A DNA stretch of 59,647 nt from Cyanobacteria bacterium SIG32 (GTDB lineage: Bacteria; Cyanobacteriota; Vampirovibrionia; Gastranaerophilales; Gastranaerophilaceae). The stretch covers positions 1-59,647 of the forward strand of contig SUTY01000002.1 in the NCBI GenBank assembly GCA_015152455.1, written 5' to 3'. Shown here piece after piece: positions 1 through 59,647 of this stretch; position 1 is the stretch's first letter, and each line of letters opens with the position of its first letter. The translations under genes were made by a program, and so were the position numbers. The notes under the pieces were generated by a model. That model did not search any database and had not been told where the DNA came from. It worked only from the letters and a program-made list of their open reading frames with translations.

Positions 1-1491
1 TATTTAGGAGCCAAAAATTTTGCTAAGAAAATAAAAGACTCTGGGATAACAATGGTCGAATTTTTACCTTTATGCGAATTTGACAATAATAGCAACAGTA
101 ACAACTATTGGGGGTATATGACTCTTAGACATTTTGCCCCAGTAAAAAGATATGCTTTTGATAAAACTGCTGGAGGAGCCTTAAAAGAATTCAGAAAAAT
201 GATAAAAGAATTCCACAAAGAGGACATAAAAGTATGTATGGATGTAGTATACAATCACACTGGAGAAATCGCCCCAAATAACGACGATATCAATGATGTA
301 CGTCAATTTAGTTATTCATTAATAGATAATCAGATGTACTACAAACAAAAAAATGGAAAATATAATTCAAATTCGGACTGCAAAAATGATATCAACTCAG
401 CCGAAGAAGAAACAATGGAACTTATCGCAGATTCAATTGCCTATTGGGCAAACCAAGGGGTTGATGCCTTTAGATTTGATTTAGCAGTTGGATTAATGGA
501 TATTGACAAAACAGAACAAGTAAACTACAACCCAAACGAAAGTTTAATTGGGAAATTAAGTGAAATGCTTAAAGAAAAAGGGGTCAAAGTTAATCGCCCA
601 GAAGAAAGCGGGAATGGAATATATCTTATTGCAGAACCATGGACTTGCAAAGGTGCAAACTCATATCAAATTGGGAAATTCCCTGACGTTTGGGCTCAAT
701 GGAATGATATTGCAAGAGAAACTTTTAAAAATGATTCCCTTAATCCTTTTTCTAGTACCCCAAGCAAATTAAGACATGTTATAGAAGGGACTCACGGTAT
801 CTTTCCTAATGGTGATAAATCCATAAATTATACCCACTCTCACGACGGTTATACACTTTATGACAATAATTCAATTGAGAAAAGAAATAATGACTGGCAT
901 TTTGCCTCAAATTATAACGAAGATAAAAATAGACAACTTATGGCAATAAAAAAACAAATAGCACTGACCTTGCTTGCCAAAGGTACTCCTATGCTTCAAA
1001 TCGGAGATATGATAGGACATAGCAAATCAGGAGATTGTAATTCCTATAATCAGGATAATGAAACAAATTATTTAGATTTTTCTAAAACAAAAAATAAAAA
1101 TTCAACCGAAGGCAATATATATGACTTCACACAAAAAATGATAAATTTCAGAAAAAAACATCCTGTTCTAAGAAGTAGCGAATTTAATAAAAATATAACC
1201 TACTATAAACCAGATGGGTCTTTTGCTCAACCTTATGATAACGACTACTGGAATACAAATCACATAAATACCTTAAGTTATAAAATTGAAGACAAAAACT
1301 CATTATTCATTTCATCATCATCTAATGATAATCTTGTAGGGATAAAATTACCTCAAAACCAAAATGGCAAAAAATGGAATCTTGTATGCGACACCTCATT
1401 AAAAAATTCATTTTTTGATAAAAATGTTCCAATAGAAAATGACTACTACTTACAAAACGCCCATTCTATAATAATTCTGGAAGAAAGATAA
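1..1491 (+). CDS. GH13 glycogen/starch debranching enzyme, 5'-partial
   Basis: Open from the first base, so the N-terminus lies outside the window; an internal ATG at 52 is not the true start. The GH13 active-site regions appear in order: DVVYNHTG (region I), GVDAFRFDLA with the nucleophile Asp (region II), LIAEPW with the acid/base Glu (region III) and the SHDG motif (region IV). The YWGYMTLRHFAP stretch before region I is typical of the isoamylase/GlgX/pullulanase branch, which cleaves alpha-1,6 branch points in glycogen or starch. No signal peptide can be judged. The gene converges with leftward genes. The subfamily (GlgX or pullulanase) cannot be fixed without the N-terminal domains. Confidence 0.85.
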   Translation, partial: YLGAKNFAKKIKDSGITMVEFLPLCEFDNNSNSNNYWGYMTLRHFAPVKRYAFDKTAGGALKEFRKMIKEFHKEDIKVCMDVVYNHTGEIAPNNDDINDVRQFSYSLIDNQMYYKQKNGKYNSNSDCKNDINSAEEETMELIADSIAYWANQGVDAFRFDLAVGLMDIDKTEQVNYNPNESLIGKLSEMLKEKGVKVNRPEESGNGIYLIAEPWTCKGANSYQIGKFPDVWAQWNDIARETFKNDSLNPFSSTPSKLRHVIEGTHGIFPNGDKSINYTHSHDGYTLYDNNSIEKRNNDWHFASNYNEDKNRQLMAIKKQIALTLLAKGTPMLQIGDMIGHSKSGDCNSYNQDNETNYLDFSKTKNKNSTEGNIYDFTQKMINFRKKHPVLRSSEFNKNITYYKPDGSFAQPYDNDYWNTNHINTLSYKIEDKNSLFISSSSNDNLVGIKLPQNQNGKKWNLVCDTSLKNSFFDKNVPIENDYYLQNAHSIIILEER

Positions 1492-1680
1492 TCTAATTTC
1501 TTGTAGTTCATTATAGAATTTAGGATTTTTATCCCTAAATTCAAAAGATAATTCGTTAATATTTGAGCAGCATGTATAAGTGACATTATTTCCATAAGGA
1601 CCCAACATGCCCCTATTAGCATTTTCTATTAAAAAATTTATATTACTTTTTAAATTTGTTATTATTTGAGTTATATTCAT
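1450..1680 (-). CDS. small hypothetical protein
   Basis: A 76-residue reading frame overlapping the end of the amylase gene tail to tail by 42 bp. No recognised domain; it has two adjacent cysteines and an amphipathic N-terminus. The only Shine-Dalgarno-like GGAG lies about 18 bases before the ATG, which is too far. It fills the gap before the hsdS remnant and may be real or a chance frame. Confidence 0.3.
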   Translation of the reverse strand: MNITQIITNLKSNINFLIENANRGMLGPYGNNVTYTCCSNINELSFEFRDKNPKFYNELQEIRLSFFQNYYRMGVL

Positions 1681-1752
1681 TGCTATATGTCACTTTTACT
1701 CCATTGGGCGAATCATTGATTCAATAATTGATTGGTAAAAAGTAAAGGCTGA

Positions 1753-3309
1753 CTATTTTGTCAGCCTTTCTATTTTCGAAAGTAATTCTTCAATCTTCGC
1801 AACTATTCGTTCTTGCTCTGCTACAGGTGGTAGCGGGATTAATAGCTTATCCCATTCCCCTCTGTTTATTATTGGTGTTGCAGTCCCTCCGGCTTTCTCA
1901 TTCAAAGATGTATAAAAATAAGGAGATTGCATAGCAATAAATAAATAATACGATACGCATAAAATCGGTGATATTGCATTAATTTGTTGATTAAACGCTA
2001 TGTCCCTATCCACAATTGCAAGTTTTCCAATAGAACCACCTATGCAAACTTGGAGTATTGAACCTGGATTGCATAATCTTCCATATTTTTTCCCTACATC
2101 AGACAGACTTTGATTGCAATAATTTATTTTGTAATTTAATATGTCAGCAGGAGATATAAAAGGGATGCTACCATTGAAATATTCCGGATGAGTTTTTGAA
2201 GGTGTATTTTCGGTTAACGTTATTCCAAGCTTATTTAATCTCACCCACTCCCAAGAATCAGGGATGTCGAATGGGATTTCGTCGTCAATACATTTTTCTT
2301 CGCCGTTTAACATCTCATAATGAGAATTATCCCTTCTAAAAATGTATGATTCGTTCTTATCTTTTTTGATTTTCTTTTCTTTGATTAACTTATCTTTTTC
2401 CGCTTTTATTCTTTTTAATAACTTACATGCCGGCTCATCATCAGGATTTTGAGGAACAAGTTTTCCTTGAACTGCATCTTGAAGAATAGATTTTTTTAGT
2501 TTATCAGGGAATGATTTATTTAATTCATTGTTTTGTTTTTCAACTTTGTCGTATTCTTCAACAAATGGCATTAGTTCTTCAATCTTTGCGACTATTCGCT
2601 CTTGTTCTTCAAGTGGTGGGAGCGGAATTAATATTTTAGAATAATGAGCATAACCAAAATTTGGCTGCATGCCTGACAACTGTACTCTTAATTGGCTTTT
2701 AAAAAACTCCGATTTTGTAATGTAATATAAATAAATATTATTTGCGAGATCATTAAAAAATCTTAATCGTAGCGTACTTGTATTTAACAACATAGTATCT
2801 GTTTTATCAAAAATAGCTGTTTTCCCCCAACTTCCTCCTGAACAAGCTGTAACAATGTCACCAATATTAGGTGTAAGATGTTGATATTTCTCTAAATATT
2901 CTTCTTTGGATATATATTTTTTTGATTTTTCTAGATCTATCGCATTTTCTAAAATATTTGTAACCGTTAATATTTGCGTACCAGATTCCCTATATTGAAA
3001 AGATCTTATACCTGCCCCCTCTTGTATTATGGATATATTAACCAATCTTACCCATTCCCAAGAATCAGGAATTTCAAATGGAACTTCTTCTGCAATACAC
3101 CTTTCTTCTTTGCCCACTTTCTCATAAGGCAAATTATCGGAACCTCTAAAGATTTCAGAAGGATTTTTTTCCGGTTTGATTTTCTTCTCTTTAATAAGTT
3201 TTTCTTTTTCAAGTTTAATACGTTTTAATAGTTCACTTGCAGGCTCATCGTGTGGATTTTGCGGAACTAATTTACCTTGAACAGCTAATTGAAGGAAATT
3301 GTTTCTTCT
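1753..3309 (-). pseudogene. hsdS: type I restriction specificity subunit (hsdS), 5'-truncated
   Basis: Contains two target-recognition half-units, each opening with IPDSWEWVRL and closing with IPLPP..EQERIVAKIEEL, joined by a conserved AVQGKLVPQNP..EPA..LLKRIK linker. HsdS directs a type I restriction-modification complex to its target. A second copy of the LAVQGKLVPQNP segment precedes the first half-unit in the same frame, as at the N-terminus of many HsdS proteins, but a TAG stop at 3310-3312 cuts the frame just before it and no ATG is left; the only upstream-proximal start is TTG at 3132. The head of the gene therefore seems to have been lost where it abuts the next gene. No hsdM or hsdR is present. 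It could be a silent cassette used for recombination or simple decay. Confidence 0.75.
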
Positions 3310-3982
3310 CTATGCCATAAATTGAACTATCAAATTTTTCTCTATACGATAAATGCATTCCTTTTTCATCAAAAAATTCACAAACTCTTGCTTCGTGTTT
3401 ATCTACAACCAAACCTTCTTTTTTTAATTCTTCTATTGCTTTATTTAAACTTTCCATATTTAGTAATATGTTTGTTTTTGATTTAGAATGATCCATTATT
3501 TGAAATGTTGCATCGACAACAAATTCAAAAATTAAATTTTCAGTATCCTTATCATTAGTAGGTCTTAGTAGACATAGGTTTATTTCTTTTGCTTTTGGAT
3601 TAATTTTTGTTGATTGTGAGTACTTTATTGTTGGATTGGTGAAACCAGTTGCTGATACCAATAATCCTTTATTGACATCCAGATTATTCAAAGCTCCTGC
3701 TAATTTCTGAGCATCACCTCGTCCTGTTTTGCTTTTACGCTCACTATAATCTTTTACTTCAACGAATAAAGATTCATTATTATCATCAATTAATAAATCA
3801 ATTTGATATATATCTGAACTAAAAAGTCCTGTCTTTTTTACATCATGAGTAATATCATTCGCATTATTAATGATTTTTAATACTGCGCCAGTAAGCATTT
3901 CAAATCCTTTACCTCGCTTGCTTGGTTTATATCCAAAGATTTGTTCAAAAACTTCATCCATATTGTTATAAGAATTTAACAA
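3272..3982 (-). CDS. restriction-endonuclease-fold protein, probably 3'-altered
   Basis: 236 residues. The core IDLLIDDNNESLFVEVKDY carries the Asp...Glu-x-Lys arrangement of PD-(D/E)xK nucleases of the Mrr type, and is followed by a predicted alpha/beta region. The last residues are encoded in DNA that in another frame reads as the start of HsdS, so the C-terminus looks like a fusion product of the junction near 3300. An accessory nuclease near a restriction system fits, but activity and target are unknown. Confidence 0.6.
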   Translation of the reverse strand: MLNSYNNMDEVFEQIFGYKPSKRGKGFEMLTGAVLKIINNANDITHDVKKTGLFSSDIYQIDLLIDDNNESLFVEVKDYSERKSKTGRGDAQKLAGALNNLDVNKGLLVSATGFTNPTIKYSQSTKINPKAKEINLCLLRPTNDKDTENLIFEFVVDATFQIMDHSKSKTNILLNMESLNKAIEELKKEGLVVDKHEARVCEFFDEKGMHLSYREKFDSSIYGIEKKQFPSISCSR

Positions 3983-3999
3983 AAAACCTCCTCAACTAA

Positions 4000-4260
4000 T
4001 TATAGGTTTGTAAAATTACTTTTAGTATACCAAGCTCCGCGGGTTTTACCATGTTTTGTTAGGTAATTATTTCCAACTAAATTTGATAAATGCTTCTTAA
4101 TTGTATTTATATTAGTATTCGTCAATTCAGATAACTCAGAAATTGTAGCTCTGTCTTTTGTTTCAAAAACTTTATCGTTTTTATCAAAGTTCCCACCAAC
4201 AAGCCAAGAACCTCTTAAATCCTGAATTGACATGAAGTAAATAAATTTTTTGTTATACAT
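4000..4260 (-). CDS. winged-helix domain fragment
   Basis: The C-terminal half reads as a winged helix: RATISELSELTNTNINTIKKHLSNLV followed by a beta wing ending NYLTKHGKTRGAWYTK. Such domains close many Fic, AlbA/RecG-like and other DNA-associated proteins, so this may be the leftover tail of a larger gene. The ATG at 4260 overlaps the stop of the antiporter gene; another ATG lies at 4233. Neither has a clear ribosome binding site, so translation would depend on coupling. Confidence 0.45.
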   Translation of the reverse strand: MYNKKFIYFMSIQDLRGSWLVGGNFDKNDKVFETKDRATISELSELTNTNINTIKKHLSNLVGNNYLTKHGKTRGAWYTKSNFTNL

Positions 4261-5845
4261 CATAAAAAACAATGATATCATCTAATTTGATTTTTGTAGA
4301 ACCATTTGGAACAAAATATTCTTCATTGCGTTTAATTAAGGCAATTAGATGATTTTCCGGCAGGGCAATCTCTTTTATTTTTAAATTCAACCATTCATGT
4401 TTTTTATCAATAAATGTTTCGCATAAATTTATGTCGACATCGGATTCGGCATGAGTAGAACCAATAAGTATTTCATCGTTTTCTAAGATTTTGGTTGAAC
4501 CTTTTGGTGCAATTTTTTTATCATTTCTTTTAATCATTAAAATTAATGCTTTACCATTAAAATGAATATCTTTAATACATTGCCCTACCCAAGGATGATC
4601 TTGTTGAATAAAAGTTTTATTCAATGAAATGGCAGATTCTTGTTGAAAATCATTAAAAGTTTTTCTTACATCGCTAAATCTATCAATCATATCAACTTTT
4701 TTAGCAATAAAGGGTAAAAAAGAGCCCTGCAAAGAAACTGATAATAAAGCAACTACGAATACAATATGGAACAAATCGTTTGCTAGATTTACATTTTCAG
4801 AAACGACAAGTATTGCAAATACAATTGACGCAGCACCTCTTAATCCAGCACTTGATATAAATAAAAATTGATTCCATTTTATTTTAAATGGTGCAAGCGT
4901 AATAAAAACTGCTAATGGTCTAGCTATAAAAGTTAAAAATATCATTACTAAAATAGCAGGTATTATTATTTCAGGTATTCTATGCGGAAAAGATAATAGC
5001 CCAATCAAAAAGAAAATAGCTACTTGACATAATGCAGTAATACCATCAAAAAAATGCATTAAATTTAATTTGTTTTTCAGCTCACTATTTCCTAAAATAA
5101 TGCCAGTAATATAAACACTCAAATAACCATTTCCATGTATTAGATCGGTAAGTGAATAAGATAATAAAGCAACTGCAACAATAAAGATTGTATCAGTACC
5201 ATCAGTTAAAAGCCTTGTTTTTTTCAGTAAGAATAAAGCACCAAAAGCAATAAGAACCCCGAATAATATTCCAAAAAATATTTGCTTAAACAACAATGGC
5301 AACGTTTCAACAACGCCTGTTCCATTTAGCATTGTTATGCCAACTATAGTTAAAATATAGGCAAATGGGTCGTTACTACCACTTTCCATTTCTAAAAGTG
5401 ACGCAGTATTATATTTAAGATTTAATCTTCTTGAACGCAAAATAGAAAATACTGATGCCGCATCAGTTGAACTGATAACAGCACCAATTAAGAAACTTTC
5501 TACAAATGAAAGATTTAAAATATAAAAACAAAATACTGTACAAAATCCTGCCGTTAAAATTGTTCCCAGAGAAGATAATAAAACAGCTTGTGCATTAACT
5601 TTTAAATTATTAATTTTCTTTGTGCAAAAACCACCATAAAAAATAATAAACAACAAGCCAACTGAACATAATTTTGCTGTTAAATCATAATCATTAAAAG
5701 ATATTTTCAATAATCCATCAGAACCAAAAAGCATTCCTAAGAACATAAAAAATATTAATGATGGCATCCCAAGTTTATTTGAGAACTTGTTTGTAATAAT
5801 ACACGAAAAAATTACTATCGCACAAAATAATATTAATAAAGACAT
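4253..5845 (-). CDS. monovalent cation/proton antiporter, NhaP/CPA1 type with TrkA-C domain
   Basis: 530 residues: about a dozen hydrophobic segments (residues ~1-380) of the Na+/H+ exchanger family, including SFLIGAVISSTDAASVF with the paired acidic residues of the transport site, then two cytoplasmic TrkA-C-like nucleotide-sensing repeats, each with the pattern LIALIKRNE..VPNGSTKI. Full-length proteins of this layout exchange Na+ or K+ for protons across the membrane. I prefer the ATG at 5845 (two bases after the upstream stop) to one at 5863 inside the previous gene. It is the last strong member of the ion-transport cluster. Confidence 0.8.
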   Translation of the reverse strand: MSLLILFCAIVIFSCIITNKFSNKLGMPSLIFFMFLGMLFGSDGLLKISFNDYDLTAKLCSVGLLFIIFYGGFCTKKINNLKVNAQAVLLSSLGTILTAGFCTVFCFYILNLSFVESFLIGAVISSTDAASVFSILRSRRLNLKYNTASLLEMESGSNDPFAYILTIVGITMLNGTGVVETLPLLFKQIFFGILFGVLIAFGALFLLKKTRLLTDGTDTIFIVAVALLSYSLTDLIHGNGYLSVYITGIILGNSELKNKLNLMHFFDGITALCQVAIFFLIGLLSFPHRIPEIIIPAILVMIFLTFIARPLAVFITLAPFKIKWNQFLFISSAGLRGAASIVFAILVVSENVNLANDLFHIVFVVALLSVSLQGSFLPFIAKKVDMIDRFSDVRKTFNDFQQESAISLNKTFIQQDHPWVGQCIKDIHFNGKALILMIKRNDKKIAPKGSTKILENDEILIGSTHAESDVDINLCETFIDKKHEWLNLKIKEIALPENHLIALIKRNEEYFVPNGSTKIKLDDIIVFYDV

Positions 5846-5847
5846 GG

Positions 5848-7527
5848 CTATATTGTACCACAAGCTGAATTTACAATCTTTTTATTTTGTTTTTTTAAAA
5901 CACAAATGTTTATACAATGTTCTGAAACCCTTTCAAGATTAGTAAATAAATTTAATATAAAATTATCAAATTCAAGTGGCATACTACCGTTTTGAATGTT
6001 TTTGATATGTTTGTTTTTAGCTTTATAAACCAATTCAGAGAGATTTTGTTTTAAAACTTCCACTCTCCCTATCAAAATTAGGTCTGTTTTCTTGACAATT
6101 TCAGTTGTAGAACGAATAATTTCTCTGTTTGCTTGGACAATTGCTTTTAAATCACTTATCAATTCGTCTGAGAAAGTTATCTTGTTTAATGTTTTTTGTT
6201 CTGCAATAGCTAAAATTTCTTTTGATAACATATTTATCTGTTGAAAATCGTTGATAATCATCAATAATTGAGCTATTTTTTGACTATTTTCTTCTGCTAA
6301 TTCTTTATTTGATATTTTAATCAAGAAAGATTTTAACTCATTTTCATAAGATGAAATAAGGTTTTCATTGTTAGTTATTACTAGAACTTTTTTAGGATTA
6401 TAATTTTTGAATAGTTTTGTTGAATAAATAAGATTGCTTTTTATCATATCAACCATTTCAACTACTTTTTCTTTTACTTCAAACAATGCTAAATCAGGTG
6501 ATAATAATAGTCTTTCATCTAAAACAAGTGCACTACTTTCAGTTTCTTCTTTTATAACAAGATTTGCAATTTTTTCTAGCACTTTAACAAATGGTAATAG
6601 AAGCAATGTTGTACCAATATTAAAAATAGAGTGAATTACGGCTATGTTTGCTGGATTTGCAACTTCATTAACAAATTGCAGTTTAAAGAAAGAATTTCCT
6701 ATTAGAAAAAGAATTAAAAATATCAATGTCCCAAGAATATTGAATGATAAATGCACAACAGCAACTTTTTTTGCATTAGAATTTACTCCAACACTAGAAA
6801 TAATGGCCGTAATACAAGTACCAATATTTTGTCCCATAATAATTGGTAATGCCGCACCACAAGTAATATTAACTTTTAGGGCCAATGCTTGCAACATACC
6901 TACAGAAACAGATGAACTTTGAATAATTGCCGTTAGTAATGTGCCAATAGCTACCCCAAACAACGGGTTATCAAACAAGGTTAATAAATTAACAAATTTT
7001 GGACAATTTGAAAGAGGACTCATAGAAGAACTCATAAAAATCATACCGGTCATTAGGATAGAGAACCCTAAAAAAACAGTTCCAAAAGATTTGTTTTTGT
7101 TGCTTTTTGCAACGAAAAACATCAACATGCCAACAAAAGCTAAAAGTGGTGTTAGCGAATCAGGTTTAAAGAACTTAATCAAAGGGTTATCGCCTTCTAA
7201 ACCTGCTAAACTTAAAATCCAAGCCGTAGCAGTTGTACCAATATTTGAACCCATAATAACACCGATAGCTTGAGATAGTTTCATCAAACCAGAATTAACT
7301 AAACCAACAAGCATAACAGTAACAGCCGAAGAGCTTTGAATAACTGCTGTTACGCCAACTCCCAAGGTTAAACCTTTAAGCGGATTTGAAGTCATAGTTT
7401 TCAAAATTTTTTCTAATTTTCCACCTGCAATTTTTTCTAATGAAGCCGACATAATATGCATTCCATAAAGAAAAAAAGCCAATCCGCCAAGTAATTCTAA
7501 AATACAAAATAAATTAAAACTTTCCAT
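5848..7527 (-). CDS. Na+/phosphate symporter family protein (NptA/YjbB type)
   Basis: 559 residues. Two inverted Na/Pi-cotransporter repeats are marked by the signatures QSSSAVTVML (about residue 64) and QSSSVSVGML (about 205); the last ~200 residues are a helical PhoU-like domain. Such proteins couple phosphate movement to the sodium gradient. Complete and in frame. Neighbours are sodium-dependent transporters on both sides with spacing of tens of bases, suggesting one transcript. Confidence 0.85.
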   Translation of the reverse strand: MESFNLFCILELLGGLAFFLYGMHIMSASLEKIAGGKLEKILKTMTSNPLKGLTLGVGVTAVIQSSSAVTVMLVGLVNSGLMKLSQAIGVIMGSNIGTTATAWILSLAGLEGDNPLIKFFKPDSLTPLLAFVGMLMFFVAKSNKNKSFGTVFLGFSILMTGMIFMSSSMSPLSNCPKFVNLLTLFDNPLFGVAIGTLLTAIIQSSSVSVGMLQALALKVNITCGAALPIIMGQNIGTCITAIISSVGVNSNAKKVAVVHLSFNILGTLIFLILFLIGNSFFKLQFVNEVANPANIAVIHSIFNIGTTLLLLPFVKVLEKIANLVIKEETESSALVLDERLLLSPDLALFEVKEKVVEMVDMIKSNLIYSTKLFKNYNPKKVLVITNNENLISSYENELKSFLIKISNKELAEENSQKIAQLLMIINDFQQINMLSKEILAIAEQKTLNKITFSDELISDLKAIVQANREIIRSTTEIVKKTDLILIGRVEVLKQNLSELVYKAKNKHIKNIQNGSMPLEFDNFILNLFTNLERVSEHCINICVLKKQNKKIVNSACGTI

Positions 7528-7581
7528 ACTTTTTCTCCATCTTTTAAAAGCAAGAGAGGTATAAAACCTCTCTTTTTGTTG

Positions 7582-8896
7582 TTAATTTAGAAATTTAAAA
7601 TATACATATATTGAAGATATGATTAAAGATATTATAACTGTTGGTATTCCGTATTTCATAAATCCAATAAACGAGATCGGATACCCCTCTTTAGAAGCGT
7701 TCTCCGAAACAATAACATTTGCAGCCGCACCAATTATGGTCATATTGCCTCCCAAGCATGCCCCTAGCGATAATGCCCACCAAAGTGGATATGTATAATC
7801 AGCTCCCATTGTTTTTTGAATTTCAACTAACATTGGAGACATTGTTGCAGTATATGGAATATTATCTATAATTCCTGAAATAATACCTGAACCCCATAAT
7901 ATCATCATAGCCGTTGCCGTTTGACTTCCTTGGGTTATATCAATTAACCATTGTGCCATTAATTTGATACCACCTGAAGCTTCAAGTCCACCAATAATTA
8001 TAAATAAACCCACAAAAAAGAAAATTGTATTCCATTCAACTTCTTTTAAAATTTCGGTAGGTTTTTCAAATATTAGCATAAAACTTGCACCCAAAAGTGC
8101 TACAATACATGTTTCTACATGAATTACATCGTGTAGCATAAATCCCAATATAACCAATCCTAAAATGATTACGGAACGAATCATATGTACTTTATCGACA
8201 ATTGTTTTTGAATTGTCAATATTTGCAATACTTTCCATTTTTTCTTTTGTTGTAACAAGTTGCTTTTTGAAAATTAGTGCCAAAAAGCAAAGTACTACAG
8301 CTAAAATCACAATAATAATAGGTGTCAACTCTTTTACAAAATCCATAAAAGAAAATCCGGCAGCACTACCAATGATAATGTTTGGAGGGTCACCTATCAA
8401 TGTCGCAGTGCCACCTACGTTGGAAGATAAGATTTCCGTGATTAGAAATGGAATGGGATTAATATTCAAGTTTTTTGCAATAGCAAAGGTGATTGGCATA
8501 ACTAATATTACTGTTGTTACATTGTCTAAAAAACTACTAACAACTGCTGTAAACAAACCTAACGCAAATAAAATTTTTATTGGATGCCCTTTTGTAAGTT
8601 TTAAAAGTTCATTTGCCAACCAGTTAAATACCCCACTTTTTGTCGTGATTGAAACTATAACCATCATTGAAACTAGCAAAAAAAATTACATTAAAATCAA
8701 TAAAGTTTGCGAAATAATTTTGATTTAACAATCCATCTATTGTTTTAGTCTGACTAACTAAACCTAAAACAACTGTTAAACCTGCTCCAATGAGCGCAAC
8801 AGTCATTTTAGGGATTTTTTCTAATGCTATAAAAACATAGGCAATTAATAATATCAACCCTGATATCAAGACTGCATTGTTTGTAATAAATTCCAT
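7582..8896 (-). pseudogene. NhaD/ArsB-type ion permease interrupted by a +1 frameshift in A8
   Basis: Two frames make one protein of about 437 residues. The N-terminal piece (8896-8624) reads through MEFITNN to DFNVIFF; the C-terminal piece continues LLVSMMVIVSITTKSG to the end at 7582. Removing one base from the run of eight A (8678-8685; T8 on the coding strand) restores NVIFLLVSMMVIVSI. The ion-transporter signature SNVGGTATLIGDPPNIII and a second GGNMTIIGAAANV repeat are intact, as in Na+/H+ antiporter NhaD and citrate/arsenite permeases. It could be slippage-based phase variation, a recent mutation, or a sequencing error. Confidence 0.8.
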
Positions 8897-8908
8897 TTTT
8901 TCTCCTTC

Positions 8909-9076
8909 TTAACCTATAAACTTGCTAAGTACCCACATAGCTATAAATATAATTATTGTAAATATTAATGCGCTTGATACATCCGTTCCTGTAGTATCTG
9001 CATATTTTGAATTTTGCATGTCTTTATCTGAATAATTCCCAGTAGAATTATTCTCATTAATTTCATTATTATTCAT
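8909..9076 (-). CDS. small single-pass membrane protein, 55 residues
   Basis: Hydrophilic, Asn-rich N-terminal half and one hydrophobic helix (about residues 36-54, SALIFTIIIFIAMWVLSKF). A strong ribosome binding site AGGAGG lies seven bases before the ATG at 9076. It sits 17 bp after the OadG-like gene and 12 bp before the broken permease, so it is part of that transcript. Small one-helix subunits of this size accompany sodium-pumping decarboxylases (for example the epsilon subunit of methylmalonyl-CoA decarboxylase); homology is not shown here. Confidence 0.6.
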   Translation of the reverse strand: MNNNEINENNSTGNYSDKDMQNSKYADTTGTDVSSALIFTIIIFIAMWVLSKFIG

Positions 9077-9093
9077 AAGAACCTCCTATTGCA

Positions 9094-9336
9094 TTACGAT
9101 TTTTGACTTTGCTGAAATGCACAAGCAATGGCTATCGCAATTTCAACATCATCTGCTGTTTTCTTTTTCGCCGGTTTCTTTTCAACCGGAAGTTCTTCTG
9201 GGAAATATTTATTTATATATTTTAAAACAAAGGTTGTTAAGTGCATAACACCTATCATTATAGTTAAGAATACAAAAACTGTGCCCATACCAATAAGCAT
9301 AATGGTAAGACCTTCGTTAACCATTGTTATGTTCAT
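9094..9336 (-). CDS. OadG-like gamma/delta subunit of a Na+-pumping decarboxylase
   Basis: 80 residues: an N-terminal membrane helix (LTIMLIGMGTVFVFLTIMIGVM) followed by a charged, Pro/Lys-rich linker and an Ala/Ile tail (ADDVEIAIAIACAF) ending in Gln/Ser. This is the usual layout of OadG/MmdD, the scaffold that ties the carboxyltransferase to the membrane pump. The catalytic alpha and beta subunits are not in the window, so either they are encoded elsewhere or this is a detached copy. Confidence 0.75.
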   Translation of the reverse strand: MNITMVNEGLTIMLIGMGTVFVFLTIMIGVMHLTTFVLKYINKYFPEELPVEKKPAKKKTADDVEIAIAIACAFQQSQKS

Positions 9337-9389
9337 TTTAAGCTCCTTTTAAAATATTTACTGTATTATGATTGCTAAATATGCAATAC

Positions 9390-9725
9390 TTATGGAGCTC
9401 TTGCGTAATTTTGTTGTTTTGTAAAACTAATTGAATGATTAATGTTATTAAAAAAACTTTGAGAAAGTTTATATGATAAAGTTGGAGTATCTTTTTGAAT
9501 ACATAATAACGATGGTGTTCCGCCTGCTTGATTAGGAGAATCGTTTGTATCCTTTGATATGATTTCCGCATTATGATTTATTGTTGCAACAACATATTCA
9601 ATTGGAACATCTTTTTTTATATAAACATTAGTTGAATATTCATAAGAAGCTTCTGCTTGTTTTGCAAAAACTAGCAGAAAAAATGTTCCTATAAAAACTA
9701 GTAAAATTTTAAGTAAATTTTTCAT
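9390..9725 (-). CDS. exported hypothetical protein
   Basis: 111 residues with a clear signal peptide (positive MKNLLK, hydrophobic ILLVFIGTFFLLVF, cleavage near AEA-SY). The mature part is polar and Asn/Ser-rich with one cysteine; no family recognised. It is first of the leftward ion-transport group, 53 bp before the OadG-like gene. Confidence 0.6.
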   Translation of the reverse strand: MKNLLKILLVFIGTFFLLVFAKQAEASYEYSTNVYIKKDVPIEYVVATINHNAEIISKDTNDSPNQAGGTPSLLCIQKDTPTLSYKLSQSFFNNINHSISFTKQQNYARAP

Positions 9726-9969
9726 TGTATATATCTTAACATAAAAAAATATAGAGAAATTATAAATTCATGCTAAAAGAAACAGATACTTAAAAAAGAA
9801 ATAACAAAATTAAGTATTAACAGATGAAAGTTAACACTTAGATTCTGTTTAAAAAGTCAAGTATTTTTTTAATTTTTCTTGGGGAAAAATGTATATTTAT
9901 TTGAGTCAATTTTTGCATTACAAATTTAGCATTAAATGAAACACTTAAAATTATTATTACAAAACAAAG

Positions 9970-10131
9970 TTAGGCGACTTTTAAACTTTCCAAATACATT
10001 GTTCTTGTTTTTTCTGCCCAATTTGGATCAAGAGGCTGCTGATTTTTTAAAACTCCCATTGATATCAACAAAATTTTTCTTATAACAGCTATTACCACAA
10101 TTTTCTTTGGTTTTCCTTTCTCTATTAAATT
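9970..10131 (-). pseudogene. IS110-family transposase, C-terminal remnant
   Basis: A frame of 52 codons ends at 9970 and reads LIEKGKPKKIVVIAVIRKIL followed by a Pro/Asn/Trp stretch and KTRTMYLESLKVA. The GKPKK..(A/V)xxRKxL pattern is the conserved C-terminal end of IS110/IS116/IS902 (DEDD) transposases. A stop lies just upstream, so the rest of the gene is gone. It marks past transposition at the host side of the prophage. Confidence 0.6.
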
Positions 10132-10138
10132 TTAATAA

Positions 10139-10412
10139 AAATGCCGAATTCTTCTCTAGAAATGCAACAGACATCACCGAAGAGAATAGAAAAATTTTAC
10201 TCAGAGATGATATATATCATAACGAAGTCCTTATCTAGACCCAACAATCTCTGGAATCTTCGCTACTAATATTGATGAACTACCAGACGAATATTTGGAA
10301 AAGGCTCAAAGAGAAGGCTTGCCTATTGTTATATTTGAGTTCCCTCAAAAATAATATTTTAAGAAAATATGCCGCAGACAATCATTTACCTATAATTTAC
10401 TTCGGTGAATAA
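10139..10412 (+). pseudogene. decayed coding remnant
   Basis: Pieces of protein-like sequence (AEFFSRNATDITEENRKIL, then DELPDEYLEKAQREGLPIVI, then YAADNHLPIIYFGE) lie in order but in different frames with a stop between them. No family recognised. With the IS110 remnant this accounts for most of the 9726-10729 stretch; otherwise I see only a terminator palindrome there. The left phage boundary probably lies just after it. Confidence 0.4.
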
Positions 10413-10489
10413 CTTAAAACTACTTTTCTCAAAATACCCTGTCAATTTTTCTCAAACTTGATTGCAAATTACACCAAACCAACAAAAAT

Positions 10490-10529
10490 CAAAATAAAAG
10501 GGACAACATATGTTGTCCCTTTTATTTTG
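10490..10529. terminator. 40-bp perfect palindrome, bidirectional terminator
   Basis: Two 20-base arms meet at CAT|ATG without a spacer; each arm holds GGGACAACAT or its complement and ends in an A/T-rich run, giving a strong GC core with T tracts on both strands. It separates the host remnants from the three small phage-end genes. A dyadic protein-binding site cannot be excluded. Confidence 0.6.
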
Positions 10530-10729
10530 GACCTTTTGCATCGATTCTCGAACTCTCAAACGGCAGAAAAATCTATCTCGATACAAATCGAGGTGTCTTT
10601 TATGCTGTGTTTAATATTAAAAAAGCTGCTTAAAATTCGCCTTAACAATAGAACATATTTTGATTATAAAAGGTTTAATTTTTATCAAAGTAAGTTAAAC
10701 TACAAAAGACAATAACAAAGGAGCACGAC

Positions 10730-10921
10730 ATGATAGAAAAAAATCACGCATTATTCGGTACAAAAATTAAAAATACTGAAACTAACGAAATGGGTTTACT
10801 TATCTATACTTGGGTAAATCAATTTGCAGATGGTAAGGTTGATTTCGCAACTTGTGTTGATATGAATGGCAAAAAATATAATATTGCACTTGATAAAATT
10901 CAACCTTTAGAGGAGGTTTAG
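10730..10921 (+). CDS. small hypothetical protein, left-end operon gene 1
   Basis: 63 residues, mixed alpha/beta, no membrane segment and no known family. Good ribosome binding site (AAAGGAG, eight bases before ATG). First of three tightly packed rightward genes that oppose the leftward late operon, a position where phages often keep lysogeny-expressed accessory genes. Confidence 0.55.
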   Translation: MIEKNHALFGTKIKNTETNEMGLLIYTWVNQFADGKVDFATCVDMNGKKYNIALDKIQPLEEV

Positions 10922-10923
10922 TA

Positions 10924-11127
10924 ATGATTATTTCTATTTCATATAAAAATGACATTATAAAAATGTTTCAATTGAAAAATGATGCAGAGGCAATAAAATT
11001 AGCTAAAAATCTTGAAAAAAATATCAATTCTGTATCATTCAACGAAGAAAAAGCAACTTTTATTTGTAAAAATAAACTTTCTTCTGAATTAATTTGCAGT
11101 TATTATAGACAAAGAATGGAGAATTAA
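10924..11127 (+). CDS. small hypothetical protein, left-end operon gene 2
   Basis: 67 residues, basic, begins MIISISYKND and contains one cysteine pair region near the end (FICKNKLSSELICSYY). The ribosome binding site GAGGAGG lies within the last codons of the upstream gene, only two bases separate the genes, so they are co-translated. Function unknown. Confidence 0.55.
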   Translation: MIISISYKNDIIKMFQLKNDAEAIKLAKNLEKNINSVSFNEEKATFICKNKLSSELICSYYRQRMEN

Positions 11128-11129
11128 TA

Positions 11130-11363
11130 ATGATCATTGTTAATCGTCATACTCGTAAAAAACGACAAATGGAATATGCTGACTTTAGAAAAGAATTCGC
11201 TAAAGATATAAAAAATGCTTTTGACAGTTTCAGACATACTGAGCTGGCAAAACCTTTTTATAATTACAAAGACGATAATTCTATGGAGTTTAATTTTTAT
11301 TTTCAATTACAGTGGAATTTTAATAATCACGGAAATTCTGCTTGGTATATCGAATCTATGTAA
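11130..11363 (+). CDS. small hypothetical protein, left-end operon gene 3
   Basis: 77 residues, strongly charged N-terminus (HTRKKRQMEYADFRKEFAKD) and an aromatic C-terminus (FYFQLQWNFNNHGNSAWYI). Starts two bases after the stop of gene 2 behind a GGAG site. No recognised family. Confidence 0.55.
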   Translation: MIIVNRHTRKKRQMEYADFRKEFAKDIKNAFDSFRHTELAKPFYNYKDDNSMEFNFYFQLQWNFNNHGNSAWYIESM

Positions 11364-11532
11364 TGTCCAAGCCTGTCCAATTTTTTAATTTTTATAATAA
11401 AAATATTCTCAAAAATATTCTATTGATTTTACTGTATTTGAGGTGGTTTACTTATAGTTTTTATCATAAAAATGAGGCTTTTTTGTCCAATATTGTCCAA
11501 ATTATTTAAAAATTTAACTAAAAATATTCCAA

Positions 11533-11570
11533 TAAAAAAAAGGGGAACCCTATAAATAAGGTTCCCCCTC
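11533..11570 (-). terminator. terminator of the late operon
   Basis: On the minus strand GGGGAACC pairs with GGTTCCCC around a 10-base loop, followed by a run of eight T. It lies 37 bp past the endolysin stop and ends the long leftward late transcript. Confidence 0.8.
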
Positions 11571-11606
11571 TTTGCTTTGTATACAGCACAGAAAAACAAT
11601 GTAAGT

Positions 11607-12128
11607 TTACATATTTTGTATTTTCTTTATTCCCTCCCAAATAGCATTTGCAAATGTTTCCGGTTGCAATACTAATAATTTTTCTTCTTCAGCATTGCTC
11701 AAAAATGCTAATTCAATCAATATTGCAGGTGCTTTAGTTCTATTTAAAACATGCAAATCAGCACGAGATTTTATTCCTCTATCTGTTAAACCTGTTGCTG
11801 TTACTAATTCGTTTTGAAAAATTTCAGCAAAAATTTTCCCTTTATCAGAATTTTCACAATATAAAGTTTCAATCCCATGAGCTTCTTTGTTCTCTACACC
11901 ATTACAATGTATTGATATAAATAATGTTGCCCCACTTCTATTTTCTTCCTTTGAAATTTCGTAGTAATGTTCTTTTTGTTGATACAGTACGGCAGAAAAG
12001 CCGTTTAATTTCAAACGATTTAACAAAATTTTACCTATGATTAATGCAACATCACTTTCGTATATATTATGTTTTGAAACAACTCCTGGATCATCTCCTC
12101 CATGGCCTGGGTTTATAAAAATTTTCAA
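11607..12128 (-). CDS. N-acetylmuramoyl-L-alanine amidase (endolysin)
   Basis: 173 residues forming one Amidase_3 domain. The zinc-site signatures are present: INPGHGGDDPG near the N-terminus, a Glu in NIYESDVAL, LFISIHCNG in the middle and the catalytic ILIELAFLSN near the end. It cuts the bond between muramic acid and the peptide stem of peptidoglycan to release phage. No separate cell-wall-binding domain. It follows the holin-like gene by one base and is the last late gene. Confidence 0.9.
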   Translation of the reverse strand: MKIFINPGHGGDDPGVVSKHNIYESDVALIIGKILLNRLKLNGFSAVLYQQKEHYYEISKEENRSGATLFISIHCNGVENKEAHGIETLYCENSDKGKIFAEIFQNELVTATGLTDRGIKSRADLHVLNRTKAPAILIELAFLSNAEEEKLLVLQPETFANAIWEGIKKIQNM

Positions 12129-12129
12129 A

Positions 12130-12513
12130 TTACCCTCCTAATCCTTGTTTTATAATAATATCTAATTTATCATCCATACTTTTTAGTGTGGTTTCTAGGT
12201 TATGGTGTTGCATCTCACAATATTTACAGGTTACATATGTTTGTTCTACTTGATTTATTCTCTGGTGTAAATCAGTATCAGCTTTTTCGCTATTTTGAAC
12301 AACTTCCTTTATTGAATTACTGAAAGCTTTCTTTTCATCTTCAAATTTCTTATCAAGTTCTTCATATGATTTATTTATTTTGTCTAAATCATCTTTGAGA
12401 GCCTTTTTGGCAACATCTTTTATGTAAAGTTGTACAAATATCCAACCTACTCCACCACCTCCGAAGAGTGCAATAATAAAAGTTACAACATCTCTAGCTT
12501 CTATTTGGAACAT
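12130..12513 (-). CDS. holin-like membrane protein with coiled coil
   Basis: 127 residues: one N-terminal membrane helix rich in Gly (FIIALFGGGGVGWIFVQLYI), a long charged coiled coil (about residues 35-90) and a CKYCEMQHH motif. The shape recalls XhlA/hemolysin-type phage proteins that help insert the lysis machinery. Its place directly before the amidase supports a lysis role; it is not a classical multi-span holin. Confidence 0.6.
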   Translation of the reverse strand: MFQIEARDVVTFIIALFGGGGVGWIFVQLYIKDVAKKALKDDLDKINKSYEELDKKFEDEKKAFSNSIKEVVQNSEKADTDLHQRINQVEQTYVTCKYCEMQHHNLETTLKSMDDKLDIIIKQGLGG

Positions 12514-13061
12514 TTCAACCTCTCTTTTGCAAGCGCATGGAATAATTCATCTGGTGTTATCTCCGGATTAAGTTCATTAAAAAGTCCTTGTTTCTGCAAT
12601 TCTCTTAAATGTAACTCAGAACAATGTCTTACCCATTTTGTTTGTCTTTTAGTCAAAACACTTCTAATTGCTGATAGAAAAGGATAAAATTCTCCAATAT
12701 GTTCTGCAACATTTATTGAAAACATTCTTGTATCAATTTCAAAATCTCTCAAAACCAGTGCATATTCATCTTCAGTTGTTGTCAGATATTCATATAGTGG
12801 TCTTACAGATGCCCTCATTGGCTTCATGTCAAATATATACAAGTCATTTTTGTATTCAATAATTGATCCTGTATGAGAAGGAATGAAGCAACTATCTTTA
12901 CATTTTAATCCTTCAGCCCATCTGACAACCTTTGAGGTAACCGAATCATTTTTTGTGAAGATTGCGCTTCCAATCAATCTATCTTTATAAACATCAAGCC
13001 AGCTTCTGATCACATTAACAGGCATATCCACAAAAGCTGTATTAAAATGTACCTGCACCAT
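12501..13061 (-). CDS. permuted papain-like (YiiX/NlpC-P60-like) hydrolase
   Basis: 186 residues from the ATG at 13061, chosen because GGAGG stands seven bases before it; an in-frame ATG at 13100 has no site. SHTGSIIEY supplies the His and, later, WVRHCSELHL the Cys: the His-before-Cys order is that of circularly permuted NlpC/P60 enzymes (YiiX/YebB type). These cleave cell-wall peptides or other amides. In phages such proteins accompany tail or lysis genes; here it overlaps the holin-like gene. Confidence 0.6.
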   Translation of the reverse strand: MVQVHFNTAFVDMPVNVIRSWLDVYKDRLIGSAIFTKNDSVTSKVVRWAEGLKCKDSCFIPSHTGSIIEYKNDLYIFDMKPMRASVRPLYEYLTTTEDEYALVLRDFEIDTRMFSINVAEHIGEFYPFLSAIRSVLTKRQTKWVRHCSELHLRELQKQGLFNELNPEITPDELFHALAKERLKCSK

Positions 13062-13062
13062 A

Positions 13063-13146
13063 CTAAAACCTCCATTTAATATTAAATCTCCACCCCCCAT
13101 CAGGAGTGAAGATTAACCAACCTCTTAATCTTTGCCACCATTTCAT
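13063..13146 (-). CDS. 27-residue Trp-rich micro-protein
   Basis: Begins MKWWQRLRGWLIFTPDGGW. Its ATG overlaps the TGA of the preceding gene (ATGA), a translational-coupling arrangement, and it ends two bases before the next start. Five tryptophans and basic residues suggest membrane contact. Too short for family assignment. Confidence 0.35.
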   Translation of the reverse strand: MKWWQRLRGWLIFTPDGGWRFNIKWRF

Positions 13147-13343
13147 TTTTTTAATTTCTCAATAAATTCTATTGCTGCATTGACAGGTCCTTTAACTTGT
13201 GGAATTAAATCTCTAAATTGTTCAAGAATTTTCTTTGCCTCGTCAATCTTATCTTTATTGTTTTTCAAGAAATCTTGCACGTCATTTACAACGTCGTTGA
13301 TTTTTTTTACTAACTTAATTTTGTTGAAAAAGTTTTTAAACAT
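13143..13343 (-). CDS. small helical phage protein
   Basis: 66 residues, almost wholly amphipathic helix rich in Lys and Asn (FLKNNKDKIDEAKKILEQF). Ribosome binding site AAGGAG about six bases before the ATG. It lies between the fibre-associated gene and the lysis genes; role unknown. Confidence 0.55.
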   Translation of the reverse strand: MFKNFFNKIKLVKKINDVVNDVQDFLKNNKDKIDEAKKILEQFRDLIPQVKGPVNAAIEFIEKLKK

Positions 13344-13353
13344 AAATTTCTCC

Positions 13354-13905
13354 TTATTTGTTATTTGCTTTCATTTCTTTATAAATGCTATATAAATTTT
13401 CTTTTGTTACATACAAAGATAAATACAAATTAACAATTTCACTTACACTTAATGTTTGTTTGTTTTCTGGCAAGCCGGTTGCATCAAACACATCGAATTT
13501 TTTATTTAAAATTTCAGAAATATCTTCTCCTAACAAAGTTTTAATTTGTAATGCTATAAGGATATCATCCATAATTTCTTTATATTTTTTGATGTAATTT
13601 GGCTTATAAAAAAACCCATTCACATATTGAACAGGCTTTTCTAAACTAGATTCATATTGTTGTCCTTCAGGAGAGTCATCTTTATCTAGAAGGGTATTTA
13701 TAATATTGTTTTCTATGCAATAATTTGCATATTCATCCTTTGTCATAAAACTTTCTAAATAAGTGTATTTTGTTTTTTCGTTATTTTCCTCATCAATTGT
13801 TGCAACTTCTTGAATATCTCGTCTGACATATACTCCATTTGGAGAAGAATTTTTATCAATGTTTTCTGGCTTTACTGCACTTTCTACTTTTTTCCAATTC
13901 GTCAT
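13354..13905 (-). CDS. tail-fibre-adjacent phage protein
   Basis: 183 residues. The N-terminal part (NWKKVESAVKPENIDKNSSP, then GVYVRRDIQEV and a FMTKDEYANY segment) resembles small proteins coded after tail fibres in Bacillota phages; the rest is helical. The start follows GAGGAGG by nine bases and overlaps the reverse transcriptase end by 50 bp. I considered the DGR accessory protein Avd, but size and sequence do not fit the usual ~120-residue helical bundle. Confidence 0.5.
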   Translation of the reverse strand: MTNWKKVESAVKPENIDKNSSPNGVYVRRDIQEVATIDEENNEKTKYTYLESFMTKDEYANYCIENNIINTLLDKDDSPEGQQYESSLEKPVQYVNGFFYKPNYIKKYKEIMDDILIALQIKTLLGEDISEILNKKFDVFDATGLPENKQTLSVSEIVNLYLSLYVTKENLYSIYKEMKANNK

Positions 13906-15049
13906 TTCTAGAGTTCCTCCTCTTTGAATAATTACTCATAATTTTTCTTAAATTACCTAAATTAACAAATGCTGCAATATATTTTTGAAAAGCTTTGTAT
14001 GTAGCAGTTCTCTTAAACCATCCCTTATAGCTTAACATTCTTGCAGCATCAAACCAGGTTATTTTTTCTTTTTTATTTATTCGCCTTGCTGTTTTAACTG
14101 CACGTGCAAAAATTCCTTTTCTAATAGTGGTTTTATCTCTGTAAAATTTAAAACCCATAAAGTCAATAAAGCGACCTCTTCTTTTACCATATTTATCGAT
14201 ATAATCAAACCTATAAATTTGATAATTTGATTTTAATTGGAGGTCCATTTTTTCAAGATATTGCTTTATTGCTTCAAGTTTTTGATGCAATTCTTTTTTA
14301 TTCCTCCCAAATATTACACAATCATCCATATAACGAACATAACACTTAACTTTTAATTGCTCTTTTATATAGTGGTCAAATGGTTGCAAAAAGAAATTCG
14401 CAAACCATTGAGATGGATAGAACCCAATTAATAAACCTCCTTTGTATGTTTTTCCTTGTAATTGGTATTCATTCGTATCTAAAATGTAAAAAATCAATTT
14501 TAGCATTTTTTCATCGTGAATAATATTTCTAAATCGATCTTTTAGCATTTCAACATTTACATTTTCATAAAAATGATAAATATCGAATTTAAGAACATAT
14601 TTAATTTCGGATTTACCTTCTCTTATGAATTTTTCAAGATATCTTTTTCCATAATGAATTCCTCTTTTAGGAATGGAACCACATGAAAATTCGTACATTC
14701 CTTTCATCATTATAGGTTTTAATGTTCTTATAACTATATGATGTAACCATTGTTCTGGTTCTTCTCTATCAAATCTTGGTTGAACGACTTTTCTTGGTTT
14801 ATTTCTATATCCATCTTGCTTTATTATTGCTTGGTGGACAAAAGGAATAAAATCTCCAGCAATCATTCGTTGCCGGAGATGTTCCTTGCACTCAATTCTG
14901 TTGTTTAAAATGTCTTGAACGTCTGGCCGATCTTTTTTTCGTTCGGTTGCATCATCCAAGGCTGGTTCCATAATTTCATCACTTATTGCTTTTTCAAAGA
15001 GGTGGTTATAACTTTTCATTTCTCTTACTAATGCCTCACGGACTTTCAA
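13856..15049 (-). CDS. DGR reverse transcriptase
   Basis: 397 residues. Palm motifs are clear: KFDIYHFYENV with the first catalytic Asp at 156, LLIGFYPSQWFAN at 207-218, where IG..xSQ is the hallmark of diversity-generating retroelement RTs (group II intron RTs have QG..SP), and YVRYMDDCVIFG with YMDD at 240-243. It copies the template-repeat RNA with errors at adenines; the cDNA replaces the variable repeat. The frame starts at TTG 15049 with an ATG ten codons in (15019); neither has an ideal ribosome binding site. It lies 88 bp downstream of the template repeat. No Avd gene is recognisable nearby. Confidence 0.93.
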   Translation of the reverse strand: MKVREALVREMKSYNHLFEKAISDEIMEPALDDATERKKDRPDVQDILNNRIECKEHLRQRMIAGDFIPFVHQAIIKQDGYRNKPRKVVQPRFDREEPEQWLHHIVIRTLKPIMMKGMYEFSCGSIPKRGIHYGKRYLEKFIREGKSEIKYVLKFDIYHFYENVNVEMLKDRFRNIIHDEKMLKLIFYILDTNEYQLQGKTYKGGLLIGFYPSQWFANFFLQPFDHYIKEQLKVKCYVRYMDDCVIFGRNKKELHQKLEAIKQYLEKMDLQLKSNYQIYRFDYIDKYGKRRGRFIDFMGFKFYRDKTTIRKGIFARAVKTARRINKKEKITWFDAARMLSYKGWFKRTATYKAFQKYIAAFVNLGNLRKIMSNYSKRRNSRNDELEKSRKCSKARKH

Positions 15050-15137
15050 CGTGCTACTAATCCATGCCTCTTTTTCGGCGCATTTTCTCCATGGGGAGAG
15101 GATAACAATCTACAATGTAAGTCTTATTGTATCATTA

Positions 15138-15255
15138 GTAATAGAGCGCAACGCCATAGTTCCAATTCGAGTTCGACACGGCCCTGTTGACAATGAACGA
15201 AAACGGACCAACAAGCAAGCCATCATTCGGATTCGAGCCAAAACGAGCGAAGCCT
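15138..15255 (-). repeat. DGR template repeat (TR)
   Basis: 118 bp aligning without gaps to the variable repeat at 15447-15564. On the coding strand the two differ at 12 places, all of them A in this copy (19 adenines in total). It holds six AAC/AAT codons in the fibre frame, the usual design because mutating the two As gives very varied amino acids. It lies in non-coding DNA between the fibre and the RT. Confidence 0.95.
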
Positions 15256-15365
15256 GTAAATTATTACCCAAATTTTAAATGTGCAACAAAATCAAGTCCA
15301 AGAAAAATATATCACAAACATTTAAAAAAATACATGTTATAATTTCCCCACCTCCTGAAAGTACC

Positions 15366-15440
15366 CATGAAAAAAATTTTTCATGAGCCTAAAGGCTCAA
15401 TACTATGGGGGAGGGTTCCCCCAAACCCCCTCTAAAGAGG
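15366..15440 (-). other. hairpin cluster just downstream of the variable repeat
   Basis: Reading along the coding strand after the VR: CCTCT/AGAGG with a 2-base loop (15429-15440), GGGGGA/TCCCCC (15405-15420), GAGCC/GGCTC with a 4-base loop (15384-15397) and an A/T-rich ATGAAAAA/TTTTTCAT arm. In the Bordetella phage DGR a hairpin at this place stimulates retrohoming, so one of these is the likely equivalent; the last may also act as a terminator. Confidence 0.5.
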
Positions 15441-17396
15441 TTTTCTGTAAGAGAGCGCAACGCCAGAGCCCCAATCCGAGTCCGACACGGCCCAGTAGAC
15501 AACGAACGAAAACGGACCAACAAGCAAGCCATCAACCGGATACGAGCCAAAACGAGCGAAGCCTACTACAGTAGAATTACTCCACATTCCATCACAATAG
15601 TAAGTTGAAGAGGACCCCCCAGAAGTCGCCATTGGAACTAATCCCAAATGAGGAACTAGCTTCATTTCCTTAATATAAAGTTGAGATACAGTGCCAGAGA
15701 TTGTCACTCCTGAATCTATATATCCGGTACCATCTGCATTGTAATCTTCTACGGTAGAACCATCATCGGTGCCTAGACACATTTTATAAAGAAGTTTTCC
15801 ATTTTTCTGAATGACACCTTCTGTAAACTTCCAAATTTCTCCCCACCAATCTTCCATCCAGAATACAGTTACCCTTTCATTATCTCCACCACAATAGAAT
15901 GGACCTTTTTTATCATTTGTTCCTGTTGTAATAATTTGACCGGTATTTGTAGTATCCGTATAACCAGTATATCTTCCTGTGCCGAATACTGATTGTAAAT
16001 CTAAAGATTTACCCATGAAAATCAACAAATAATTAATCAATCTTCTAAAATTATACTCGTCAGCTCTCCAACCAGCTCCATTTGCTTTCGCATATTCTAG
16101 TTGTAAATCACCAGCAACATTTCTGCAACAGTCTTTGCCAGACAATGAACGTATTACATTATCTATCAATGATCCATTATATAATGCTCTATAATAAAAT
16201 TCCGTATAACTTCCATCTGCACGTTTGTGAGTCCAACAATCATAACTTTCATCAACTTGTTTATTTGCTAGGCATATATGTTTCAAAGAGCCTATTTGTT
16301 CCTCCTTAATCCATATTTGACCTACTTCAAGCATAGCATTACCATCGTAAGAAGCATTTTTATTATCAGAGGCTGTGATTCCATCCTCTCTTAATCCTAA
16401 ATCATTTGGATGTAGATAATAATCACGCACACCATCCCTACGAAGCATACAAGGTTTTATTAATCCCATAAAGAATGTTGATTCCATGGATCCCCATTCA
16501 AATTTTTTAGTTGTTGCATTCATGTATGCAGGTGTAAAATCTTTACTTGCACCTACATATTTAACGCAGGTTGATGGGTTACTGTCGTTATCATCAATTG
16601 TAAATTCATATATTTTTGTACCAAATTCATTCTGTGAATTTCTACAATAAACATCATGTGTTGAATAAGGAAATGCCTTATAAAAATAACCTTCTCCTTT
16701 TTCATCTATCAATGGTTCTTTAGAATATTGCCCCCAAGTCGTTACATCTGCTACTAATTCTCCGTCAGTTTCTGACTTTGGATAACTACCAAATTTTTTA
16801 CGAATTTGTGTTCCTGCCCAAGTACACAAAGTAAACATATCAATTACTGTATTTTTAGGATCATTCCAAGTTAATTTTCTAATAGCACCATCTTCTGAAA
16901 TATTTAAATTAGTACATACTGAAGGTGGAATTCCTTGACCTTTAGTTGCGTATTCACGAGATATAACTACTGTTACATTTGAAGAATTTGCAACTTTTAC
17001 AATAATTGTTGCCTCTTCCTCTACTGAAATACTACTAGTATTTGAAGGAATATAAGATGCTACATCACCTTTATTTCCATACGCATATAAAACTTCCAAG
17101 CCTGTTTCTGGATCAATAGCATATAAGCCAATTTCTCTGAACACAAAACCAGTTTCACTTTGAGTTATCAATGCTGTGATGGACAAGGTTTGTTCGTCAA
17201 TTTTTTCATCATTATATATTCCTAATTCTTGGAGAGGATTAATTAAATCTGTTAAATCTTCAGGGTTAATTATTCCGAGTTCGCCATCTCCTATTTTCAC
17301 TTTTGTGAACTTTACAGATGCACCTAATTGTGCTTGTGTTAATATTGATTGACCAGATCTTGTTAATCCGGTTTGTATACTTGAATCAGTTGTCAT
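15432..17396 (-). CDS. tail fibre with DGR-diversified C-terminal domain
   Basis: 654 residues. The N-terminus (to about 150) resembles the collar/attachment domain of P2 gpH-type fibres: QTGLTRSGQSILTQAQLGAS, FTKVKIGDGEL, ETGFVFREIGLYAID. The C-terminal third has the Gly/Trp-rich composition (VFWMEDWWGEIWKF) of a C-type-lectin/FGE-like ligand-binding fold, and the variable repeat encodes its last part, ending seven residues before the stop. It is the likely receptor-binding protein at the tail tip. It follows the gpI-like gene by 11 bp. Confidence 0.9.
   Translation of the reverse strand: MTTDSSIQTGLTRSGQSILTQAQLGASVKFTKVKIGDGELGIINPEDLTDLINPLQELGIYNDEKIDEQTLSITALITQSETGFVFREIGLYAIDPETGLEVLYAYGNKGDVASYIPSNTSSISVEEEATIIVKVANSSNVTVVISREYATKGQGIPPSVCTNLNISEDGAIRKLTWNDPKNTVIDMFTLCTWAGTQIRKKFGSYPKSETDGELVADVTTWGQYSKEPLIDEKGEGYFYKAFPYSTHDVYCRNSQNEFGTKIYEFTIDDNDSNPSTCVKYVGASKDFTPAYMNATTKKFEWGSMESTFFMGLIKPCMLRRDGVRDYYLHPNDLGLREDGITASDNKNASYDGNAMLEVGQIWIKEEQIGSLKHICLANKQVDESYDCWTHKRADGSYTEFYYRALYNGSLIDNVIRSLSGKDCCRNVAGDLQLEYAKANGAGWRADEYNFRRLINYLLIFMGKSLDLQSVFGTGRYTGYTDTTNTGQIITTGTNDKKGPFYCGGDNERVTVFWMEDWWGEIWKFTEGVIQKNGKLLYKMCLGTDDGSTVEDYNADGTGYIDSGVTISGTVSQLYIKEMKLVPHLGLVPMATSGGSSSTYYCDGMWSNSTVVGFARFGSYPVDGLLVGPFSFVVYWAVSDSDWGSGVALSYRKPL
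15447..15564 (-). repeat. DGR variable repeat (VR) in the tail fibre
   Basis: 118 bp forming the codons for the fibre C-terminus. Relative to the template, residues change N to Y, N to V, I to V, N to Y, R to W, N to D twice, N to G and Y to S twice, all by substitutions at template adenines. The framework residues (GFARFGS, DGLLVGPFSF, GVAL) are unchanged. Mutated positions reach within four bases of the end of homology, so the initiation (IMH) segment is short or lies partly outside. Confidence 0.95.
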
Positions 17397-17407
17397 AAAT
17401 TTTTCCT

Positions 17408-17977
17408 CTATAAATTTTCTCTACAATCGAATGTTGTTTTTGAACGTATTGAAACTCCAATTCCAACAGTAAATTCTCCAGCACCTTGCAGCAATAAAAC
17501 TATCGCATCCAGCCATTGAGATTTACGTTTTGTTTTTTCTAATGCACTTAAAAATACTAATAATTTGTCTGTATATGAATTCACATCAGTTGTTTCGATT
17601 TTGAAATAGTGAGGCTCAATATTGTCATACATAAAATGCTCTCTTAATTTGGCATTTGAAAAATATGTAGCAAGCACTTCTTCTACTGCTGCAGTAGTTG
17701 CTCTGGTCATGAATATTCGATCAGAATTTTTGCAAATACTTCTTTTTGCCTCTAGACTTGCTGTTTTATCATACCAACTTATGTCGCATTCCCATGCCAG
17801 CTCATCAAGTTCAGCTTCTGTCATCGAATCAATTCTATCCCAATCACTTAATTTCTTAAGATCTTGCGCTGTAGGTCTAAAGATAGTGTTGATTGACTCA
17901 CTTAATGCTTTAACACAGCCATCATCTCTCATAAAATCTGGTAAAAGTTTTATAAAATCAAGAGTGTCGAGTTTCAC
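17408..17977 (-). CDS. baseplate protein, P2 gpI-like
   Basis: 189 residues. LDTLDFIKLLPDFMRDD, then DWDRIDSMTEAELDELAWE and WYDKTASLEAKRSI are typical of the tail protein I family, which links the baseplate to the fibres. Order J-I-fibre matches P2. It overlaps the gpJ stop by one base. Confidence 0.85.
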   Translation of the reverse strand: MKLDTLDFIKLLPDFMRDDGCVKALSESINTIFRPTAQDLKKLSDWDRIDSMTEAELDELAWECDISWYDKTASLEAKRSICKNSDRIFMTRATTAAVEEVLATYFSNAKLREHFMYDNIEPHYFKIETTDVNSYTDKLLVFLSALEKTKRKSQWLDAIVLLLQGAGEFTVGIGVSIRSKTTFDCRENL

Positions 17978-19332
17978 TATTCCTCCTCTACCTCATGGGT
18001 TACTTTTAGATTTCCAGAAAACATGGCCAATTCTCCTATACCCTTTGGAGATATTATTTCTTCTCCCAAAAAAGTATATTGTTTTTCAGATGCTTTGCCT
18101 ATTTCAGAGGTTAAACGAGCATCTTTGTAAACAATTGTATTCACAGGAACATTGCTATTTTTTTCTCCTTCAGTTGAAACATAATAAACATTGTTATCGG
18201 CATCTGCTATTGAATACGATTTTACTTCTCCGGTTAATCCTAAATCTGTAAATACAGGCTTAACAATATCTACTCTTTTTGCACCTGCGTTCATAAGAAA
18301 GGCTCTTAATTTATCTGGGTTAATATCTCTAGTTATTTTTTCAGATTGCCATTTTATGTATTGATCTATAGCACCATCTTTATTTTCGATTGCTAGTACA
18401 GTTTCTGGCTCTGCATCTTCAGTAACATAATATTTAAATTCAATATCATATTCTCTTATTGCTGGTCCATATGCATGTACATCATCATTCATCGGCCTTC
18501 TGTTTTTTTGTGAGCAACTTGTGATTACTTTTTTAAGAATTTCTTCAGAAGGTACTTTACTGTTATTCACAATAACTGTAATATCAACTCTTCCAGCAGA
18601 TTGGTTTGATGATACTTTGACATCTTCAATGTTAGCATCTGCTGATAATGCGAAGTATTCATATGCTTCTTCAGGTCCTGCCGTAGAAAAACCAGCCGGT
18701 GCTTTTCTGATTCTTTCTCTATAATTGTTATCTCCGGTGCCGTCATCTCCATCTGGATGTTTTTCACTATATGGATATGGTTCCCCATCATCGCCATTAT
18801 ATGTTGTTTCCAAATTCTCTACACTAGCAATATATGGAACATTGCTTACTTGTGTGTTAATTGATCCAGGTACTTTATTATTGTAAACGGAACCTCCTTT
18901 TTGAGCCTTAATAGGAACATCAACATATAATTTTCCTGCTGGTATTACTCCAACCTCTGTTGTTTCATAGATTAGAATTCCGTCTGGAGTAACAGTTGAT
19001 CCTTTGGGAACAGTTACGTTAATGCTCAATGGTGCAGCAAGCTTGTATCTTTCTGTTGAGATTGAAAAATTCTTTGGCATTCTTTCACAGTCTACACGCT
19101 TGCCAAGTTCATCAAGAACTTCGGCTTTTGCGAATCTCAAAAGCCTCATTTTTGCTTTTTCATTCAAATCGGCATATAAAGTACACATTAAAATAATCAT
19201 TGCATTTGCAAAAATTCTTCTTTCATCAGCAGAATGCAATTCTTCAGATACATATTTTTTTATATTTTCATTTACAATACTTTCAATAGTTGCATCATCA
19301 ATTGTTGCAAATAATTCAGCATTTTCCATCAT
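17977..19332 (-). CDS. baseplate wedge protein, gpJ/gp47-like
   Basis: 451 residues, longer than P2 gpJ and nearer to the gp47/XkdT class. Features seen: helical N-terminus, a beta-rich middle with VPKGSTVTPDGILIYETTEV and VPIKAQKGGSVYNNKVPGSI, then GDDGTGDNNYRERIRKAPAG, which is the usual J-family signature. It forms the wedges of the contractile-tail baseplate with the gp25-like protein coded just before it. Confidence 0.88.
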   Translation of the reverse strand: MMENAELFATIDDATIESIVNENIKKYVSEELHSADERRIFANAMIILMCTLYADLNEKAKMRLLRFAKAEVLDELGKRVDCERMPKNFSISTERYKLAAPLSINVTVPKGSTVTPDGILIYETTEVGVIPAGKLYVDVPIKAQKGGSVYNNKVPGSINTQVSNVPYIASVENLETTYNGDDGEPYPYSEKHPDGDDGTGDNNYRERIRKAPAGFSTAGPEEAYEYFALSADANIEDVKVSSNQSAGRVDITVIVNNSKVPSEEILKKVITSCSQKNRRPMNDDVHAYGPAIREYDIEFKYYVTEDAEPETVLAIENKDGAIDQYIKWQSEKITRDINPDKLRAFLMNAGAKRVDIVKPVFTDLGLTGEVKSYSIADADNNVYYVSTEGEKNSNVPVNTIVYKDARLTSEIGKASEKQYTFLGEEIISPKGIGELAMFSGNLKVTHEVEEE

Positions 19333-19335
19333 AAA

Positions 19336-19605
19336 TTAAATCTCCACTATAGTAATTTCTGGAATAATCTTCAAATTATGGTCTTTGGTTTCCACAGCAT
19401 CGATGCTTAATATTTGAACTCTTTTCTCGTAAGTTTCAATTTGTTCTTCAGCATCAGCTAAAGCTAAAGGCTTTACCTCTTCCATTGGTTTGTCATATAA
19501 ATCTCCATTCAATCCCATACCTCTTAAATATGGAGCTTGACCACGAGTGATATTTAAAATATTTTGTACGCAAACTTGTGGATCTCCATTTCCTATACTT
19601 TTCAT
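19336..19605 (-). CDS. baseplate wedge protein, gp25/gpW-like
   Basis: 89 residues. QVCVQNILNITRGQAPYLRGMG fits the gp25-like lysozyme-fold subunit of contractile tails (not enzymatic), with the C-terminal DHNLKIIPEITIVEI strand pair. It abuts the gpU-like gene upstream and gpJ downstream. Confidence 0.7.
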   Translation of the reverse strand: MKSIGNGDPQVCVQNILNITRGQAPYLRGMGLNGDLYDKPMEEVKPLALADAEEQIETYEKRVQILSIDAVETKDHNLKIIPEITIVEI

Positions 19606-20105
19606 TATTTTATTCCTTTTGCTTTTGTATTTTGTTCAAGTTTTTTTGCATCAATAGCTAATGTCGCTTTATTTTTTGTAACTTTTTTCTTTTGTTCGGT
19701 TTTCTTTTCCTTTTCTTCTTCAGGTTCACCAAAAGTCAAAGTTAAATTCATTGATAGAATTACCCCAGAAGGTGCATAGACTATATTTGAAGGTTTGACC
19801 GCCATTAGCATTGTCTTTAATGGTCCAAATCTTTTACCACCTAATATGAAAGTATCTTTTATACCAATAAGAGAACAGGCTTTTTGATGTTCTTTTTCTG
19901 GATATACTCCACAAGATCTATCTAATGAATAACTTATTGTTAGAGAGTCTTTTTTAAACCCTTTTACAACAGTTTTATCATTTCCATCGGCACCTTTTTT
20001 GGATTCGGTTTTTACACCAAAAGAAAGGCTAATAGAATTGATTGTCATTATTTTTGTATCAGATATCTCCCACTTTATTTGATTGAATTGTGCTTGAATT
20101 GTCAT
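19605..20105 (-). CDS. gpU-like tail protein
   Basis: 166 residues. Beta-rich core (ISLSFGVKTESKKGADGNDK, LTISYSLDRSCG, APSGVILSMNLTLTFGEPEE) followed by a Lys/Glu tail. The core has the same strand pattern as the first ~130 residues of the baseplate hub gene at 20530-21843, suggesting a duplicated P2 gpU-type domain. Probably a tail-tube or baseplate adaptor. Confidence 0.5.
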   Translation of the reverse strand: MTIQAQFNQIKWEISDTKIMTINSISLSFGVKTESKKGADGNDKTVVKGFKKDSLTISYSLDRSCGVYPEKEHQKACSLIGIKDTFILGGKRFGPLKTMLMAVKPSNIVYAPSGVILSMNLTLTFGEPEEEKEKKTEQKKKVTKNKATLAIDAKKLEQNTKAKGIK

Positions 20106-20113
20106 ATAAACCT

Positions 20114-20521
20114 CTAATTAGGTGGGGTTGTAGTTCCACCTTGACTATCTGTGTGAGCATGTTCATTGGTTGATCCATAAGCAGCACTTACAAAATCGGC
20201 AGCAGAAACATTGCCACTAGTTTTGGTATCTCCATTCTGAGTTATATTCCCATCAATAATTAAATTATAAGGAATATGGTCTTGAAAATTTCCATCAAAA
20301 CGGCCTAATATATAGCCTGTTTTATCCTCAAATAACACATACACAACCTCTGTTTCTGGGGCTAGATTCCCCATCGTTCCTCTTAAATACCATGGAATTA
20401 CGAGAGGTCGTGTCACAGCGCCACCAATCAATGAAACAACTTTAGCTGTAGTTGCATGATTATTAGCATCAATAGGTTCAGATTCTATTGATGAAATTTT
20501 ACCTTTTAATATTTCTGCCAT
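20114..20521 (-). CDS. baseplate spike protein, gpV-like
   Basis: 135 residues: an OB-like N-terminal half (GKISSIESEPIDAN..., LGNLAPETEVVYVLFEDKTGYIL), a short helical beta-spike with repeated GNITQNGDTKTSGNV, and an apex NEHAHTDSQGGTT. The HxH pair is the iron-binding tip motif of P2 gpV/phi92-type membrane-piercing spikes. Confidence 0.75.
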   Translation of the reverse strand: MAEILKGKISSIESEPIDANNHATTAKVVSLIGGAVTRPLVIPWYLRGTMGNLAPETEVVYVLFEDKTGYILGRFDGNFQDHIPYNLIIDGNITQNGDTKTSGNVSAADFVSAAYGSTNEHAHTDSQGGTTTPPN

Positions 20522-20529
20522 ATAATCCT

Positions 20530-21843
20530 CTATGCTAAAAATCTAAAATAATGGTTTGTTTTTTTCTTTACATAATCATGCCGGACTTTCGTATAAAAAA
20601 CATTTCCATTATTAGAAGTTGCTCCTGGTGTATTTAATGCAACTAAACTTGCAGCGGATAAATCTCTCATTATGTCAGTCTGGAAACTGCCTGTTTTTAA
20701 TGAGCGATTCATTTTTGCAAGAATATTTTTTGCATACAAATTGCCTTCCGTTTCATTATCAATGTAACCTTTGAGAATTTTTCTAAACACATTCTCGTTT
20801 TTGTTTTCAGCTGAAGCATATCCAGCCATACTTCCATTATCAATTTCACAAGCTCCATATGCGTTGATAGAATTATCATCATATTTATAATTTGTATCAT
20901 CTTTTATGGTTACTGTTTTAACAGGTGTGCTTTTTTCGATCGCTTCCGGAGAATACAAAACGAGTTTTCCATCATAAACTACAAAAGAACAGCCTTCCAA
21001 TTCACATTTTTCTGCTAAAAATTTTAAATCAGAAATGTTTTCTTGTTCTATAAACGGAATTGTTCTGTTTTCTACATCATGGCTTTCAAGAGAGAGCCCA
21101 TTTCTACCTGCAATTTCTGTAATTACTTGTAAAAATTTAACATTGCTCCAAGATTTATTGTTTTCTTTTATAACTTTTCGCATTTTATCAGGGATACTTG
21201 TACCTGTTAGATTCATATATCCATTTTCTGGTAGAACGGATTGAATATACATTTTTCCTGTTTTTGCGATTCCGTCAATTACTTTTATAGTATCAGTGTT
21301 ATTTGGATTCCAACCATCCCATAAATGATTATTATCTGCGAATTTTATTTTTATTTCATCTGGTTTATCTTCAGAGTTCATTTCATGCTCACATTCAATA
21401 ACAGTGATGTCTTTTGTTATGTCAATGTCATTATATAAAACTTTAAGGCTTCCACCAGTTCCTGATCCAACTCTTATTTCGACAAAAGAAAGACTTATTT
21501 CGCAACTAACAATTTGACCATTTGGTGTAATGCTAAAATTCGAAGTTTGTGCATCTGTCAATAAAAATAATGTTGAAAATAATCTTTTTTCATTGATCTG
21601 AAGAGGTGCAATTACTCCAAGCATTGATCTTACAGTTTCTAATTCTTTAAGAATATTAACTCCTGCACTCGAAATAGCCTTATAAGAAAGTGAGAGATTT
21701 CTCAGTTCACTTCCATTTCCGGTTTGTTTGTTGGAATTACCATCTTTTGTTGTTTTTAATGACAATTGACTATCCCAATTTTCAAACATTTTCAAATATT
21801 TTGGAGAAATATCCCATTCTAGCTTATAAAATTTTGCTAACAT
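20530..21843 (-). CDS. baseplate hub (P2 gpD-like) with N-terminal gpU-like domain
   Basis: 437 residues. From about 130 on it is a gpD/late-control-D hub: VLYNDIDITKDITVIECEHE, DEIKIKFADNNHLWDGWNP, FLAEKCELEGCSFVVYDGKL. The first ~130 residues look like a gpU-type tail domain related to the gene at 19605-20105. The hub joins tail tube and spike. The apparent fusion is unusual for P2-like phages. It ends nine bases before the spike gene. Confidence 0.75.
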   Translation of the reverse strand: MLAKFYKLEWDISPKYLKMFENWDSQLSLKTTKDGNSNKQTGNGSELRNLSLSYKAISSAGVNILKELETVRSMLGVIAPLQINEKRLFSTLFLLTDAQTSNFSITPNGQIVSCEISLSFVEIRVGSGTGGSLKVLYNDIDITKDITVIECEHEMNSEDKPDEIKIKFADNNHLWDGWNPNNTDTIKVIDGIAKTGKMYIQSVLPENGYMNLTGTSIPDKMRKVIKENNKSWSNVKFLQVITEIAGRNGLSLESHDVENRTIPFIEQENISDLKFLAEKCELEGCSFVVYDGKLVLYSPEAIEKSTPVKTVTIKDDTNYKYDDNSINAYGACEIDNGSMAGYASAENKNENVFRKILKGYIDNETEGNLYAKNILAKMNRSLKTGSFQTDIMRDLSAASLVALNTPGATSNNGNVFYTKVRHDYVKKKTNHYFRFLA

Positions 21844-22068
21844 TTATCTCCTCCAAGGCGCCAATGACTCAACAGATTCTACTGCTGTAACAATAGGAAC
21901 TTTTATTTGTTCGCCACCTTGAAATTTAATAACATCAGAATATTGAGGATTATAATAACGAAGATATTTGCTCATTCTTTCTTCTGTATAGATCCTATAA
22001 GCCAACATATCAAAAGTTTCCCCTTGGATAGCTATTTCATCATAAGTTCCTTCAATAGTTACAGCCAT
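21844..22068 (-). CDS. tail protein X (LysM-like), P2 gpX family
   Basis: 74 residues. A LysM-like repeat, DEIAIQGETFDMLAYRIY, then RYYNPQYSDVIKFQGGEQIKVP, is the standard tail protein X pattern. It overlaps the end of the tape measure gene by 17 bp and touches the hub gene, as in P2 (order T-U-X-D here modified). Confidence 0.85.
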   Translation of the reverse strand: MAVTIEGTYDEIAIQGETFDMLAYRIYTEERMSKYLRYYNPQYSDVIKFQGGEQIKVPIVTAVESVESLAPWRR

Positions 22069-24019
22069 ATGCTTTTTTTGCCCTCATTTTTAATTCGTTT
22101 TCTACAAAGTCTATGAATTCAGATTTATATTCATTAAGCTGTTCCATCAAAGATTGCTCGTTAAAGGTACCTCCTCCATCAATTTTGATTTGTGGAGCAA
22201 AAACAATATCTCCAAAAGAAACTATTGTTTCATTCGAAGAATAATTATCTCCAACACCAAGCATTTCTCCAGCTTTTTTCCAAATGTCAATATTTTTGCT
22301 TCTATATTTTTCTTGAAAAGAAATTACAGCTTCAGTACCTTCTTCCCCTGCAATAGATAACCCATCAGTAAAGCCTCCACTTGCAAGCATTGGTATTACA
22401 GGAATATTCAACGAAAAATCTTTACCTCCAAGACCAGGCACCCAATCTGGAATTTGTATTTTCATTGCATTAATACCTGCAATTATCGTATTTATTAGTC
22501 CAATTACCACATTCAAAGGAGCTTTAATTAATTCTCCTATTAGACTGAAAGTACTTCCAAAAATATTCACAACATTTTGCCATGCTTCTCCCCATTGCAG
22601 AGTAAAAACATTGACAATAAAGTCTATAATATTAGCAAAAATATCCAATAAGCCTGTTAATAGTGGCATTATAAGATTAACAGCTTGAACCAATGCTTCA
22701 CCTATAACCGCACATAAAATTTGAAGAATAGGCATTATTGCTTTAACTATCGCAAGTATTGGTGGCAATAATTCTGACACTATCTCTAGTAATAACGGCA
22801 TTATAGTTGCTAAAACTTCAGAAATTAAAGGCAATACAGCATCAGCAAATTCAGCCATGATTGGTGCTGATTGTTCAATAAATTCTGCAACATGGCCAAA
22901 GATACTATTTACCATTGGGACTAAAATTTCAACAACTTTTTGAATAACAGGAGATATTTCTTTCATCATTGAAGAGAGTGTCGGCATTAAATCTGCCACT
23001 CCATCAAAAATAGCTCCGGCTAAAGGTTCAATAAGTAATTGCATTTGCTGTGCGAGCAATTGAGATTTTTCTGCTGCATCAGCAGTATCCCACATTGCTT
23101 TCATAATGCTCTCATCACTCTCATTCATAGCATTTGTAAATGCTTCAAGTTCCAGAGTTCCATTTCTAATTGCTGAAGCTACAGTTGAACCTGCACGCAT
23201 ACCAAACACTTCATTTGCTAATGCAGTTGCTTCTGCTGCATCTCCAGCATTCTTAATTGCTTCATAATAAACTTGGAAACCTTCGGCTGCACTCATACCA
23301 TCTTTGGCAAAAGTACCCACAGACTTTTTCAATGCACCCAAGACTTCTTCTGTTCTTAAACCTGCTTTTTCCATTTGCCCTATCATTGCTGCAGATTGTT
23401 CAAAGGAGAACCCTAAATCTTGAAGTTGTGGACCATAGTCAGTCATTGCTAACATAATCTCACTAAAAGATTTTCCTGTTGCTTGAGAAACTTTGAACAC
23501 ATAGTCCATTTCTTTTCCCATGCTATTTGTTGCAACACCCCATTGTTGAAATGCGTGAGAAGAATTTTCAATAGTTGTAGTTAAATCTTCCCCAAGCATA
23601 TCACTAACGGCAATTGCTTGAGAAGATAATTCAGTTAATACATCTCCAGACACTCCTAGTCTTGTATTAAAATCTGCTATTGCTGTGCTTGCATTTTCCA
23701 TGGTGGTTGGAACTGAATTATAAACATCTTTGAAATCATCTTTTAATGCTTCTAATTCTTCTCCTGTAGCACCAGTTCCGATTCTTATTGAATCATATGC
23801 AGCATCGAACTCTGCACCTAGATCATATAAGCCTTTGCTTATATCAGCCAAAGCTTTTACCGCAACAACACCAGCAGTAACAAAAGCCGCACCCATAGCT
23901 GCAGCTTTTAAATCAATACCTCCAAGAGCTTTTTGAGCTTCTTGTAAACTTTTACCGAGGGAAGGATCGACAGCACCAGCAAGTTCTACAACTGTTTTCA
24001 TTGTTTCTTTTTGAGACAC
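22052..24019 (-). CDS. tail tape measure protein
   Basis: 655 residues. Helical N-terminus with the TMP core (TGATGEELEALKDDFKDVY, VSGDVLTELSSQAIAVSDML, ATGKSFSEIMLAMTDYGPQL) followed by a very hydrophobic stretch (about 310-480) of repeated membrane-like segments and a C-terminal adaptor region. It sets tail length. The frame starts at GTG 24019, whose first base is also the last base of the frameshifted chaperone's stop; an ATG follows six codons later. Confidence 0.88.
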   Translation of the reverse strand: MSQKETMKTVVELAGAVDPSLGKSLQEAQKALGGIDLKAAAMGAAFVTAGVVAVKALADISKGLYDLGAEFDAAYDSIRIGTGATGEELEALKDDFKDVYNSVPTTMENASTAIADFNTRLGVSGDVLTELSSQAIAVSDMLGEDLTTTIENSSHAFQQWGVATNSMGKEMDYVFKVSQATGKSFSEIMLAMTDYGPQLQDLGFSFEQSAAMIGQMEKAGLRTEEVLGALKKSVGTFAKDGMSAAEGFQVYYEAIKNAGDAAEATALANEVFGMRAGSTVASAIRNGTLELEAFTNAMNESDESIMKAMWDTADAAEKSQLLAQQMQLLIEPLAGAIFDGVADLMPTLSSMMKEISPVIQKVVEILVPMVNSIFGHVAEFIEQSAPIMAEFADAVLPLISEVLATIMPLLLEIVSELLPPILAIVKAIMPILQILCAVIGEALVQAVNLIMPLLTGLLDIFANIIDFIVNVFTLQWGEAWQNVVNIFGSTFSLIGELIKAPLNVVIGLINTIIAGINAMKIQIPDWVPGLGGKDFSLNIPVIPMLASGGFTDGLSIAGEEGTEAVISFQEKYRSKNIDIWKKAGEMLGVGDNYSSNETIVSFGDIVFAPQIKIDGGGTFNEQSLMEQLNEYKSEFIDFVENELKMRAKKAYGCNY

Positions 24020-24560
24020 TATCTTTTCCTCCGTTTTCCTCTCATTTTAATTTGCATTTCTTTTTGTTTTTTTTCGTTAGCTGCTTTTTGTTCTTCTAGA
24101 TCCTTAATTGCTTCTTGCAATTCTTCCAATAAATCTACTATTGGCATTTGGTATAAATCTTTTACTGAACTGTTATATTCTCTTGCGTATCCTCTTGCGG
24201 CTTTCCGGAGTCTTTTGAGTCCTGGATAGCCGGTTTTGAGAAAAAACGCATGCCAATTAAAGTTATTTGATATAAGTCATAACCTTCGATTCTCATTAAA
24301 TCGTTAATATCGACCTCTGGATTGCATTTTATAATTGCGTGCATTCCAAGTAATGTGTGCATCAAATTATCATTTTGCATCACACGAAAAACTGTTCCAG
24401 CTTGAGAACCAAGCATTTTACTTCTTTCTTTCTCGATATCGGCCATGTCATTGATATTAATTTTGCTTATATCGTGTTTAAATTCTGTTCTATCGACACC
24501 ATTTACTTTCAAAGGTGTTATTAAAGTAATAATATCAGTCATTGTTTTTCTCCTGTTCAA
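24019..24560 (-). CDS. frameshifted tail assembly chaperone (gpE-E' type)
   Basis: A -1 shift at 24240-24246 leaves the zero frame after RFF and continues LKTGYPGLKRLRKAARGYAR into about 75 residues, including SSVKDLYQMPIVDLLEELQE and a highly charged tail, stopping at 24019-24021. The 'MPI..LLE.L.EA' pattern resembles P2 E'. The -1 frame is open all the way and its stop abuts the tape measure start, as expected for the longer partner that recruits tube subunits. Confidence 0.7.
24162..24560 (-). CDS. tail assembly chaperone (P2 gpE-like), zero-frame product
   Basis: 132 residues between the tail tube and tape measure genes. MTDIITLITPLKVNGVDRTEF and a helical middle fit the phage tail assembly chaperone E family, which coats the tape measure protein during tube assembly. 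It carries a frameshift signal at codons for RFF. Confidence 0.75.
   Translation of the reverse strand: MNRRKTMTDIITLITPLKVNGVDRTEFKHDISKININDMADIEKERSKMLGSQAGTVFRVMQNDNLMHTLLGMHAIIKCNPEVDINDLMRIEGYDLYQITLIGMRFFSKPAIQDSKDSGKPQEDTQENITVQ
24240..24246 (-). other. -1 ribosomal frameshift site T_TTT_TTC
   Basis: The heptamer fits X_XXY_YYZ in the gpE frame (CG-T TTT TTC). Shifting back one base enters the open E' frame directly. Downstream, CCGG/CCGG-containing sequence about ten bases on could form a stimulating structure, not tested. Confidence 0.75.
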
Positions 24561-24601
24561 ATAAAAAGGGGCGAATTTCGCCCCTTATATAGTACATACA
24601 C

Positions 24602-25102
24602 TTATAGCAAAGATTGAATTTCCTTTGCGTAATCTTTTCCATTAATTTTACAAATACCTTTTATTTTGTCGATTAAGATTTTTTCAACTCCATCGGCATA
24701 TAATTGATATCTTGTAACTTCAAAGGTGACATCTCCACTCCAACTAGAGCCTGGTTCAACACCACCTCCTGGAATATTAGAGGTAAGTCCTTTTAAAAAG
24801 GCTTTGTACCCTTTCACTCCTGTATCTCCTGATGTGTCTAGAGAGCTTTTAACAAACCTGTATTCAAAAGTTTTGGAACTTAATCCAAGCATATTAAAAA
24901 AGCCTCGATCCATACCAACAGAAGTTATTGTTGATTGCAATGCTTCTGTTAGACATGTTGGAATATTAATTTTGCCTAATCCATTTACTTCAGATGTAAC
25001 AAAATTAATATCAGGAAGTGTTATTGAAACATCTTCTGCAACAACATCATTGTCGCATAATACTTTTGTCGCTAAAACAGCGCCCATTTTATCTAATGTC
25101 AT
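24602..25102 (-). CDS. tail tube protein, P2 gpFII-like
   Basis: 166 residues beginning MTLDKMGAVLATKVLCDN, with DITLPDINFVTSEVNGLGKI-like strands and EPGSSWSGDVTFEVTRYQLY near the end. Length and position directly after the sheath match the major tail tube of contractile tails. The stop of the sheath and the start here are almost adjacent (one base). Confidence 0.85.
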   Translation of the reverse strand: MTLDKMGAVLATKVLCDNDVVAEDVSITLPDINFVTSEVNGLGKINIPTCLTEALQSTITSVGMDRGFFNMLGLSSKTFEYRFVKSSLDTSGDTGVKGYKAFLKGLTSNIPGGGVEPGSSWSGDVTFEVTRYQLYADGVEKILIDKIKGICKINGKDYAKEIQSLL

Positions 25103-25103
25103 A

Positions 25104-26804
25104 TTATTCCACTCCTTCCGTTAATGATGATAGACCTTCATCTGTGTAATTAACTTCAGCTGTCGCAGATTTGAATTGAGGTGTAGTTGTAACTGGGATA
25201 TTAAATTTAAAATCTCCTTGGATCATATCTTCAGTTGAATTTTCAGAAGCAAGGAAGTAAATTTTTGGTTCTCCAACAAGAGCCCCAATTGCAACTAAAT
25301 CATCAAGTGCATTTTGTTCATAATTAAGAATTGAATCTCTCTTTGCAGGTGTAAATGGTTTATCGATTTCGGCACCATTTCGCTTTTGGAACGTATTTTC
25401 TAAATGCATAAGAGTTCTCATGTATGTATCAAATACGCATCTGACATCATCATCTGAACCATATCTGAATTTTGCAGTATGGCCACCCCATAGCTTCATT
25501 TTTCCACCATCTGAATATGCTGTTGAGATACCAACTTCATTCAAATTGTTAGCTTCTGCTCTATCAAAGCCTGTATTTTTAGAATTTTTCCCAAAATACT
25601 GTGATGTTGCAGGAATTTCTTTGTTTGAACAAGTTTCACAAGGCACATTCTTATGCAAATTATCAGCACGCATAAATTCAACAATAGCAAGAGTTGAACA
25701 ATGAAAGATTCTTTCAGTTCCTGCATCATAAACTTGAGGCCAGAACACTTTAGTTCTTTCACTATCATAAGCATTATTTACTTTCCAAGCCATTGCTTCT
25801 TCTATCGTATCAATTGTTGTTTCAACAGTTTTCTTAACAGTATCTCCAACAGTCAATGTTTCAGAATTTCCTTCGCCGATGGTAACAGTTCCAGCTGATG
25901 TGTCAACAGCAGAAACTGCACCGATCGGTTTAGAAAGGAGCTTGTTTGAAAAAGCAGTTATACCCACTTTTATTTCTTCAGAAGTATAGAATGTTCCTGT
26001 CACATCTCCACTATATTCATATATATCTGTTTCTGTATCAGCTTCTCCGGTTAATGGAATATCTGCAACTGCAAATGCATCCCATTGGTCATTAACTTGT
26101 TGAATTGCAGTAACCATTGCATTATAAACTTTTTTATTTTCATTAAATTTTAATGCTGATAATAAGTTTGGAATCAAACCTTGCAATTTATTATAAACAA
26201 GTGGTAATGCTCCTATACCAGAGTATTCTCCTGATGCTGTTTTTCCACCTATAATTGCATTTTCATCAATCAATGTTGGATCTACTTCACTAAAAGAAAT
26301 TTCAATATTTCCTTCAAGAGGAGTACTTCCTAATGAATTTAATAACACTTTTCCGGTAGTAAAGTTATAATCCACAGAGAAATCAACATCTTGTGTCTTT
26401 TCTGCAATAGCTACAGTATCAAGAATAACAGTGTCTGAAATAAATTCAGCTCTTCCATTAACAAAGTTTAATATTTTTGTTGTTGCTGCATTCTTTTTAT
26501 GTATCTCAGGATCCAACACATTAATTACATAAATTGGGCCAATATTTCCAAGTTTATTATCAAAATGTGCGCCAATGGCTTCGCAGATTGTGAAGTTTTC
26601 CCAATCCACAGAATAACCAACGGTTTTTTGTGCATGTAAATAATTTGATAATTTAACCGGAGTATTCACGACCCCTTTTTCTTTATAACCTTTTACAAGG
26701 TTTACTGGTGCAGTACCAACATACACGGCAACAGTTCCTGCTGAAGTAACACTTTTTGCAGCAGAATTACCTATGTATGCATACATACCATGTTTGTATG
26801 CCAT
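25104..26804 (-). CDS. contractile tail sheath protein
   Basis: 566 residues. Sheath features: GTVAVYVGTAPVNLVKGYKE at the N-terminus, GNIGPIYVINVLDPE, and a conserved C-terminal domain with RTLMHLENTFQKRNGAEIDK. It proves a myovirus-type tail. Inserted beta domains between (about 130-330) account for the size. Strong ribosome binding site AAGGAGG. Confidence 0.92.
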   Translation of the reverse strand: MAYKHGMYAYIGNSAAKSVTSAGTVAVYVGTAPVNLVKGYKEKGVVNTPVKLSNYLHAQKTVGYSVDWENFTICEAIGAHFDNKLGNIGPIYVINVLDPEIHKKNAATTKILNFVNGRAEFISDTVILDTVAIAEKTQDVDFSVDYNFTTGKVLLNSLGSTPLEGNIEISFSEVDPTLIDENAIIGGKTASGEYSGIGALPLVYNKLQGLIPNLLSALKFNENKKVYNAMVTAIQQVNDQWDAFAVADIPLTGEADTETDIYEYSGDVTGTFYTSEEIKVGITAFSNKLLSKPIGAVSAVDTSAGTVTIGEGNSETLTVGDTVKKTVETTIDTIEEAMAWKVNNAYDSERTKVFWPQVYDAGTERIFHCSTLAIVEFMRADNLHKNVPCETCSNKEIPATSQYFGKNSKNTGFDRAEANNLNEVGISTAYSDGGKMKLWGGHTAKFRYGSDDDVRCVFDTYMRTLMHLENTFQKRNGAEIDKPFTPAKRDSILNYEQNALDDLVAIGALVGEPKIYFLASENSTEDMIQGDFKFNIPVTTTPQFKSATAEVNYTDEGLSSLTEGVE

Positions 26805-26828
26805 TTTTTCCTCCTTTATTTTTGCAGG

Positions 26829-27380
26829 CTATAATAAATGATCGTATTTTTTGTGGACAGTTGATTTGCAGTATTCTCCGGTAAAGGTCAAATATGCAAA
26901 CCAATAGGGATAATAATCTGCTATAACCCCTTGTTCTTTTAATGGGCCACTTTCTATCCCATCTTCTAAACGTATTCTTATTGGACCGATTAATTCCTCT
27001 TTTACTAAAGCATCTTCAACATATTGAACAAAATTCATTACATCTTTATATCCATCAACATTTCTTTCATAATCTCCAGAAGAATGAAGTCCAGGGTTCC
27101 AAATAGAAAACCCTAGTCTAATATTAATCATTCCTTTTGATTCTTTGGGAAATGTTTTGTTGTTATCATATTGAACAACTATTGATGGTGATACATGTCT
27201 TGTTTCTGGAATTATATCTTTTGGTGGAATATAGACAATATGAACATCTGGGTTCACAAGCTGATATTCATAAGTATTGTCATTATTCTCATCATTTGGT
27301 TTTTTATAGGTCAATTGGGAACAGACTTTTTCTTTTAACCAATTTGCAATGATTTCCAAATTATTAAGTGTAGTTGCCAT
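26829..27380 (-). CDS. tail terminator/completion protein (gp37-like)
   Basis: 183 residues. NNLEIIANWLKEKV at the start and later VSPSIVVQYDNNK and VDGYKDVMNFVQYVEDALVK are consistent with Mu gp37/DUF1834-type completion proteins coded before the sheath. Assignment rests on position and general pattern. Confidence 0.5.
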   Translation of the reverse strand: MATTLNNLEIIANWLKEKVCSQLTYKKPNDENNDNTYEYQLVNPDVHIVYIPPKDIIPETRHVSPSIVVQYDNNKTFPKESKGMINIRLGFSIWNPGLHSSGDYERNVDGYKDVMNFVQYVEDALVKEELIGPIRIRLEDGIESGPLKEQGVIADYYPYWFAYLTFTGEYCKSTVHKKYDHLL

Positions 27381-27388
27381 ATCTCCCC

Positions 27389-27706
27389 CTATGCAGAGCG
27401 AACCCCTGACAATGCTATTTGTGTCATTCCCATATTTTCATCCCAAGCATCAATCGTGTATTCTCGATGATCCACTTTTAAATGCTGATTCACTCCTTTT
27501 TGGCAAGGAAGGTCTTTTGTTTTAGCAAAAATTAAGATGCTACTTTCAGATACACCAAGTTCTGCACCTGCTTGCCTCTCTCTTAATGCCTCATCATCAA
27601 AAATGCAAAGAATTTCCTTGCCTTCAATGGAGTGTAATGTACCTAATTCATCAATATTTAAGAATACGTTATCAATATCATTTTCAAGCATTTCTTGAAA
27701 ATTCAT
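27389..27706 (-). CDS. head-tail attachment protein, lambda gpFII-like
   Basis: 105 residues, close to the 117 of lambda FII. ILCIFDDEALRERQAGAELG, then ESSILIFAKTKDLP and REYTIDAWDENMGMTQIAL match the gpFII/Gifsy-2 attachment family that caps the filled head. Its ATG overlaps the TAA of the preceding gene. Confidence 0.6.
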   Translation of the reverse strand: MNFQEMLENDIDNVFLNIDELGTLHSIEGKEILCIFDDEALRERQAGAELGVSESSILIFAKTKDLPCQKGVNQHLKVDHREYTIDAWDENMGMTQIALSGVRSA

Positions 27707-28173
27707 TACGCAACAATTCCTTCATTGTCACCGATTTGTGGAGCATCACCTGCGAATGCTTCATCTAATAAATCAATGATTTGTTGCTTTGTGGTATTAT
27801 CCGGATCTGAAATTTCAACACCTAAATCTTCAGCAATTTTCAAAAGTTCATCTTTTGTATTTTTCATGCTGTATTCAACAGTGTTTTCTTCATCTTCTTG
27901 TTGTGCATCTGTTTCGTTATTTGTTTCAGCTTGTGCAGGAGTATTATCTGCATTTGCTGGTTTTGTATTTTGTTTTGGAGCCAAACTTTCTCTATAACGA
28001 ATTGGAGCATCAGCTTCAGATTTTAAGCCTGTATATTTAATAGCAATACCTTGCTTAATTAATTCTTTTGCTTTTGCATCAGCAACTTCAAAAGGTTCGC
28101 TATTTTTAGATTTTGGTGTTGTGATACCATTTTCTTTGTGTCCATAAACACCTTTTACAATTTGTATCTTCAT
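27706..28173 (-). CDS. head accessory protein with HeH/LEM-like C-terminus
   Basis: 155 residues in the place of lambda FI. N-terminus MKIQIVKGVYGHKENGI is a phage head-region motif; residues ~60-110 are an acidic, low-complexity linker; the end KDELLKIAEDLGVEISDPDN and KQQIIDLLDEA forms a HeH/SAP-like helix-extended-helix. Probably a packaging or connector helper. Confidence 0.5.
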   Translation of the reverse strand: MKIQIVKGVYGHKENGITTPKSKNSEPFEVADAKAKELIKQGIAIKYTGLKSEADAPIRYRESLAPKQNTKPANADNTPAQAETNNETDAQQEDEENTVEYSMKNTKDELLKIAEDLGVEISDPDNTTKQQIIDLLDEAFAGDAPQIGDNEGIVA

Positions 28174-28193
28174 AATTTCTCCTTTATTCCATT

Positions 28194-29249
28194 TTACTTA
28201 ACAACTTTAGATGTGATCCAAGCATGATGTCTATTAGGCATTAGTAATGGTGCTGATGCCAAACGTAATTCTTTTGATTGACTTTTTTTGTCTGTAAGAA
28301 TTAACGGAACTCTTTTTTCAGCATATGTATGCCACTCGTCATCACTTTCGATCTGCGAAACTGCACCATATGAAGTTTTTCCACAAGCTGGAGCAAGAAG
28401 AGTTACTTGACCTTTTGGCAAATAAGGAACACTTTGACCTTGTTCATTTTCATATTCTTCTGCATACTGAAGAACATCAATAACGAAACCTTGACAATTT
28501 AAAGTCGCTAATTTTGCTACTCCATATTCTTGTAATACAGGATCAATAGAACCAATATTGTAATTACGATTATCTAAAAGTTCCTTGATTTTTGTATTAT
28601 TTAAAATTGCGTTACCTGCTACTGCATCAACAAGTAATTCTTTTGAAGAAACTCCTGAAGCTGCTTGGAAACGACACATAGCTGCAATGTCACCAAGAAT
28701 ATCAGCATTCGGATCACTCCAATCAGTATCAACTGTATAAATCCAATCGTTTGAATCGCCTTCATAGAAATAAATTTCTTTTTCTTCATTAATATCAGGG
28801 TTTTCAGTTTTTGCTTCCATAATAATTGATGCATTTACCAATAGTTGAGCTGCCATCCAATTTTCTGTTCTTGCGATAGCTTCATCTAACTCGTTTTCAT
28901 CATCTAACATAATTTCAGATGCACGATCTTCTGGTGTCATTTGAGAATATAAAGCTTCTCCCATTCTTTTCTTTTTCAAATCGTCAATTGTAAGCGGTCT
29001 TTTTGGTGCGATATATGCAGGTGCAAAAGTTTTTGCAGTGTAACCATCACGTTTCATTGTTACACCACCAACCCTTGGCGCTACAAATGGAGCAAGCTTT
29101 TTATTTCCTTTTTTGTATTCAACAAGAACTTCGTCTGTTGCAAAATTTTCGCCATCTGGGAAATATCTATCTTTTAAAAATGTTGAGAATGGTTTTTCCT
29201 CTTTTATTGCTGCAATAAAAGATGGTACATGGTTATAATCAAATGCCAT
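28194..29249 (-). CDS. major capsid protein, lambda gpE-like
   Basis: 351 residues against 341 in lambda gpE. FLKDRYFPDGENFATDEVLV and VAPRVGGVTMKRDGYTAKTF, RPLTIDDLKKKRMGEALYSQ are hallmark stretches of the capsid protein E family. It follows the decoration protein by 32 bp, as in lambda. Confidence 0.92.
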   Translation of the reverse strand: MAFDYNHVPSFIAAIKEEKPFSTFLKDRYFPDGENFATDEVLVEYKKGNKKLAPFVAPRVGGVTMKRDGYTAKTFAPAYIAPKRPLTIDDLKKKRMGEALYSQMTPEDRASEIMLDDENELDEAIARTENWMAAQLLVNASIIMEAKTENPDINEEKEIYFYEGDSNDWIYTVDTDWSDPNADILGDIAAMCRFQAASGVSSKELLVDAVAGNAILNNTKIKELLDNRNYNIGSIDPVLQEYGVAKLATLNCQGFVIDVLQYAEEYENEQGQSVPYLPKGQVTLLAPACGKTSYGAVSQIESDDEWHTYAEKRVPLILTDKKSQSKELRLASAPLLMPNRHHAWITSKVVK

Positions 29250-29281
29250 TTTATAATTCCTCCTATTTACTTATTTAATGA

Positions 29282-29647
29282 TTAACCTAATGTATTGCCT
29301 AACAAGATATTTTTTGTTCTTAAAGCATCTTTGTCAGCTTCTGTGATTGTGTATTCGTCAGCAACAATTAACGCATTAATATTGAAGTTTCCTTGAATAT
29401 ATGCTGTAGTTTCAACATCTGCATCTGTTGCATCAATATCATCAGTAAGAACACAATCAGCAGTTCCTTCAGCAGAACCTAAAACAATCATTTTATTGTC
29501 TGCTGTTTTTGCTAATAACGTACCCCTTTTAAGTTCGCCTTGACCAGATGCAACAATTACACCATTTGCAATTGCAGGAACATTGTTTGAATAAAAAAGG
29601 TTATCGTATTCTACTGTACCAACAACTTCATTTAAAACTTTGCTCAT
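29282..29647 (-). CDS. head decoration protein D
   Basis: 121 residues, gpD family (lambda gpD 110). Seen: ASGQGELKRGTLLAKTADNK, ATDADVETTAYIQGNFNINA. Trimers stabilise the expanded capsid. Lies between protease and capsid. Confidence 0.8.
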   Translation of the reverse strand: MSKVLNEVVGTVEYDNLFYSNNVPAIANGVIVASGQGELKRGTLLAKTADNKMIVLGSAEGTADCVLTDDIDATDADVETTAYIQGNFNINALIVADEYTITEADKDALRTKNILLGNTLG

Positions 29648-29656
29648 GTTTTCCTC

Positions 29657-30940
29657 CTATTTTCTATTTTTCTTTCTTTCTTGTCTTTGCTGTGCAAATT
29701 GTTTTGCTTCATTAATCTTTTTTTGATCTTCAGTTAAATTGTCAGTTGGAGCTGATGCACCTTGAACTTCTGAAGAATTAGATAATTTAGCATCTTGTTC
29801 CAATAAATTTAATGCAACACTATTTTGTGCATTACTTTTTGCTAATACAAATAAAGCTAAGTCACTTGCATTACATGGTTTTTCTCCATACTTTGCAGCA
29901 TTCTTTAATTCTTGACTTACATTAGCTGGGAGAGCATCAATTTCTTTACAACGATTTCTTTCAGCCAATACTGCTGCATTGATTTTTTCATCCACATTTG
30001 TTTCGGATTCTGGAGCCTGTCCAGCTTGTGCATCTGTATTTGCAGGTGCATCGTTACCTGTTGGTGTAGTTGTTGCTTCAGCACTAGTCACATCAGTGTC
30101 AACGGTTGTAGAATTTGTTAACATTGAAAATGCTGCCTGAATTCCGGATCCCAATTTGTCCAAGAAATTTTTAAGATCTTGTTGTTGTTCCATTTTGTTT
30201 TTTCCTCCTGTGTTTGTAGCTGTCTTATTTTGAATAAGGTCATTAGGGATATTGTGGCCTTCAAAATTTAACTTAATACCATTTGACAGAAGAACACTTT
30301 TGTTAACCATATTGATTTGCACAGGCTCTCCCTCTATAAGCTCATCTGCAAAACCTTTTTCAACAGCATCTCTTCCTGTCATCCAAGTTTCTTTTGTCAT
30401 CATTGAACGAAGTTTATCGACTTCCATTCCTGTTTTTTGTGCATAGATTTCTGCAATTGCCGTTTCGCTGGTATCAAAAGATCTGACTTGTTTTTTTAAA
30501 TCATCTAATCCCCAGAACCCTCTTAGCTCTGCCGCAACTCCATGTATCATTACCATTGATCCAACATGGACACGGACTTTATTTCCGGCACACATTATAA
30601 TACTCCCCGCACTAGCAGCTATGCCCTCAACTTCTACTGTAATATTTTTATTTAAACTCTTAAGTGCATTGTGAATTGCAATTCCGGTGTATAAATCTCC
30701 ACCACAAGAATTTAATTTAATATTTACATTTTGTGCATTTTTAATAACTTTTAAATCTTCAAGGAAGCCTTCTGGTGTAATATACTCCCCTGGTTCAGCT
30801 TCTCCTGTCCACCAATCAACAGGTTGCTTATCGCAAATTTCTCCATACATGGTTATTTCGGCATTTACTCCATCGAAATTTGCAAGATTCCAAAATTTGT
30901 TTATTTTTTTACTTGGTGTTTGACTCAGTGCTTGTGCCAT
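29657..30940 (-). CDS. head maturation protease (ClpP-like) with scaffold region
   Basis: 427 residues. Serine-protease core: LNSCGGDLYTGIAIHNALKS, catalytic Ser110 in GIAASAGSIIM, His133 in MVMIHGV and a downstream Asp in GRDAVEKGFADELI. After about residue 235 a Gln/Asn/Ala-rich scaffold-like part follows; an internal MEQQQDLKNFLDKLGSG start could give a separate scaffold (as lambda C/Nu3), preceded by an AGGAGG site. It overlaps the portal gene by 32 bp. Confidence 0.88.
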   Translation of the reverse strand: MAQALSQTPSKKINKFWNLANFDGVNAEITMYGEICDKQPVDWWTGEAEPGEYITPEGFLEDLKVIKNAQNVNIKLNSCGGDLYTGIAIHNALKSLNKNITVEVEGIAASAGSIIMCAGNKVRVHVGSMVMIHGVAAELRGFWGLDDLKKQVRSFDTSETAIAEIYAQKTGMEVDKLRSMMTKETWMTGRDAVEKGFADELIEGEPVQINMVNKSVLLSNGIKLNFEGHNIPNDLIQNKTATNTGGKNKMEQQQDLKNFLDKLGSGIQAAFSMLTNSTTVDTDVTSAEATTTPTGNDAPANTDAQAGQAPESETNVDEKINAAVLAERNRCKEIDALPANVSQELKNAAKYGEKPCNASDLALFVLAKSNAQNSVALNLLEQDAKLSNSSEVQGASAPTDNLTEDQKKINEAKQFAQQRQERKKNRK

Positions 30941-32492
30941 TACTATCCTCCGATTTTATTCCTTCTTTTATTGCTTCATTTATAAGTTCTTGTACAGTTG
31001 ATGATTCAACTTTTACTTCTGCAAGTTTTTGATTCTCAACAGAAAGCCTACTCATATTTGCATCCCAATCTGATCCATTTAAACGAGTTGCCGAATCTGA
31101 ATATGTGCTTAAGCCATTTTCACAAGCCATAATTTCAGCAGCAATTTCTTTAGTTGGATCTAACATACCCTGTGATGGACCAATCCATATACAATTCAAA
31201 TAAGCAGCTCTTATCAATGGATCATCAAAAAAACCTGGAGCAATTAATCTGCCACGTGCAACAGCCTCATACATCCATAATTCATAAATTGGATCACAGA
31301 AATCTGAAACAAACCATTTTCTTCTCATTCTGAAAGTTTTCCAGGCTTCAAGAAGAGCAGCTCTTGATGCTGAATAACTTGCATTAAAAGATTTTTCCAA
31401 TAAATCTGAAGGAATTTCGAGTGCTGCACCAATGTGTGTAGCAACAGCTTTCACAAAAGTTGTAAAACCTCCGGTAGGTCTTTTTGGATCTCCAAAAGTA
31501 ACACCTTCTCCTGGTTTCAGTTTTATTGTAGTGGCTGGTCCCATTTCATATTCGACATCATCTTCAGAAATAGACATTTCATCATTCGGTATAGCTTCGC
31601 CTATTGGAATGTCTGTTGCATCACTTTCTGTTGTTATAAATGCCGTATAAAAACTTTCTATAATTGCAGCCATTATTTCGGCTTCAGTATATCGTCTGAT
31701 ATTATTGACAGCCTCTACTACTGGTGCTAAAAATGGAACTCCTCTATATTGATCTGGTCGTTCAGAATTCATAACATGAAGAACGTTCGGCAAACCTGTT
31801 TCTTTTCCGTATGCAGGCACCCTTGTCCATTTTGCAGTTCCAGCATTTAAATCTCCTGGATATGTTGATCTTATATGGTATGCTTCAATCAGTCCGTTTT
31901 CAAGAACTTCAACACCATCATACACTCTGTTTCCATTGAAACGGCCGTCAGTCCTACCTCCGGTTCCACTTTTTCCAGGGGTACAAACTCTGTCTGCTTC
32001 AATAACATGTATCCTTAAGCTATATGGCATCATTTTAGTTGGTTCATATCTTTTGACTAAACCAAAACAATCCCCAGAAGCTAACTTACTTGTAAAAACT
32101 AACTGTTGCATTGAATAAAAATCATTTACTCCTATTGCATCACAAGTTCTTTTTTTATTGGCCCACAGAGAAAACTCTCTTTCGGCATTTTTTTGCCAAG
32201 CTTTAGCTTCTTCAAGGCTCATGCCTAAATATTCATGATCTATTCTGCTTTTAGGATATAATCCTATTCCCACGACATTAGTTCTATTTGTATTAATTGC
32301 AGATAAAGCAATCCCTCCGGATGCCATTAATATTCTAGATCGTTGTCGTAAGGTATAGTTATTATAATTAATATCCTCATTTGGGGAACCACTTTGTGCA
32401 ATAAAGCCTTTTAATGCTCTTTTCGTTGTACTGGCACCTGTTTGAGAATATCCTTTATTTATTATTTTTGTTAATGTTTTATTTTTTTTCAT
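30909..32492 (-). CDS. portal protein, lambda gpB-like
   Basis: 527 residues (lambda 533). Family stretches: RSRILMASGGIALSAINTNR, VNNIRRYTEAEIMAAIIESF, ASYSASRAALLEAWKTFRMR. The dodecamer is the DNA gate and head-tail vertex. Good site GGAG before the ATG. Confidence 0.9.
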   Translation of the reverse strand: MKKNKTLTKIINKGYSQTGASTTKRALKGFIAQSGSPNEDINYNNYTLRQRSRILMASGGIALSAINTNRTNVVGIGLYPKSRIDHEYLGMSLEEAKAWQKNAEREFSLWANKKRTCDAIGVNDFYSMQQLVFTSKLASGDCFGLVKRYEPTKMMPYSLRIHVIEADRVCTPGKSGTGGRTDGRFNGNRVYDGVEVLENGLIEAYHIRSTYPGDLNAGTAKWTRVPAYGKETGLPNVLHVMNSERPDQYRGVPFLAPVVEAVNNIRRYTEAEIMAAIIESFYTAFITTESDATDIPIGEAIPNDEMSISEDDVEYEMGPATTIKLKPGEGVTFGDPKRPTGGFTTFVKAVATHIGAALEIPSDLLEKSFNASYSASRAALLEAWKTFRMRRKWFVSDFCDPIYELWMYEAVARGRLIAPGFFDDPLIRAAYLNCIWIGPSQGMLDPTKEIAAEIMACENGLSTYSDSATRLNGSDWDANMSRLSVENQKLAEVKVESSTVQELINEAIKEGIKSEDSNGTSTESNTK

Positions 32493-32504
32493 ATGATTCT
32501 CCGG

Positions 32505-32771
32505 TTAAATATCTCTAGGGATAATTCCCCATGCTGTACGAGGTCGTTTACCTTTTAAAGAATTTTCAAGATCTTCTATTTCACTTTCTAATTCTTTAAT
32601 TGCTGTACGAATTGTATTAAGGTCAGTATTGTATCTTGCGACATTTCGTGAGCCAATACCATATGACTGCACTCCTTGAGGAGATAACATTACAAGTTCA
32701 CGTTCTTGATAAGCCGCTAGTCTTACTTTTTTGGCTTCTATTTTTTTTATAATTGATTCTTTGTTTATCAT
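32505..32771 (-). CDS. head-tail joining protein, gpW-like
   Basis: 88 residues from the ATG at 32771, which overlaps the terminase stop (TAATG) and has GGAG nine bases before. Helical with YNTDLNTIRTAIKELESEIE; position between terminase and portal equals lambda W. Confidence 0.65.
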   Translation of the reverse strand: MINKESIIKKIEAKKVRLAAYQERELVMLSPQGVQSYGIGSRNVARYNTDLNTIRTAIKELESEIEDLENSLKGKRPRTAWGIIPRDI

Positions 32772-34687
32772 TACCAATCTCCGCCATCTAATAATCTACT
32801 TTTAGTAACACGTCTTGTGGCTTTTTTATGAACAACCTTTGGCTTTTTATTTATTGGTTCGAGCAAATATTCTCTCATTGCTTCTAAATCTGGATCCCAG
32901 ATTCTAAAAGCAGCAAGAGCATAATTTCGACAGTCTAATGCTTCATTAGATCTATGCCCTGGCAATTTTTCCCAAGCCCAGCGTTTTCCACTTTTTGTTT
33001 TAATCAATGAAAGCTTTTCTGAAAGCAATCCATTGAAATAATTAAGGTCATAGTTTCGTTCTTCATTTGAAGGGAAGTGGCAAAATTTCGCACCAGGTTC
33101 TTGGACACGAAGATTATCCATAATAATTGTTTTGCCAGCATCAACCCCAATAGAATAAAGCCAAACAAATTTCTTTTTATTTCCTTTAATAAAAACTTTG
33201 TTCGGTTTTCCTACGAACGGAATATTTTCTCCACCTTTACCTTTTATTGGAAATACTCGCTGATTTTGTCTTAATCTGCATTGTTCATAAACTTCATGCG
33301 TGAAGTGACCACCAGAGTCAACACAAGTTATTGTAACTTTTAAGCCTTTGCCGTTTTTGCGATAATAAACATGGTTAATTGCATCGTCTAACCTTTTCCA
33401 TACTTCTGGTGTATCAGGTCGACCCATTATATAACCTTTTTTAATACCCCAAGTTTCGCCATATAAACCAAAGCCTACAATTTCATATTCTAGACGATCG
33501 TCTTGTGTATCGACTCCACAAGTTAAGGCAAGAACACCATCTGGCAAAAATTCAGAATCGTACTCTTCTCTGCGTTTAAGCATTTCATCTTCATCAGCCA
33601 TATCTCCTCTGTCCTCCCACAATTCTCCAAAAAGAGTGTTATAAACAACTTTTAATTTTGCAGGATCTTTTCTTGAAGATAAAAATCTCTCGATTATTTT
33701 TCTCCAAGTAAGCCAAGGACTTGAAAATGCATTCAACCAAAAAGAACGATGACCTTTTTCGTATGCATCAGGATTTTCTGCAATCCATTTAGCTGGTTGT
33801 TTTCTCATTTCATCTTCAGAGGACATCACACCACAATGAGGGCAAGCAAAAGCAATAAAATGAATATTATAAATTTCTTTTTTATTTACTATCTTGCTTG
33901 TGAAATCAAATTTAATATGATTAAAAGTGATATTCACATATTCTCCACAATGTGGACATTGATGATACCAACGTTCCTGTGTTCCTTCCATAAAAGAAGC
34001 CTCAATTGCACTTTCTCCTTTTATAGTAGGTGTAGATACTTCAACTGCTTTATGATTATAAAAGGTTATTTGTCTTGATAGCAAAAGTTCCCAAGGATCA
34101 CCTTCATCACCAGCAGATTTGGGCCAACGATCTCTTTCATCGCCCAACGCAATTCTTGCTGGAGTTGAACACAAATCAGAAGCAGTTTCAGAACCACAAA
34201 TTGTTAATATTCCACCAGGATATGTTTTTTGCAATATTGTATTACTACCCTCTTTTGCTTTTGTGTTATGAACCTTTTTATTTAACTTTTTGCAATCACG
34301 CAACATAGGTTTAATACGTTCCCTTGAAAATTTTTTAGCAACTCCAAGGTTTGGGTGAACATACATAATTGTTCCTGGTATCTGGTCCATAACATAACCC
34401 ATAATATTGAGTTCTAATTCGGTTTTTCCGACCTGCGAACCAGCAACCATAGTTATTCTATGAACTTTAGGATCATTAAATGCTCTCATCGGTTCTCTTA
34501 AATAAGGTGTGCGTTCGGTGCGCCATGGTCCAGCTTCTGCCGATGTTTCTGGACTCAAAACCCTATATTCATCTGCCCATTGATCAACTAACAAATTTTC
34601 TGGTGGCTTAAAATAAGCTAGCGCAGGTTTAATTGTTTTGTTTAAATCTTTTGCTATTTGGGCAGGTGTTTTACAGAAATCTGTCAT
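32771..34687 (-). CDS. terminase large subunit, lambda gpA-like
   Basis: 638 residues (lambda 641). Walker A GSQVGKTE at 83-90, Walker B IALGDERDRW at 179-188, two CPHCG zinc pairs near 240-290 and the nuclease start LALTCGVDTQDDRLEYEIVG. It packages DNA and cuts cohesive ends in GpA-type phages. Confidence 0.93.
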   Translation of the reverse strand: MTDFCKTPAQIAKDLNKTIKPALAYFKPPENLLVDQWADEYRVLSPETSAEAGPWRTERTPYLREPMRAFNDPKVHRITMVAGSQVGKTELELNIMGYVMDQIPGTIMYVHPNLGVAKKFSRERIKPMLRDCKKLNKKVHNTKAKEGSNTILQKTYPGGILTICGSETASDLCSTPARIALGDERDRWPKSAGDEGDPWELLLSRQITFYNHKAVEVSTPTIKGESAIEASFMEGTQERWYHQCPHCGEYVNITFNHIKFDFTSKIVNKKEIYNIHFIAFACPHCGVMSSEDEMRKQPAKWIAENPDAYEKGHRSFWLNAFSSPWLTWRKIIERFLSSRKDPAKLKVVYNTLFGELWEDRGDMADEDEMLKRREEYDSEFLPDGVLALTCGVDTQDDRLEYEIVGFGLYGETWGIKKGYIMGRPDTPEVWKRLDDAINHVYYRKNGKGLKVTITCVDSGGHFTHEVYEQCRLRQNQRVFPIKGKGGENIPFVGKPNKVFIKGNKKKFVWLYSIGVDAGKTIIMDNLRVQEPGAKFCHFPSNEERNYDLNYFNGLLSEKLSLIKTKSGKRWAWEKLPGHRSNEALDCRNYALAAFRIWDPDLEAMREYLLEPINKKPKVVHKKATRRVTKSRLLDGGDW

Positions 34688-35242
34688 CTAATCAGAATCA
34701 ATGTCGTCACTTGCTAATCCTCCACGTTCTTGAACTTTTTCTTTGAAATAGTCTGGATCGTATTCATATTCTGCTAGTTGATCTAGTATTTCAAAGCAAG
34801 CTTTTTCAATAGCATCAGAAACTTCGGCAGCAGTTTTCAGATTAACGACATCCATTGCTAGACGACCTGGTAAACCAGCAATCATCCCTTTAATTGTTGC
34901 AGCTAAATCTTCAATTAGTGCTTGCACATCTTCAGATCTGTGCATTTTTCCTTTTAATTCACTTAATTCTATTTCTGCAACAGTAGCTTTTGCTTCTTTT
35001 AATCGAATTTCAGCATCTAACTTTTTTGTTTCATGCTCTTCTGTATTCTTATTTTTCTTATTAAGAGCATCTTGTAAAAAAGTTATATATTTCTTTATTG
35101 CAATCGGAGGATCAAAATAATAAGTTCCCTTTTCTTTAACACTAGGAATTATATTATCCTGTGCTAACTGCTGTACTCTTCTTGCACTTATTCCGAAGTA
35201 ATTAGCTAAAAATTCTGTTGTTTTTAGTTTACTTACATCCAT
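34688..35242 (-). CDS. terminase small subunit, Nu1-like
   Basis: 184 residues from the ATG at 35242, preceded by AAGGAAAA; a frame open to 35287 has no site. N-terminal helix-turn-helix KTTEFLANYFGISARRVQQL as in gpNu1, then a coiled coil. Binds the packaging site and recruits the large subunit. Ends one base before the large subunit. Confidence 0.85.
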   Translation of the reverse strand: MDVSKLKTTEFLANYFGISARRVQQLAQDNIIPSVKEKGTYYFDPPIAIKKYITFLQDALNKKNKNTEEHETKKLDAEIRLKEAKATVAEIELSELKGKMHRSEDVQALIEDLAATIKGMIAGLPGRLAMDVVNLKTAAEVSDAIEKACFEILDQLAEYEYDPDYFKEKVQERGGLASDDIDSD

Positions 35243-35487
35243 AATTTTCCTTACATTTTTTTCTGCTAACGAAACGAAACGACTCAAAAAATTTTTTCAA
35301 AAAATAGATATCTTTTGGGCTCGCCAGCACCACAGAGTATTTTTTTCTCTGACAGTACCTACTCGCTATTTTTTCTTCACGATAACGAACCAGAAAGGCT
35401 TGTATTGAGTTTTTTGACCTCTTTGTACTTTGCAATACATCAAAGAAATTTTACAAGCCTTAATGAGCCGTCTAGCTATCAATAATT
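35243..35487. other. intergenic region before terminase, candidate cos site
   Basis: 245 bp without a convincing gene (one 68-codon leftward frame lacks a site and family). It holds a perfect 10-bp inverted repeat AAGGCTTGTA (35395-35404) / TACAAGCCTT (35452-35461) with a nested CTTTG/CAAAG. In lambda-type phages cos lies beside the small terminase gene, so this is the natural place for it; the cut site cannot be read. Confidence 0.35.
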
Positions 35488-36876
35488 TTACTCATCAATA
35501 GCTTTTAGAGGAGACTTGATTTCGTTACCCTCTCTAAAACATTTAATTAATGTGTTATCAAATACAGTCATGTATCTTCTGACTATTGCATCACAATATT
35601 CAGGACTTAATTCAATAACTCTCGCTCTTCTTCCTAGCTTCTCGCAAGATATGATTGTTGTGCCAGATCCTCCAAATGAGTCGAGGACTATCTGGCCAGG
35701 TCTTGAAGAATTTTCTATTCCATCAATAAACAAATCAACAGGCTTCATAGTAGGGTGAAGCGTACTCTTTGTAGGTCTATTGAAGTTTAATATTGTTGAT
35801 GTTGCACCAGCAATTCTTTTGATAAGTTCTATTAATTCTTCTTTCTTAAGCTTATCGTATTCAATAGATTTTAATTCGTTAACTGTTGGAATGTTTCTCT
35901 TCTCTGTAAAATAATGCGCTGCACCTTCTTTCCAACCATACAAACAAGATTCGTGTTTCCATTGGTAGTCTTGCCTACCCATAACAAATGAATTCTTTAC
36001 CCAGATTAGATTTTGCTTTATCAATATCCCAGCGAATTCTAACGCACGTTGAAAGTTTATTCTTTCACTATCTGCGTGCCAACAATACAATGCGCCACCA
36101 GGTTTTAAAAATTCACTCATTGGCTTAAAGCAATCAAGAAGAAATTTATAAAATTCACTATCACTTAAATTGTCATTAGCGATTTTTAATCCTGTTCCAC
36201 CTTCGTAATCAACATTGTATGGTGGATCAGTAATAACCATATCAGCTATTTCATCTTCCATCAATTTTTTATAAACATCTATGTCACGGCTATCTCCACA
36301 GACTAATCTGTGCCTACCTAATAACCATAAATCTCCAGCTTTAGTGAATGCCTTACCTTTTTCTGCCGGTAGAACTATAGTGTCTAAATCTGCAACTTCT
36401 TGTGTTTCTTCAATAACACTTATTAATTCGTTGTATTCATCTTGAGTATAGCCGGTCAATTCTCCATAATCCTCAAAATTAAAACTATCAAACATTTGCG
36501 CTAATAATTTTGAATCAATTTCCGATAATTCTGCAATCCTGTTATCAGCCAATAGAGCTGCATTTTCTTCATCATCACTTGAAAAATTTTGATATTCGAC
36601 TGGAACAGATTCAAACCCTGCCAATATTGCTGCTTTTAATCTCCCATGTCCTTTAACAATATAACCGGAACGTCTTGAAACAGTTATTGGCGCCCTCCAT
36701 CCTGTTTTAGAAATAATATCGGCTAATAATCTAATTTGTTCTTCTGGGTGGGTATTTGGGTTTTTAGGGTTTTCTTTTAGATTTGCAGTTTCAACAATTT
36801 CGTCAAATGCACAAAATACATTTACTTGATTGATTTTTGCTCTTTCGCATACTTCATTTGCTTGTTTTTTAGACAT
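35488..36876 (-). CDS. ParB-nuclease-like domain fused to DNA methyltransferase
   Basis: 462 residues. Residues 15-155: ParB/sulfiredoxin-like domain (PNTHPEEQIRLLADIISKTG, IVKGHGRLKAAILAG with GHGR at 76-79). Residues 180-450: amino-methyltransferase of the beta class with ITDPPYNVDYEG (DPPY 217-220) and a late VLDSFGGSGTTI cofactor motif, so N6-adenine or N4-cytosine methylation. Phages use such proteins for host-range protection. The leader carries repeat element A with an anti-start arm. A paralogous ParB domain lies at 51902-52501. Confidence 0.85.
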   Translation of the reverse strand: MSKKQANEVCERAKINQVNVFCAFDEIVETANLKENPKNPNTHPEEQIRLLADIISKTGWRAPITVSRRSGYIVKGHGRLKAAILAGFESVPVEYQNFSSDDEENAALLADNRIAELSEIDSKLLAQMFDSFNFEDYGELTGYTQDEYNELISVIEETQEVADLDTIVLPAEKGKAFTKAGDLWLLGRHRLVCGDSRDIDVYKKLMEDEIADMVITDPPYNVDYEGGTGLKIANDNLSDSEFYKFLLDCFKPMSEFLKPGGALYCWHADSERINFQRALEFAGILIKQNLIWVKNSFVMGRQDYQWKHESCLYGWKEGAAHYFTEKRNIPTVNELKSIEYDKLKKEELIELIKRIAGATSTILNFNRPTKSTLHPTMKPVDLFIDGIENSSRPGQIVLDSFGGSGTTIISCEKLGRRARVIELSPEYCDAIVRRYMTVFDNTLIKCFREGNEIKSPLKAIDE

Positions 36877-37021
36877 AGTACTACTTCCTTTTCCTCAGTG
36901 CTGTGATACACTGGTTAAGGCGGTGCTTTTAAATGTCTAAAAGTAACATCTTCGCATGGTCGCCAAACTAATGCGAAGGTGTAAGCAATTCACATGTTGC
37001 TTTCGCCACTATCTACTCAAA
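36867..37021 (-). ncRNA. leader RNA element, copy A
   Basis: Lies between the C5-methyltransferase terminator and the ParB-methyltransferase start. Two hairpins: AAGCAA/TTGCTT (36983-36988 with 36997-37002) and CTTCGCAT/ATGCGAAG (36950-36957 with 36971-36978). A further arm, TTTTAGACAT on the mRNA (36942-36933), is perfectly complementary to ATGTCTAAAA at the start codon (36876-36867), enclosing the ribosome binding site. Nearly identical to copy B over about 130 bp. A short CAGTG/CACTG hairpin sits in the enclosed loop. Confidence 0.65.
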
Positions 37022-37036
37022 TAACTTTGTTATGAA

Positions 37037-37075
37037 ATAAAACCGTGACATAATGTCACGGCTTTATTTTTTTGT
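37037..37075. terminator. terminator after the C5-methyltransferase gene
   Basis: CCGTGAC (37043-37049) pairs with GTCACGG (37055-37061); T-rich tracts follow on both strands. It would stop leftward transcripts right before element A unless antiterminated. Confidence 0.7.
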
Positions 37076-37079
37076 TTAC

Positions 37080-38537
37080 TTACTCAAGAAACATATTGCT
37101 GAAGATTTTTTCAAGAACATCAACAACAATAGAATTTCCAGCTTGTTTATATAATTGTGTTTTACTTACTCCAGCATTTTGTGCCTTATAAAAGTCAGCA
37201 TCATCAAATCCCATTAATCTCCAACACTCTAATGGTGTTAATTTTCTGATTCTCAAATTATAATTATGCATCGGTATATGACCACCACCACATCCCATTG
37301 CACTTGTTAGTGTCGGACATATACCCTCATTGTTTATTGCAGCATTCTTTTGAGTACTGCCTATTATAATCTTTGGTTCAAGTCCTCCACCTTGCATAGT
37401 ATTAATAGTTGGACTTATTCCTTCAGTTGAATATATGCGCCCTCTTTGTGGATTATTCCAATTCCCTGTATTTACAATATTACCTGCTTGTATAATTTTA
37501 GGTGTATTTGAACGTGCGCATATCGTTGGTGCAATTCCTTCTTGTGAATAAACTCTTCCCTCTGTAGGATTTCCACCAAATCTCTCCGTATTTTTAAGAT
37601 TTCCAACTTGTACAATTTTCTTTTCAAGTAAAAGATTATCTTTTTGAACTGTTGTCAAAGTATTAGATATTCCTTGCAAATTTGGCTCTAATCTTTGTTC
37701 AAAAAAAGAGCCCTTTGTTCTATCAGAAGGGTTTTGTGGGTTTCTGCCTCGGCTTGCAACTATTAAATAATTATCATCCATTCTGGATCCAGCTTTTGTT
37801 GTTACTGAAAAAGCAATTTCAGCTTGTTCTGAATTATGAGGTTTAAACCTAAAACCATTACCCTTTTCTTGGTTTTTAAGAGAATTATTTATAAAATACT
37901 CTAAAGTTTTTTGCTTCAAATAAAAAGACTCATCAACTTTTTCTTCTAAAATATCGATGAGTCTTTTGTTTAAATTTTCTTTTTCTGGGAATTTAAAAGT
38001 TCCACGATCTACATCTTTTCGGATACTTACCCCATATACTCTTTCTCTATTTTGAGGTATTCCATAATGTTTGGCATTTAATACCTGCCAATATGTATTG
38101 TATCCTAATGTATCAAGGTATTCCAGCCATTCTAAAAATTGAGGCTTGAATTTTTTACCAACTAAATTTTTCACATTCTCCAATAATAAATACTTTGGAA
38201 GAGTGCCATCAGCTTTTGCTATTTCAAGTAATCTTTGAACTTGATACAACAGTCCTGAACGAGTGTTTTCGTTAATACCTTCCTGTCTACCAGCAACTGA
38301 AATATCGGTACAAGGGAATGAATAAGTCCACAAATCTGCATAATTAAGCCGTTCAATAGTTTTAATATCGCCATAGTTGAAAGTTTTTCCGTATATAGCC
38401 TCATAACTAGTAATGGCATATTTATCGATTTCTGAAATACCTACAATTTCATGCTTAATACCGATTCTTTGCAGTGCCTTTTTTTGAGCCCCTATTCCAC
38501 TAAAAAGCTCATTGACAGTGATAACGTCTTTAGTCAT
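37080..38537 (-). CDS. DNA (cytosine-5) methyltransferase
   Basis: 485 residues from the ATG at 38537, chosen because AGGAAAAGG precedes it and the upstream 11 codons lie inside the leader element. Motif I TVNELFSGIGA, catalytic PC at 75-76 in YSFPCTDISVAG, ENV at 120-122, QNRERVYG, a variable target-recognition part with repeats of 'EGI.PTI', and GNSIVVDVLEKIF at the end. It methylates cytosine at C5, probably against host restriction. Confidence 0.9.
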   Translation of the reverse strand: MTKDVITVNELFSGIGAQKKALQRIGIKHEIVGISEIDKYAITSYEAIYGKTFNYGDIKTIERLNYADLWTYSFPCTDISVAGRQEGINENTRSGLLYQVQRLLEIAKADGTLPKYLLLENVKNLVGKKFKPQFLEWLEYLDTLGYNTYWQVLNAKHYGIPQNRERVYGVSIRKDVDRGTFKFPEKENLNKRLIDILEEKVDESFYLKQKTLEYFINNSLKNQEKGNGFRFKPHNSEQAEIAFSVTTKAGSRMDDNYLIVASRGRNPQNPSDRTKGSFFEQRLEPNLQGISNTLTTVQKDNLLLEKKIVQVGNLKNTERFGGNPTEGRVYSQEGIAPTICARSNTPKIIQAGNIVNTGNWNNPQRGRIYSTEGISPTINTMQGGGLEPKIIIGSTQKNAAINNEGICPTLTSAMGCGGGHIPMHNYNLRIRKLTPLECWRLMGFDDADFYKAQNAGVSKTQLYKQAGNSIVVDVLEKIFSNMFLE

Positions 38538-38681
38538 ATTAATTTTCCTTTTCCTAGTGCTGTGATACACTGGTTAAGGCGGTGCTTTTAATATGACTAA
38601 AAGTAACATCTTTGCATGGTCGCCAAACTAATGCGAAGATGTAAGCAATTCACAAGTTGCTTTCGCCACTATCTACTCAAA
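38529..38681 (-). ncRNA. leader RNA element, copy B
   Basis: Upstream of the C5-methyltransferase gene. Same two-hairpin module as copy A (stems at 38606-38642 and just beyond). Its anti-start arm is TTTAGTCATATTAA on the mRNA (38601-38588), perfectly complementary over 14 bases to TTAATATGACTAAA (38542-38529), which contains this gene's own ATG. Copy A has a different arm matched to its own gene, so the pairing is preserved by paired changes. Confidence 0.65.
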
Positions 38682-38740
38682 ATATTTAATTGTGAATACC
38701 GGTGATTACAAAAGTGACCACCGATATTATTTAATTGGAG

Positions 38741-39367
38741 TTAATTCTTTGTTGCTTCGCCGATATACCTTTTCAAATTATGGTTAAATCTATCATGCAA
38801 AAGTTCTCCCAAGCTAGTATTCATTATTTCTCTAGCTGTTTCATTGTCTACCATTTGAGGCAAAGACAATGTTCTCATAGGGTTAATTACTCCATCAGTA
38901 TCTCTTAACCACGGAATAATCCTGCTACTACCCTTACGAGCAGGAGCCACAAAAGGAACTTTTCCGTCTTTAGTAGGAGATTTAACTGTTTTTTGTTGTT
39001 TTTTTACTTTCAGTTTTACTGAATATTTTTTACCTTTTTTAGGCATTGTTTTTGGAGTTACTCCAAAGTGCAAAGGTGTTAAAACACGGCCCTCATAATG
39101 AAGTGTCAATTCTGCAATCGTTTGACCTTTTATTTTTATTGAACCAGCCTTTTTTAAATCAGTTTTTTTCTTTGTAGGCATCACATCAGATTTTTTGATA
39201 CTGAAAACTTCTCTAACAGCATCAGCAACTTTACCTGGAGCACGTCTTTGCATATCTCCAATAGTCCTAGTAAAAACTCCTGAAGGATCGCCTAATACTC
39301 TGGATAATCTCTCAAATTTTTTTTGCACGTCTGAAGTATCAATTTTTATTTTGTTAAAATAAGTCAT
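38741..39367 (-). CDS. minor tail protein Z-like (gp10/gpZ superfamily)
   Basis: 208 residues: coiled N-terminus, then RRAPGKVADAVREVFSIKKS and a basic beta region with LRDTDGVINPMRTLSLPQMV; matches the prophage minor tail protein Z group involved in tail completion. It is the first late gene, separated from the other tail genes by the terminase and head modules. GGAGG site before the ATG. Confidence 0.65.
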   Translation of the reverse strand: MTYFNKIKIDTSDVQKKFERLSRVLGDPSGVFTRTIGDMQRRAPGKVADAVREVFSIKKSDVMPTKKKTDLKKAGSIKIKGQTIAELTLHYEGRVLTPLHFGVTPKTMPKKGKKYSVKLKVKKQQKTVKSPTKDGKVPFVAPARKGSSRIIPWLRDTDGVINPMRTLSLPQMVDNETAREIMNTSLGELLHDRFNHNLKRYIGEATKN

Positions 39368-39380
39368 TGCACCTCCGACA

Positions 39381-39404
39381 ATAAAAAAGCTGCATTAATG
39401 CAGC
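39381..39404 (-). terminator. terminator-like palindrome ahead of the first late gene
   Basis: GCTGCATTAATGCAGC at 39389-39404 followed on the minus strand by six T, only ~15 bases before the gpZ-like ATG. It reads as an intrinsic terminator or attenuator in the late leader. Confidence 0.5.
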
Positions 39405-39470
39405 AACTAACCGAATCATTTTTTCTTCATTTTAACAATACACTAGGTTTAAGGTCTTTTTCACTACCAA

Positions 39471-39530
39471 TAACTCTTAAATACTCTTATTTTATTAAAA
39501 ATTATTTTTTTTACTCTCATTAACTCTCAC
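39471..39530. promoter_or_regulatory. four in-phase 10-bp repeats in the late control region
   Basis: TAACTCTTAA (39471), ATACTCTTAT (39481), TTACTCTCAT (39511) and TAACTCTCAC (39521): core ACTCTYA at 10, 30 and 10 bp spacing, all on one helix face. The gap 39368-39664 has no gene and separates the toxin-antitoxin unit from the late genes. Likely binding sites for a late activator (the ArpU/DUF1492-like or LuxR-type proteins are candidates). Confidence 0.55.
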
Positions 39531-39610
39531 GCAAAAAAACTTATAAGCAGCTAAAATAAATATTTTTAAGAAAAAATTTTTTCCAATACTTTTTAGCAAA
39601 AATTGACAAA

Positions 39611-39650
39611 AAAAATTCCCCCACCAAATAAGGTGAGGGAATCTATCTTT
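39611..39650 (-). terminator. terminator of the toxin-antitoxin unit
   Basis: On the minus strand ATTCCCTCACC pairs with GGTGGGGGAAT (one G-U) around a 6-base loop, then eight T. Confidence 0.85.
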
Positions 39651-39664
39651 TTATAATAATTTAT

Positions 39665-39916
39665 TTATCCTTCCATTAGCTCATCATAGTCAATGTTGTG
39701 AGATCTTGCATATTGCAAGAAACTTTTTTCTTTTTTTGACACTCGCATTTGGAACTGAAGAACATTGTCTGGGTTTTTCTTTTTTCTTCCGGAACCTTCA
39801 CGAAAACCACCATGGATTTTCTTAACTTCCTGGTCCACTTCATTGTATAGTTCAGTTTGTTCTTCTGGTGTTAATAATTCTTTGATGAGATCGTCATTTG
39901 TTTTTAAATTATCCAT
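39665..39916 (-). CDS. type II antitoxin
   Basis: 83 residues from the ATG at 39916 (AAGGAG eight bases before). Acidic helical N-terminus, a GGFREGSGRKKKNPDN basic segment and a C-terminal RVSKKEKSFLQYARSHNID helix pair suggest a small ribbon-helix-helix-like DNA binder. Coded after the toxin, overlapping it by eight bases, as in HigBA-type order. Confidence 0.65.
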   Translation of the reverse strand: MDNLKTNDDLIKELLTPEEQTELYNEVDQEVKKIHGGFREGSGRKKKNPDNVLQFQMRVSKKEKSFLQYARSHNIDYDELMEG

Positions 39917-40235
39917 TGGCGTTACTCCTTTTGTATTTTTCAATTCTGGTCATTGCAATTTCTTTGTATCTTTCTGGTGCTTTTTGAGTTTTCTTTAATG
40001 TTACAAGTCCAATAATTACGATACTATTTTCGTGATACATGAAGTAGATGCGAACTTTGTCACTTTTTAATTCGAATAAACCTTCTTTATTAAGAGGTCT
40101 GCTGTTTACACCATCCTTTCCAACTTGTTCAAAAGTTGCAACTGTGCGCAAAGCTCTTTTTAAATTTTGTTTATCAAGGCTTTTTAATTCGTTTTCTGCT
40201 TCTGCTGTATATTTTGCAATAAATTGTTTTTCCAT
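39909..40235 (-). CDS. RelE/ParE-superfamily toxin
   Basis: 108 residues: helix pair AEAENELKSLDKQNLKRALR, then beta sheet GLFELKSDKVRIYFMYHENS and VIIGLVTLKKTQKAP, close to RelE/HigB mRNA interferases and Gp49-like toxins. Expressed from its own consensus promoter with an operator inside it; transcript may be leaderless. Confidence 0.75.
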   Translation of the reverse strand: MEKQFIAKYTAEAENELKSLDKQNLKRALRTVATFEQVGKDGVNSRPLNKEGLFELKSDKVRIYFMYHENSIVIIGLVTLKKTQKAPERYKEIAMTRIEKYKRSNANG

Positions 40236-40241
40236 AATTTA

Positions 40242-40270
40242 ATTATAAATCATATCTTGATTTTTGTCAA
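40242..40270 (-). promoter_or_regulatory. consensus promoter of the toxin-antitoxin unit
   Basis: TTGACA (40270-40265) and TATAAT (40247-40242) with exactly 17 bases between. Transcription should begin at or within a base or two of the toxin ATG at 40235. Confidence 0.85.
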
Positions 40271-40284
40271 CACTTTTCAAGATA
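40253..40284. promoter_or_regulatory. operator over the toxin-antitoxin promoter
   Basis: Inverted repeat TATCTTGA (40253-40260) / TCAAGATA (40277-40284) flanking the -35 box; expected target of the antitoxin or its complex for autorepression. Confidence 0.6.
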
Positions 40285-40288
40285 ATAT

Positions 40289-40332
40289 TAAAAAAAATAA
40301 AGCCCCCACTCTCCTAAACAGGAGAGCGAGGG
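40289..40332 (-). terminator. terminator of the early operon
   Basis: CTCTCCT (40309-40315) pairs with AGGAGAG (40320-40326), extended by C/G-rich flanks; the minus strand continues into CTTTATTTTTTTT. It separates early genes from the toxin-antitoxin unit. Confidence 0.85.
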
Positions 40333-40353
40333 TTCTTTGGAGGAGGTCAAAGG

Positions 40354-40518
40354 TTACCTATCAAAATATGTATATTGTCCTTCATAAAATTCATTTAATG
40401 TTTTTGTAATATCTTCGAGTAGATATGTTAGAATGTCTGTTTTTCCTTCTTTTAATGCTCTTGTAATTCTATGTCCTACGCATTCTAATGAATTTGCAAG
40501 TAATTGTTCTTTTCCCAT
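40354..40518 (-). CDS. small early protein
   Basis: 54 residues from the ATG at 40518 (AAAGGAG seven bases before). Helical, begins MGKEQLLANSLECVGHRIT. Unknown function; last gene of the early operon. Confidence 0.5.
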   Translation of the reverse strand: MGKEQLLANSLECVGHRITRALKEGKTDILTYLLEDITKTLNEFYEGQYTYFDR

Positions 40519-40528
40519 ATTTTCTCCT

Positions 40529-41191
40529 TTAACTATTCCCAATAAAAGCTGTTGCCTTGAATAAATTTTTATTATTTATTTCTTTTTGAAGTTTTTTAGC
40601 TTCTGGTGACATTATTGCGATTGCAACACCAACGGAAGGGATAGGTTTTTTATCTTCTTGGCCAGGGATAATAAAACCTCTTTTTTGTGGAAGAATTAAC
40701 CATAAAGCATTTGGATTATTTATTATGTAATCTTGCATGTATCCTGTTTCAAACCTGTTTGATGGAATAACAAAACATATGTGCGTGCCTGGATTAGTTG
40801 ATTCTTCAAAACCTTTTGCAACCCATTTAGGAGTTTTATCCCAAGGTGGATTACAAAAACAAAGACCGCTCCATTTCTGAAGCAGTCCGTTTTCGTTTTT
40901 TGTGTAATGTATATTTGCCGGTATATTTTCTTTGGTACAACAAACATCTATATCGAATTTATTCCTGTTAAATAATTCTAGTAGAGATCCATAAATATCT
41001 GGTGGTGTCATATAATCATCTCTTCCAGATTTATAATGTTCCTCTCCACCATACCTGCCACCGATTCCTCTTTTCTTTTTGACTTCTTTTATAGCTTTTT
41101 CATATAAAATAAGTTCTTGATCCGACATTTGTTGAGCCTCTAAACTGTTAATTGCTTCAGTTATTGTTATTTGGTGTTCTAAAGTTTTCAT
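40529..41191 (-). CDS. phage DNA N6-adenine methyltransferase (Dam-like)
   Basis: 220 residues. YMTPPDIYGSLLELFNRNKF DIDVCCTK and FCNPPWDKTPKWV (NPPW 114-117 is the catalytic motif) followed by VIPSNRFETGYMQDYI fit the phage Dam family. Protects phage DNA or alters regulation. The ATG overlaps the upstream TGA within CCGGCATGA. Confidence 0.88.
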   Translation of the reverse strand: MKTLEHQITITEAINSLEAQQMSDQELILYEKAIKEVKKKRGIGGRYGGEEHYKSGRDDYMTPPDIYGSLLELFNRNKFDIDVCCTKENIPANIHYTKNENGLLQKWSGLCFCNPPWDKTPKWVAKGFEESTNPGTHICFVIPSNRFETGYMQDYIINNPNALWLILPQKRGFIIPGQEDKKPIPSVGVAIAIMSPEAKKLQKEINNKNLFKATAFIGNS

Positions 41192-41430
41192 GCCGGTTGA
41201 ACCTCACTATAATTTGTACCTCTATAAATCTCGATATATTTTATCAGTTTATCGTATTCTTCCGTAGCCTTTTTTTCATCTTCATTGCTTATTTCTATTT
41301 CATTACCACTTTTTAAAATTACACAAAAAGCATAAGAAAACCCAAAAGCCATTATTGTTTCTCTTCTGGGTTCGGTTACTGCTGCAATTTCATTAATATC
41401 AATAAAATTATCATTTATGAATACAAACAT
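41188..41430 (-). CDS. small early protein
   Basis: 80 residues from the ATG at 41430 (AAGGAG six bases before); pattern of two beta strands (MFVFINDNFIDINEIAAV, FCVILKSGNEIEI) and a helix, like small host-takeover proteins or DUF-type beta hairpins. Function unknown. Confidence 0.55.
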   Translation of the reverse strand: MFVFINDNFIDINEIAAVTEPRRETIMAFGFSYAFCVILKSGNEIEISNEDEKKATEEYDKLIKYIEIYRGTNYSEVQPA

Positions 41431-41914
41431 CTTTTTCTCCTTCAGTTTCACTCGTAATTGCCCATTTTAAAGTAGGTATTCCATTGTGCGCAAACATTGA
41501 AAGATTCATATCATCATCATCTATTGCAAGTACAACATTAAAATGATAATCTTCTAATACTTTTCTCAAAAGCATTTCTTTAACAACTTCAGATGGAAGA
41601 TAATTCCCATATTGTCGCATTAATAAAAGAGAATTATTTGTCAATTCTGGTAATTCTTGCGCAAGCCGAGTTTCTGTTTCATATTGTATTTCTTCACTTC
41701 TTGCAGTCATAAAAACAATTACAGTATCTTTTGAAACAACATTTAAGAGTATGTTTTTTAATTTTTCGCACGTGCGAGATTTTTCATTATTTACATTTTG
41801 ATGAAAATATGCCCATTTTTGTTCTCCTGTAAAGCCTAATTTTTCTGCATCATCAAATATCCAAGCTGTATCAAATAAACAGCCGTCTAAATCACAAATT
41901 ATTGCATTTGTCAT
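41411..41914 (-). CDS. HAD phosphatase, PNKP 3'-phosphatase-like
   Basis: 167 residues. Motif I CDLDGCLFDT (nucleophile and acid/base Asp, residues 7-15), VIVFMTARSEEIQYET (motif II Thr with polynucleotide-kinase-type ARxxxxxxET), VVLAIDDDDMNLSMF (motif IV). Likely removes 3'-phosphates or processes nucleotides during infection. Confidence 0.8.
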   Translation of the reverse strand: MTNAIICDLDGCLFDTAWIFDDAEKLGFTGEQKWAYFHQNVNNEKSRTCEKLKNILLNVVSKDTVIVFMTARSEEIQYETETRLAQELPELTNNSLLLMRQYGNYLPSEVVKEMLLRKVLEDYHFNVVLAIDDDDMNLSMFAHNGIPTLKWAITSETEGEKDVCIHK

Positions 41915-42246
41915 TTTATATACACTCTCCTTCCTAACTCAATATCAAAAACATTACAGTCTATTGCTAAATCCGTATTTTTTCCATTAATAGTTTCAAT
42001 GCTTTTGATTTCAAAATACATTACTTTGTCTTTATCTGTTGATTTTACAGTTTGTCCTGCTCTAAACCTAACAATATCTACTTTTCTTAATTTATCCACT
42101 ACTTGCAAACAATGGATATTTATACCAATATTGTTACACCAATGAGGAGTAGCTTTTCTGTATTCGTGTGTTTTTTCTCCGGTTTTTATTTTATCAAACC
42201 ATACCTTTTTTATAGGGAGATCTAAAATTCTATCTTTTTTGCTCAT
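41911..42246 (-). CDS. ASCH-domain (DUF3850-like) protein
   Basis: 111 residues. LPIKKVWFDKIKTGEKTHEY RKATPHW is the ASCH/PUA-like N-terminal signature, then RKVDIVRFRAG and VMYFEIKSIE. RNA-binding fold, function in phages unknown. ATG of the next gene overlaps its stop. Confidence 0.75.
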   Translation of the reverse strand: MSKKDRILDLPIKKVWFDKIKTGEKTHEYRKATPHWCNNIGINIHCLQVVDKLRKVDIVRFRAGQTVKSTDKDKVMYFEIKSIETINGKNTDLAIDCNVFDIELGRRVYIK

Positions 42247-42706
42247 TTTTTAACTCCTGAAGATATTCTTCTCCCAATAATTCTGGATTTTCATAAATAT
42301 TTCCTATTATTTCAATTTCTTTTAAATTAAATAGATATTCATCACTCCAGCAGTCACCACAAATAAAATAAGAACAATACGTTTCTGAATAGTGAATATA
42401 GCAAAGTCTTTCTCTATTTAAATGATCTATTCCTTTTACAATATCCCCTTCGTAAATCAACTTATTCTTTTTATCTTTCAAACCTGTGCAAAACTGAATG
42501 TCGTACAAATTATTATCCGGTGTAAAAAGCATATTACACGAAGAGCCTTCTCTTCCTTTTTCTTGACATTTATAAATAACATTTCTTGCAATCTGTCCAT
42601 CAGCTTCAAGTAAATAAAAAGCATCGGTTCTTCCTAAATCTTCATATCTTGCATCTGCGTATGCAGAACCTTTGAAATACACTCTGTATTTATTTTTGTT
42701 CTTCAT
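42230..42706 (-). CDS. YopX-family protein, paralog 1
   Basis: 158 residues from ATG 42706 (AAGGAGAG site). YopX core: FCTGLKDKKNKLIYEGDIVK, later EIIGNIYENPELL. This small beta-barrel protein is widespread in phages; no proven function. One of five paralogs in the early region. Confidence 0.8.
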   Translation of the reverse strand: MKNKNKYRVYFKGSAYADARYEDLGRTDAFYLLEADGQIARNVIYKCQEKGREGSSCNMLFTPDNNLYDIQFCTGLKDKKNKLIYEGDIVKGIDHLNRERLCYIHYSETYCSYFICGDCWSDEYLFNLKEIEIIGNIYENPELLGEEYLQELKNEQKR

Positions 42707-42791
42707 TTTTTCTCTCCTTGCTGAAATAACCCCACAAACGGATCGCATATACAATTCCAATTGCTAAAATAAAAATACCTAGACCTTTCAT
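42690..42791 (-). CDS. 33-residue membrane micro-protein
   Basis: ATG 42791 follows GAGAGGTAATA. One hydrophobic helix, GIFILAIGIVYAIRLWGYF, and a charged tail SKERKNEEQK. It overlaps the following YopX start, so it probably is translated with it. Confidence 0.5.
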   Translation of the reverse strand: MKGLGIFILAIGIVYAIRLWGYFSKERKNEEQK

Positions 42792-42793
42792 TA

Positions 42794-43033
42794 TTACCTC
42801 TCTATTAATTTAAATTCGTTACTAAAACATATTTTTACTACCTTTGTACACTCGGCACCATTCCCACGGAATAGTGCCTCGTCTTTTATTCTTCTGAATT
42901 GTCCATAGCAAAAAGCCTGACCATTGTCTTTTTTGATCAAGCAATATGCACATTCTTTTTTACAATAGGCTTCTATTCGCCAATCTTCTTTTTTATAATT
43001 TCTCCGATTTCGGAATACACGTATTTTCCCCAT
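42794..43033 (-). CDS. small Cys-containing early protein
   Basis: 79 residues from ATG 43033 (GGAG nine bases before). Basic N-terminus, YCKKECAYCLIKKDNGQAFC gives Cys-x3-Cys-x2-Cys, possibly a zinc site. Unknown. Confidence 0.5.
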   Translation of the reverse strand: MGKIRVFRNRRNYKKEDWRIEAYCKKECAYCLIKKDNGQAFCYGQFRRIKDEALFRGNGAECTKVVKICFSNEFKLIER

Positions 43034-43307
43034 GTATAGGTTCTCCAACTATCCACTTTAATACATCCATTTTTGCATCGTTATATGCAATTCTGAGTTC
43101 AAGTTCTTGTATTTCCTTCTCTCTTTTAATATCTGCTTGAAGGGAAGCAACTCTTGTTTGTAATTCAGCAACTGCAACATCTTTAACAGGTTCTACTGTT
43201 GGTAATGCCATGGGAGATTTTTTTAAATTTTCTAACTCTTGCTGCAATAATAATTTATCTTGCGCTGTTTTAATTACTACATTAATAATTTCATTCATTG
43301 TTTTCAT
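42993..43307 (-). CDS. coiled-coil early protein
   Basis: 104 residues from ATG 43307, overlapping the upstream TGA inside CCGGCATGA with GGAG eight bases before. A long coiled coil (LQTRVASLQADIKREKEIQE) then a short C-terminal DVLKWIVGEP. Unknown. Confidence 0.55.
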   Translation of the reverse strand: MKTMNEIINVVIKTAQDKLLLQQELENLKKSPMALPTVEPVKDVAVAELQTRVASLQADIKREKEIQELELRIAYNDAKMDVLKWIVGEPIHGENTCIPKSEKL

Positions 43308-43555
43308 GCCGGTTTCTCCAATTTTTCTTTTAATTCCTTTAATCCTTTGCAAATAGTTTCAAGATATTTTATGTGGTTATCTATTGTTCTATTTCGATTT
43401 TGATTGAATTTAACTTCACAATGCGTGAAAAATTTGCTTCTAGGATCCAGATGTTCTGTTGACATTTGAACATCTACATCTTCATAATCGTTCATTTCAT
43501 CAATTAGCCTAATAGTAAAAACCCTGTTTACTTCCTGTATTTCATCAATTTTCAT
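43304..43555 (-). CDS. small early protein
   Basis: 83 residues; MKIDEIQEVNRVFTIRLIDE strand and a helical end (RTIDNHIKYLETICKGLKEL). Site GGAG before ATG. Unknown. Confidence 0.5.
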   Translation of the reverse strand: MKIDEIQEVNRVFTIRLIDEMNDYEDVDVQMSTEHLDPRSKFFTHCEVKFNQNRNRTIDNHIKYLETICKGLKELKEKLEKPA

Positions 43556-43988
43556 AATATTTCTCCAATAATTCTGGGTTTTCGTATATGTTGCCGATTA
43601 CTTCTTGTTGAGTTGTATCAAATAGCAAGAATGAATTGCTGACAGTTGATTTTAAATAAAAACCACCTTTAATCCATTCAACAATACAGAAATAACTCGG
43701 AATATTTATATCTTTAACTATATCTCCCTCATAGATCCACTTGTTGTTTTTGTCTTTTAAGCCTGTGCATTGCATAACTATCATTTTTTCGTCAAAATCA
43801 AAATCTTCTTGATTTATAAAAAGAGTATCGTTTTCACTATTCCATAATTCTGGACTTTTGTTGTATGCTTCTGCAAGATTTACTCTTTCAAGTTTTGCAA
43901 CATATCCGGTTGAAGTAATTACAAAATCGTTATAGTGCATTGTGTTTGTTGTCTTATCAAAAATTCTTGTTTTAAATCTATCTTTCAT
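43545..43988 (-). CDS. YopX-family protein, paralog 2
   Basis: 147 residues from ATG 43988 (GGAG site). N-terminal FKTRIFDKTTNTMHY, core QCTGLKDKNNKWIYEGDIVK, end GNIYENPELLEKY. The 3' end shares more than 30 identical bases with paralog 3. Confidence 0.85.
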   Translation of the reverse strand: MKDRFKTRIFDKTTNTMHYNDFVITSTGYVAKLERVNLAEAYNKSPELWNSENDTLFINQEDFDFDEKMIVMQCTGLKDKNNKWIYEGDIVKDINIPSYFCIVEWIKGGFYLKSTVSNSFLLFDTTQQEVIGNIYENPELLEKYYEN

Positions 43989-44439
43989 TTGTTTTCTCCA
44001 ATAATTCTGGGTTTTCGTATATGTTGCCGACAATTTCATATTCTTTTGGATCGTATTCAGTAAAAATAAAATCTTCATAACTTCCTGTTTTGCAACCTTT
44101 TAGCACAAATGCACACCATTCAGGAACATGTACAACAGTCATTAAATCGTAATCAATATCGCCAGATTCTCTTTCAAAATAAGCTCTAACAATATCTCCT
44201 TCATATAAAAGGTTGTTCTTTTTGTCTTTCAATCCCAAGCATTGCATCAAAATACAGTCTTTGGGTTCTACTTGAATGTGCATATTTTGTTGAGTAATTA
44301 TATTAAAGCCTTCAGCGGTTGCCCAATCTCCACCATTTTCATAAGTTCCAACATGCAAATGCAAAACTTTATACATCTTTTTCCTTTTTTTATGCCATAC
44401 TCTGAATTTATAGCGGTCCTGCTGTATTCTTTCTGTCAT
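43978..44439 (-). CDS. YopX-family protein, paralog 3
   Basis: 153 residues. KFRVWHKKRKKMYKV start, QCLGLKDKKNNLLYEGDIVR core, EIVGNIYENPELLEK end. Start overlaps the stop of paralog 4 with GAGGAGG nearby. Confidence 0.85.
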   Translation of the reverse strand: MTERIQQDRYKFRVWHKKRKKMYKVLHLHVGTYENGGDWATAEGFNIITQQNMHIQVEPKDCILMQCLGLKDKKNNLLYEGDIVRAYFERESGDIDYDLMTVVHVPEWCAFVLKGCKTGSYEDFIFTEYDPKEYEIVGNIYENPELLEKTNER

Positions 44440-44891
44440 TCATCCTCCTCTAATAATTCTGGGTTTTCGTATTTATTGCCAATTACTTCCCAATTATCAT
44501 AATCTTCTAAAGTTCCGGTATTACCTGTTGATCTTCCTACTACATCTGCATCTTTATTTCTAAAAACATAATAAAAGAACTGAGCACTTTCTTTAGCCCA
44601 GCAAATTTCGGCAGAATAATTGTATTTATCTTCACACCAAAAAGGATATTCTTTGGATCTTACGATATCACCCTCAAAAATTATTTTTTTGTTAATATCT
44701 TGCAATCCTGTGCTTTGCATTATTACTAAATCATCAGCTTTAACTTCATGCACATTTGTTATTTTATGATCGTAATTCTTGAATAATAATCCACCTTTTC
44801 CTGTTTCGCCATCAATTAATGTAGGATCATTAAATAGCATCATTTTATTTTCTGATTTACAGAAAATTCTAAACTTTAACCTATTTTTCAT
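44436..44891 (-). CDS. YopX-family protein, paralog 4
   Basis: 151 residues. LKFRIFCKSENKMMLFND start, QSTGLQDINKKIIFEGDIVR core, EVIGNKYENPELLEE end. Clear ribosome binding site AGGAG. Confidence 0.85.
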   Translation of the reverse strand: MKNRLKFRIFCKSENKMMLFNDPTLIDGETGKGGLLFKNYDHKITNVHEVKADDLVIMQSTGLQDINKKIIFEGDIVRSKEYPFWCEDKYNYSAEICWAKESAQFFYYVFRNKDADVVGRSTGNTGTLEDYDNWEVIGNKYENPELLEEDE

Positions 44892-44894
44892 TAT

Positions 44895-45389
44895 TTATTC
44901 TCCTGTGATCGCTTGTATTCGTTGAGGATAATGTATTTTTTTAAATGTTGTCCTTTGAAACATTGTCAAACAATCGTCATAATCTTTTTCATACTTATGC
45001 TCCAATAACAAACTCGATTTACATCTAGGACATTCATAATTTTCATCTGGGCATTGATTTTCCCAACAATGGTAATCAACATAACCACACACAGGACATA
45101 TCGCATTATTCATATTCTCGATTTGCGGATTTCTTTTTATTTCTTTTAAACATTTGATTTCATATGGTTCAGCAAATATGTTTTTTATTTCGTGATTTGT
45201 ATCTTTGTAGCTTGTTTTTGCACGTGTATCATAAAGCTGACCATCTAACTCAAAATTTTTGAACCAATCTTTTAAATCTGTATTTGTTGTAGCTATAAGT
45301 CTGTATTTATCTTCTACATATTTTTGGGTACATTCGCAATTAAATAATTGCAGATCTAGAGTTTCTTGGTATAACCATATTTTAATCAT
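44895..45389 (-). CDS. zinc-ribbon early protein
   Basis: 164 residues. Central CPVCGYVDYHCWENQCPDEN and YECPRCKSSL give CxxC...CxxxxxC...CxxC, a zinc ribbon. The N-terminal IWLYQETLDLQLFNC resembles small phage proteins. Sits among YopX paralogs; may bind nucleic acid. Confidence 0.55.
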   Translation of the reverse strand: MIKIWLYQETLDLQLFNCECTQKYVEDKYRLIATTNTDLKDWFKNFELDGQLYDTRAKTSYKDTNHEIKNIFAEPYEIKCLKEIKRNPQIENMNNAICPVCGYVDYHCWENQCPDENYECPRCKSSLLLEHKYEKDYDDCLTMFQRTTFKKIHYPQRIQAITGE

Positions 45390-45402
45390 TTTGACCTTCC
45401 TT

Positions 45403-45921
45403 TTAATTATTTCTGAAATTTTTTATTTCAAATTCTTCCAAATGTTCTTTTGCTCTCCAATCTAGTTCTGGGGTTTGAATAATATCTCCAATTATTACTG
45501 TATGTTTTTGATAAGAACCTACAGATGTGCATCCTTTATTCCAACCTGTGTGGCTATCAATATAAGTTACACAGGCTTTTTCTTTTTGGGTACCAATTTT
45601 GGTTTCAACAATATCTCCTTCAAAAATCAATGCACCGGTTTTATCTTTTGCGCCGGTGCATCTAAATCTTTTTATAAAATTATAATTGTTTCGGACCTTT
45701 ACTAAGTCTTTCCAAACCTCTCCGTGTTCTTCTATGTCATCAACAGTTAGGTCTATATAAATAAATTCTGCACAATTTTCTGCTATATGGTATTTTTTAT
45801 CCTTAAAAAATACATATCGATATATTTCATTTAAATTTTTTAGATTTTTTATTTTATTTGAAACATACCAGCATGTATTTTCAAATCTTTTACTTTTTTC
45901 CTCTTTAATCTTCTGGCCCAT
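45403..45921 (-). CDS. YopX-family protein, paralog 5 (divergent)
   Basis: 172 residues from ATG 45921 (AAGGAG site). Core CTGAKDKTGALIFEGDIVET and VIIGDIIQTPELDW; more diverged than the others and longer at the N-terminus. Confidence 0.75.
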   Translation of the reverse strand: MGQKIKEEKSKRFENTCWYVSNKIKNLKNLNEIYRYVFFKDKKYHIAENCAEFIYIDLTVDDIEEHGEVWKDLVKVRNNYNFIKRFRCTGAKDKTGALIFEGDIVETKIGTQKEKACVTYIDSHTGWNKGCTSVGSYQKHTVIIGDIIQTPELDWRAKEHLEEFEIKNFRNN

Positions 45922-46084
45922 CTTCAAATTCTCCTTTTTCTGCTTTGTCAATTTCTCTTTCAGCAATCCTTGAGCCGACTTCGAAGATTATCCAAAACGG
46001 AATCATCAATGGAACAATTATAATGCAGCTTAATACAGCAATTATTCCAATAATAATTTTATAAATTTTTCCAAGTATTCCCAT
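45905..46084 (-). CDS. 59-residue membrane protein
   Basis: ATG 46084 follows AAGGAGG by seven bases. Hydrophobic hairpin IIIGIIAVLSCIIIVPLMIP then a charged end. Overlaps both neighbours, hence co-translated. Unknown. Confidence 0.6.
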   Translation of the reverse strand: MGILGKIYKIIIGIIAVLSCIIIVPLMIPFWIIFEVGSRIAEREIDKAEKGEFEDGPED

Positions 46085-46610
46085 CTAAAGCCTCCTTTTT
46101 TAAAATTACTTCTTGTTCTCTTCTCGAATTAAAATATGCGTAAATATCCGTTTTTTTTATTTTTTTAGTTGCTATCATTTTTTTATGAAATCTTACTGCA
46201 ACATTTGGATCTAATGTCCAATTGCAGTTTTTCGCATCTTCTTTTTTGTCGCAAGCTCTATATACAATCATTTCCTTTGGTAATTTCTTCAAGGCTTGTC
46301 TATCTGAAGATTTCATTAATTTATGGTGTCTTTTGCGTTCTGCAAATAGTAAATTTTCCCATCTTTCGTTACAGATTCCGTCATCAATCCAAAGAGCACG
46401 AAGAACGGTCCAATATAAATCATCAGACATAAACTCTTGCAATTCTTCGAAATAATCGAGCCTTTTATCGAGTTTTAAGTTGAATAATTTTTCAGCTATA
46501 TCATATGGAATTTGATGTAGTGACCTTGGTGGACATGTTTTGTTTTTAACCATTTCACAGGTTTGTTGAATTTTCCGTTCTAATTCTGTTATTACTTGAG
46601 TTGCTTGCAT
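46059..46610 (-). CDS. hypothetical early protein
   Basis: 183 residues, mostly helical; EMIVYRACDKKEDAKNCNWT followed by DPNVAVRFHKKM resembles the R-S-E/ART-like phrase 'YRG...SW' found in phage ADP-ribosyltransferase-fold proteins, but catalytic residues cannot be assigned. Good AAGGGG site. Confidence 0.5.
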   Translation of the reverse strand: MQATQVITELERKIQQTCEMVKNKTCPPRSLHQIPYDIAEKLFNLKLDKRLDYFEELQEFMSDDLYWTVLRALWIDDGICNERWENLLFAERKRHHKLMKSSDRQALKKLPKEMIVYRACDKKEDAKNCNWTLDPNVAVRFHKKMIATKKIKKTDIYAYFNSRREQEVILKKEALDGNTWKNL

Positions 46611-47133
46611 TATTCCCCCTTATTTCTAACTGCGCTTTTCTAAGTAAATAATTAAACAAAATTGTTCTATAAAAAGTTTCATCTTTTGGTTCTAATTGAA
46701 AATATTGACCACCTTTAACAAAAGTAATCCAATTATAATTATGGCTATATGTATAAACTCCAGCTTTATTCCCAATTTTTTGAAGAATTTCTTCATTATG
46801 TTTTTCAAATGTTTCACTATCGAACACAAAATATAATTGATTTATAAGAGTTAAATAATTTTCCCATTTTTTATCAGCCCTAAAATCTTCAATACAAGAT
46901 TTTATTTCATAACCAACAAGAGCATTTTTTCTTTTATTTATTTCCAAAACATCAATGCGTAAATTGTTTTTGTGTTTACCAATATTCACATTGATTTCAC
47001 GCATTCCAATTCTATAACCATTGCCAATTATACATATATTTCGCAACATTGCTACTGTAAGAATATCTGTTTTTTCTTTACGACTTAACTCTTCCCATTT
47101 GTAATTAAGCCTATTTAAATGTTTAATGGCCAT
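46555..47133 (-). CDS. MmcB-like nuclease-fold protein
   Basis: 192 residues. NNLRIDVLEINKRKNALVGY EIKSCIEDFRADKKWENYL shows the Asp...Glu-x-Lys nuclease core of MmcB-family DNA-repair proteins, ending with a FVFDSETFEK segment. Possible DNA processing during replication. Confidence 0.65.
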   Translation of the reverse strand: MAIKHLNRLNYKWEELSRKEKTDILTVAMLRNICIIGNGYRIGMREINVNIGKHKNNLRIDVLEINKRKNALVGYEIKSCIEDFRADKKWENYLTLINQLYFVFDSETFEKHNEEILQKIGNKAGVYTYSHNYNWITFVKGGQYFQLEPKDETFYRTILFNYLLRKAQLEIRGNNASNSSNNRIRTENSTNL

Positions 47134-47911
47134 GTTCTTTCCTTTTCTTTCTTACTTCACTTTTGTATCTTTCAAGAGTTAATCCTGCTTTGGTTACTTC
47201 TGGGAATGTGCTTATTCTATGGTTTTGATTTAGTCGTGCTAATTCTGCACTTGTTACACATGCCAGATTCTCTATATCAAAATTTCTAATATTTCGATCT
47301 AGGAATATAACCTTATTACCTTCTGGGATTGGTCCATAATGCTCTTCATATATCATTACGTGTTTTTGTTTCCAAGTATGTGGATCTGCTACTTTTACTT
47401 GCATATATCCATCTTTTCCAATTCTTTCAGAGCCTATTGGCCTATAATTATGTGGAATATTCCCTTTTTTAAACATTGTTGCAGCACATTTTTTGTATTG
47501 TTCTTCAGACATTTTTTTTCCTTTATTTTGGGGAATGTGTCCTTTTTCAAAATGTCCGGTTAAACCACTTGATATATGATGATTTGTCTTATAGCAATCT
47601 ATCTGATTTTTTGTATAATTTGTTCCAAAAGTTTTATTGACTAATTCTGTTAAGTCTTTGTTATACATGCCGGTTGCATTTTCTCTTATAAACTTATCAA
47701 TTTCCTCTGGAAATAATTTTTTTCTTTTTCGCCAACCATTATACCTAATGCCACTTTTTAATTTATGATTTCTTTTGTAGCTGTGCATCCTAGCCGTGGT
47801 AAAATCTAGATTAAATTTTTCATTGGTTAAATTTACTAGTTCTTCAGTTGAAAGTCCTTTTACATTGGCAGCAATAAAGTCGTAAACTTCTTGGCTATAC
47901 TTCTTCTTCAT
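47123..47911 (-). CDS. HNH endonuclease
   Basis: 262 residues from ATG 47911 (GGAGG five bases before). Two N-terminal helix-turn-helix-like repeats (SQEVYDFIAANVKGLSTEEL and EIDKFIRENATGMYNKDLTE), then the HNH core IGKDGYMQVKVADP, HVMIYEEHYGPIPEGNKVIF, DIENLACVTSAELARLNQNH. May be a homing nuclease or packaging helper. Confidence 0.8.
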   Translation of the reverse strand: MKKKYSQEVYDFIAANVKGLSTEELVNLTNEKFNLDFTTARMHSYKRNHKLKSGIRYNGWRKRKKLFPEEIDKFIRENATGMYNKDLTELVNKTFGTNYTKNQIDCYKTNHHISSGLTGHFEKGHIPQNKGKKMSEEQYKKCAATMFKKGNIPHNYRPIGSERIGKDGYMQVKVADPHTWKQKHVMIYEEHYGPIPEGNKVIFLDRNIRNFDIENLACVTSAELARLNQNHRISTFPEVTKAGLTLERYKSEVRKKRKEHGH

Positions 47912-48176
47912 CAGTGCCTCCAGCTTCATTCTGACTAGTTGTTAACATTGCAGGGAGTGTTGCTGATGTTTTTCCACCACCCATTTTTTGCATTATTAAT
48001 GCAGTTTTTAAAGTTAATTCTCCATTTTTAATAATTGTATCTGCAATATTTGTGATAGCTTGTGCTTTTTGAATTTCTGTGTTTACCTCTTCTTTAGTTA
48101 AACTAGTATCATTTAATCTTTTTATTTGATCGAATAAATATTCATTCAAATCTGTTAATTTTGTACCTTTACTCAT
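47895..48176 (-). CDS. small early protein
   Basis: 93 residues, helical; AQAITNIADTIIKNGELTLK TALIMQKMGGG. Phage proteins of this pattern are common near HNH genes; function unknown. Confidence 0.5.
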   Translation of the reverse strand: MSKGTKLTDLNEYLFDQIKRLNDTSLTKEEVNTEIQKAQAITNIADTIIKNGELTLKTALIMQKMGGGKTSATLPAMLTTSQNEAGGTDEEEV

Positions 48177-48191
48177 TTGACCTCCTTTTAT

Positions 48192-48740
48192 TTACAGCAA
48201 ATTACTTAATAGATTTAGTGCGCTATTATAAGTTGTTTCTTTTGTTTTTTCTGCAATTTTTACACCTTTGATCTGACCTGTTAGCTCTAGCACTAACAAT
48301 TCTTGCAGAGAAGAAACCCCTTTTTTCTGAAAAATATTATTCACATGTGTTTTCAATGTAGTAATGCTAACAAATAGTTTTTTAGCACATTCATTATAGG
48401 AATAACCTTGTTTTAAATATTCGACTATTTTTGCTTCTGTATTTGTTAATTCTTCCATTACGCACAAATGTTTAAATTTTTTCATTTCTTTTTGTTCAAT
48501 ATCGAGTTCTTTATAAATTTGTCGTTCTAAATCTCGAAATTCGCCAAAATAATTATTTGTTTCTTTTCTTTTTACAATTTGTTCTTTAATAACCTTTTTA
48601 ACCTTTTTATGTTTCTGCATAGCATTTTTATAATTTTGCATTTCTTCAGGAGATAACCTCAAGCCTTCAATTATAAAATTTTGCAAATGTTCCAATGCAG
48701 CACAAGAGACATAATTTTTTAATTTTTCCTCATTTTGCAC
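48192..48740 (-). CDS. LuxR-type HTH transcription regulator
   Basis: 182 residues from GTG 48740. C-terminal HTH: LTNTEAKIVEYLKQGYSYNE CAKKLFVSITTLKTHVNNIF (residues ~112-150). The N-terminal half is basic and helical, without a known sensor domain. A candidate regulator of the phage programme. Confidence 0.75.
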   Translation of the reverse strand: MQNEEKLKNYVSCAALEHLQNFIIEGLRLSPEEMQNYKNAMQKHKKVKKVIKEQIVKRKETNNYFGEFRDLERQIYKELDIEQKEMKKFKHLCVMEELTNTEAKIVEYLKQGYSYNECAKKLFVSITTLKTHVNNIFQKKGVSSLQELLVLELTGQIKGVKIAEKTKETTYNSALNLLSNLL

Positions 48741-48822
48741 CTTTTTTTCCTCGCATTAAAAAAGGCTCTGGGTAAAACCTTACCAAATAATAACCGGGTG
48801 GAAATTCAGAGCCTTTTGACAT
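48730..48822 (-). CDS. 30-residue leader ORF over a hairpin
   Basis: ATG 48822, begins MSKGSEFPPGYYLVRFYPEP and overlaps the GTG of the regulator by 11 bases. Its DNA holds AAAGGCTCTG (48761-48770) and CAGAGCCTTT (48807-48816), a 10-bp stem followed by T6 on the minus strand, so it looks like a translated attenuator. No good ribosome binding site. The stretch 48823-48955 has another tiny frame (MLKVDI) behind GGAGG and nothing else recognisable. Confidence 0.35.
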   Translation of the reverse strand: MSKGSEFPPGYYLVRFYPEPFLMRGKKGAK

Positions 48823-48955
48823 GTTATTAAGTTTTTAGGGAGAGTTTTTTAATGAAGGCTTTCCTTTTACGATATATATGCAACCAGCCTATATATCAAC
48901 CTTCAGCATAGGCGCCTCCTTTCTCTGTTATGGAACATTTGGAACATTGATTCGG

Positions 48956-49144
48956 TTAGTTTCTTGATATTAGTTCCATTTCAGCATTTATTTTCATTAT
49001 TAATCCTTCCGCAGATTTTAAACAATCTTCTCTTTCTTTATCATCAAGAATTGCAAATTTACCATATTCTATGGGTGCAACCATTTTATAAACGGCTGCA
49101 TATGTGTTTACTCTCTCAACTCTTTTTAATTGTTCTACTGACAT
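48956..49144 (-). CDS. small early protein
   Basis: 62 residues, helical, begins MSVEQLKRVERVNTYAAVYK. AGGAAG site. Overlaps the upstream gene by ten bases. Unknown. Confidence 0.5.
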   Translation of the reverse strand: MSVEQLKRVERVNTYAAVYKMVAPIEYGKFAILDDKEREDCLKSAEGLIMKINAEMELISRN

Positions 49145-49665
49145 AATTCTTCCTGTATTTTGCTTATTTTTTCTAATATTTCTTCAACTTCAGCATCTGT
49201 TAACCAGCCTTTAACTTCTTTGGGAGTTAAGAAAGTTTTTACAATTTCAGAATTTTTCATGACACAAAGTTCCCATTTGTCATACCTTGCACCATAACTT
49301 CCAAAATTCTTTATAACAGATACTTCATATCCATTTGGTAATATAAACAAATAACGGATCCCTCCAAGCCAATTTTCTCTTTCGAATTTCCAATCTTTGG
49401 TTAACTTAAGATCTAAAGTTAATCCTTCTGAAGCTTTTTCCATAACTCTTTTTAAATCACAAGTTGTAAGCATTTTATCCTCCATTATAAAAGTTTTTTC
49501 TTTTTCGTCAGGGGGTGGCCCAAACTTCTTTACAAGCAATATGATGGTTGATTTCATTTTGCATGTCTTTTGGCTTGCAAAAAAGTTGTTATAAATACAA
49601 CCTTCACATACTGCACCTCTTTTCCAGCAGTTGATGGCTGATTCGGTCCAACGTCTAACTTCCAT
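49135..49665 (-). CDS. Cys-motif early protein
   Basis: 176 residues. N-terminus RRWTESAINCWKRGAVCEGC then TCKMKSTIILLVKKFGPPP: Cys spacing C-x5-C-x2-C-x11-C suggests a metal site followed by a helix, a domain I have seen at the head of other phage/host small proteins without named function. The rest is a beta domain (WLGGIRYLFILPNGYEVSVI). Its leader is repeat element C. Confidence 0.5.
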   Translation of the reverse strand: MEVRRWTESAINCWKRGAVCEGCIYNNFFASQKTCKMKSTIILLVKKFGPPPDEKEKTFIMEDKMLTTCDLKRVMEKASEGLTLDLKLTKDWKFERENWLGGIRYLFILPNGYEVSVIKNFGSYGARYDKWELCVMKNSEIVKTFLTPKEVKGWLTDAEVEEILEKISKIQEELCQ

Positions 49666-49679
49666 AAATTCCTCCGAAA

Positions 49680-49742
49680 CTTCGCATGGTCGCCAAACTA
49701 ATGCGAAGGTGTAAGCAATTACATTTTGCTTTCGCCACTATC
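49680..49742 (-). ncRNA. leader RNA element, copy C (short form)
   Basis: 63 bp with the same two hairpins as copies A and B: AAGCAA/TTGCTT and CTTCGCAT/ATGCGAAG with the same 13-base loop. The anti-start arm and following 45-55 bases are absent; instead GGAGG comes four bases after the second stem. The first part also encodes the last residues (SGESKM) of the upstream gene. Confidence 0.6.
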
Positions 49743-49967
49743 TTTTTTTCTTAATTCTTCTTGTAAATTTCGATTTTGTTTTACTACAAGTTCATATTGC
49801 TTAACTAATAAAGCATTCGCATTTTGCAAACTATCAATTATTTCGTTTTTTACAGTCATAAGAGCATCTTCAGTTATTAGTGCATCGTGAAATTTTCTCT
49901 GTAAAATATCGTAATTATTACTTAAATCATCATAAGCCTGTTTTAATTCGTCATAACTCAAATCCAT
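49719..49967 (-). CDS. coiled-coil early protein
   Basis: 82 residues, coiled coil throughout (QAYDDLSNNYDILQRKFHDA, LQNANALLVKQYELVVKQNR). Its last codons overlap repeat element C. Unknown. Confidence 0.55.
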   Translation of the reverse strand: MDLSYDELKQAYDDLSNNYDILQRKFHDALITEDALMTVKNEIIDSLQNANALLVKQYELVVKQNRNLQEELRKKDSGESKM

Positions 49968-50280
49968 TATTCCCTCCGAAGTATTTATTCAATTGATTTT
50001 TATCGGTACTCCAAAACCATAAACTATAAGCTGTTGCTCTTGCAGGAAAGCCATTAAAAATTTTTCTAAAATTTTCAGCATCTGCTTTTGCCATTAGGGA
50101 ATAGAGTTTTGATGTAAAATCACTGGCACAAGGTTCTTCTTGCCATATTTTTAATTTAATAAAAGCTTTTGCTAATTGTTCTTTGGGTAAATCATAAGGT
50201 TTTGCATCATTTTCTAGTTTCAATTCTTTGAATGTCCAGAAATTCTTTGTTTCAGATTCCTGTATTATCTTCACTACCAT
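49951..50280 (-). CDS. hypothetical early protein
   Basis: 109 residues from ATG 50280 (GGAGG site). FWTFKELKLENDAKP and later AENFRKIFNGFPARATAYSL; unknown family. Overlaps both neighbours. Confidence 0.5.
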   Translation of the reverse strand: MVVKIIQESETKNFWTFKELKLENDAKPYDLPKEQLAKAFIKLKIWQEEPCASDFTSKLYSLMAKADAENFRKIFNGFPARATAYSLWFWSTDKNQLNKYFGGNNGFEL

Positions 50281-50779
50281 TATTTCCTCCATTATCAATA
50301 TTTTTTTCCATTAAAAGAACCCACTCCAATATTCCGATTTGTCTGTCGATTAAAATTTGAGCTGATTTGGTGAGTTTATTATAATTTTTTGTTTTAAAAG
50401 CTTTATATCCAAATAGTTTCGCTTTTATTTCTTCATACGAGCGTATTCTTTTTTCTTCCACATTTTTTTGAGGGAGATTTTCTTCCGGTTTTACATTTTT
50501 TTGAGGGAGATTAGGTTCCTTTTTTTGTTTCGCATTTTTAACACTTTTTTCATGCCGGTTGGATTGTAGTATTTCTTTTATTTCTGGCACATTATTTAGG
50601 TTATAAAAACGGAATGTTTTTATTGAAATTTTTATTGCTTTTGCTAAATCTATAAAAGTTTTAATTTTATAAGATTTTTTCCCTTTTAAAACTCTTAAAC
50701 ATTTATTCAAATATTTTTTTTGCCTTTTAGGATCTACCTCTAATTTATTCAAATATTTTTTTTCTTCATTGAGATCCAT
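50252..50779 (-). CDS. basic early protein with internal repeat
   Basis: 175 residues, very Lys-rich. A tandem repeat of about 11 residues, EPNLPQKNVKP / EENLPQKNVEE, sits in a linker between a helical N-terminal part (possible DNA-binding, FIDLAKAIKISIKTFRFYN) and a C-terminal helix. Unknown. Confidence 0.5.
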   Translation of the reverse strand: MDLNEEKKYLNKLEVDPKRQKKYLNKCLRVLKGKKSYKIKTFIDLAKAIKISIKTFRFYNLNNVPEIKEILQSNRHEKSVKNAKQKKEPNLPQKNVKPEENLPQKNVEEKRIRSYEEIKAKLFGYKAFKTKNYNKLTKSAQILIDRQIGILEWVLLMEKNIDNGGNNGSEDNTGI

Positions 50780-50781
50780 AT

Positions 50782-51372
50782 CTATACCCCACCTTTACGA
50801 AAATTCCTTTTTTTTGTCATTTTTGCTGGTGGAGTTACCAAAAAATTACGACTAAATTTATCTTTTGGAACTATATAAAACGGCATTGATTCTGGTAATT
50901 GTTCTATTTTCCCAAATTGTTTAATATATTCTTTGGTTCCTCTAAATTTAAGCCTTATATCTTTGCCGTTTTTCCCTACATCTGTTCCATTGATTTCAAC
51001 AATATCTTCATCTCTTAAATGTCTAAAGATGTCATAAGGAATTTGTAAAACACCTTCTTTTTTTAAACGTGTATTTTCTTCTTCAGAGTTGCTTTTATAA
51101 AAAACTGCTAGATCTTTTGATGCTTCCCAATAAAGACCTCCCAATTCTATAGGAGGTCTTTGTGTTCTTATGTATGAAATATGTTCTTTATCGTGGTAAT
51201 CTACATATTTTTTTTTGGAATGTTTCTTTATTCTCGCACCAGTACCCATTAAAACAACTTCGAGATCGTATTCTTCATGAATATCCTTTTCTATGAGACC
51301 TGCCACATATTGACTTGCAGGAAGGCAAAATTCTATTTTTCGGCCATTTACAATTTTTACGATGTCCATCAT
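50782..51372 (-). CDS. hypothetical early protein
   Basis: 196 residues, beta-rich; PPIELGGLYWEASKDLAVFY and LQIPYDIFRHLRDEDIVEIN. No named family. Its ATG overlaps the upstream stop. Confidence 0.5.
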   Translation of the reverse strand: MMDIVKIVNGRKIEFCLPASQYVAGLIEKDIHEEYDLEVVLMGTGARIKKHSKKKYVDYHDKEHISYIRTQRPPIELGGLYWEASKDLAVFYKSNSEEENTRLKKEGVLQIPYDIFRHLRDEDIVEINGTDVGKNGKDIRLKFRGTKEYIKQFGKIEQLPESMPFYIVPKDKFSRNFLVTPPAKMTKKRNFRKGGV

Positions 51373-51899
51373 TTCCCTCCTTTACGCATTTTTTGTAAAT
51401 CAATAAAAGCTTGTCCGTGATATCTGAAAATTCTTTTTAGATATACATCTGTGTTTATTTCGAAATCTTTATCTTCAGAATAAAAAGCCTCATTTACCTC
51501 TTCCCACGAAAAACCACACATATATCGAAGTCTTAAAACACTTGCTTCGGCAGTTAATACTTCTGGTTTTCTTGTTAATAATCCAGCCGTATCATCGCTT
51601 TCCAAGTCTTTTAAAATTTTATTCAATCTTTTTCGTTCGCTATCTTTTTTCTTCAGAAGTTTTCTTAAAGATTCCTCTATATCCATTTTTTCTTGTAGTA
51701 GGAATAAATTTTTATCATTTCTAGGAATAGTGTTTTTGGGCATATCAGTAATTTTCGCACTTTGCAATCCTTGAAGTTTTGTTTTTATTGCAGTTAACTG
51801 ATCTCTTTTACTTCTAACTTTGCAAACATAAGTACGATAATTTTGAAAATCTCTTTTGATATTTTCTTTACTGGTATTTTCCAAAACTCTTCTCTCCAT
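51369..51899 (-). CDS. ArpU/DUF1492-like phage transcription regulator
   Basis: 176 residues from ATG 51899. Long coiled coil (SLRKLLKKKDSERKRLNKIL) followed by the sigma-4-like end VLRLRYMCGFSWEEVNEAFY ... LKRIFRYHGQAFIDLQKM, as in DUF1492/ArpU/RinA-type late activators. A prime candidate for switching on the late promoter near 39.4 kb. Confidence 0.6.
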   Translation of the reverse strand: MERRVLENTSKENIKRDFQNYRTYVCKVRSKRDQLTAIKTKLQGLQSAKITDMPKNTIPRNDKNLFLLQEKMDIEESLRKLLKKKDSERKRLNKILKDLESDDTAGLLTRKPEVLTAEASVLRLRYMCGFSWEEVNEAFYSEDKDFEINTDVYLKRIFRYHGQAFIDLQKMRKGGK

Positions 51900-51901
51900 A
51901 A

Positions 51902-52501
51902 TTAAGCCCTTGAGCATCCTTTCTGCCCATAACAAGGGCAACATTTTTCAAAATCACAACATTTGAATTTTGATTCTTTTTGTTGTACCTCTGGGATCTC
52001 TTCTGGATCCTTTGTTTTTTCTTTAGGCTGGAACTCATCAAATGCCGATGCTAAATCTCTGTAATCTTCTTCTGAATATCCACTCAATTCGAACGGAATG
52101 TTTCCGGTATCAAAGTTCTCAAAACAATTTAATAAAATTTTTCTATCCGTTTCTGATAATTCTTGAATTTTGTTATCAAAGAGAAGATCTGCCATCTCTT
52201 CTTCATCGCTTGAATAATTCTGATAATCTACAGGAATCTCTTTTACCCCAAGAAATTTAGCCGCCATTAATCGCCCATGTCCTTTGACTATCATGCCGGA
52301 TTGATTAGAAACTGTTATCGGATATCTCCAACCTATTGTTTTTATATTTTGAGCTAATGCCTCAATTTGTTCTTCTGGATGCTTATTTGGGTTTGCTGGA
52401 TTAGGTTTTATTTTTTCTATATTCACAATTTTGTCATAAGCGCAGAATACAGGAATATTATCAGCAGTTGTTTTTGGTTCAGCTTTTGTTTTATAAGTCA
52501 T
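51902..52501 (-). CDS. ParB-like protein with Cys-rich tail
   Basis: 199 residues from ATG 52501 (GAGG six bases before). ParB domain PNKHPEEQIEALAQNIKTIG, MIVKGHGRLMAAKFLG, QNYSSDEEEMADLLFDNKIQ, clearly paralogous to the first 155 residues of the methyltransferase fusion at 35488-36876. Instead of a methyltransferase it ends in KFKCCDFEKCCPCYGQKGC, seven Cys, probably metal-binding. Confidence 0.75.
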   Translation of the reverse strand: MTYKTKAEPKTTADNIPVFCAYDKIVNIEKIKPNPANPNKHPEEQIEALAQNIKTIGWRYPITVSNQSGMIVKGHGRLMAAKFLGVKEIPVDYQNYSSDEEEMADLLFDNKIQELSETDRKILLNCFENFDTGNIPFELSGYSEEDYRDLASAFDEFQPKEKTKDPEEIPEVQQKESKFKCCDFEKCCPCYGQKGCSRA

Positions 52502-52511
52502 AATTATCCTC

Positions 52512-53300
52512 TTATGTTCGTAATCTCCAATTTTCACCAGTGAATTTAGCTTTTATGCTTGAATCATAAAATCTTGATATCGTACCTTCTCCATAAAAAT
52601 TATTAGATAGGTCCTCTAGTGAATGATTTGCATTTATCCAAGTCGGAAGTTTATTTTCTCCACGATAATTTGCAATTCCATACATGAGGTCGATTATAAA
52701 GGGGGAAGGGTTTATTTTATCAATATCATCAAGAATTAATATTGGTGCTTTTTTATAACCTTCTATTATCTTTGAAGTTGATAATTCTTTACTTTCAAAC
52801 GATTTTTTTATTGATTCAGCAAAGTCAAAGATATTAACATATTTAACCTGTATTCCGTATTTTCGGATTATTTCATCTCCTCCAATACTCATTAACATTG
52901 TTTTTCCATTACCAAAATTCCCTACAAATATTAAATTTGTTGCCTTTAAATAATGTTCCAATGCTTTATCAACATAATTTTTCATTATAAGAAGGTTGTT
53001 TTTTTGCTCATTGGTTTCTGTTACATAATCAGAAAAGTCCATGCCAGCAAATTTTTTAGGGAAATTCGCCTCAGATAATTGCAATCGAGTGTATTCTTTT
53101 AAATCAGTTACATAGCTATATTTGTCTATCAATCTTCTCAATTTTTTTACTTGTTGATTTACCCTCATTGATTTTTTGCAATCGCAATATTTTGTTATTG
53201 ACAAATCTGCGCCACAAAAAACGCAACAACTATCTTTTATCCTTGGGCCAATTATTCCCATTCCCATTTTTGTTAGTTCATCGACTTTCTTTTGTACCAT
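52512..53300 (-). CDS. DnaC-like helicase loader ATPase
   Basis: 262 residues. N-terminal zinc-like CCVFCG...CDCKK (residues 25-42), Walker A GNFGNGKT at 127-134, Walker B APILILDDIDKI near 190, arginine-finger-type ending ISRFYDSSIKAKFTGENWR. Loads the host helicase at the phage origin with the initiator coded upstream (stop and start adjacent). Confidence 0.88.
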   Translation of the reverse strand: MVQKKVDELTKMGMGIIGPRIKDSCCVFCGADLSITKYCDCKKSMRVNQQVKKLRRLIDKYSYVTDLKEYTRLQLSEANFPKKFAGMDFSDYVTETNEQKNNLLIMKNYVDKALEHYLKATNLIFVGNFGNGKTMLMSIGGDEIIRKYGIQVKYVNIFDFAESIKKSFESKELSTSKIIEGYKKAPILILDDIDKINPSPFIIDLMYGIANYRGENKLPTWINANHSLEDLSNNFYGEGTISRFYDSSIKAKFTGENWRLRT

Positions 53301-54076
53301 CAGAAGCCTCCGTATTTTTTCCCTGTATTCTGTTGACTAAAATCTACAGTCACAGGTTTTTTATTTTTTTGTTTTTTATCGTCTAGTGGGAATATGCCTT
53401 CCCATAAATTAGCAATCGAAGATTCAACAATTTCAACAGCATTTTCGGTTTTTCCATCTGAAAATTTTATTAATTTTTTTATCCAGGTAATTAACGATTT
53501 CTCTGTATTATATTGTTGTTTTTTCTCTTCTTTTTTATAAATCAACCACTCTAAAACGATAGGAATATAAGATTCATATTTTTTTAAAAACTCCGTTTTA
53601 TTAAAAACTTCATGTAAATATTCAGATGTAATATTTACTTCCGTTTTTTTAGGGTGGGGTATCCTTTTTTTTGTGGATAGGTCGTTTTCCGTGTTATCCT
53701 TTGCCTCATCTTCTTTTTGGTTGCTATCCCCCTCTCCATTTTTTGAGGGATAGGGTGTCCTATTTTTTGAGGATAGGGGATAAGGAGTAGGAAGCCTTAA
53801 AATTCTTGAATCAATTTCTTTCGAATTTGGCTTATAGACTATTTCTCTATGAAGATATTTACTTTCAACCAATTGGGAGATCCAAGCCGATATTGTTTTA
53901 ATGCTTACACTATATAATCTTGCAAAGTATTCATTTCCAGCCCAGCAATAACCTCTTTCGTTACAAAGTGCAGTAATTTCGCCATATAGCAACTTTGCAT
54001 TCGGTTTTAAACTCTTATCATAACGAACATCAGCCGGTATGATTGCATAAAATGCTGGTTTCATATCTTTGCTCAT
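53300..54076 (-). CDS. phage replication initiator, winged-helix/DnaD-like
   Basis: 258 residues. N-terminal winged helix: LKPNAKLLYGEITALCNERG YCWAGNEYFARLYSVSIKTI (residues 22-60); a Pro/Ser/Asn linker with 'PYPS/PHPK' pieces; C-terminal helical region. The layout of phage O/DnaD-type initiators directly before a DnaC. The replication origin often lies inside such genes; the linker region is the likely site. Confidence 0.75.
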   Translation of the reverse strand: MSKDMKPAFYAIIPADVRYDKSLKPNAKLLYGEITALCNERGYCWAGNEYFARLYSVSIKTISAWISQLVESKYLHREIVYKPNSKEIDSRILRLPTPYPLSSKNRTPYPSKNGEGDSNQKEDEAKDNTENDLSTKKRIPHPKKTEVNITSEYLHEVFNKTEFLKKYESYIPIVLEWLIYKKEEKKQQYNTEKSLITWIKKLIKFSDGKTENAVEIVESSIANLWEGIFPLDDKKQKNKKPVTVDFSQQNTGKKYGGF

Positions 54077-54085
54077 ATTAACTCC

Positions 54086-54481
54086 TTATTTGCTGGTAGC
54101 TCTATCTCTTTCCATCTTTTTCAAGGCATTGTAACAATCGTCTAGTTTTCCTTCTTTTACTCTCTGCATCACAATCATTTCTGCCATATCTTCTGCGAAT
54201 TGGCAGACTGCAATACCCTCTCTGTAAAGGGCCTCATGAATATCGACAGTGCCTTTTGTATGTGTTAAATAAAAATCTAAATAATACTTATATGCAGCAT
54301 TTTTCAATGCTTTAATTTTTCTTAATTTAATATCATTTACTAATCTGCAATAATTTTGATAGATTTTTTTAAACCAATTCAATAAATAAAAATCAATTTT
54401 TGCTTTTTGAGATTTTACAATTCTCAAATTAGTTCTTCTGTGCATAGGCATAGAAGTTCTCATAGCGATTACATTTGTCAT
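54086..54481 (-). CDS. hypothetical early protein
   Basis: 131 residues from ATG 54481, seven bases after GGAGG. Basic and helical (KIRKIKALKNAAYKYY-like stretch, EALYREGIAVCQFAEDMAEM). First clear gene of the early operon; leader holds the AGCCTG/CAGGCT hairpin. Confidence 0.55.
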   Translation of the reverse strand: MTNVIAMRTSMPMHRRTNLRIVKSQKAKIDFYLLNWFKKIYQNYCRLVNDIKLRKIKALKNAAYKYYLDFYLTHTKGTVDIHEALYREGIAVCQFAEDMAEMIVMQRVKEGKLDDCYNALKKMERDRATSK

Positions 54482-54510
54482 AGTCTTTGCCTCCAATTAA
54501 ATACTATAAA

Positions 54511-54528
54511 AGCCTGTCTTTCCAGGCT
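54511..54528 (-). other. leader hairpin, copy 1
   Basis: AGCCTG and CAGGCT around a 6-base loop (TCTTTC on plus), flanked by identical TATAAA and TGTCA. Copy 2 is at 54910-54927 with AGCCGG/CCGGCT and the same loop. Each precedes the ribosome binding site of a gene. Confidence 0.55.
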
Positions 54529-54790
54529 GTCAGATTTATTTTTTCTTTAGACCTATAAAATCAAAGGCCTGTTACAAGCGATCTCTATACCTGCCATTTG
54601 TAACCTTAACGCACCACAGGTGGTTATTTTTTAAGCTCCGAATAACCAAAAACCGATGTTTTTTCATCCATCAAATGCTCTCTGCTCGCATTGGCATATT
54701 GGTTTGTCTAAATAAGGACTGGTTTCCAATAAACCTCCCCCACCTCTTGCAATTTCGGCTTCCTGTGGGTTCAAGGTCTGCCGTGCAACT

Positions 54791-54892
54791 TTATTTTCTA
54801 TTTTTCACTAATACATAACTTAGTGATAATAGTAAGATTGTAAGTGCGATTCTTGGACTTAAAATAATTAAATCTATTAACCAATTTGGCAT
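54791..54892 (-). CDS. 33-residue membrane micro-protein
   Basis: ATG 54892 with AAAGGAG six bases before. One helix: WLIDLIILSPRIALTILLLS, ending YVLVKNRK. Preceded by hairpin copy 2. Small membrane proteins at this place often act in superinfection exclusion or lysis timing; unproven. Confidence 0.5.
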   Translation of the reverse strand: MPNWLIDLIILSPRIALTILLLSLSYVLVKNRK

Positions 54893-54909
54893 ATTCTCTC
54901 CTTTATAAA

Positions 54910-54927
54910 AGCCGGTCTTTCCCGGCT
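54910..54927 (-). other. leader hairpin, copy 2
   Basis: AGCCGG/CCGGCT with loop TCTTTC, just before the site of the 33-residue membrane protein. Differs from copy 1 by a paired change (T-A to G-C), which keeps the stem. Confidence 0.55.
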
Positions 54928-55808
54928 GTCAAATCCAAATTTTTTGAGGTTGTTTACTTTTCAGTATTTGGCATTTTGGCGGTGCTTTTACTTACTGTAT
55001 CCAGAGCCCTATGTCGGTGGATTATTAAGACATTCTTTTTTAAAAAGCAGATGCCGGAATTGAACCGGTATTATGCCAGTGGAATCATCCACAATCATTC
55101 ATCTGCTTTTATCATTACATCGGAGATCAGAGACCGAACCTCTCTTCGGAGCCACCATTTTTTACGGCTTGGTTGCCAACACCTCATCTCTTGAACGATC
55201 TCCATTTACTGGGTTTCATTATAAATGCTACACATCCCCATTTTTTTATGTGGTTAGTCCGTGTAGCTGGCGTTTTTCCAGACTTGCGTTAGTATTTGTT
55301 CTGGCAGTCATAACGCTTACCCCAACCCTGCCGTTGATTTTGTGACAATCAACAAAACAATTCTTTTTTATGTGGTCCAGCCACACGGAGAAGTGATCTT
55401 CTCCGTGGCGACTCCACCTAACACTTTTTATGAGTAGTGTTTCGCATTATTTCTCAGGTTTGCCGTTGGTTTCCTCAATCCTTCTTTGTTTTCGCACAAA
55501 AGGTTAAGCGCCGTTTCCCCATGCCTAAAAGGTCTGCTCTGTGAAACAAGTAACGCAATGGTCCCTCTTTTCGTACTTCCATTTTCTTTTTCATACATAA
55601 TGGAATTATGCCCTTATGGATGCCGGAGGAATGATTTTCCATTCTCCGGCAAATATAAAAACACAAATTTTTACATTGTTTTTCTGCGCTGTTTACAGCT
55701 TTCGAGCGGGAACCTCCCATCAACACTTTCAATTGTCAGATTACTCATGTCCTCTACTCCGCATCAGTCGTCTTACGATATTCAGTTTTCAATGTTCAGA
55801 AATTTTGT

Positions 55809-55970
55809 TTAAGCACTCACGAGCGATTCTGCTTGTTTGCGCTTTTGCCATTCTTGGAATTTTTCAACATTTTTTGGATCTGAATAAAATTTTCTTACTC
55901 CATCCAAAAAAGTCATTGCTAATAATCTTGCTTCTGTTTGGGGAATAGCTGCACAATTAATTTTGACCAT
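55809..55970 (-). CDS. 53-residue early protein
   Basis: ATG 55970 with GGAGG five bases before, overlapping the end of the Cro-like gene. NCAAIPQTEARLLAMTFLDG then FYSDPKNVEKFQEWQKRKQA: a conventional small soluble phage protein by composition. Unknown function. Confidence 0.6.
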   Translation of the reverse strand: MVKINCAAIPQTEARLLAMTFLDGVRKFYSDPKNVEKFQEWQKRKQAESLVSA

Positions 55971-56184
55971 CATTCCCTCCATCTTCTAAATTTTTAAATT
56001 CATTTAAATCAATACCTAGAACAAAGCAGATACTTATAAGTTCAGTTGCTTTTAATTTTCTTTTGCAATTCATGCTGAGATTAAAAAGCGCAGTAGATAT
56101 TCCTACTTTTTCGCAGATAAACTTTTGCTGTATTCCTCTTTCTTCAAGCATCTTTCTTACTTTTTGTTCAATTAAATAACTCAT
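55957..56184 (-). CDS. Cro-like HTH protein
   Basis: 75 residues, XRE-type HTH: RKMLEERGIQQKFICEKVGI STALFNLSMN. Diverges from the repressor and starts the leftward lytic transcript. Site AGAGGAAAG before ATG. Confidence 0.75.
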   Translation of the reverse strand: MSYLIEQKVRKMLEERGIQQKFICEKVGISTALFNLSMNCKRKLKATELISICFVLGIDLNEFKNLEDGGNDGQN

Positions 56185-56211
56185 ACTTTCCTCTGTATAA
56201 ATCTTGTTTGT

Positions 56212-56250
56212 ATTTTAATTAAATTAAAATTATTTTAATTAAATTAAAAT
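56212..56250. promoter_or_regulatory. tandem palindromic operators
   Basis: ATTTTAATTAAATTAAAAT at 56212-56230 and again at 56232-56250, each a 9-bp-arm palindrome, spaced exactly 20 bp; a degenerate third copy lies near 56307-56325. The layout is that of phage repressor/Cro operators in the divergent control region. Confidence 0.75.
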
Positions 56251-56261
56251 TCACAAATAGA

Positions 56262-56290
56262 ACATTACTAAAATTTTAATCATTTGTCAA
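56262..56290 (-). promoter_or_regulatory. leftward early promoter
   Basis: TTGACA (56290-56285) and TAATGT (56267-56262), spacing 17. Its transcript crosses both operators before the Cro-like gene, so bound repressor would block it. Confidence 0.65.
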
Positions 56291-56372
56291 GGGGTAAATT
56301 TAATTTTTTTTAATTAAATTTAAAAAATACTTGTTTTTTTTCTAAAATTCTTATATTCTGTTGGTAGGAAAT

Positions 56373-56798
56373 ATGAGGTGCCAAATGCAAAACAACAATT
56401 ATATTAACGACGTTATCTCTGATGTGATGCCTAAAAAATTGAAAGAATTTAGACAACGTGCTGGATTTGGCATTGATGAAGTAAGCAAAAAAATAAAAAA
56501 AACTCCTGCTATGGTTTCAAATTATGAAAACGGAGTTAGCATACCATCTGCTTCTATTCTTTATGAATTATGTCGTATCTATGGCATAGAAGATATTAAC
56601 GAAATTTTCAGTAATGAATTTTTAAGTCGTAATTTTAAATGTAGCGAATATTTAACAAAATCAGAATTTGAACTCATTCAGCTTTGGCGATCTGCACGAA
56701 AGGAAGGTCGTGTTGCAGCTAAAACTGTATTAAAAGCTTTCAAAGCTAGTCCACGCAAAGTTGAAAACCAGGAGGATGAACCATGCCTGAAAACTTGA
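56373..56798 (+). CDS. phage repressor, XRE family
   Basis: 141 residues from ATG 56373 (AGGA site); a second ATG at 56385 is possible. HTH: LKEFRQRAGFGIDEVSKKIK KTPAMVSNYENG. No RecA-type peptidase domain, so induction must use another route. C-terminal part is basic. Likely lysogeny repressor. Confidence 0.75.
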   Translation: MRCQMQNNNYINDVISDVMPKKLKEFRQRAGFGIDEVSKKIKKTPAMVSNYENGVSIPSASILYELCRIYGIEDINEIFSNEFLSRNFKCSEYLTKSEFELIQLWRSARKEGRVAAKTVLKAFKASPRKVENQEDEPCLKT

Positions 56799-57487
56799 AA
56801 ATTTTAACTACCAATGAAATCATATCCTTTTTTGAGACTAATTACAGCATTGAAAAACAAAAAGAAATTGTAAAAATTTTATTTAGGTTAGAACATACAA
56901 TTCAGCCATCACAACTACTAAATGATTTACTAGAAAAACAAGTTATATGTGTATCAAAAACTCCTTACATATCATATCGTATAGGTAAATATTTTGATGA
57001 AAAAAATATACAAAAAATCTCTGAACGTAAAAATTTTATATTTTCAATTATTCCGAATGTAGAAGGTCTAAAACGAGGAAAGTCTGCAAGTTATGATGAT
57101 CTTGTTGATTTTATTGAAAAAAAATATTCTGATTTGTTCTCTGAAGTGCTAAAAGACATCAAGGTATATTCTTTTTCTGAAGCATACAAAGTTAATGGTC
57201 GTGCTGCATTATTGTATTTAAATAGAAAATTGGATCCAAGAGCAAATTATAAGTTTAATTCTCGCTCTGGGCAATATGAATTAAAAGATGATGAGATAAC
57301 CGATATATTGCGCCAGCACAATATAAAATTTGAAGTTGATAAACCAGAATTATTATTTTCTTCGGCTATAAAAGTTAACACTTCATCATGCCAGCTTCCA
57401 CTCTGGAAAGTTGTTCTTTTAATCATTTTATGGCCACTTGGTTTGTATTATTTGATAAGCAAAAAAAATAGGAGTACCAATGGCTGA
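56783..57487 (+). CDS. tail-anchored hypothetical protein of the lysogeny operon
   Basis: 234 residues, soluble helical body and a C-terminal membrane helix (LWKVVLLIILWPLGLYYLI) with basic residues after it. AGGAGG precedes the ATG inside the repressor gene, so it is co-expressed during lysogeny; such genes often give superinfection exclusion or immunity. No family recognised. Confidence 0.5.
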   Translation: MPENLKILTTNEIISFFETNYSIEKQKEIVKILFRLEHTIQPSQLLNDLLEKQVICVSKTPYISYRIGKYFDEKNIQKISERKNFIFSIIPNVEGLKRGKSASYDDLVDFIEKKYSDLFSEVLKDIKVYSFSEAYKVNGRAALLYLNRKLDPRANYKFNSRSGQYELKDDEITDILRQHNIKFEVDKPELLFSSAIKVNTSSCQLPLWKVVLLIILWPLGLYYLISKKNRSTNG

Positions 57488-59096
57488 TACTCCTAAATTA
57501 AATGCTGCATTTTATGGTCGATACTCTGCTGGACCAAATCAAACCGAATCAAGTATTGAAGGTCAGCGCAGAGAATGTTACGCACGTGCAAAATCTCAAA
57601 ATGCTGTTATTCGTAAAGATTATATTGACCGCCATATCTCTGGGCAAACAGATCAGCGCCCTCAATTTCAACAATTAATGAAAGATGTCAAAAAAGGTCT
57701 GTATAATGTTGTGTATGTTTATACAATTGATAGGTTTAGTCGTAATAAATACGATATTGCAAAATATAAAAATGAAATGCGCAAAGCTGGTTGTCGTTTA
57801 ATTTCTGCAAAAGAGTATGTTCCAGCAGGTCCTGAAGGGATAATTTTAGAAAGTGTTCTTGAGGGTATGGCTGAGTATTATAGCAAAGAATTAAGTCGCA
57901 AAGTTAGCCGTGGAATGTATGAATCAGCATTAAAGCACAGACATATTGGTGGGGTTGTACCTTTTGGTTTTGTATTAAATAAGAATAAAAAATATAAAGC
58001 CGATCCGGTAAAAGCACCAATTGTAAGAGAAATTTATGAACGATATGTAAAAGGTGAACCAGCAGTTGAAATTTGCAAAAGTCTTAATAATCGAGGAATT
58101 GCAACATCACTCGATAAAAAATTCAATAAGAGTTCTCTTAATCGTATTTTATCAAACCCCAAATATATAGGAACATACACTTATAAACGAGCCTACATTG
58201 ACGAGATAACCCAAGAGAAAAAAACAGAACTTATTGAATTTAAAAATGTTATTGAACCAATTATTTCTGAAGAATTATTCATAAAGGCAGGTCAAAGAAT
58301 GGAACTAAATAAACGAACTTCAAAACGCAACAAAAATAAACCACAAGTTGAATTTTTATTAACAGGCAAACTTTTCTGCTCAAAATGTCATGCACCTTAT
58401 ACAGGTGATAGTGGCACAAGCAAGAATGGTAATTCATACTATTACTACACTTGCGCAAATAAAAAAAGTAAACGTGGAAAAGAAGCCTGTCGCTCCAAAT
58501 CTTTTCCTAAAGATAAATTAGAAGAATTTGTTGCACAATATACCAGGGATGATATTTTATCAACTGAAGTTATAAATTGGTTAGCTGAACAGATAGTTTC
58601 TCTTCAGGGAGAACAAAAGGATGATTTGCAAATTAGGACTTTGATTCAACAAAAAAAAGAAGTTGAAAGCAAAATACAAAATATAATGCTTGCAATAGAA
58701 AATGGTATATTTACACCTACTACAAAAGACAGGCTTGAGGCATTGGAAGAGTCCAAACGCAATCTTGAATATAACATTGACGTTGAACGATTCAAAAATG
58801 ATGCACCAATGGAAACAAAAGACAGTATTATTTTTTATTTAAACCAATTTAAAAATGGGGATATAAAAGACCTTGATCATCAACGACAAATAATCAATTC
58901 TTTCATAGAAACAATTATTCTAGATGAAGAACAAATGATTATTCAATATCGTTATTCTGATGCAGCGAATGGCACACGAGAAATTGCAATAAAAAACACA
59001 TTCGATGTGTTCGAATGTGTTTTAAATGGTGGGCGATACGTGACTCGAACACGTGACCCCCACAATGTCAATGTGATGCGCTACCAACTGCGCTAA
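57480..59096 (+). CDS. large serine integrase
   Basis: 538 residues. Resolvase domain (1-150) with GRYSAG, nucleophile Ser16, and IDRFSRNKYD; recombinase domain with HIGGVVPFGFVLNKNKKY; zinc ribbon LFCSKCHAPYTGDSG...YYTCANK; coiled coil (570 bases before the end). Integrates and, with a directionality factor, excises the phage. The last ~33 codons are read through the tRNA-Val terminator and gene, so this C-terminus is set by the integration site. Confidence 0.93.
   Translation: MADTPKLNAAFYGRYSAGPNQTESSIEGQRRECYARAKSQNAVIRKDYIDRHISGQTDQRPQFQQLMKDVKKGLYNVVYVYTIDRFSRNKYDIAKYKNEMRKAGCRLISAKEYVPAGPEGIILESVLEGMAEYYSKELSRKVSRGMYESALKHRHIGGVVPFGFVLNKNKKYKADPVKAPIVREIYERYVKGEPAVEICKSLNNRGIATSLDKKFNKSSLNRILSNPKYIGTYTYKRAYIDEITQEKKTELIEFKNVIEPIISEELFIKAGQRMELNKRTSKRNKNKPQVEFLLTGKLFCSKCHAPYTGDSGTSKNGNSYYYYTCANKKSKRGKEACRSKSFPKDKLEEFVAQYTRDDILSTEVINWLAEQIVSLQGEQKDDLQIRTLIQQKKEVESKIQNIMLAIENGIFTPTTKDRLEALEESKRNLEYNIDVERFKNDAPMETKDSIIFYLNQFKNGDIKDLDHQRQIINSFIETIILDEEQMIIQYRYSDAANGTREIAIKNTFDVFECVLNGGRYVTRTRDPHNVNVMRYQLR
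58993..59023 (-). terminator. hairpin next to tRNA-Val
   Basis: AAAACACATTCGA (58993-59005) pairs with TCGAATGTGTTTT (59011-59023) over a 5-base loop, with T-rich ends on both strands. On the minus strand it follows the tRNA CCA directly and fits its terminator; it lies inside the integrase frame. Confidence 0.7.
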
Positions 59097-59102
59097 TCGC
59101 CC
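59027..59102 (-). tRNA. tRNA-Val (anticodon GAC)
   Basis: 76 bases including encoded CCA. Acceptor GGGCGAT/ATCGCCC, D arm GCGC/GCGC with AGTTGGTA, anticodon stem CACA/TGTG with loop TTGACAT, T arm ACGTG/CACGT with TTCGAGT. Intact. The integrase reading frame crosses it antisense, marking the right phage-host junction at or beside it. Confidence 0.95.
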
Positions 59103-59182
59103 ATAAGATAATTATACTATAAACTTTTAAATATATACAAATAGACAATTATATTTTAAAAATGTTTACGTAAAATTAAAAT

Positions 59183-59572
59183 ATGTATAATTCAATTTGG
59201 TATCAAAGTCTTTTAAAACCGCCATTTTCACCACCAGAAACATTTTTTGCGCCTGTTTGGTCGGTTTTATATTTTTTGATATTTTTAGCATTAATTTTTT
59301 ATATTTTGTCTGATAAAGATGACAAAAAGCGCGGATATATTTATTTTGTCGTTCAGTTGTGTTTGAATTTGTTGTGGGCGCCGGTGTTTTTCGGGTTTAA
59401 AAAGATTACCCTTGCTTTTATAGTGCTTTTATTTTTGACAAGATACATATATTTAACCCTAAAAGAGTTTAAAAAAGCTTCAAATGTGGCTTTTTGGCTT
59501 TTAATTCCATATTTTCTTTGGGTTCTGTTTGCGCTTTATTTGAACTTGGGGTATTTGTATTTAAATACTTAG
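59183..59572 (+). CDS. TspO/MBR family membrane protein
   Basis: 129 residues, five membrane helices. WYQSLLKPPFSPPETFFAPVWSVLYF is the family N-terminal signature (KPPFSPP and APVW), followed by LNLLWAPVFFGFKK. Binds tetrapyrroles or sterols in homologs. Slightly short but complete. Host gene after tRNA-Val; weak ribosome binding site. Confidence 0.85.
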   Translation: MYNSIWYQSLLKPPFSPPETFFAPVWSVLYFLIFLALIFYILSDKDDKKRGYIYFVVQLCLNLLWAPVFFGFKKITLAFIVLLFLTRYIYLTLKEFKKASNVAFWLLIPYFLWVLFALYLNLGYLYLNT

Positions 59573-59580
59573 GGACAGGT

Positions 59581-59647
59581 TTGTATTATTTTCATAATTT
59601 GTTATAATTAAAAAAAAGAGGCTTTGGAGGCCTCGGAAAATGCGTGG
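59581..59647 (+). promoter_or_regulatory. promoter and leader of a cut-off gene
   Basis: TTGTAT (59581) and TATAAT (59603) with 16 bases between, then GAGGC/GCCTC hairpin (59618-59634) and GGAGG nine bases before an ATG at 59640 that runs off the window. The site lies in the hairpin, so translation may be controlled; an RNA gene start is the alternative. Confidence 0.5.

Follow-up and report, generated by a model that had tools for sequence, protein, structure and literature searches.

Start-matched leader RNAs as a proposed translational lock on phage DNA methyltransferase mRNAs

The window, the whole 59,647-nucleotide stretch of DNA analysed here, contains a prophage in which two near-identical leaders, A and B, lie ahead of a ParB-type and a C5 methyltransferase gene, respectively. 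This raises the question of whether each leader folds onto the start of its own gene and thereby controls translation, as the original prediction for this DNA held. The genes, the leader elements and their parts are as follows, all on the minus strand unless stated otherwise.

35488..36876, minus strand: ParB-N and N6_N4 DNA methyltransferase gene, 462 aa, start ATG TCT AAA (Pfam N6_N4_Mtase; phrog_498; the ParB_N domain match is just under the Pfam cut-off)
36867..37020, minus strand: leader element A with the start region of the ParB-N/N6_N4 methyltransferase gene (covariance model, 162.8 bits)
36887..36890, minus strand: Shine-Dalgarno-like AAGG of gene A, pairing with CCTT at 36920-36917
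36896..36913, minus strand: P4 inner hairpin of element A (stem CAGTG/CACTG, loop TATCACAG), with two-sided changes in two stem pairs and a nearly constant loop
36933..36942, minus strand: anti-start arm A (TTTTAGACAT), 36942-36933 forming 10 pairs with 36876-36867 at the ParB-methyltransferase ATG
36946..36982, minus strand: hairpin P3 of A, invariant loop TAGTTTGGCGACC, two-sided changes in five pairs
36983..37002, minus strand: hairpin P2 of A (AAGCAA/TTGCTT, loop CATGTGAA), with an A-U to G-C double change in L100
37043..37061, minus strand: terminator-like palindromic hairpin between the C5 gene and element A (the scan gave the plus strand; minus-strand continuation TTTTATTT)
37080..38537, minus strand: C5 cytosine methyltransferase gene, 485 aa, start ATG ACT AAA (Pfam PF00145)
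38529..38680, minus strand: leader element B with the start region of the C5 methyltransferase gene (covariance model, 161.3 bits)
38547..38550, minus strand: Shine-Dalgarno-like AAGG of gene B, paired in the predicted fold with CCTT at 38579-38576
38588..38601, minus strand: anti-start arm B (TTTAGTCATATTAA), 38601-38588 forming 14 pairs with 38542-38529; scanned as inverted repeat I7
38606..38642, minus strand: hairpin P3 of B
38643..38662, minus strand: hairpin P2 of B

The complementarity on which the original prediction was built is present in both copies: arm B matches the C5-methyltransferase ATG region perfectly over its 14 pairs, and arm A matches the ParB-methyltransferase ATG region over 10. 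The remainder of the two leaders is nearly identical, as claimed, with differences at 3 of 78 aligned positions in the hairpin part and at 5 of 47 in the inner arm-hairpin part. Among 143 ORF starts, taken from the window and from a number of related loci and counting A and B themselves, the longest perfect leader-start complements are those of B (14) and A (10), followed by one of 9. Leader A is unremarkable taken alone, because by duplex energy it ranks only 23rd of the 143, B being 4th. The strength of the case for arm-start pairing is the comparison of seven elements.

Five further full elements were found in four other phage lineages, so that the set comprises winA and winB (the leaders A and B of the window), L010, L100, L213A and L213B (both from L213) and L232. 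The genes behind them encode ParB-methyltransferases with two different methyltransferase parts and a C5 methyltransferase; homologous leaders are thus found at unrelated genes in related phages. A homologous leader whose arm fails to pair with its own start would speak against the original prediction, and in all seven elements the arm does pair. The helix is unbroken in three (10, 14 and, in L232, 15 pairs) and carries small loops or a bulge in four, the AUG being incompletely paired in L010 (3 x 3 loop), L100 (2 x 2 loop) and L213A (bulge including its A). When arms are swapped among the leaders, 2 of the 5040 arrangements, one of them the observed, give equal or better pairing. Arms paired with their own starts reach -91.3 kcal/mol, where permutations average -64.5 kcal/mol. 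Of 500 random replacements of the variable arm part, 7 fold as well in winA, 32 in L010, 23 in L100, 17 in L213B and 16 in L213A, and none in winB and L232. The two leaders of L213 have 0 differences over 125 body positions, yet 5 of their 6 variable arm positions differ.

Opposite the first position of codon 2, the arm base forms A-U, U-A or C-G pairs, with a single mismatch in L010; together with the re-assortment result, this is the covariation of arm and downstream start expected under the original prediction. Its statement that the arms change with their gene starts has to be narrowed. It applies to this base and to those facing the AUG and the adjacent upstream spacer, but not to the arm part TTTTAG, which is constant in all seven elements and faces CTAAA of the coding start ATG-N-CTAAA.

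The seven full elements contain eight pairs with changes on both sides, and the covariation score of 0.127 compares with 0.049 ± 0.013 in shuffles that do not preserve relatedness among the sequences, none of 500 reaching the score. In the inner P4 stem, CAGTG/CACTG gives way to ACCG/CGGT under a loop kept as TAWCACAR; the loop TAGTTTGGCGACC and the 5' segment GATAGTGGCGAAAGC are invariant in 7/7 elements, and P1 is without variation. The arm helix taken alone beats shuffles only moderately (10/500 on score and 133/500 on the number of two-sided pairs, in a six-sequence set), and one of the four AAGG/CCTT pairs of copy B is C-A in the alignment columns. Since the stems covary while the loops remain fixed, comparison of the sequences makes it very probable that the element is a structured RNA with arm-start pairing.

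The P2 loop is complementary to the P4 loop over 4-6 nt in all seven full elements; in L100 this contact is weak (4 nt; frequency among shuffles 0.22). The P2 loop also contains a minimal start-stop ORF, ATG TGA in five of the seven and TTG TGA in winB and L232. This may be a lead, and is kept as nothing further because no clear Shine-Dalgarno sequence precedes it, as judged by eye.

Predicted opening costs of the start region (-14 to +6) are 7.8-15.0 kcal/mol in the seven leaders, against a median of 4.7, a 75th percentile of 7.8 and a 95th percentile of 12.0 kcal/mol across 53 further ORFs on the minus strand of the window. Two leaders exceed the 95th percentile and five lie near or above the 75th; leader A, at 7.76, is only at about the 75th. 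The central proposal of the original prediction, that an mRNA hairpin hides start codon and ribosome-binding site, gains support from the codon-2 pair changes, the re-assortment and this opening cost, and P4 quite probably holds translation low. That translation is regulated rather than constantly low appears somewhat the likelier case, a switch being suggested by the invariant hairpin module.

We propose, with moderate confidence, that the element is a trans-opened translational lock on phage DNA methyltransferase mRNAs. The 5' module would consist of hairpins P2 and P3, possibly with a short P1 closing a three-way junction, with the long hairpin P4 downstream of it. In P4, the outer arm would pair with the AUG region and first codons and the inner CCTT strand with the AAGG Shine-Dalgarno sequence, while a small hairpin whose loop is nearly constant would form the tip. 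The start would be hidden in the default state, and a trans factor binding the P2/P3 module, perhaps aided by the P2-loop/P4-loop contact, would open P4 at the proper stage of infection, in much the way that the Com protein of phage Mu opens the translation-inhibitor stem of mom. Whether this factor would be a protein or a metabolite we consider evenly balanced; the likeliest candidates are phage or host proteins, the best of them being a Cys-rich protein whose gene also carries part of the element.

49135..49665, minus strand: Cys-rich protein gene, 176 aa, with a conserved N-terminal domain WTxxxIxCxxRGxxCxxC...C
49680..49743, minus strand: copy C, hairpins P2 and P3 only, immediately 5' of the Shine-Dalgarno sequence of the Cys-rich gene, 97% identical to A over 65 nt

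In both distinct phages with sequence reaching there, the Cys-rich gene is preceded by the P2/P3 module without P4, and the presence of the module alone at this gene makes the Cys-rich protein a candidate regulator. In these two P4-less copies the P2 loop reads TGTAA, not TGTGA, and its minimal ORF is ATG TAA. The domain has no Pfam or NCBIfam match above cut-off, and the protein matches no methyltransferase family. Relatives of the protein occur in 54 of 59 genomes searched, though the RNA is rare, which implies that the family has some other role too. That the Cys-rich protein itself opens P4 is a guess, possible but doubtful. Still more speculatively, this domain, widespread and unannotated in the bacterial order, might represent a new family of RNA-binding translational regulators. 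The phage copy would then sense its own level through P2/P3 on its own mRNA and, through this module where it is joined to start-matched arms, unlock the mRNAs of the methyltransferases. Such a system would be a counterpart of Com-mom that evolved independently, with a cassette that could serve any gene once a single arm had been re-matched.

In draws of 383 genomes from the order and 383 from the family, the R2 search detected the element in two genomes each, its own being one of them both times (the two draws overlap, and the filters were strict), and the exact pattern occurs in 1 of 383 genomes, its own. A contig scan for similar patterns gave four loci, one of them real. By blastn the element was seen only at L010 among 80 ParB-methyltransferase loci kept from 583 matched, and phage and plasmid records gave no blastn match to it. 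No paper on the element was found by title or abstract start in the open-licence literature. Several weaker matches were read as chance: R1 matches in other genomes (L205-L208, E 0.0016-0.017); blastn matches at four loci in other genomes (L091-L094) and one elsewhere in the own genome (L097), with no R1 match up to E 5; R1 matches of 17.3-17.6 bits (L147, L128, L130, L158, L115), whose similarity to the element is confined to its first 15-17 nt, the lower-scoring ones of that list being read as a group without single inspection; weak matches at L004, L005, L211, L212 and L214; L215-L218 (best 11.9 bits); and, as judged by eye, an R2 match in L023 (23 bits, E 0.00057). In the window, a promoter-like site in antisense orientation overlaps the C5 start; it was dropped, as its TTGACA is missing in L213B by eye. 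A TnpB/IscB-like guide RNA was set aside on grounds of anatomy, the arm being internal and its target in cis.

A riboswitch, with P4 under the control of a P2/P3 junction that binds a small molecule (SAM, SAH or a different metabolite), would account for the invariant loop and 5' segment of the seven full elements, for the junction-like fold with P4 resembling an expression platform, and for one module ahead of two unrelated methyltransferase families, both of which we take to use SAM. SAM as the ligand, suggested in the original prediction, finds no support: even at E up to 5, no SAM riboswitch family of Rfam matches positions 36800-38800. No Rfam family, riboswitch or other, matches the element, and a SAM riboswitch as an identified class is rejected on this ground. 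The module also fronts the Cys-rich gene, where a link to SAM is not evident, and the members found here all lie in phage or prophage sequence, which is unusual for a metabolite sensor; we regard a riboswitch as unlikely. The same low weight is given to P4 as a constant brake that keeps methyltransferase translation low or delayed, with P2 and P3 merely stabilising the 5' end of the mRNA. Over-expressed phage methyltransferases can be toxic, and the opening cost is raised in the seven leaders, but the P2/P3 and P4 tip loops are conserved beyond the seeming need of a brake or stabiliser, and two phages retain P2/P3 at another gene where P4 is absent.

The arms are also inverted repeats in DNA, and could constitute an operator, for instance for autoregulation of a methyltransferase at its own promoter, or result from template switching during replication, which perfects quasi-palindromes and would explain how arms come to match starts. 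An operator should hold a single sequence, with no joint change of its two halves. A U-G wobble at one arm position in two sequences (L100 and L213B) breaks DNA symmetry and favours a sense-strand RNA, and the other stems covary separately from the arms; template switching could renew the arms but leaves the conserved remainder unexplained. Such a DNA-level origin is highly improbable. Scarcely better is the chance of a mobile element or recombination patch, in which the leader would be a repeated cassette that aided insertion of the C5 gene, with the arms as a by-product. The C5 gene does lie between two element copies, copies are homogenised within a genome, and the C5 protein has extra residues after its Met compared with L008 and L009. 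Moreover, L014 has the same neighbours (a tail-completion-like gene, then the ParB methyltransferase) without the element, and L100 has the element without a C5 gene between them. Duplication, however, accounts for how the second copy arose but leaves unexplained the covariation of the stems and the upkeep of the match between arm and start, and we find this reading very unlikely. The trans-opened lock remains the interpretation we favour.

Known systems share parts of this arrangement. SAM riboswitches that hide the start, such as SAM-III/SMK, are multi-helix leaders with sequestration of Shine-Dalgarno sequence or start at methylation-related genes, as here; the present element differs in having no Rfam match at relaxed threshold, in having been found here only in phage sequence and in standing also at a gene without evident SAM link. 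In other phages, e.g., T4, start-site hairpins likewise control translation through mRNA structure at the ribosome-binding site of one gene, whereas here one shared modular element serves several genes with gene-specific arms. The leader is an RNA without Rfam match, from phages linked to a gut bacterial order, and would be a natural portable translation lock in which a single arm is matched to each gene start, of a kind that RNA engineers build on purpose.

The closest parallel is com-mom of phage Mu, where, according to PMC6483171, the start of a DNA-modification gene lies in an inhibitory stem and the trans protein Com binds an adjacent site and melts this translation-inhibitor stem. In the leaders described here, prediction and covariation place the start codon and ribosome-binding site of DNA-modification genes inside a hairpin that would be inhibitory. 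Pfam gave no Com-like zinc-finger match among the 50 window ORFs scanned of 158 ORFs of at least 60 aa; a different Cys-rich protein is present. The leader differs from that of mom in its length of about 150 nt, its multi-hairpin module, its position before two unrelated methyltransferases and its start-matched arms. If a trans factor opens the lock, this would be another natural case besides Mu mom in which phage DNA modification is timed by the unlocking of an mRNA, and would perhaps assign a function to an unannotated Cys-rich protein family.

Two methyltransferase genes of the prophage are preceded by leaders in which a hairpin arm faces the gene's own start:

38537-37080, minus strand: C5 cytosine methyltransferase gene, leader B upstream
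36876-35488, minus strand: ParB-N + N6_N4 methyltransferase gene, leader A upstream

The anti-start arms exist as originally predicted, pairing perfectly with the C5 start over 14 bases and with the ParB-methyltransferase start over 10. These are the longest perfect leader-start complements among 143 ORF starts from the window and some related loci (the next reaches 9), but when ranked by duplex energy they come 4th and 23rd, respectively. Leader B folds much more stably than its shuffles (z -3.97; 0 of 200 as stable), leader A by a smaller margin (z -2.20; 3 of 200). Two copies by themselves could only suggest such matching, and relatives were therefore sought. Pattern and covariance-model searches recovered five further full elements: one on a separate viral contig (L010), with a methyltransferase 87% identical; one in IMG/VR record 2523533517_000001 (L100), where the ParB domain is fused to a different C-terminal part; two on a Candidatus Gastranaerophilales contig (L213A and L213B) with the same two-gene arrangement as the window; and one (L232) in G295, a genome of the same family as the window's. 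Copies in viral record 3300024268_000262 are identical to those of the window and were left out of the count. We infer Gastranaerophilales as the host order of L010 and L100.

All seven genes start with ATG-N-CTAAA, and the arm pairs with its own start in each element, unbroken in three and with loops or a bulge in four.

Arm-start pairing (base pairs) and predicted cost of opening positions -14 to +6 (kcal/mol) in the seven full elements
Leader A: 10, unbroken; 7.8
Leader B: 14 and a wobble, unbroken; 13.1
L232: 15, unbroken; 15.0
L213B: 11 + 3 around a 1 x 1 loop; 9.3
L213A: 9 + 5, 3-nt bulge; 8.2
L010: 6 + 6 around a 3 x 3 loop; 8.7
L100: 8 + 5, 2 x 2 loop at the AUG; 8.8

That the arms change together with their starts holds for the base facing N, which varies with the gene start (A-U in three elements, U-A in two, C-G in one, a mismatch in L010), and for bases opposite the AUG and the adjoining upstream spacer, but not for the TTTTAG part, which is common to all arms. 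When arms were permuted among the seven leaders, total pairing was as good or better in 2 of 5040 arrangements, the observed one counted (2 of 720 with six elements), and randomised letters in the variable arm part gave equal folding in 0 to 32 per 500 trials, depending on the element. The arm helix by itself is only moderately above shuffles (six sequences; 10/500 on score, 133/500 on two-sided pair number), partly because 6 of its 14 pairs are invariant. All these tests handle related sequences as exchangeable, and the frequencies are therefore not strict probabilities. The L213 leaders are identical at 125/125 body positions and differ at 5/6 positions of the variable arm and 6/17 of the start region: the bodies are homogenised while the arms remain gene-specific.

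The helices P1, P2, P3 and the arm were scored on alignment A6 (7 sequences), in which 92.6% of cells are paired, two-sided changes occur at 8 pairs, and covariation is 0.127 versus 0.049 +/- 0.013 (0/500 shuffles). Covariation is highest in P3 (5 pairs), whose loop TAGTTTGGCGACC is invariant; P2 (AAGCRA/TYGCTT) has one A-C mismatch, in L232, and the putative helix P1 (AGTG/TACT), without variation in the 7 sequences, could even lie upstream of the transcript start. In the long arm hairpin P4 the arm faces the AUG region and codons 2-3, with CCTT opposite the AAGG Shine-Dalgarno; the inner stem alternates between CAGTG/CACTG and ACCG/CGGT, and the loop, TAWCACAR, is near-constant. The 5' strand, CACCGCCTTA, resembles the anti-Shine-Dalgarno end of 16S rRNA. 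The P2 loop TGTGA and the tip loop of P4 share a complementary stretch, 5 nt long in five elements, 6 nt in L232 and 4 nt in L100 (shuffle frequencies 0.02-0.04, but 0.22 for L100), a candidate kissing contact judging by complementarity. GGCG is invariant in the 5' segment and the P3 loop, and one may speculate that it competes with the Shine-Dalgarno for CGCC.

A part of the module recurs at a third gene:

49743-49680: copy C, third copy in the window, P2 and P3 only
49135-49665: Cys-rich protein gene, phage version, with the P2/P3 RNA module directly upstream, as in G295

Copy C lies directly 5' of the Shine-Dalgarno of this gene, which encodes 176 aa with a Cys-rich N-terminal domain; the second P4-less copy, L234 in G295, precedes an 80-aa gene of the Cys-rich family, and the full element follows ~11 kb downstream of it. 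Both carry TGTAA in the P2 loop versus TGTGA in the seven full elements, as expected if the P2 loop normally contacts P4, and their starts are predicted to be no more closed than is usual (5.4 and 4.6 kcal/mol). The P2 loop also reads as a start codon with an immediate stop (e.g., window 36995-36990): ATG TGA in 5/7 and TTG TGA in 2/7 full elements, ATG TAA in both P4-less copies. The unannotated domain, WTxxxIxCxxRGxxCxxCxYxxFF...C, is present in 54/59 genomes searched, with no Pfam or NCBIfam model above cut-off. In the L213 genome the gene has matches on other contigs only, and the L100 and L010 records have none; the L213, L100 and L010 contigs stop within ~2.5 kb upstream of the element, and so are unable to reveal it at the G295 distance.

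The window is one contig of a 1.7 Mb draft genome, and its prophage carries terminase, tail, repressor-like and recombinase genes (Pfam/PHROGs). Just upstream of the methyltransferase block lies a small toxin-antitoxin-like gene pair (39665-40235; a Gp49-like protein and a 92-aa partner without Pfam match), and five YopX-domain genes cluster at 42230-45966. A diversity-generating retroelement occupies 13856-15564 (minus strand), with an Rfam RT-18 RNA match at 15098-15024 and 12/12 template/variable repeat mismatches at template adenines:

15049-13856, minus strand: reverse transcriptase gene
15138-15255, minus strand: template repeat
15447-15564, minus strand: variable repeat, at the end of a tail-fibre-like gene

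Homologous loci bear on the origin of the leader. In L014, a ParB-methyltransferase 66% identical begins ~24 nt after a tail-completion-like gene that shares 45% identity with window 39367-38741, with no element between them; in L100 the element stands between the same two neighbours and the C5 gene is absent. Element-bearing C5 proteins begin MTK..ITVNELF, the one distinct short homologue without the element (L008/L009) begins MLTVNELF, and another (L229) has a longer N-terminus. The simplest story would be that the leader was born at the ParB-methyltransferase and copied with its first codons before the C5 gene, the arm then being re-matched, for which we infer that template switching may have helped.

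Opening costs lie above the median of 53 other window ORFs (median 4.7, 5th-95th percentiles 2.2-12.0, maximum 17.4 kcal/mol) and above the costs of element-free methyltransferases (L014 0.75, L009 4.85 kcal/mol), so the mRNA fold is predicted to hide the start, strongly in two leaders and moderately in five, in line with the original prediction. Since each gene has its own version of the arm, the ON state is unlikely to require that the arm pair with some fixed competing sequence; opening would come more naturally from an external factor that acts on the constant module. Control by SAM, the ligand originally proposed, is possible but unsupported.

Rfam 15 holds no family matching the element, whether the window, its region with a relaxed threshold or four relative loci are searched, the few weak matches being sub-gathering and of unrelated kinds, and no paper on it was found among the open-access papers searched, judged from listings. 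We regard the element as an RNA family not yet in Rfam, with control of an already known kind; its unusual features are an arm matched to each gene and a module used again before a third gene. A scan of 50 ORFs gave no Com-family protein, and we therefore do not claim membership in Com-mom, but the closest precedent for the leader of these methyltransferases is that of phage Mu, where, as outlined in PMC6483171, Com binds beside the translation-inhibitor stem holding the mom start and melts it.
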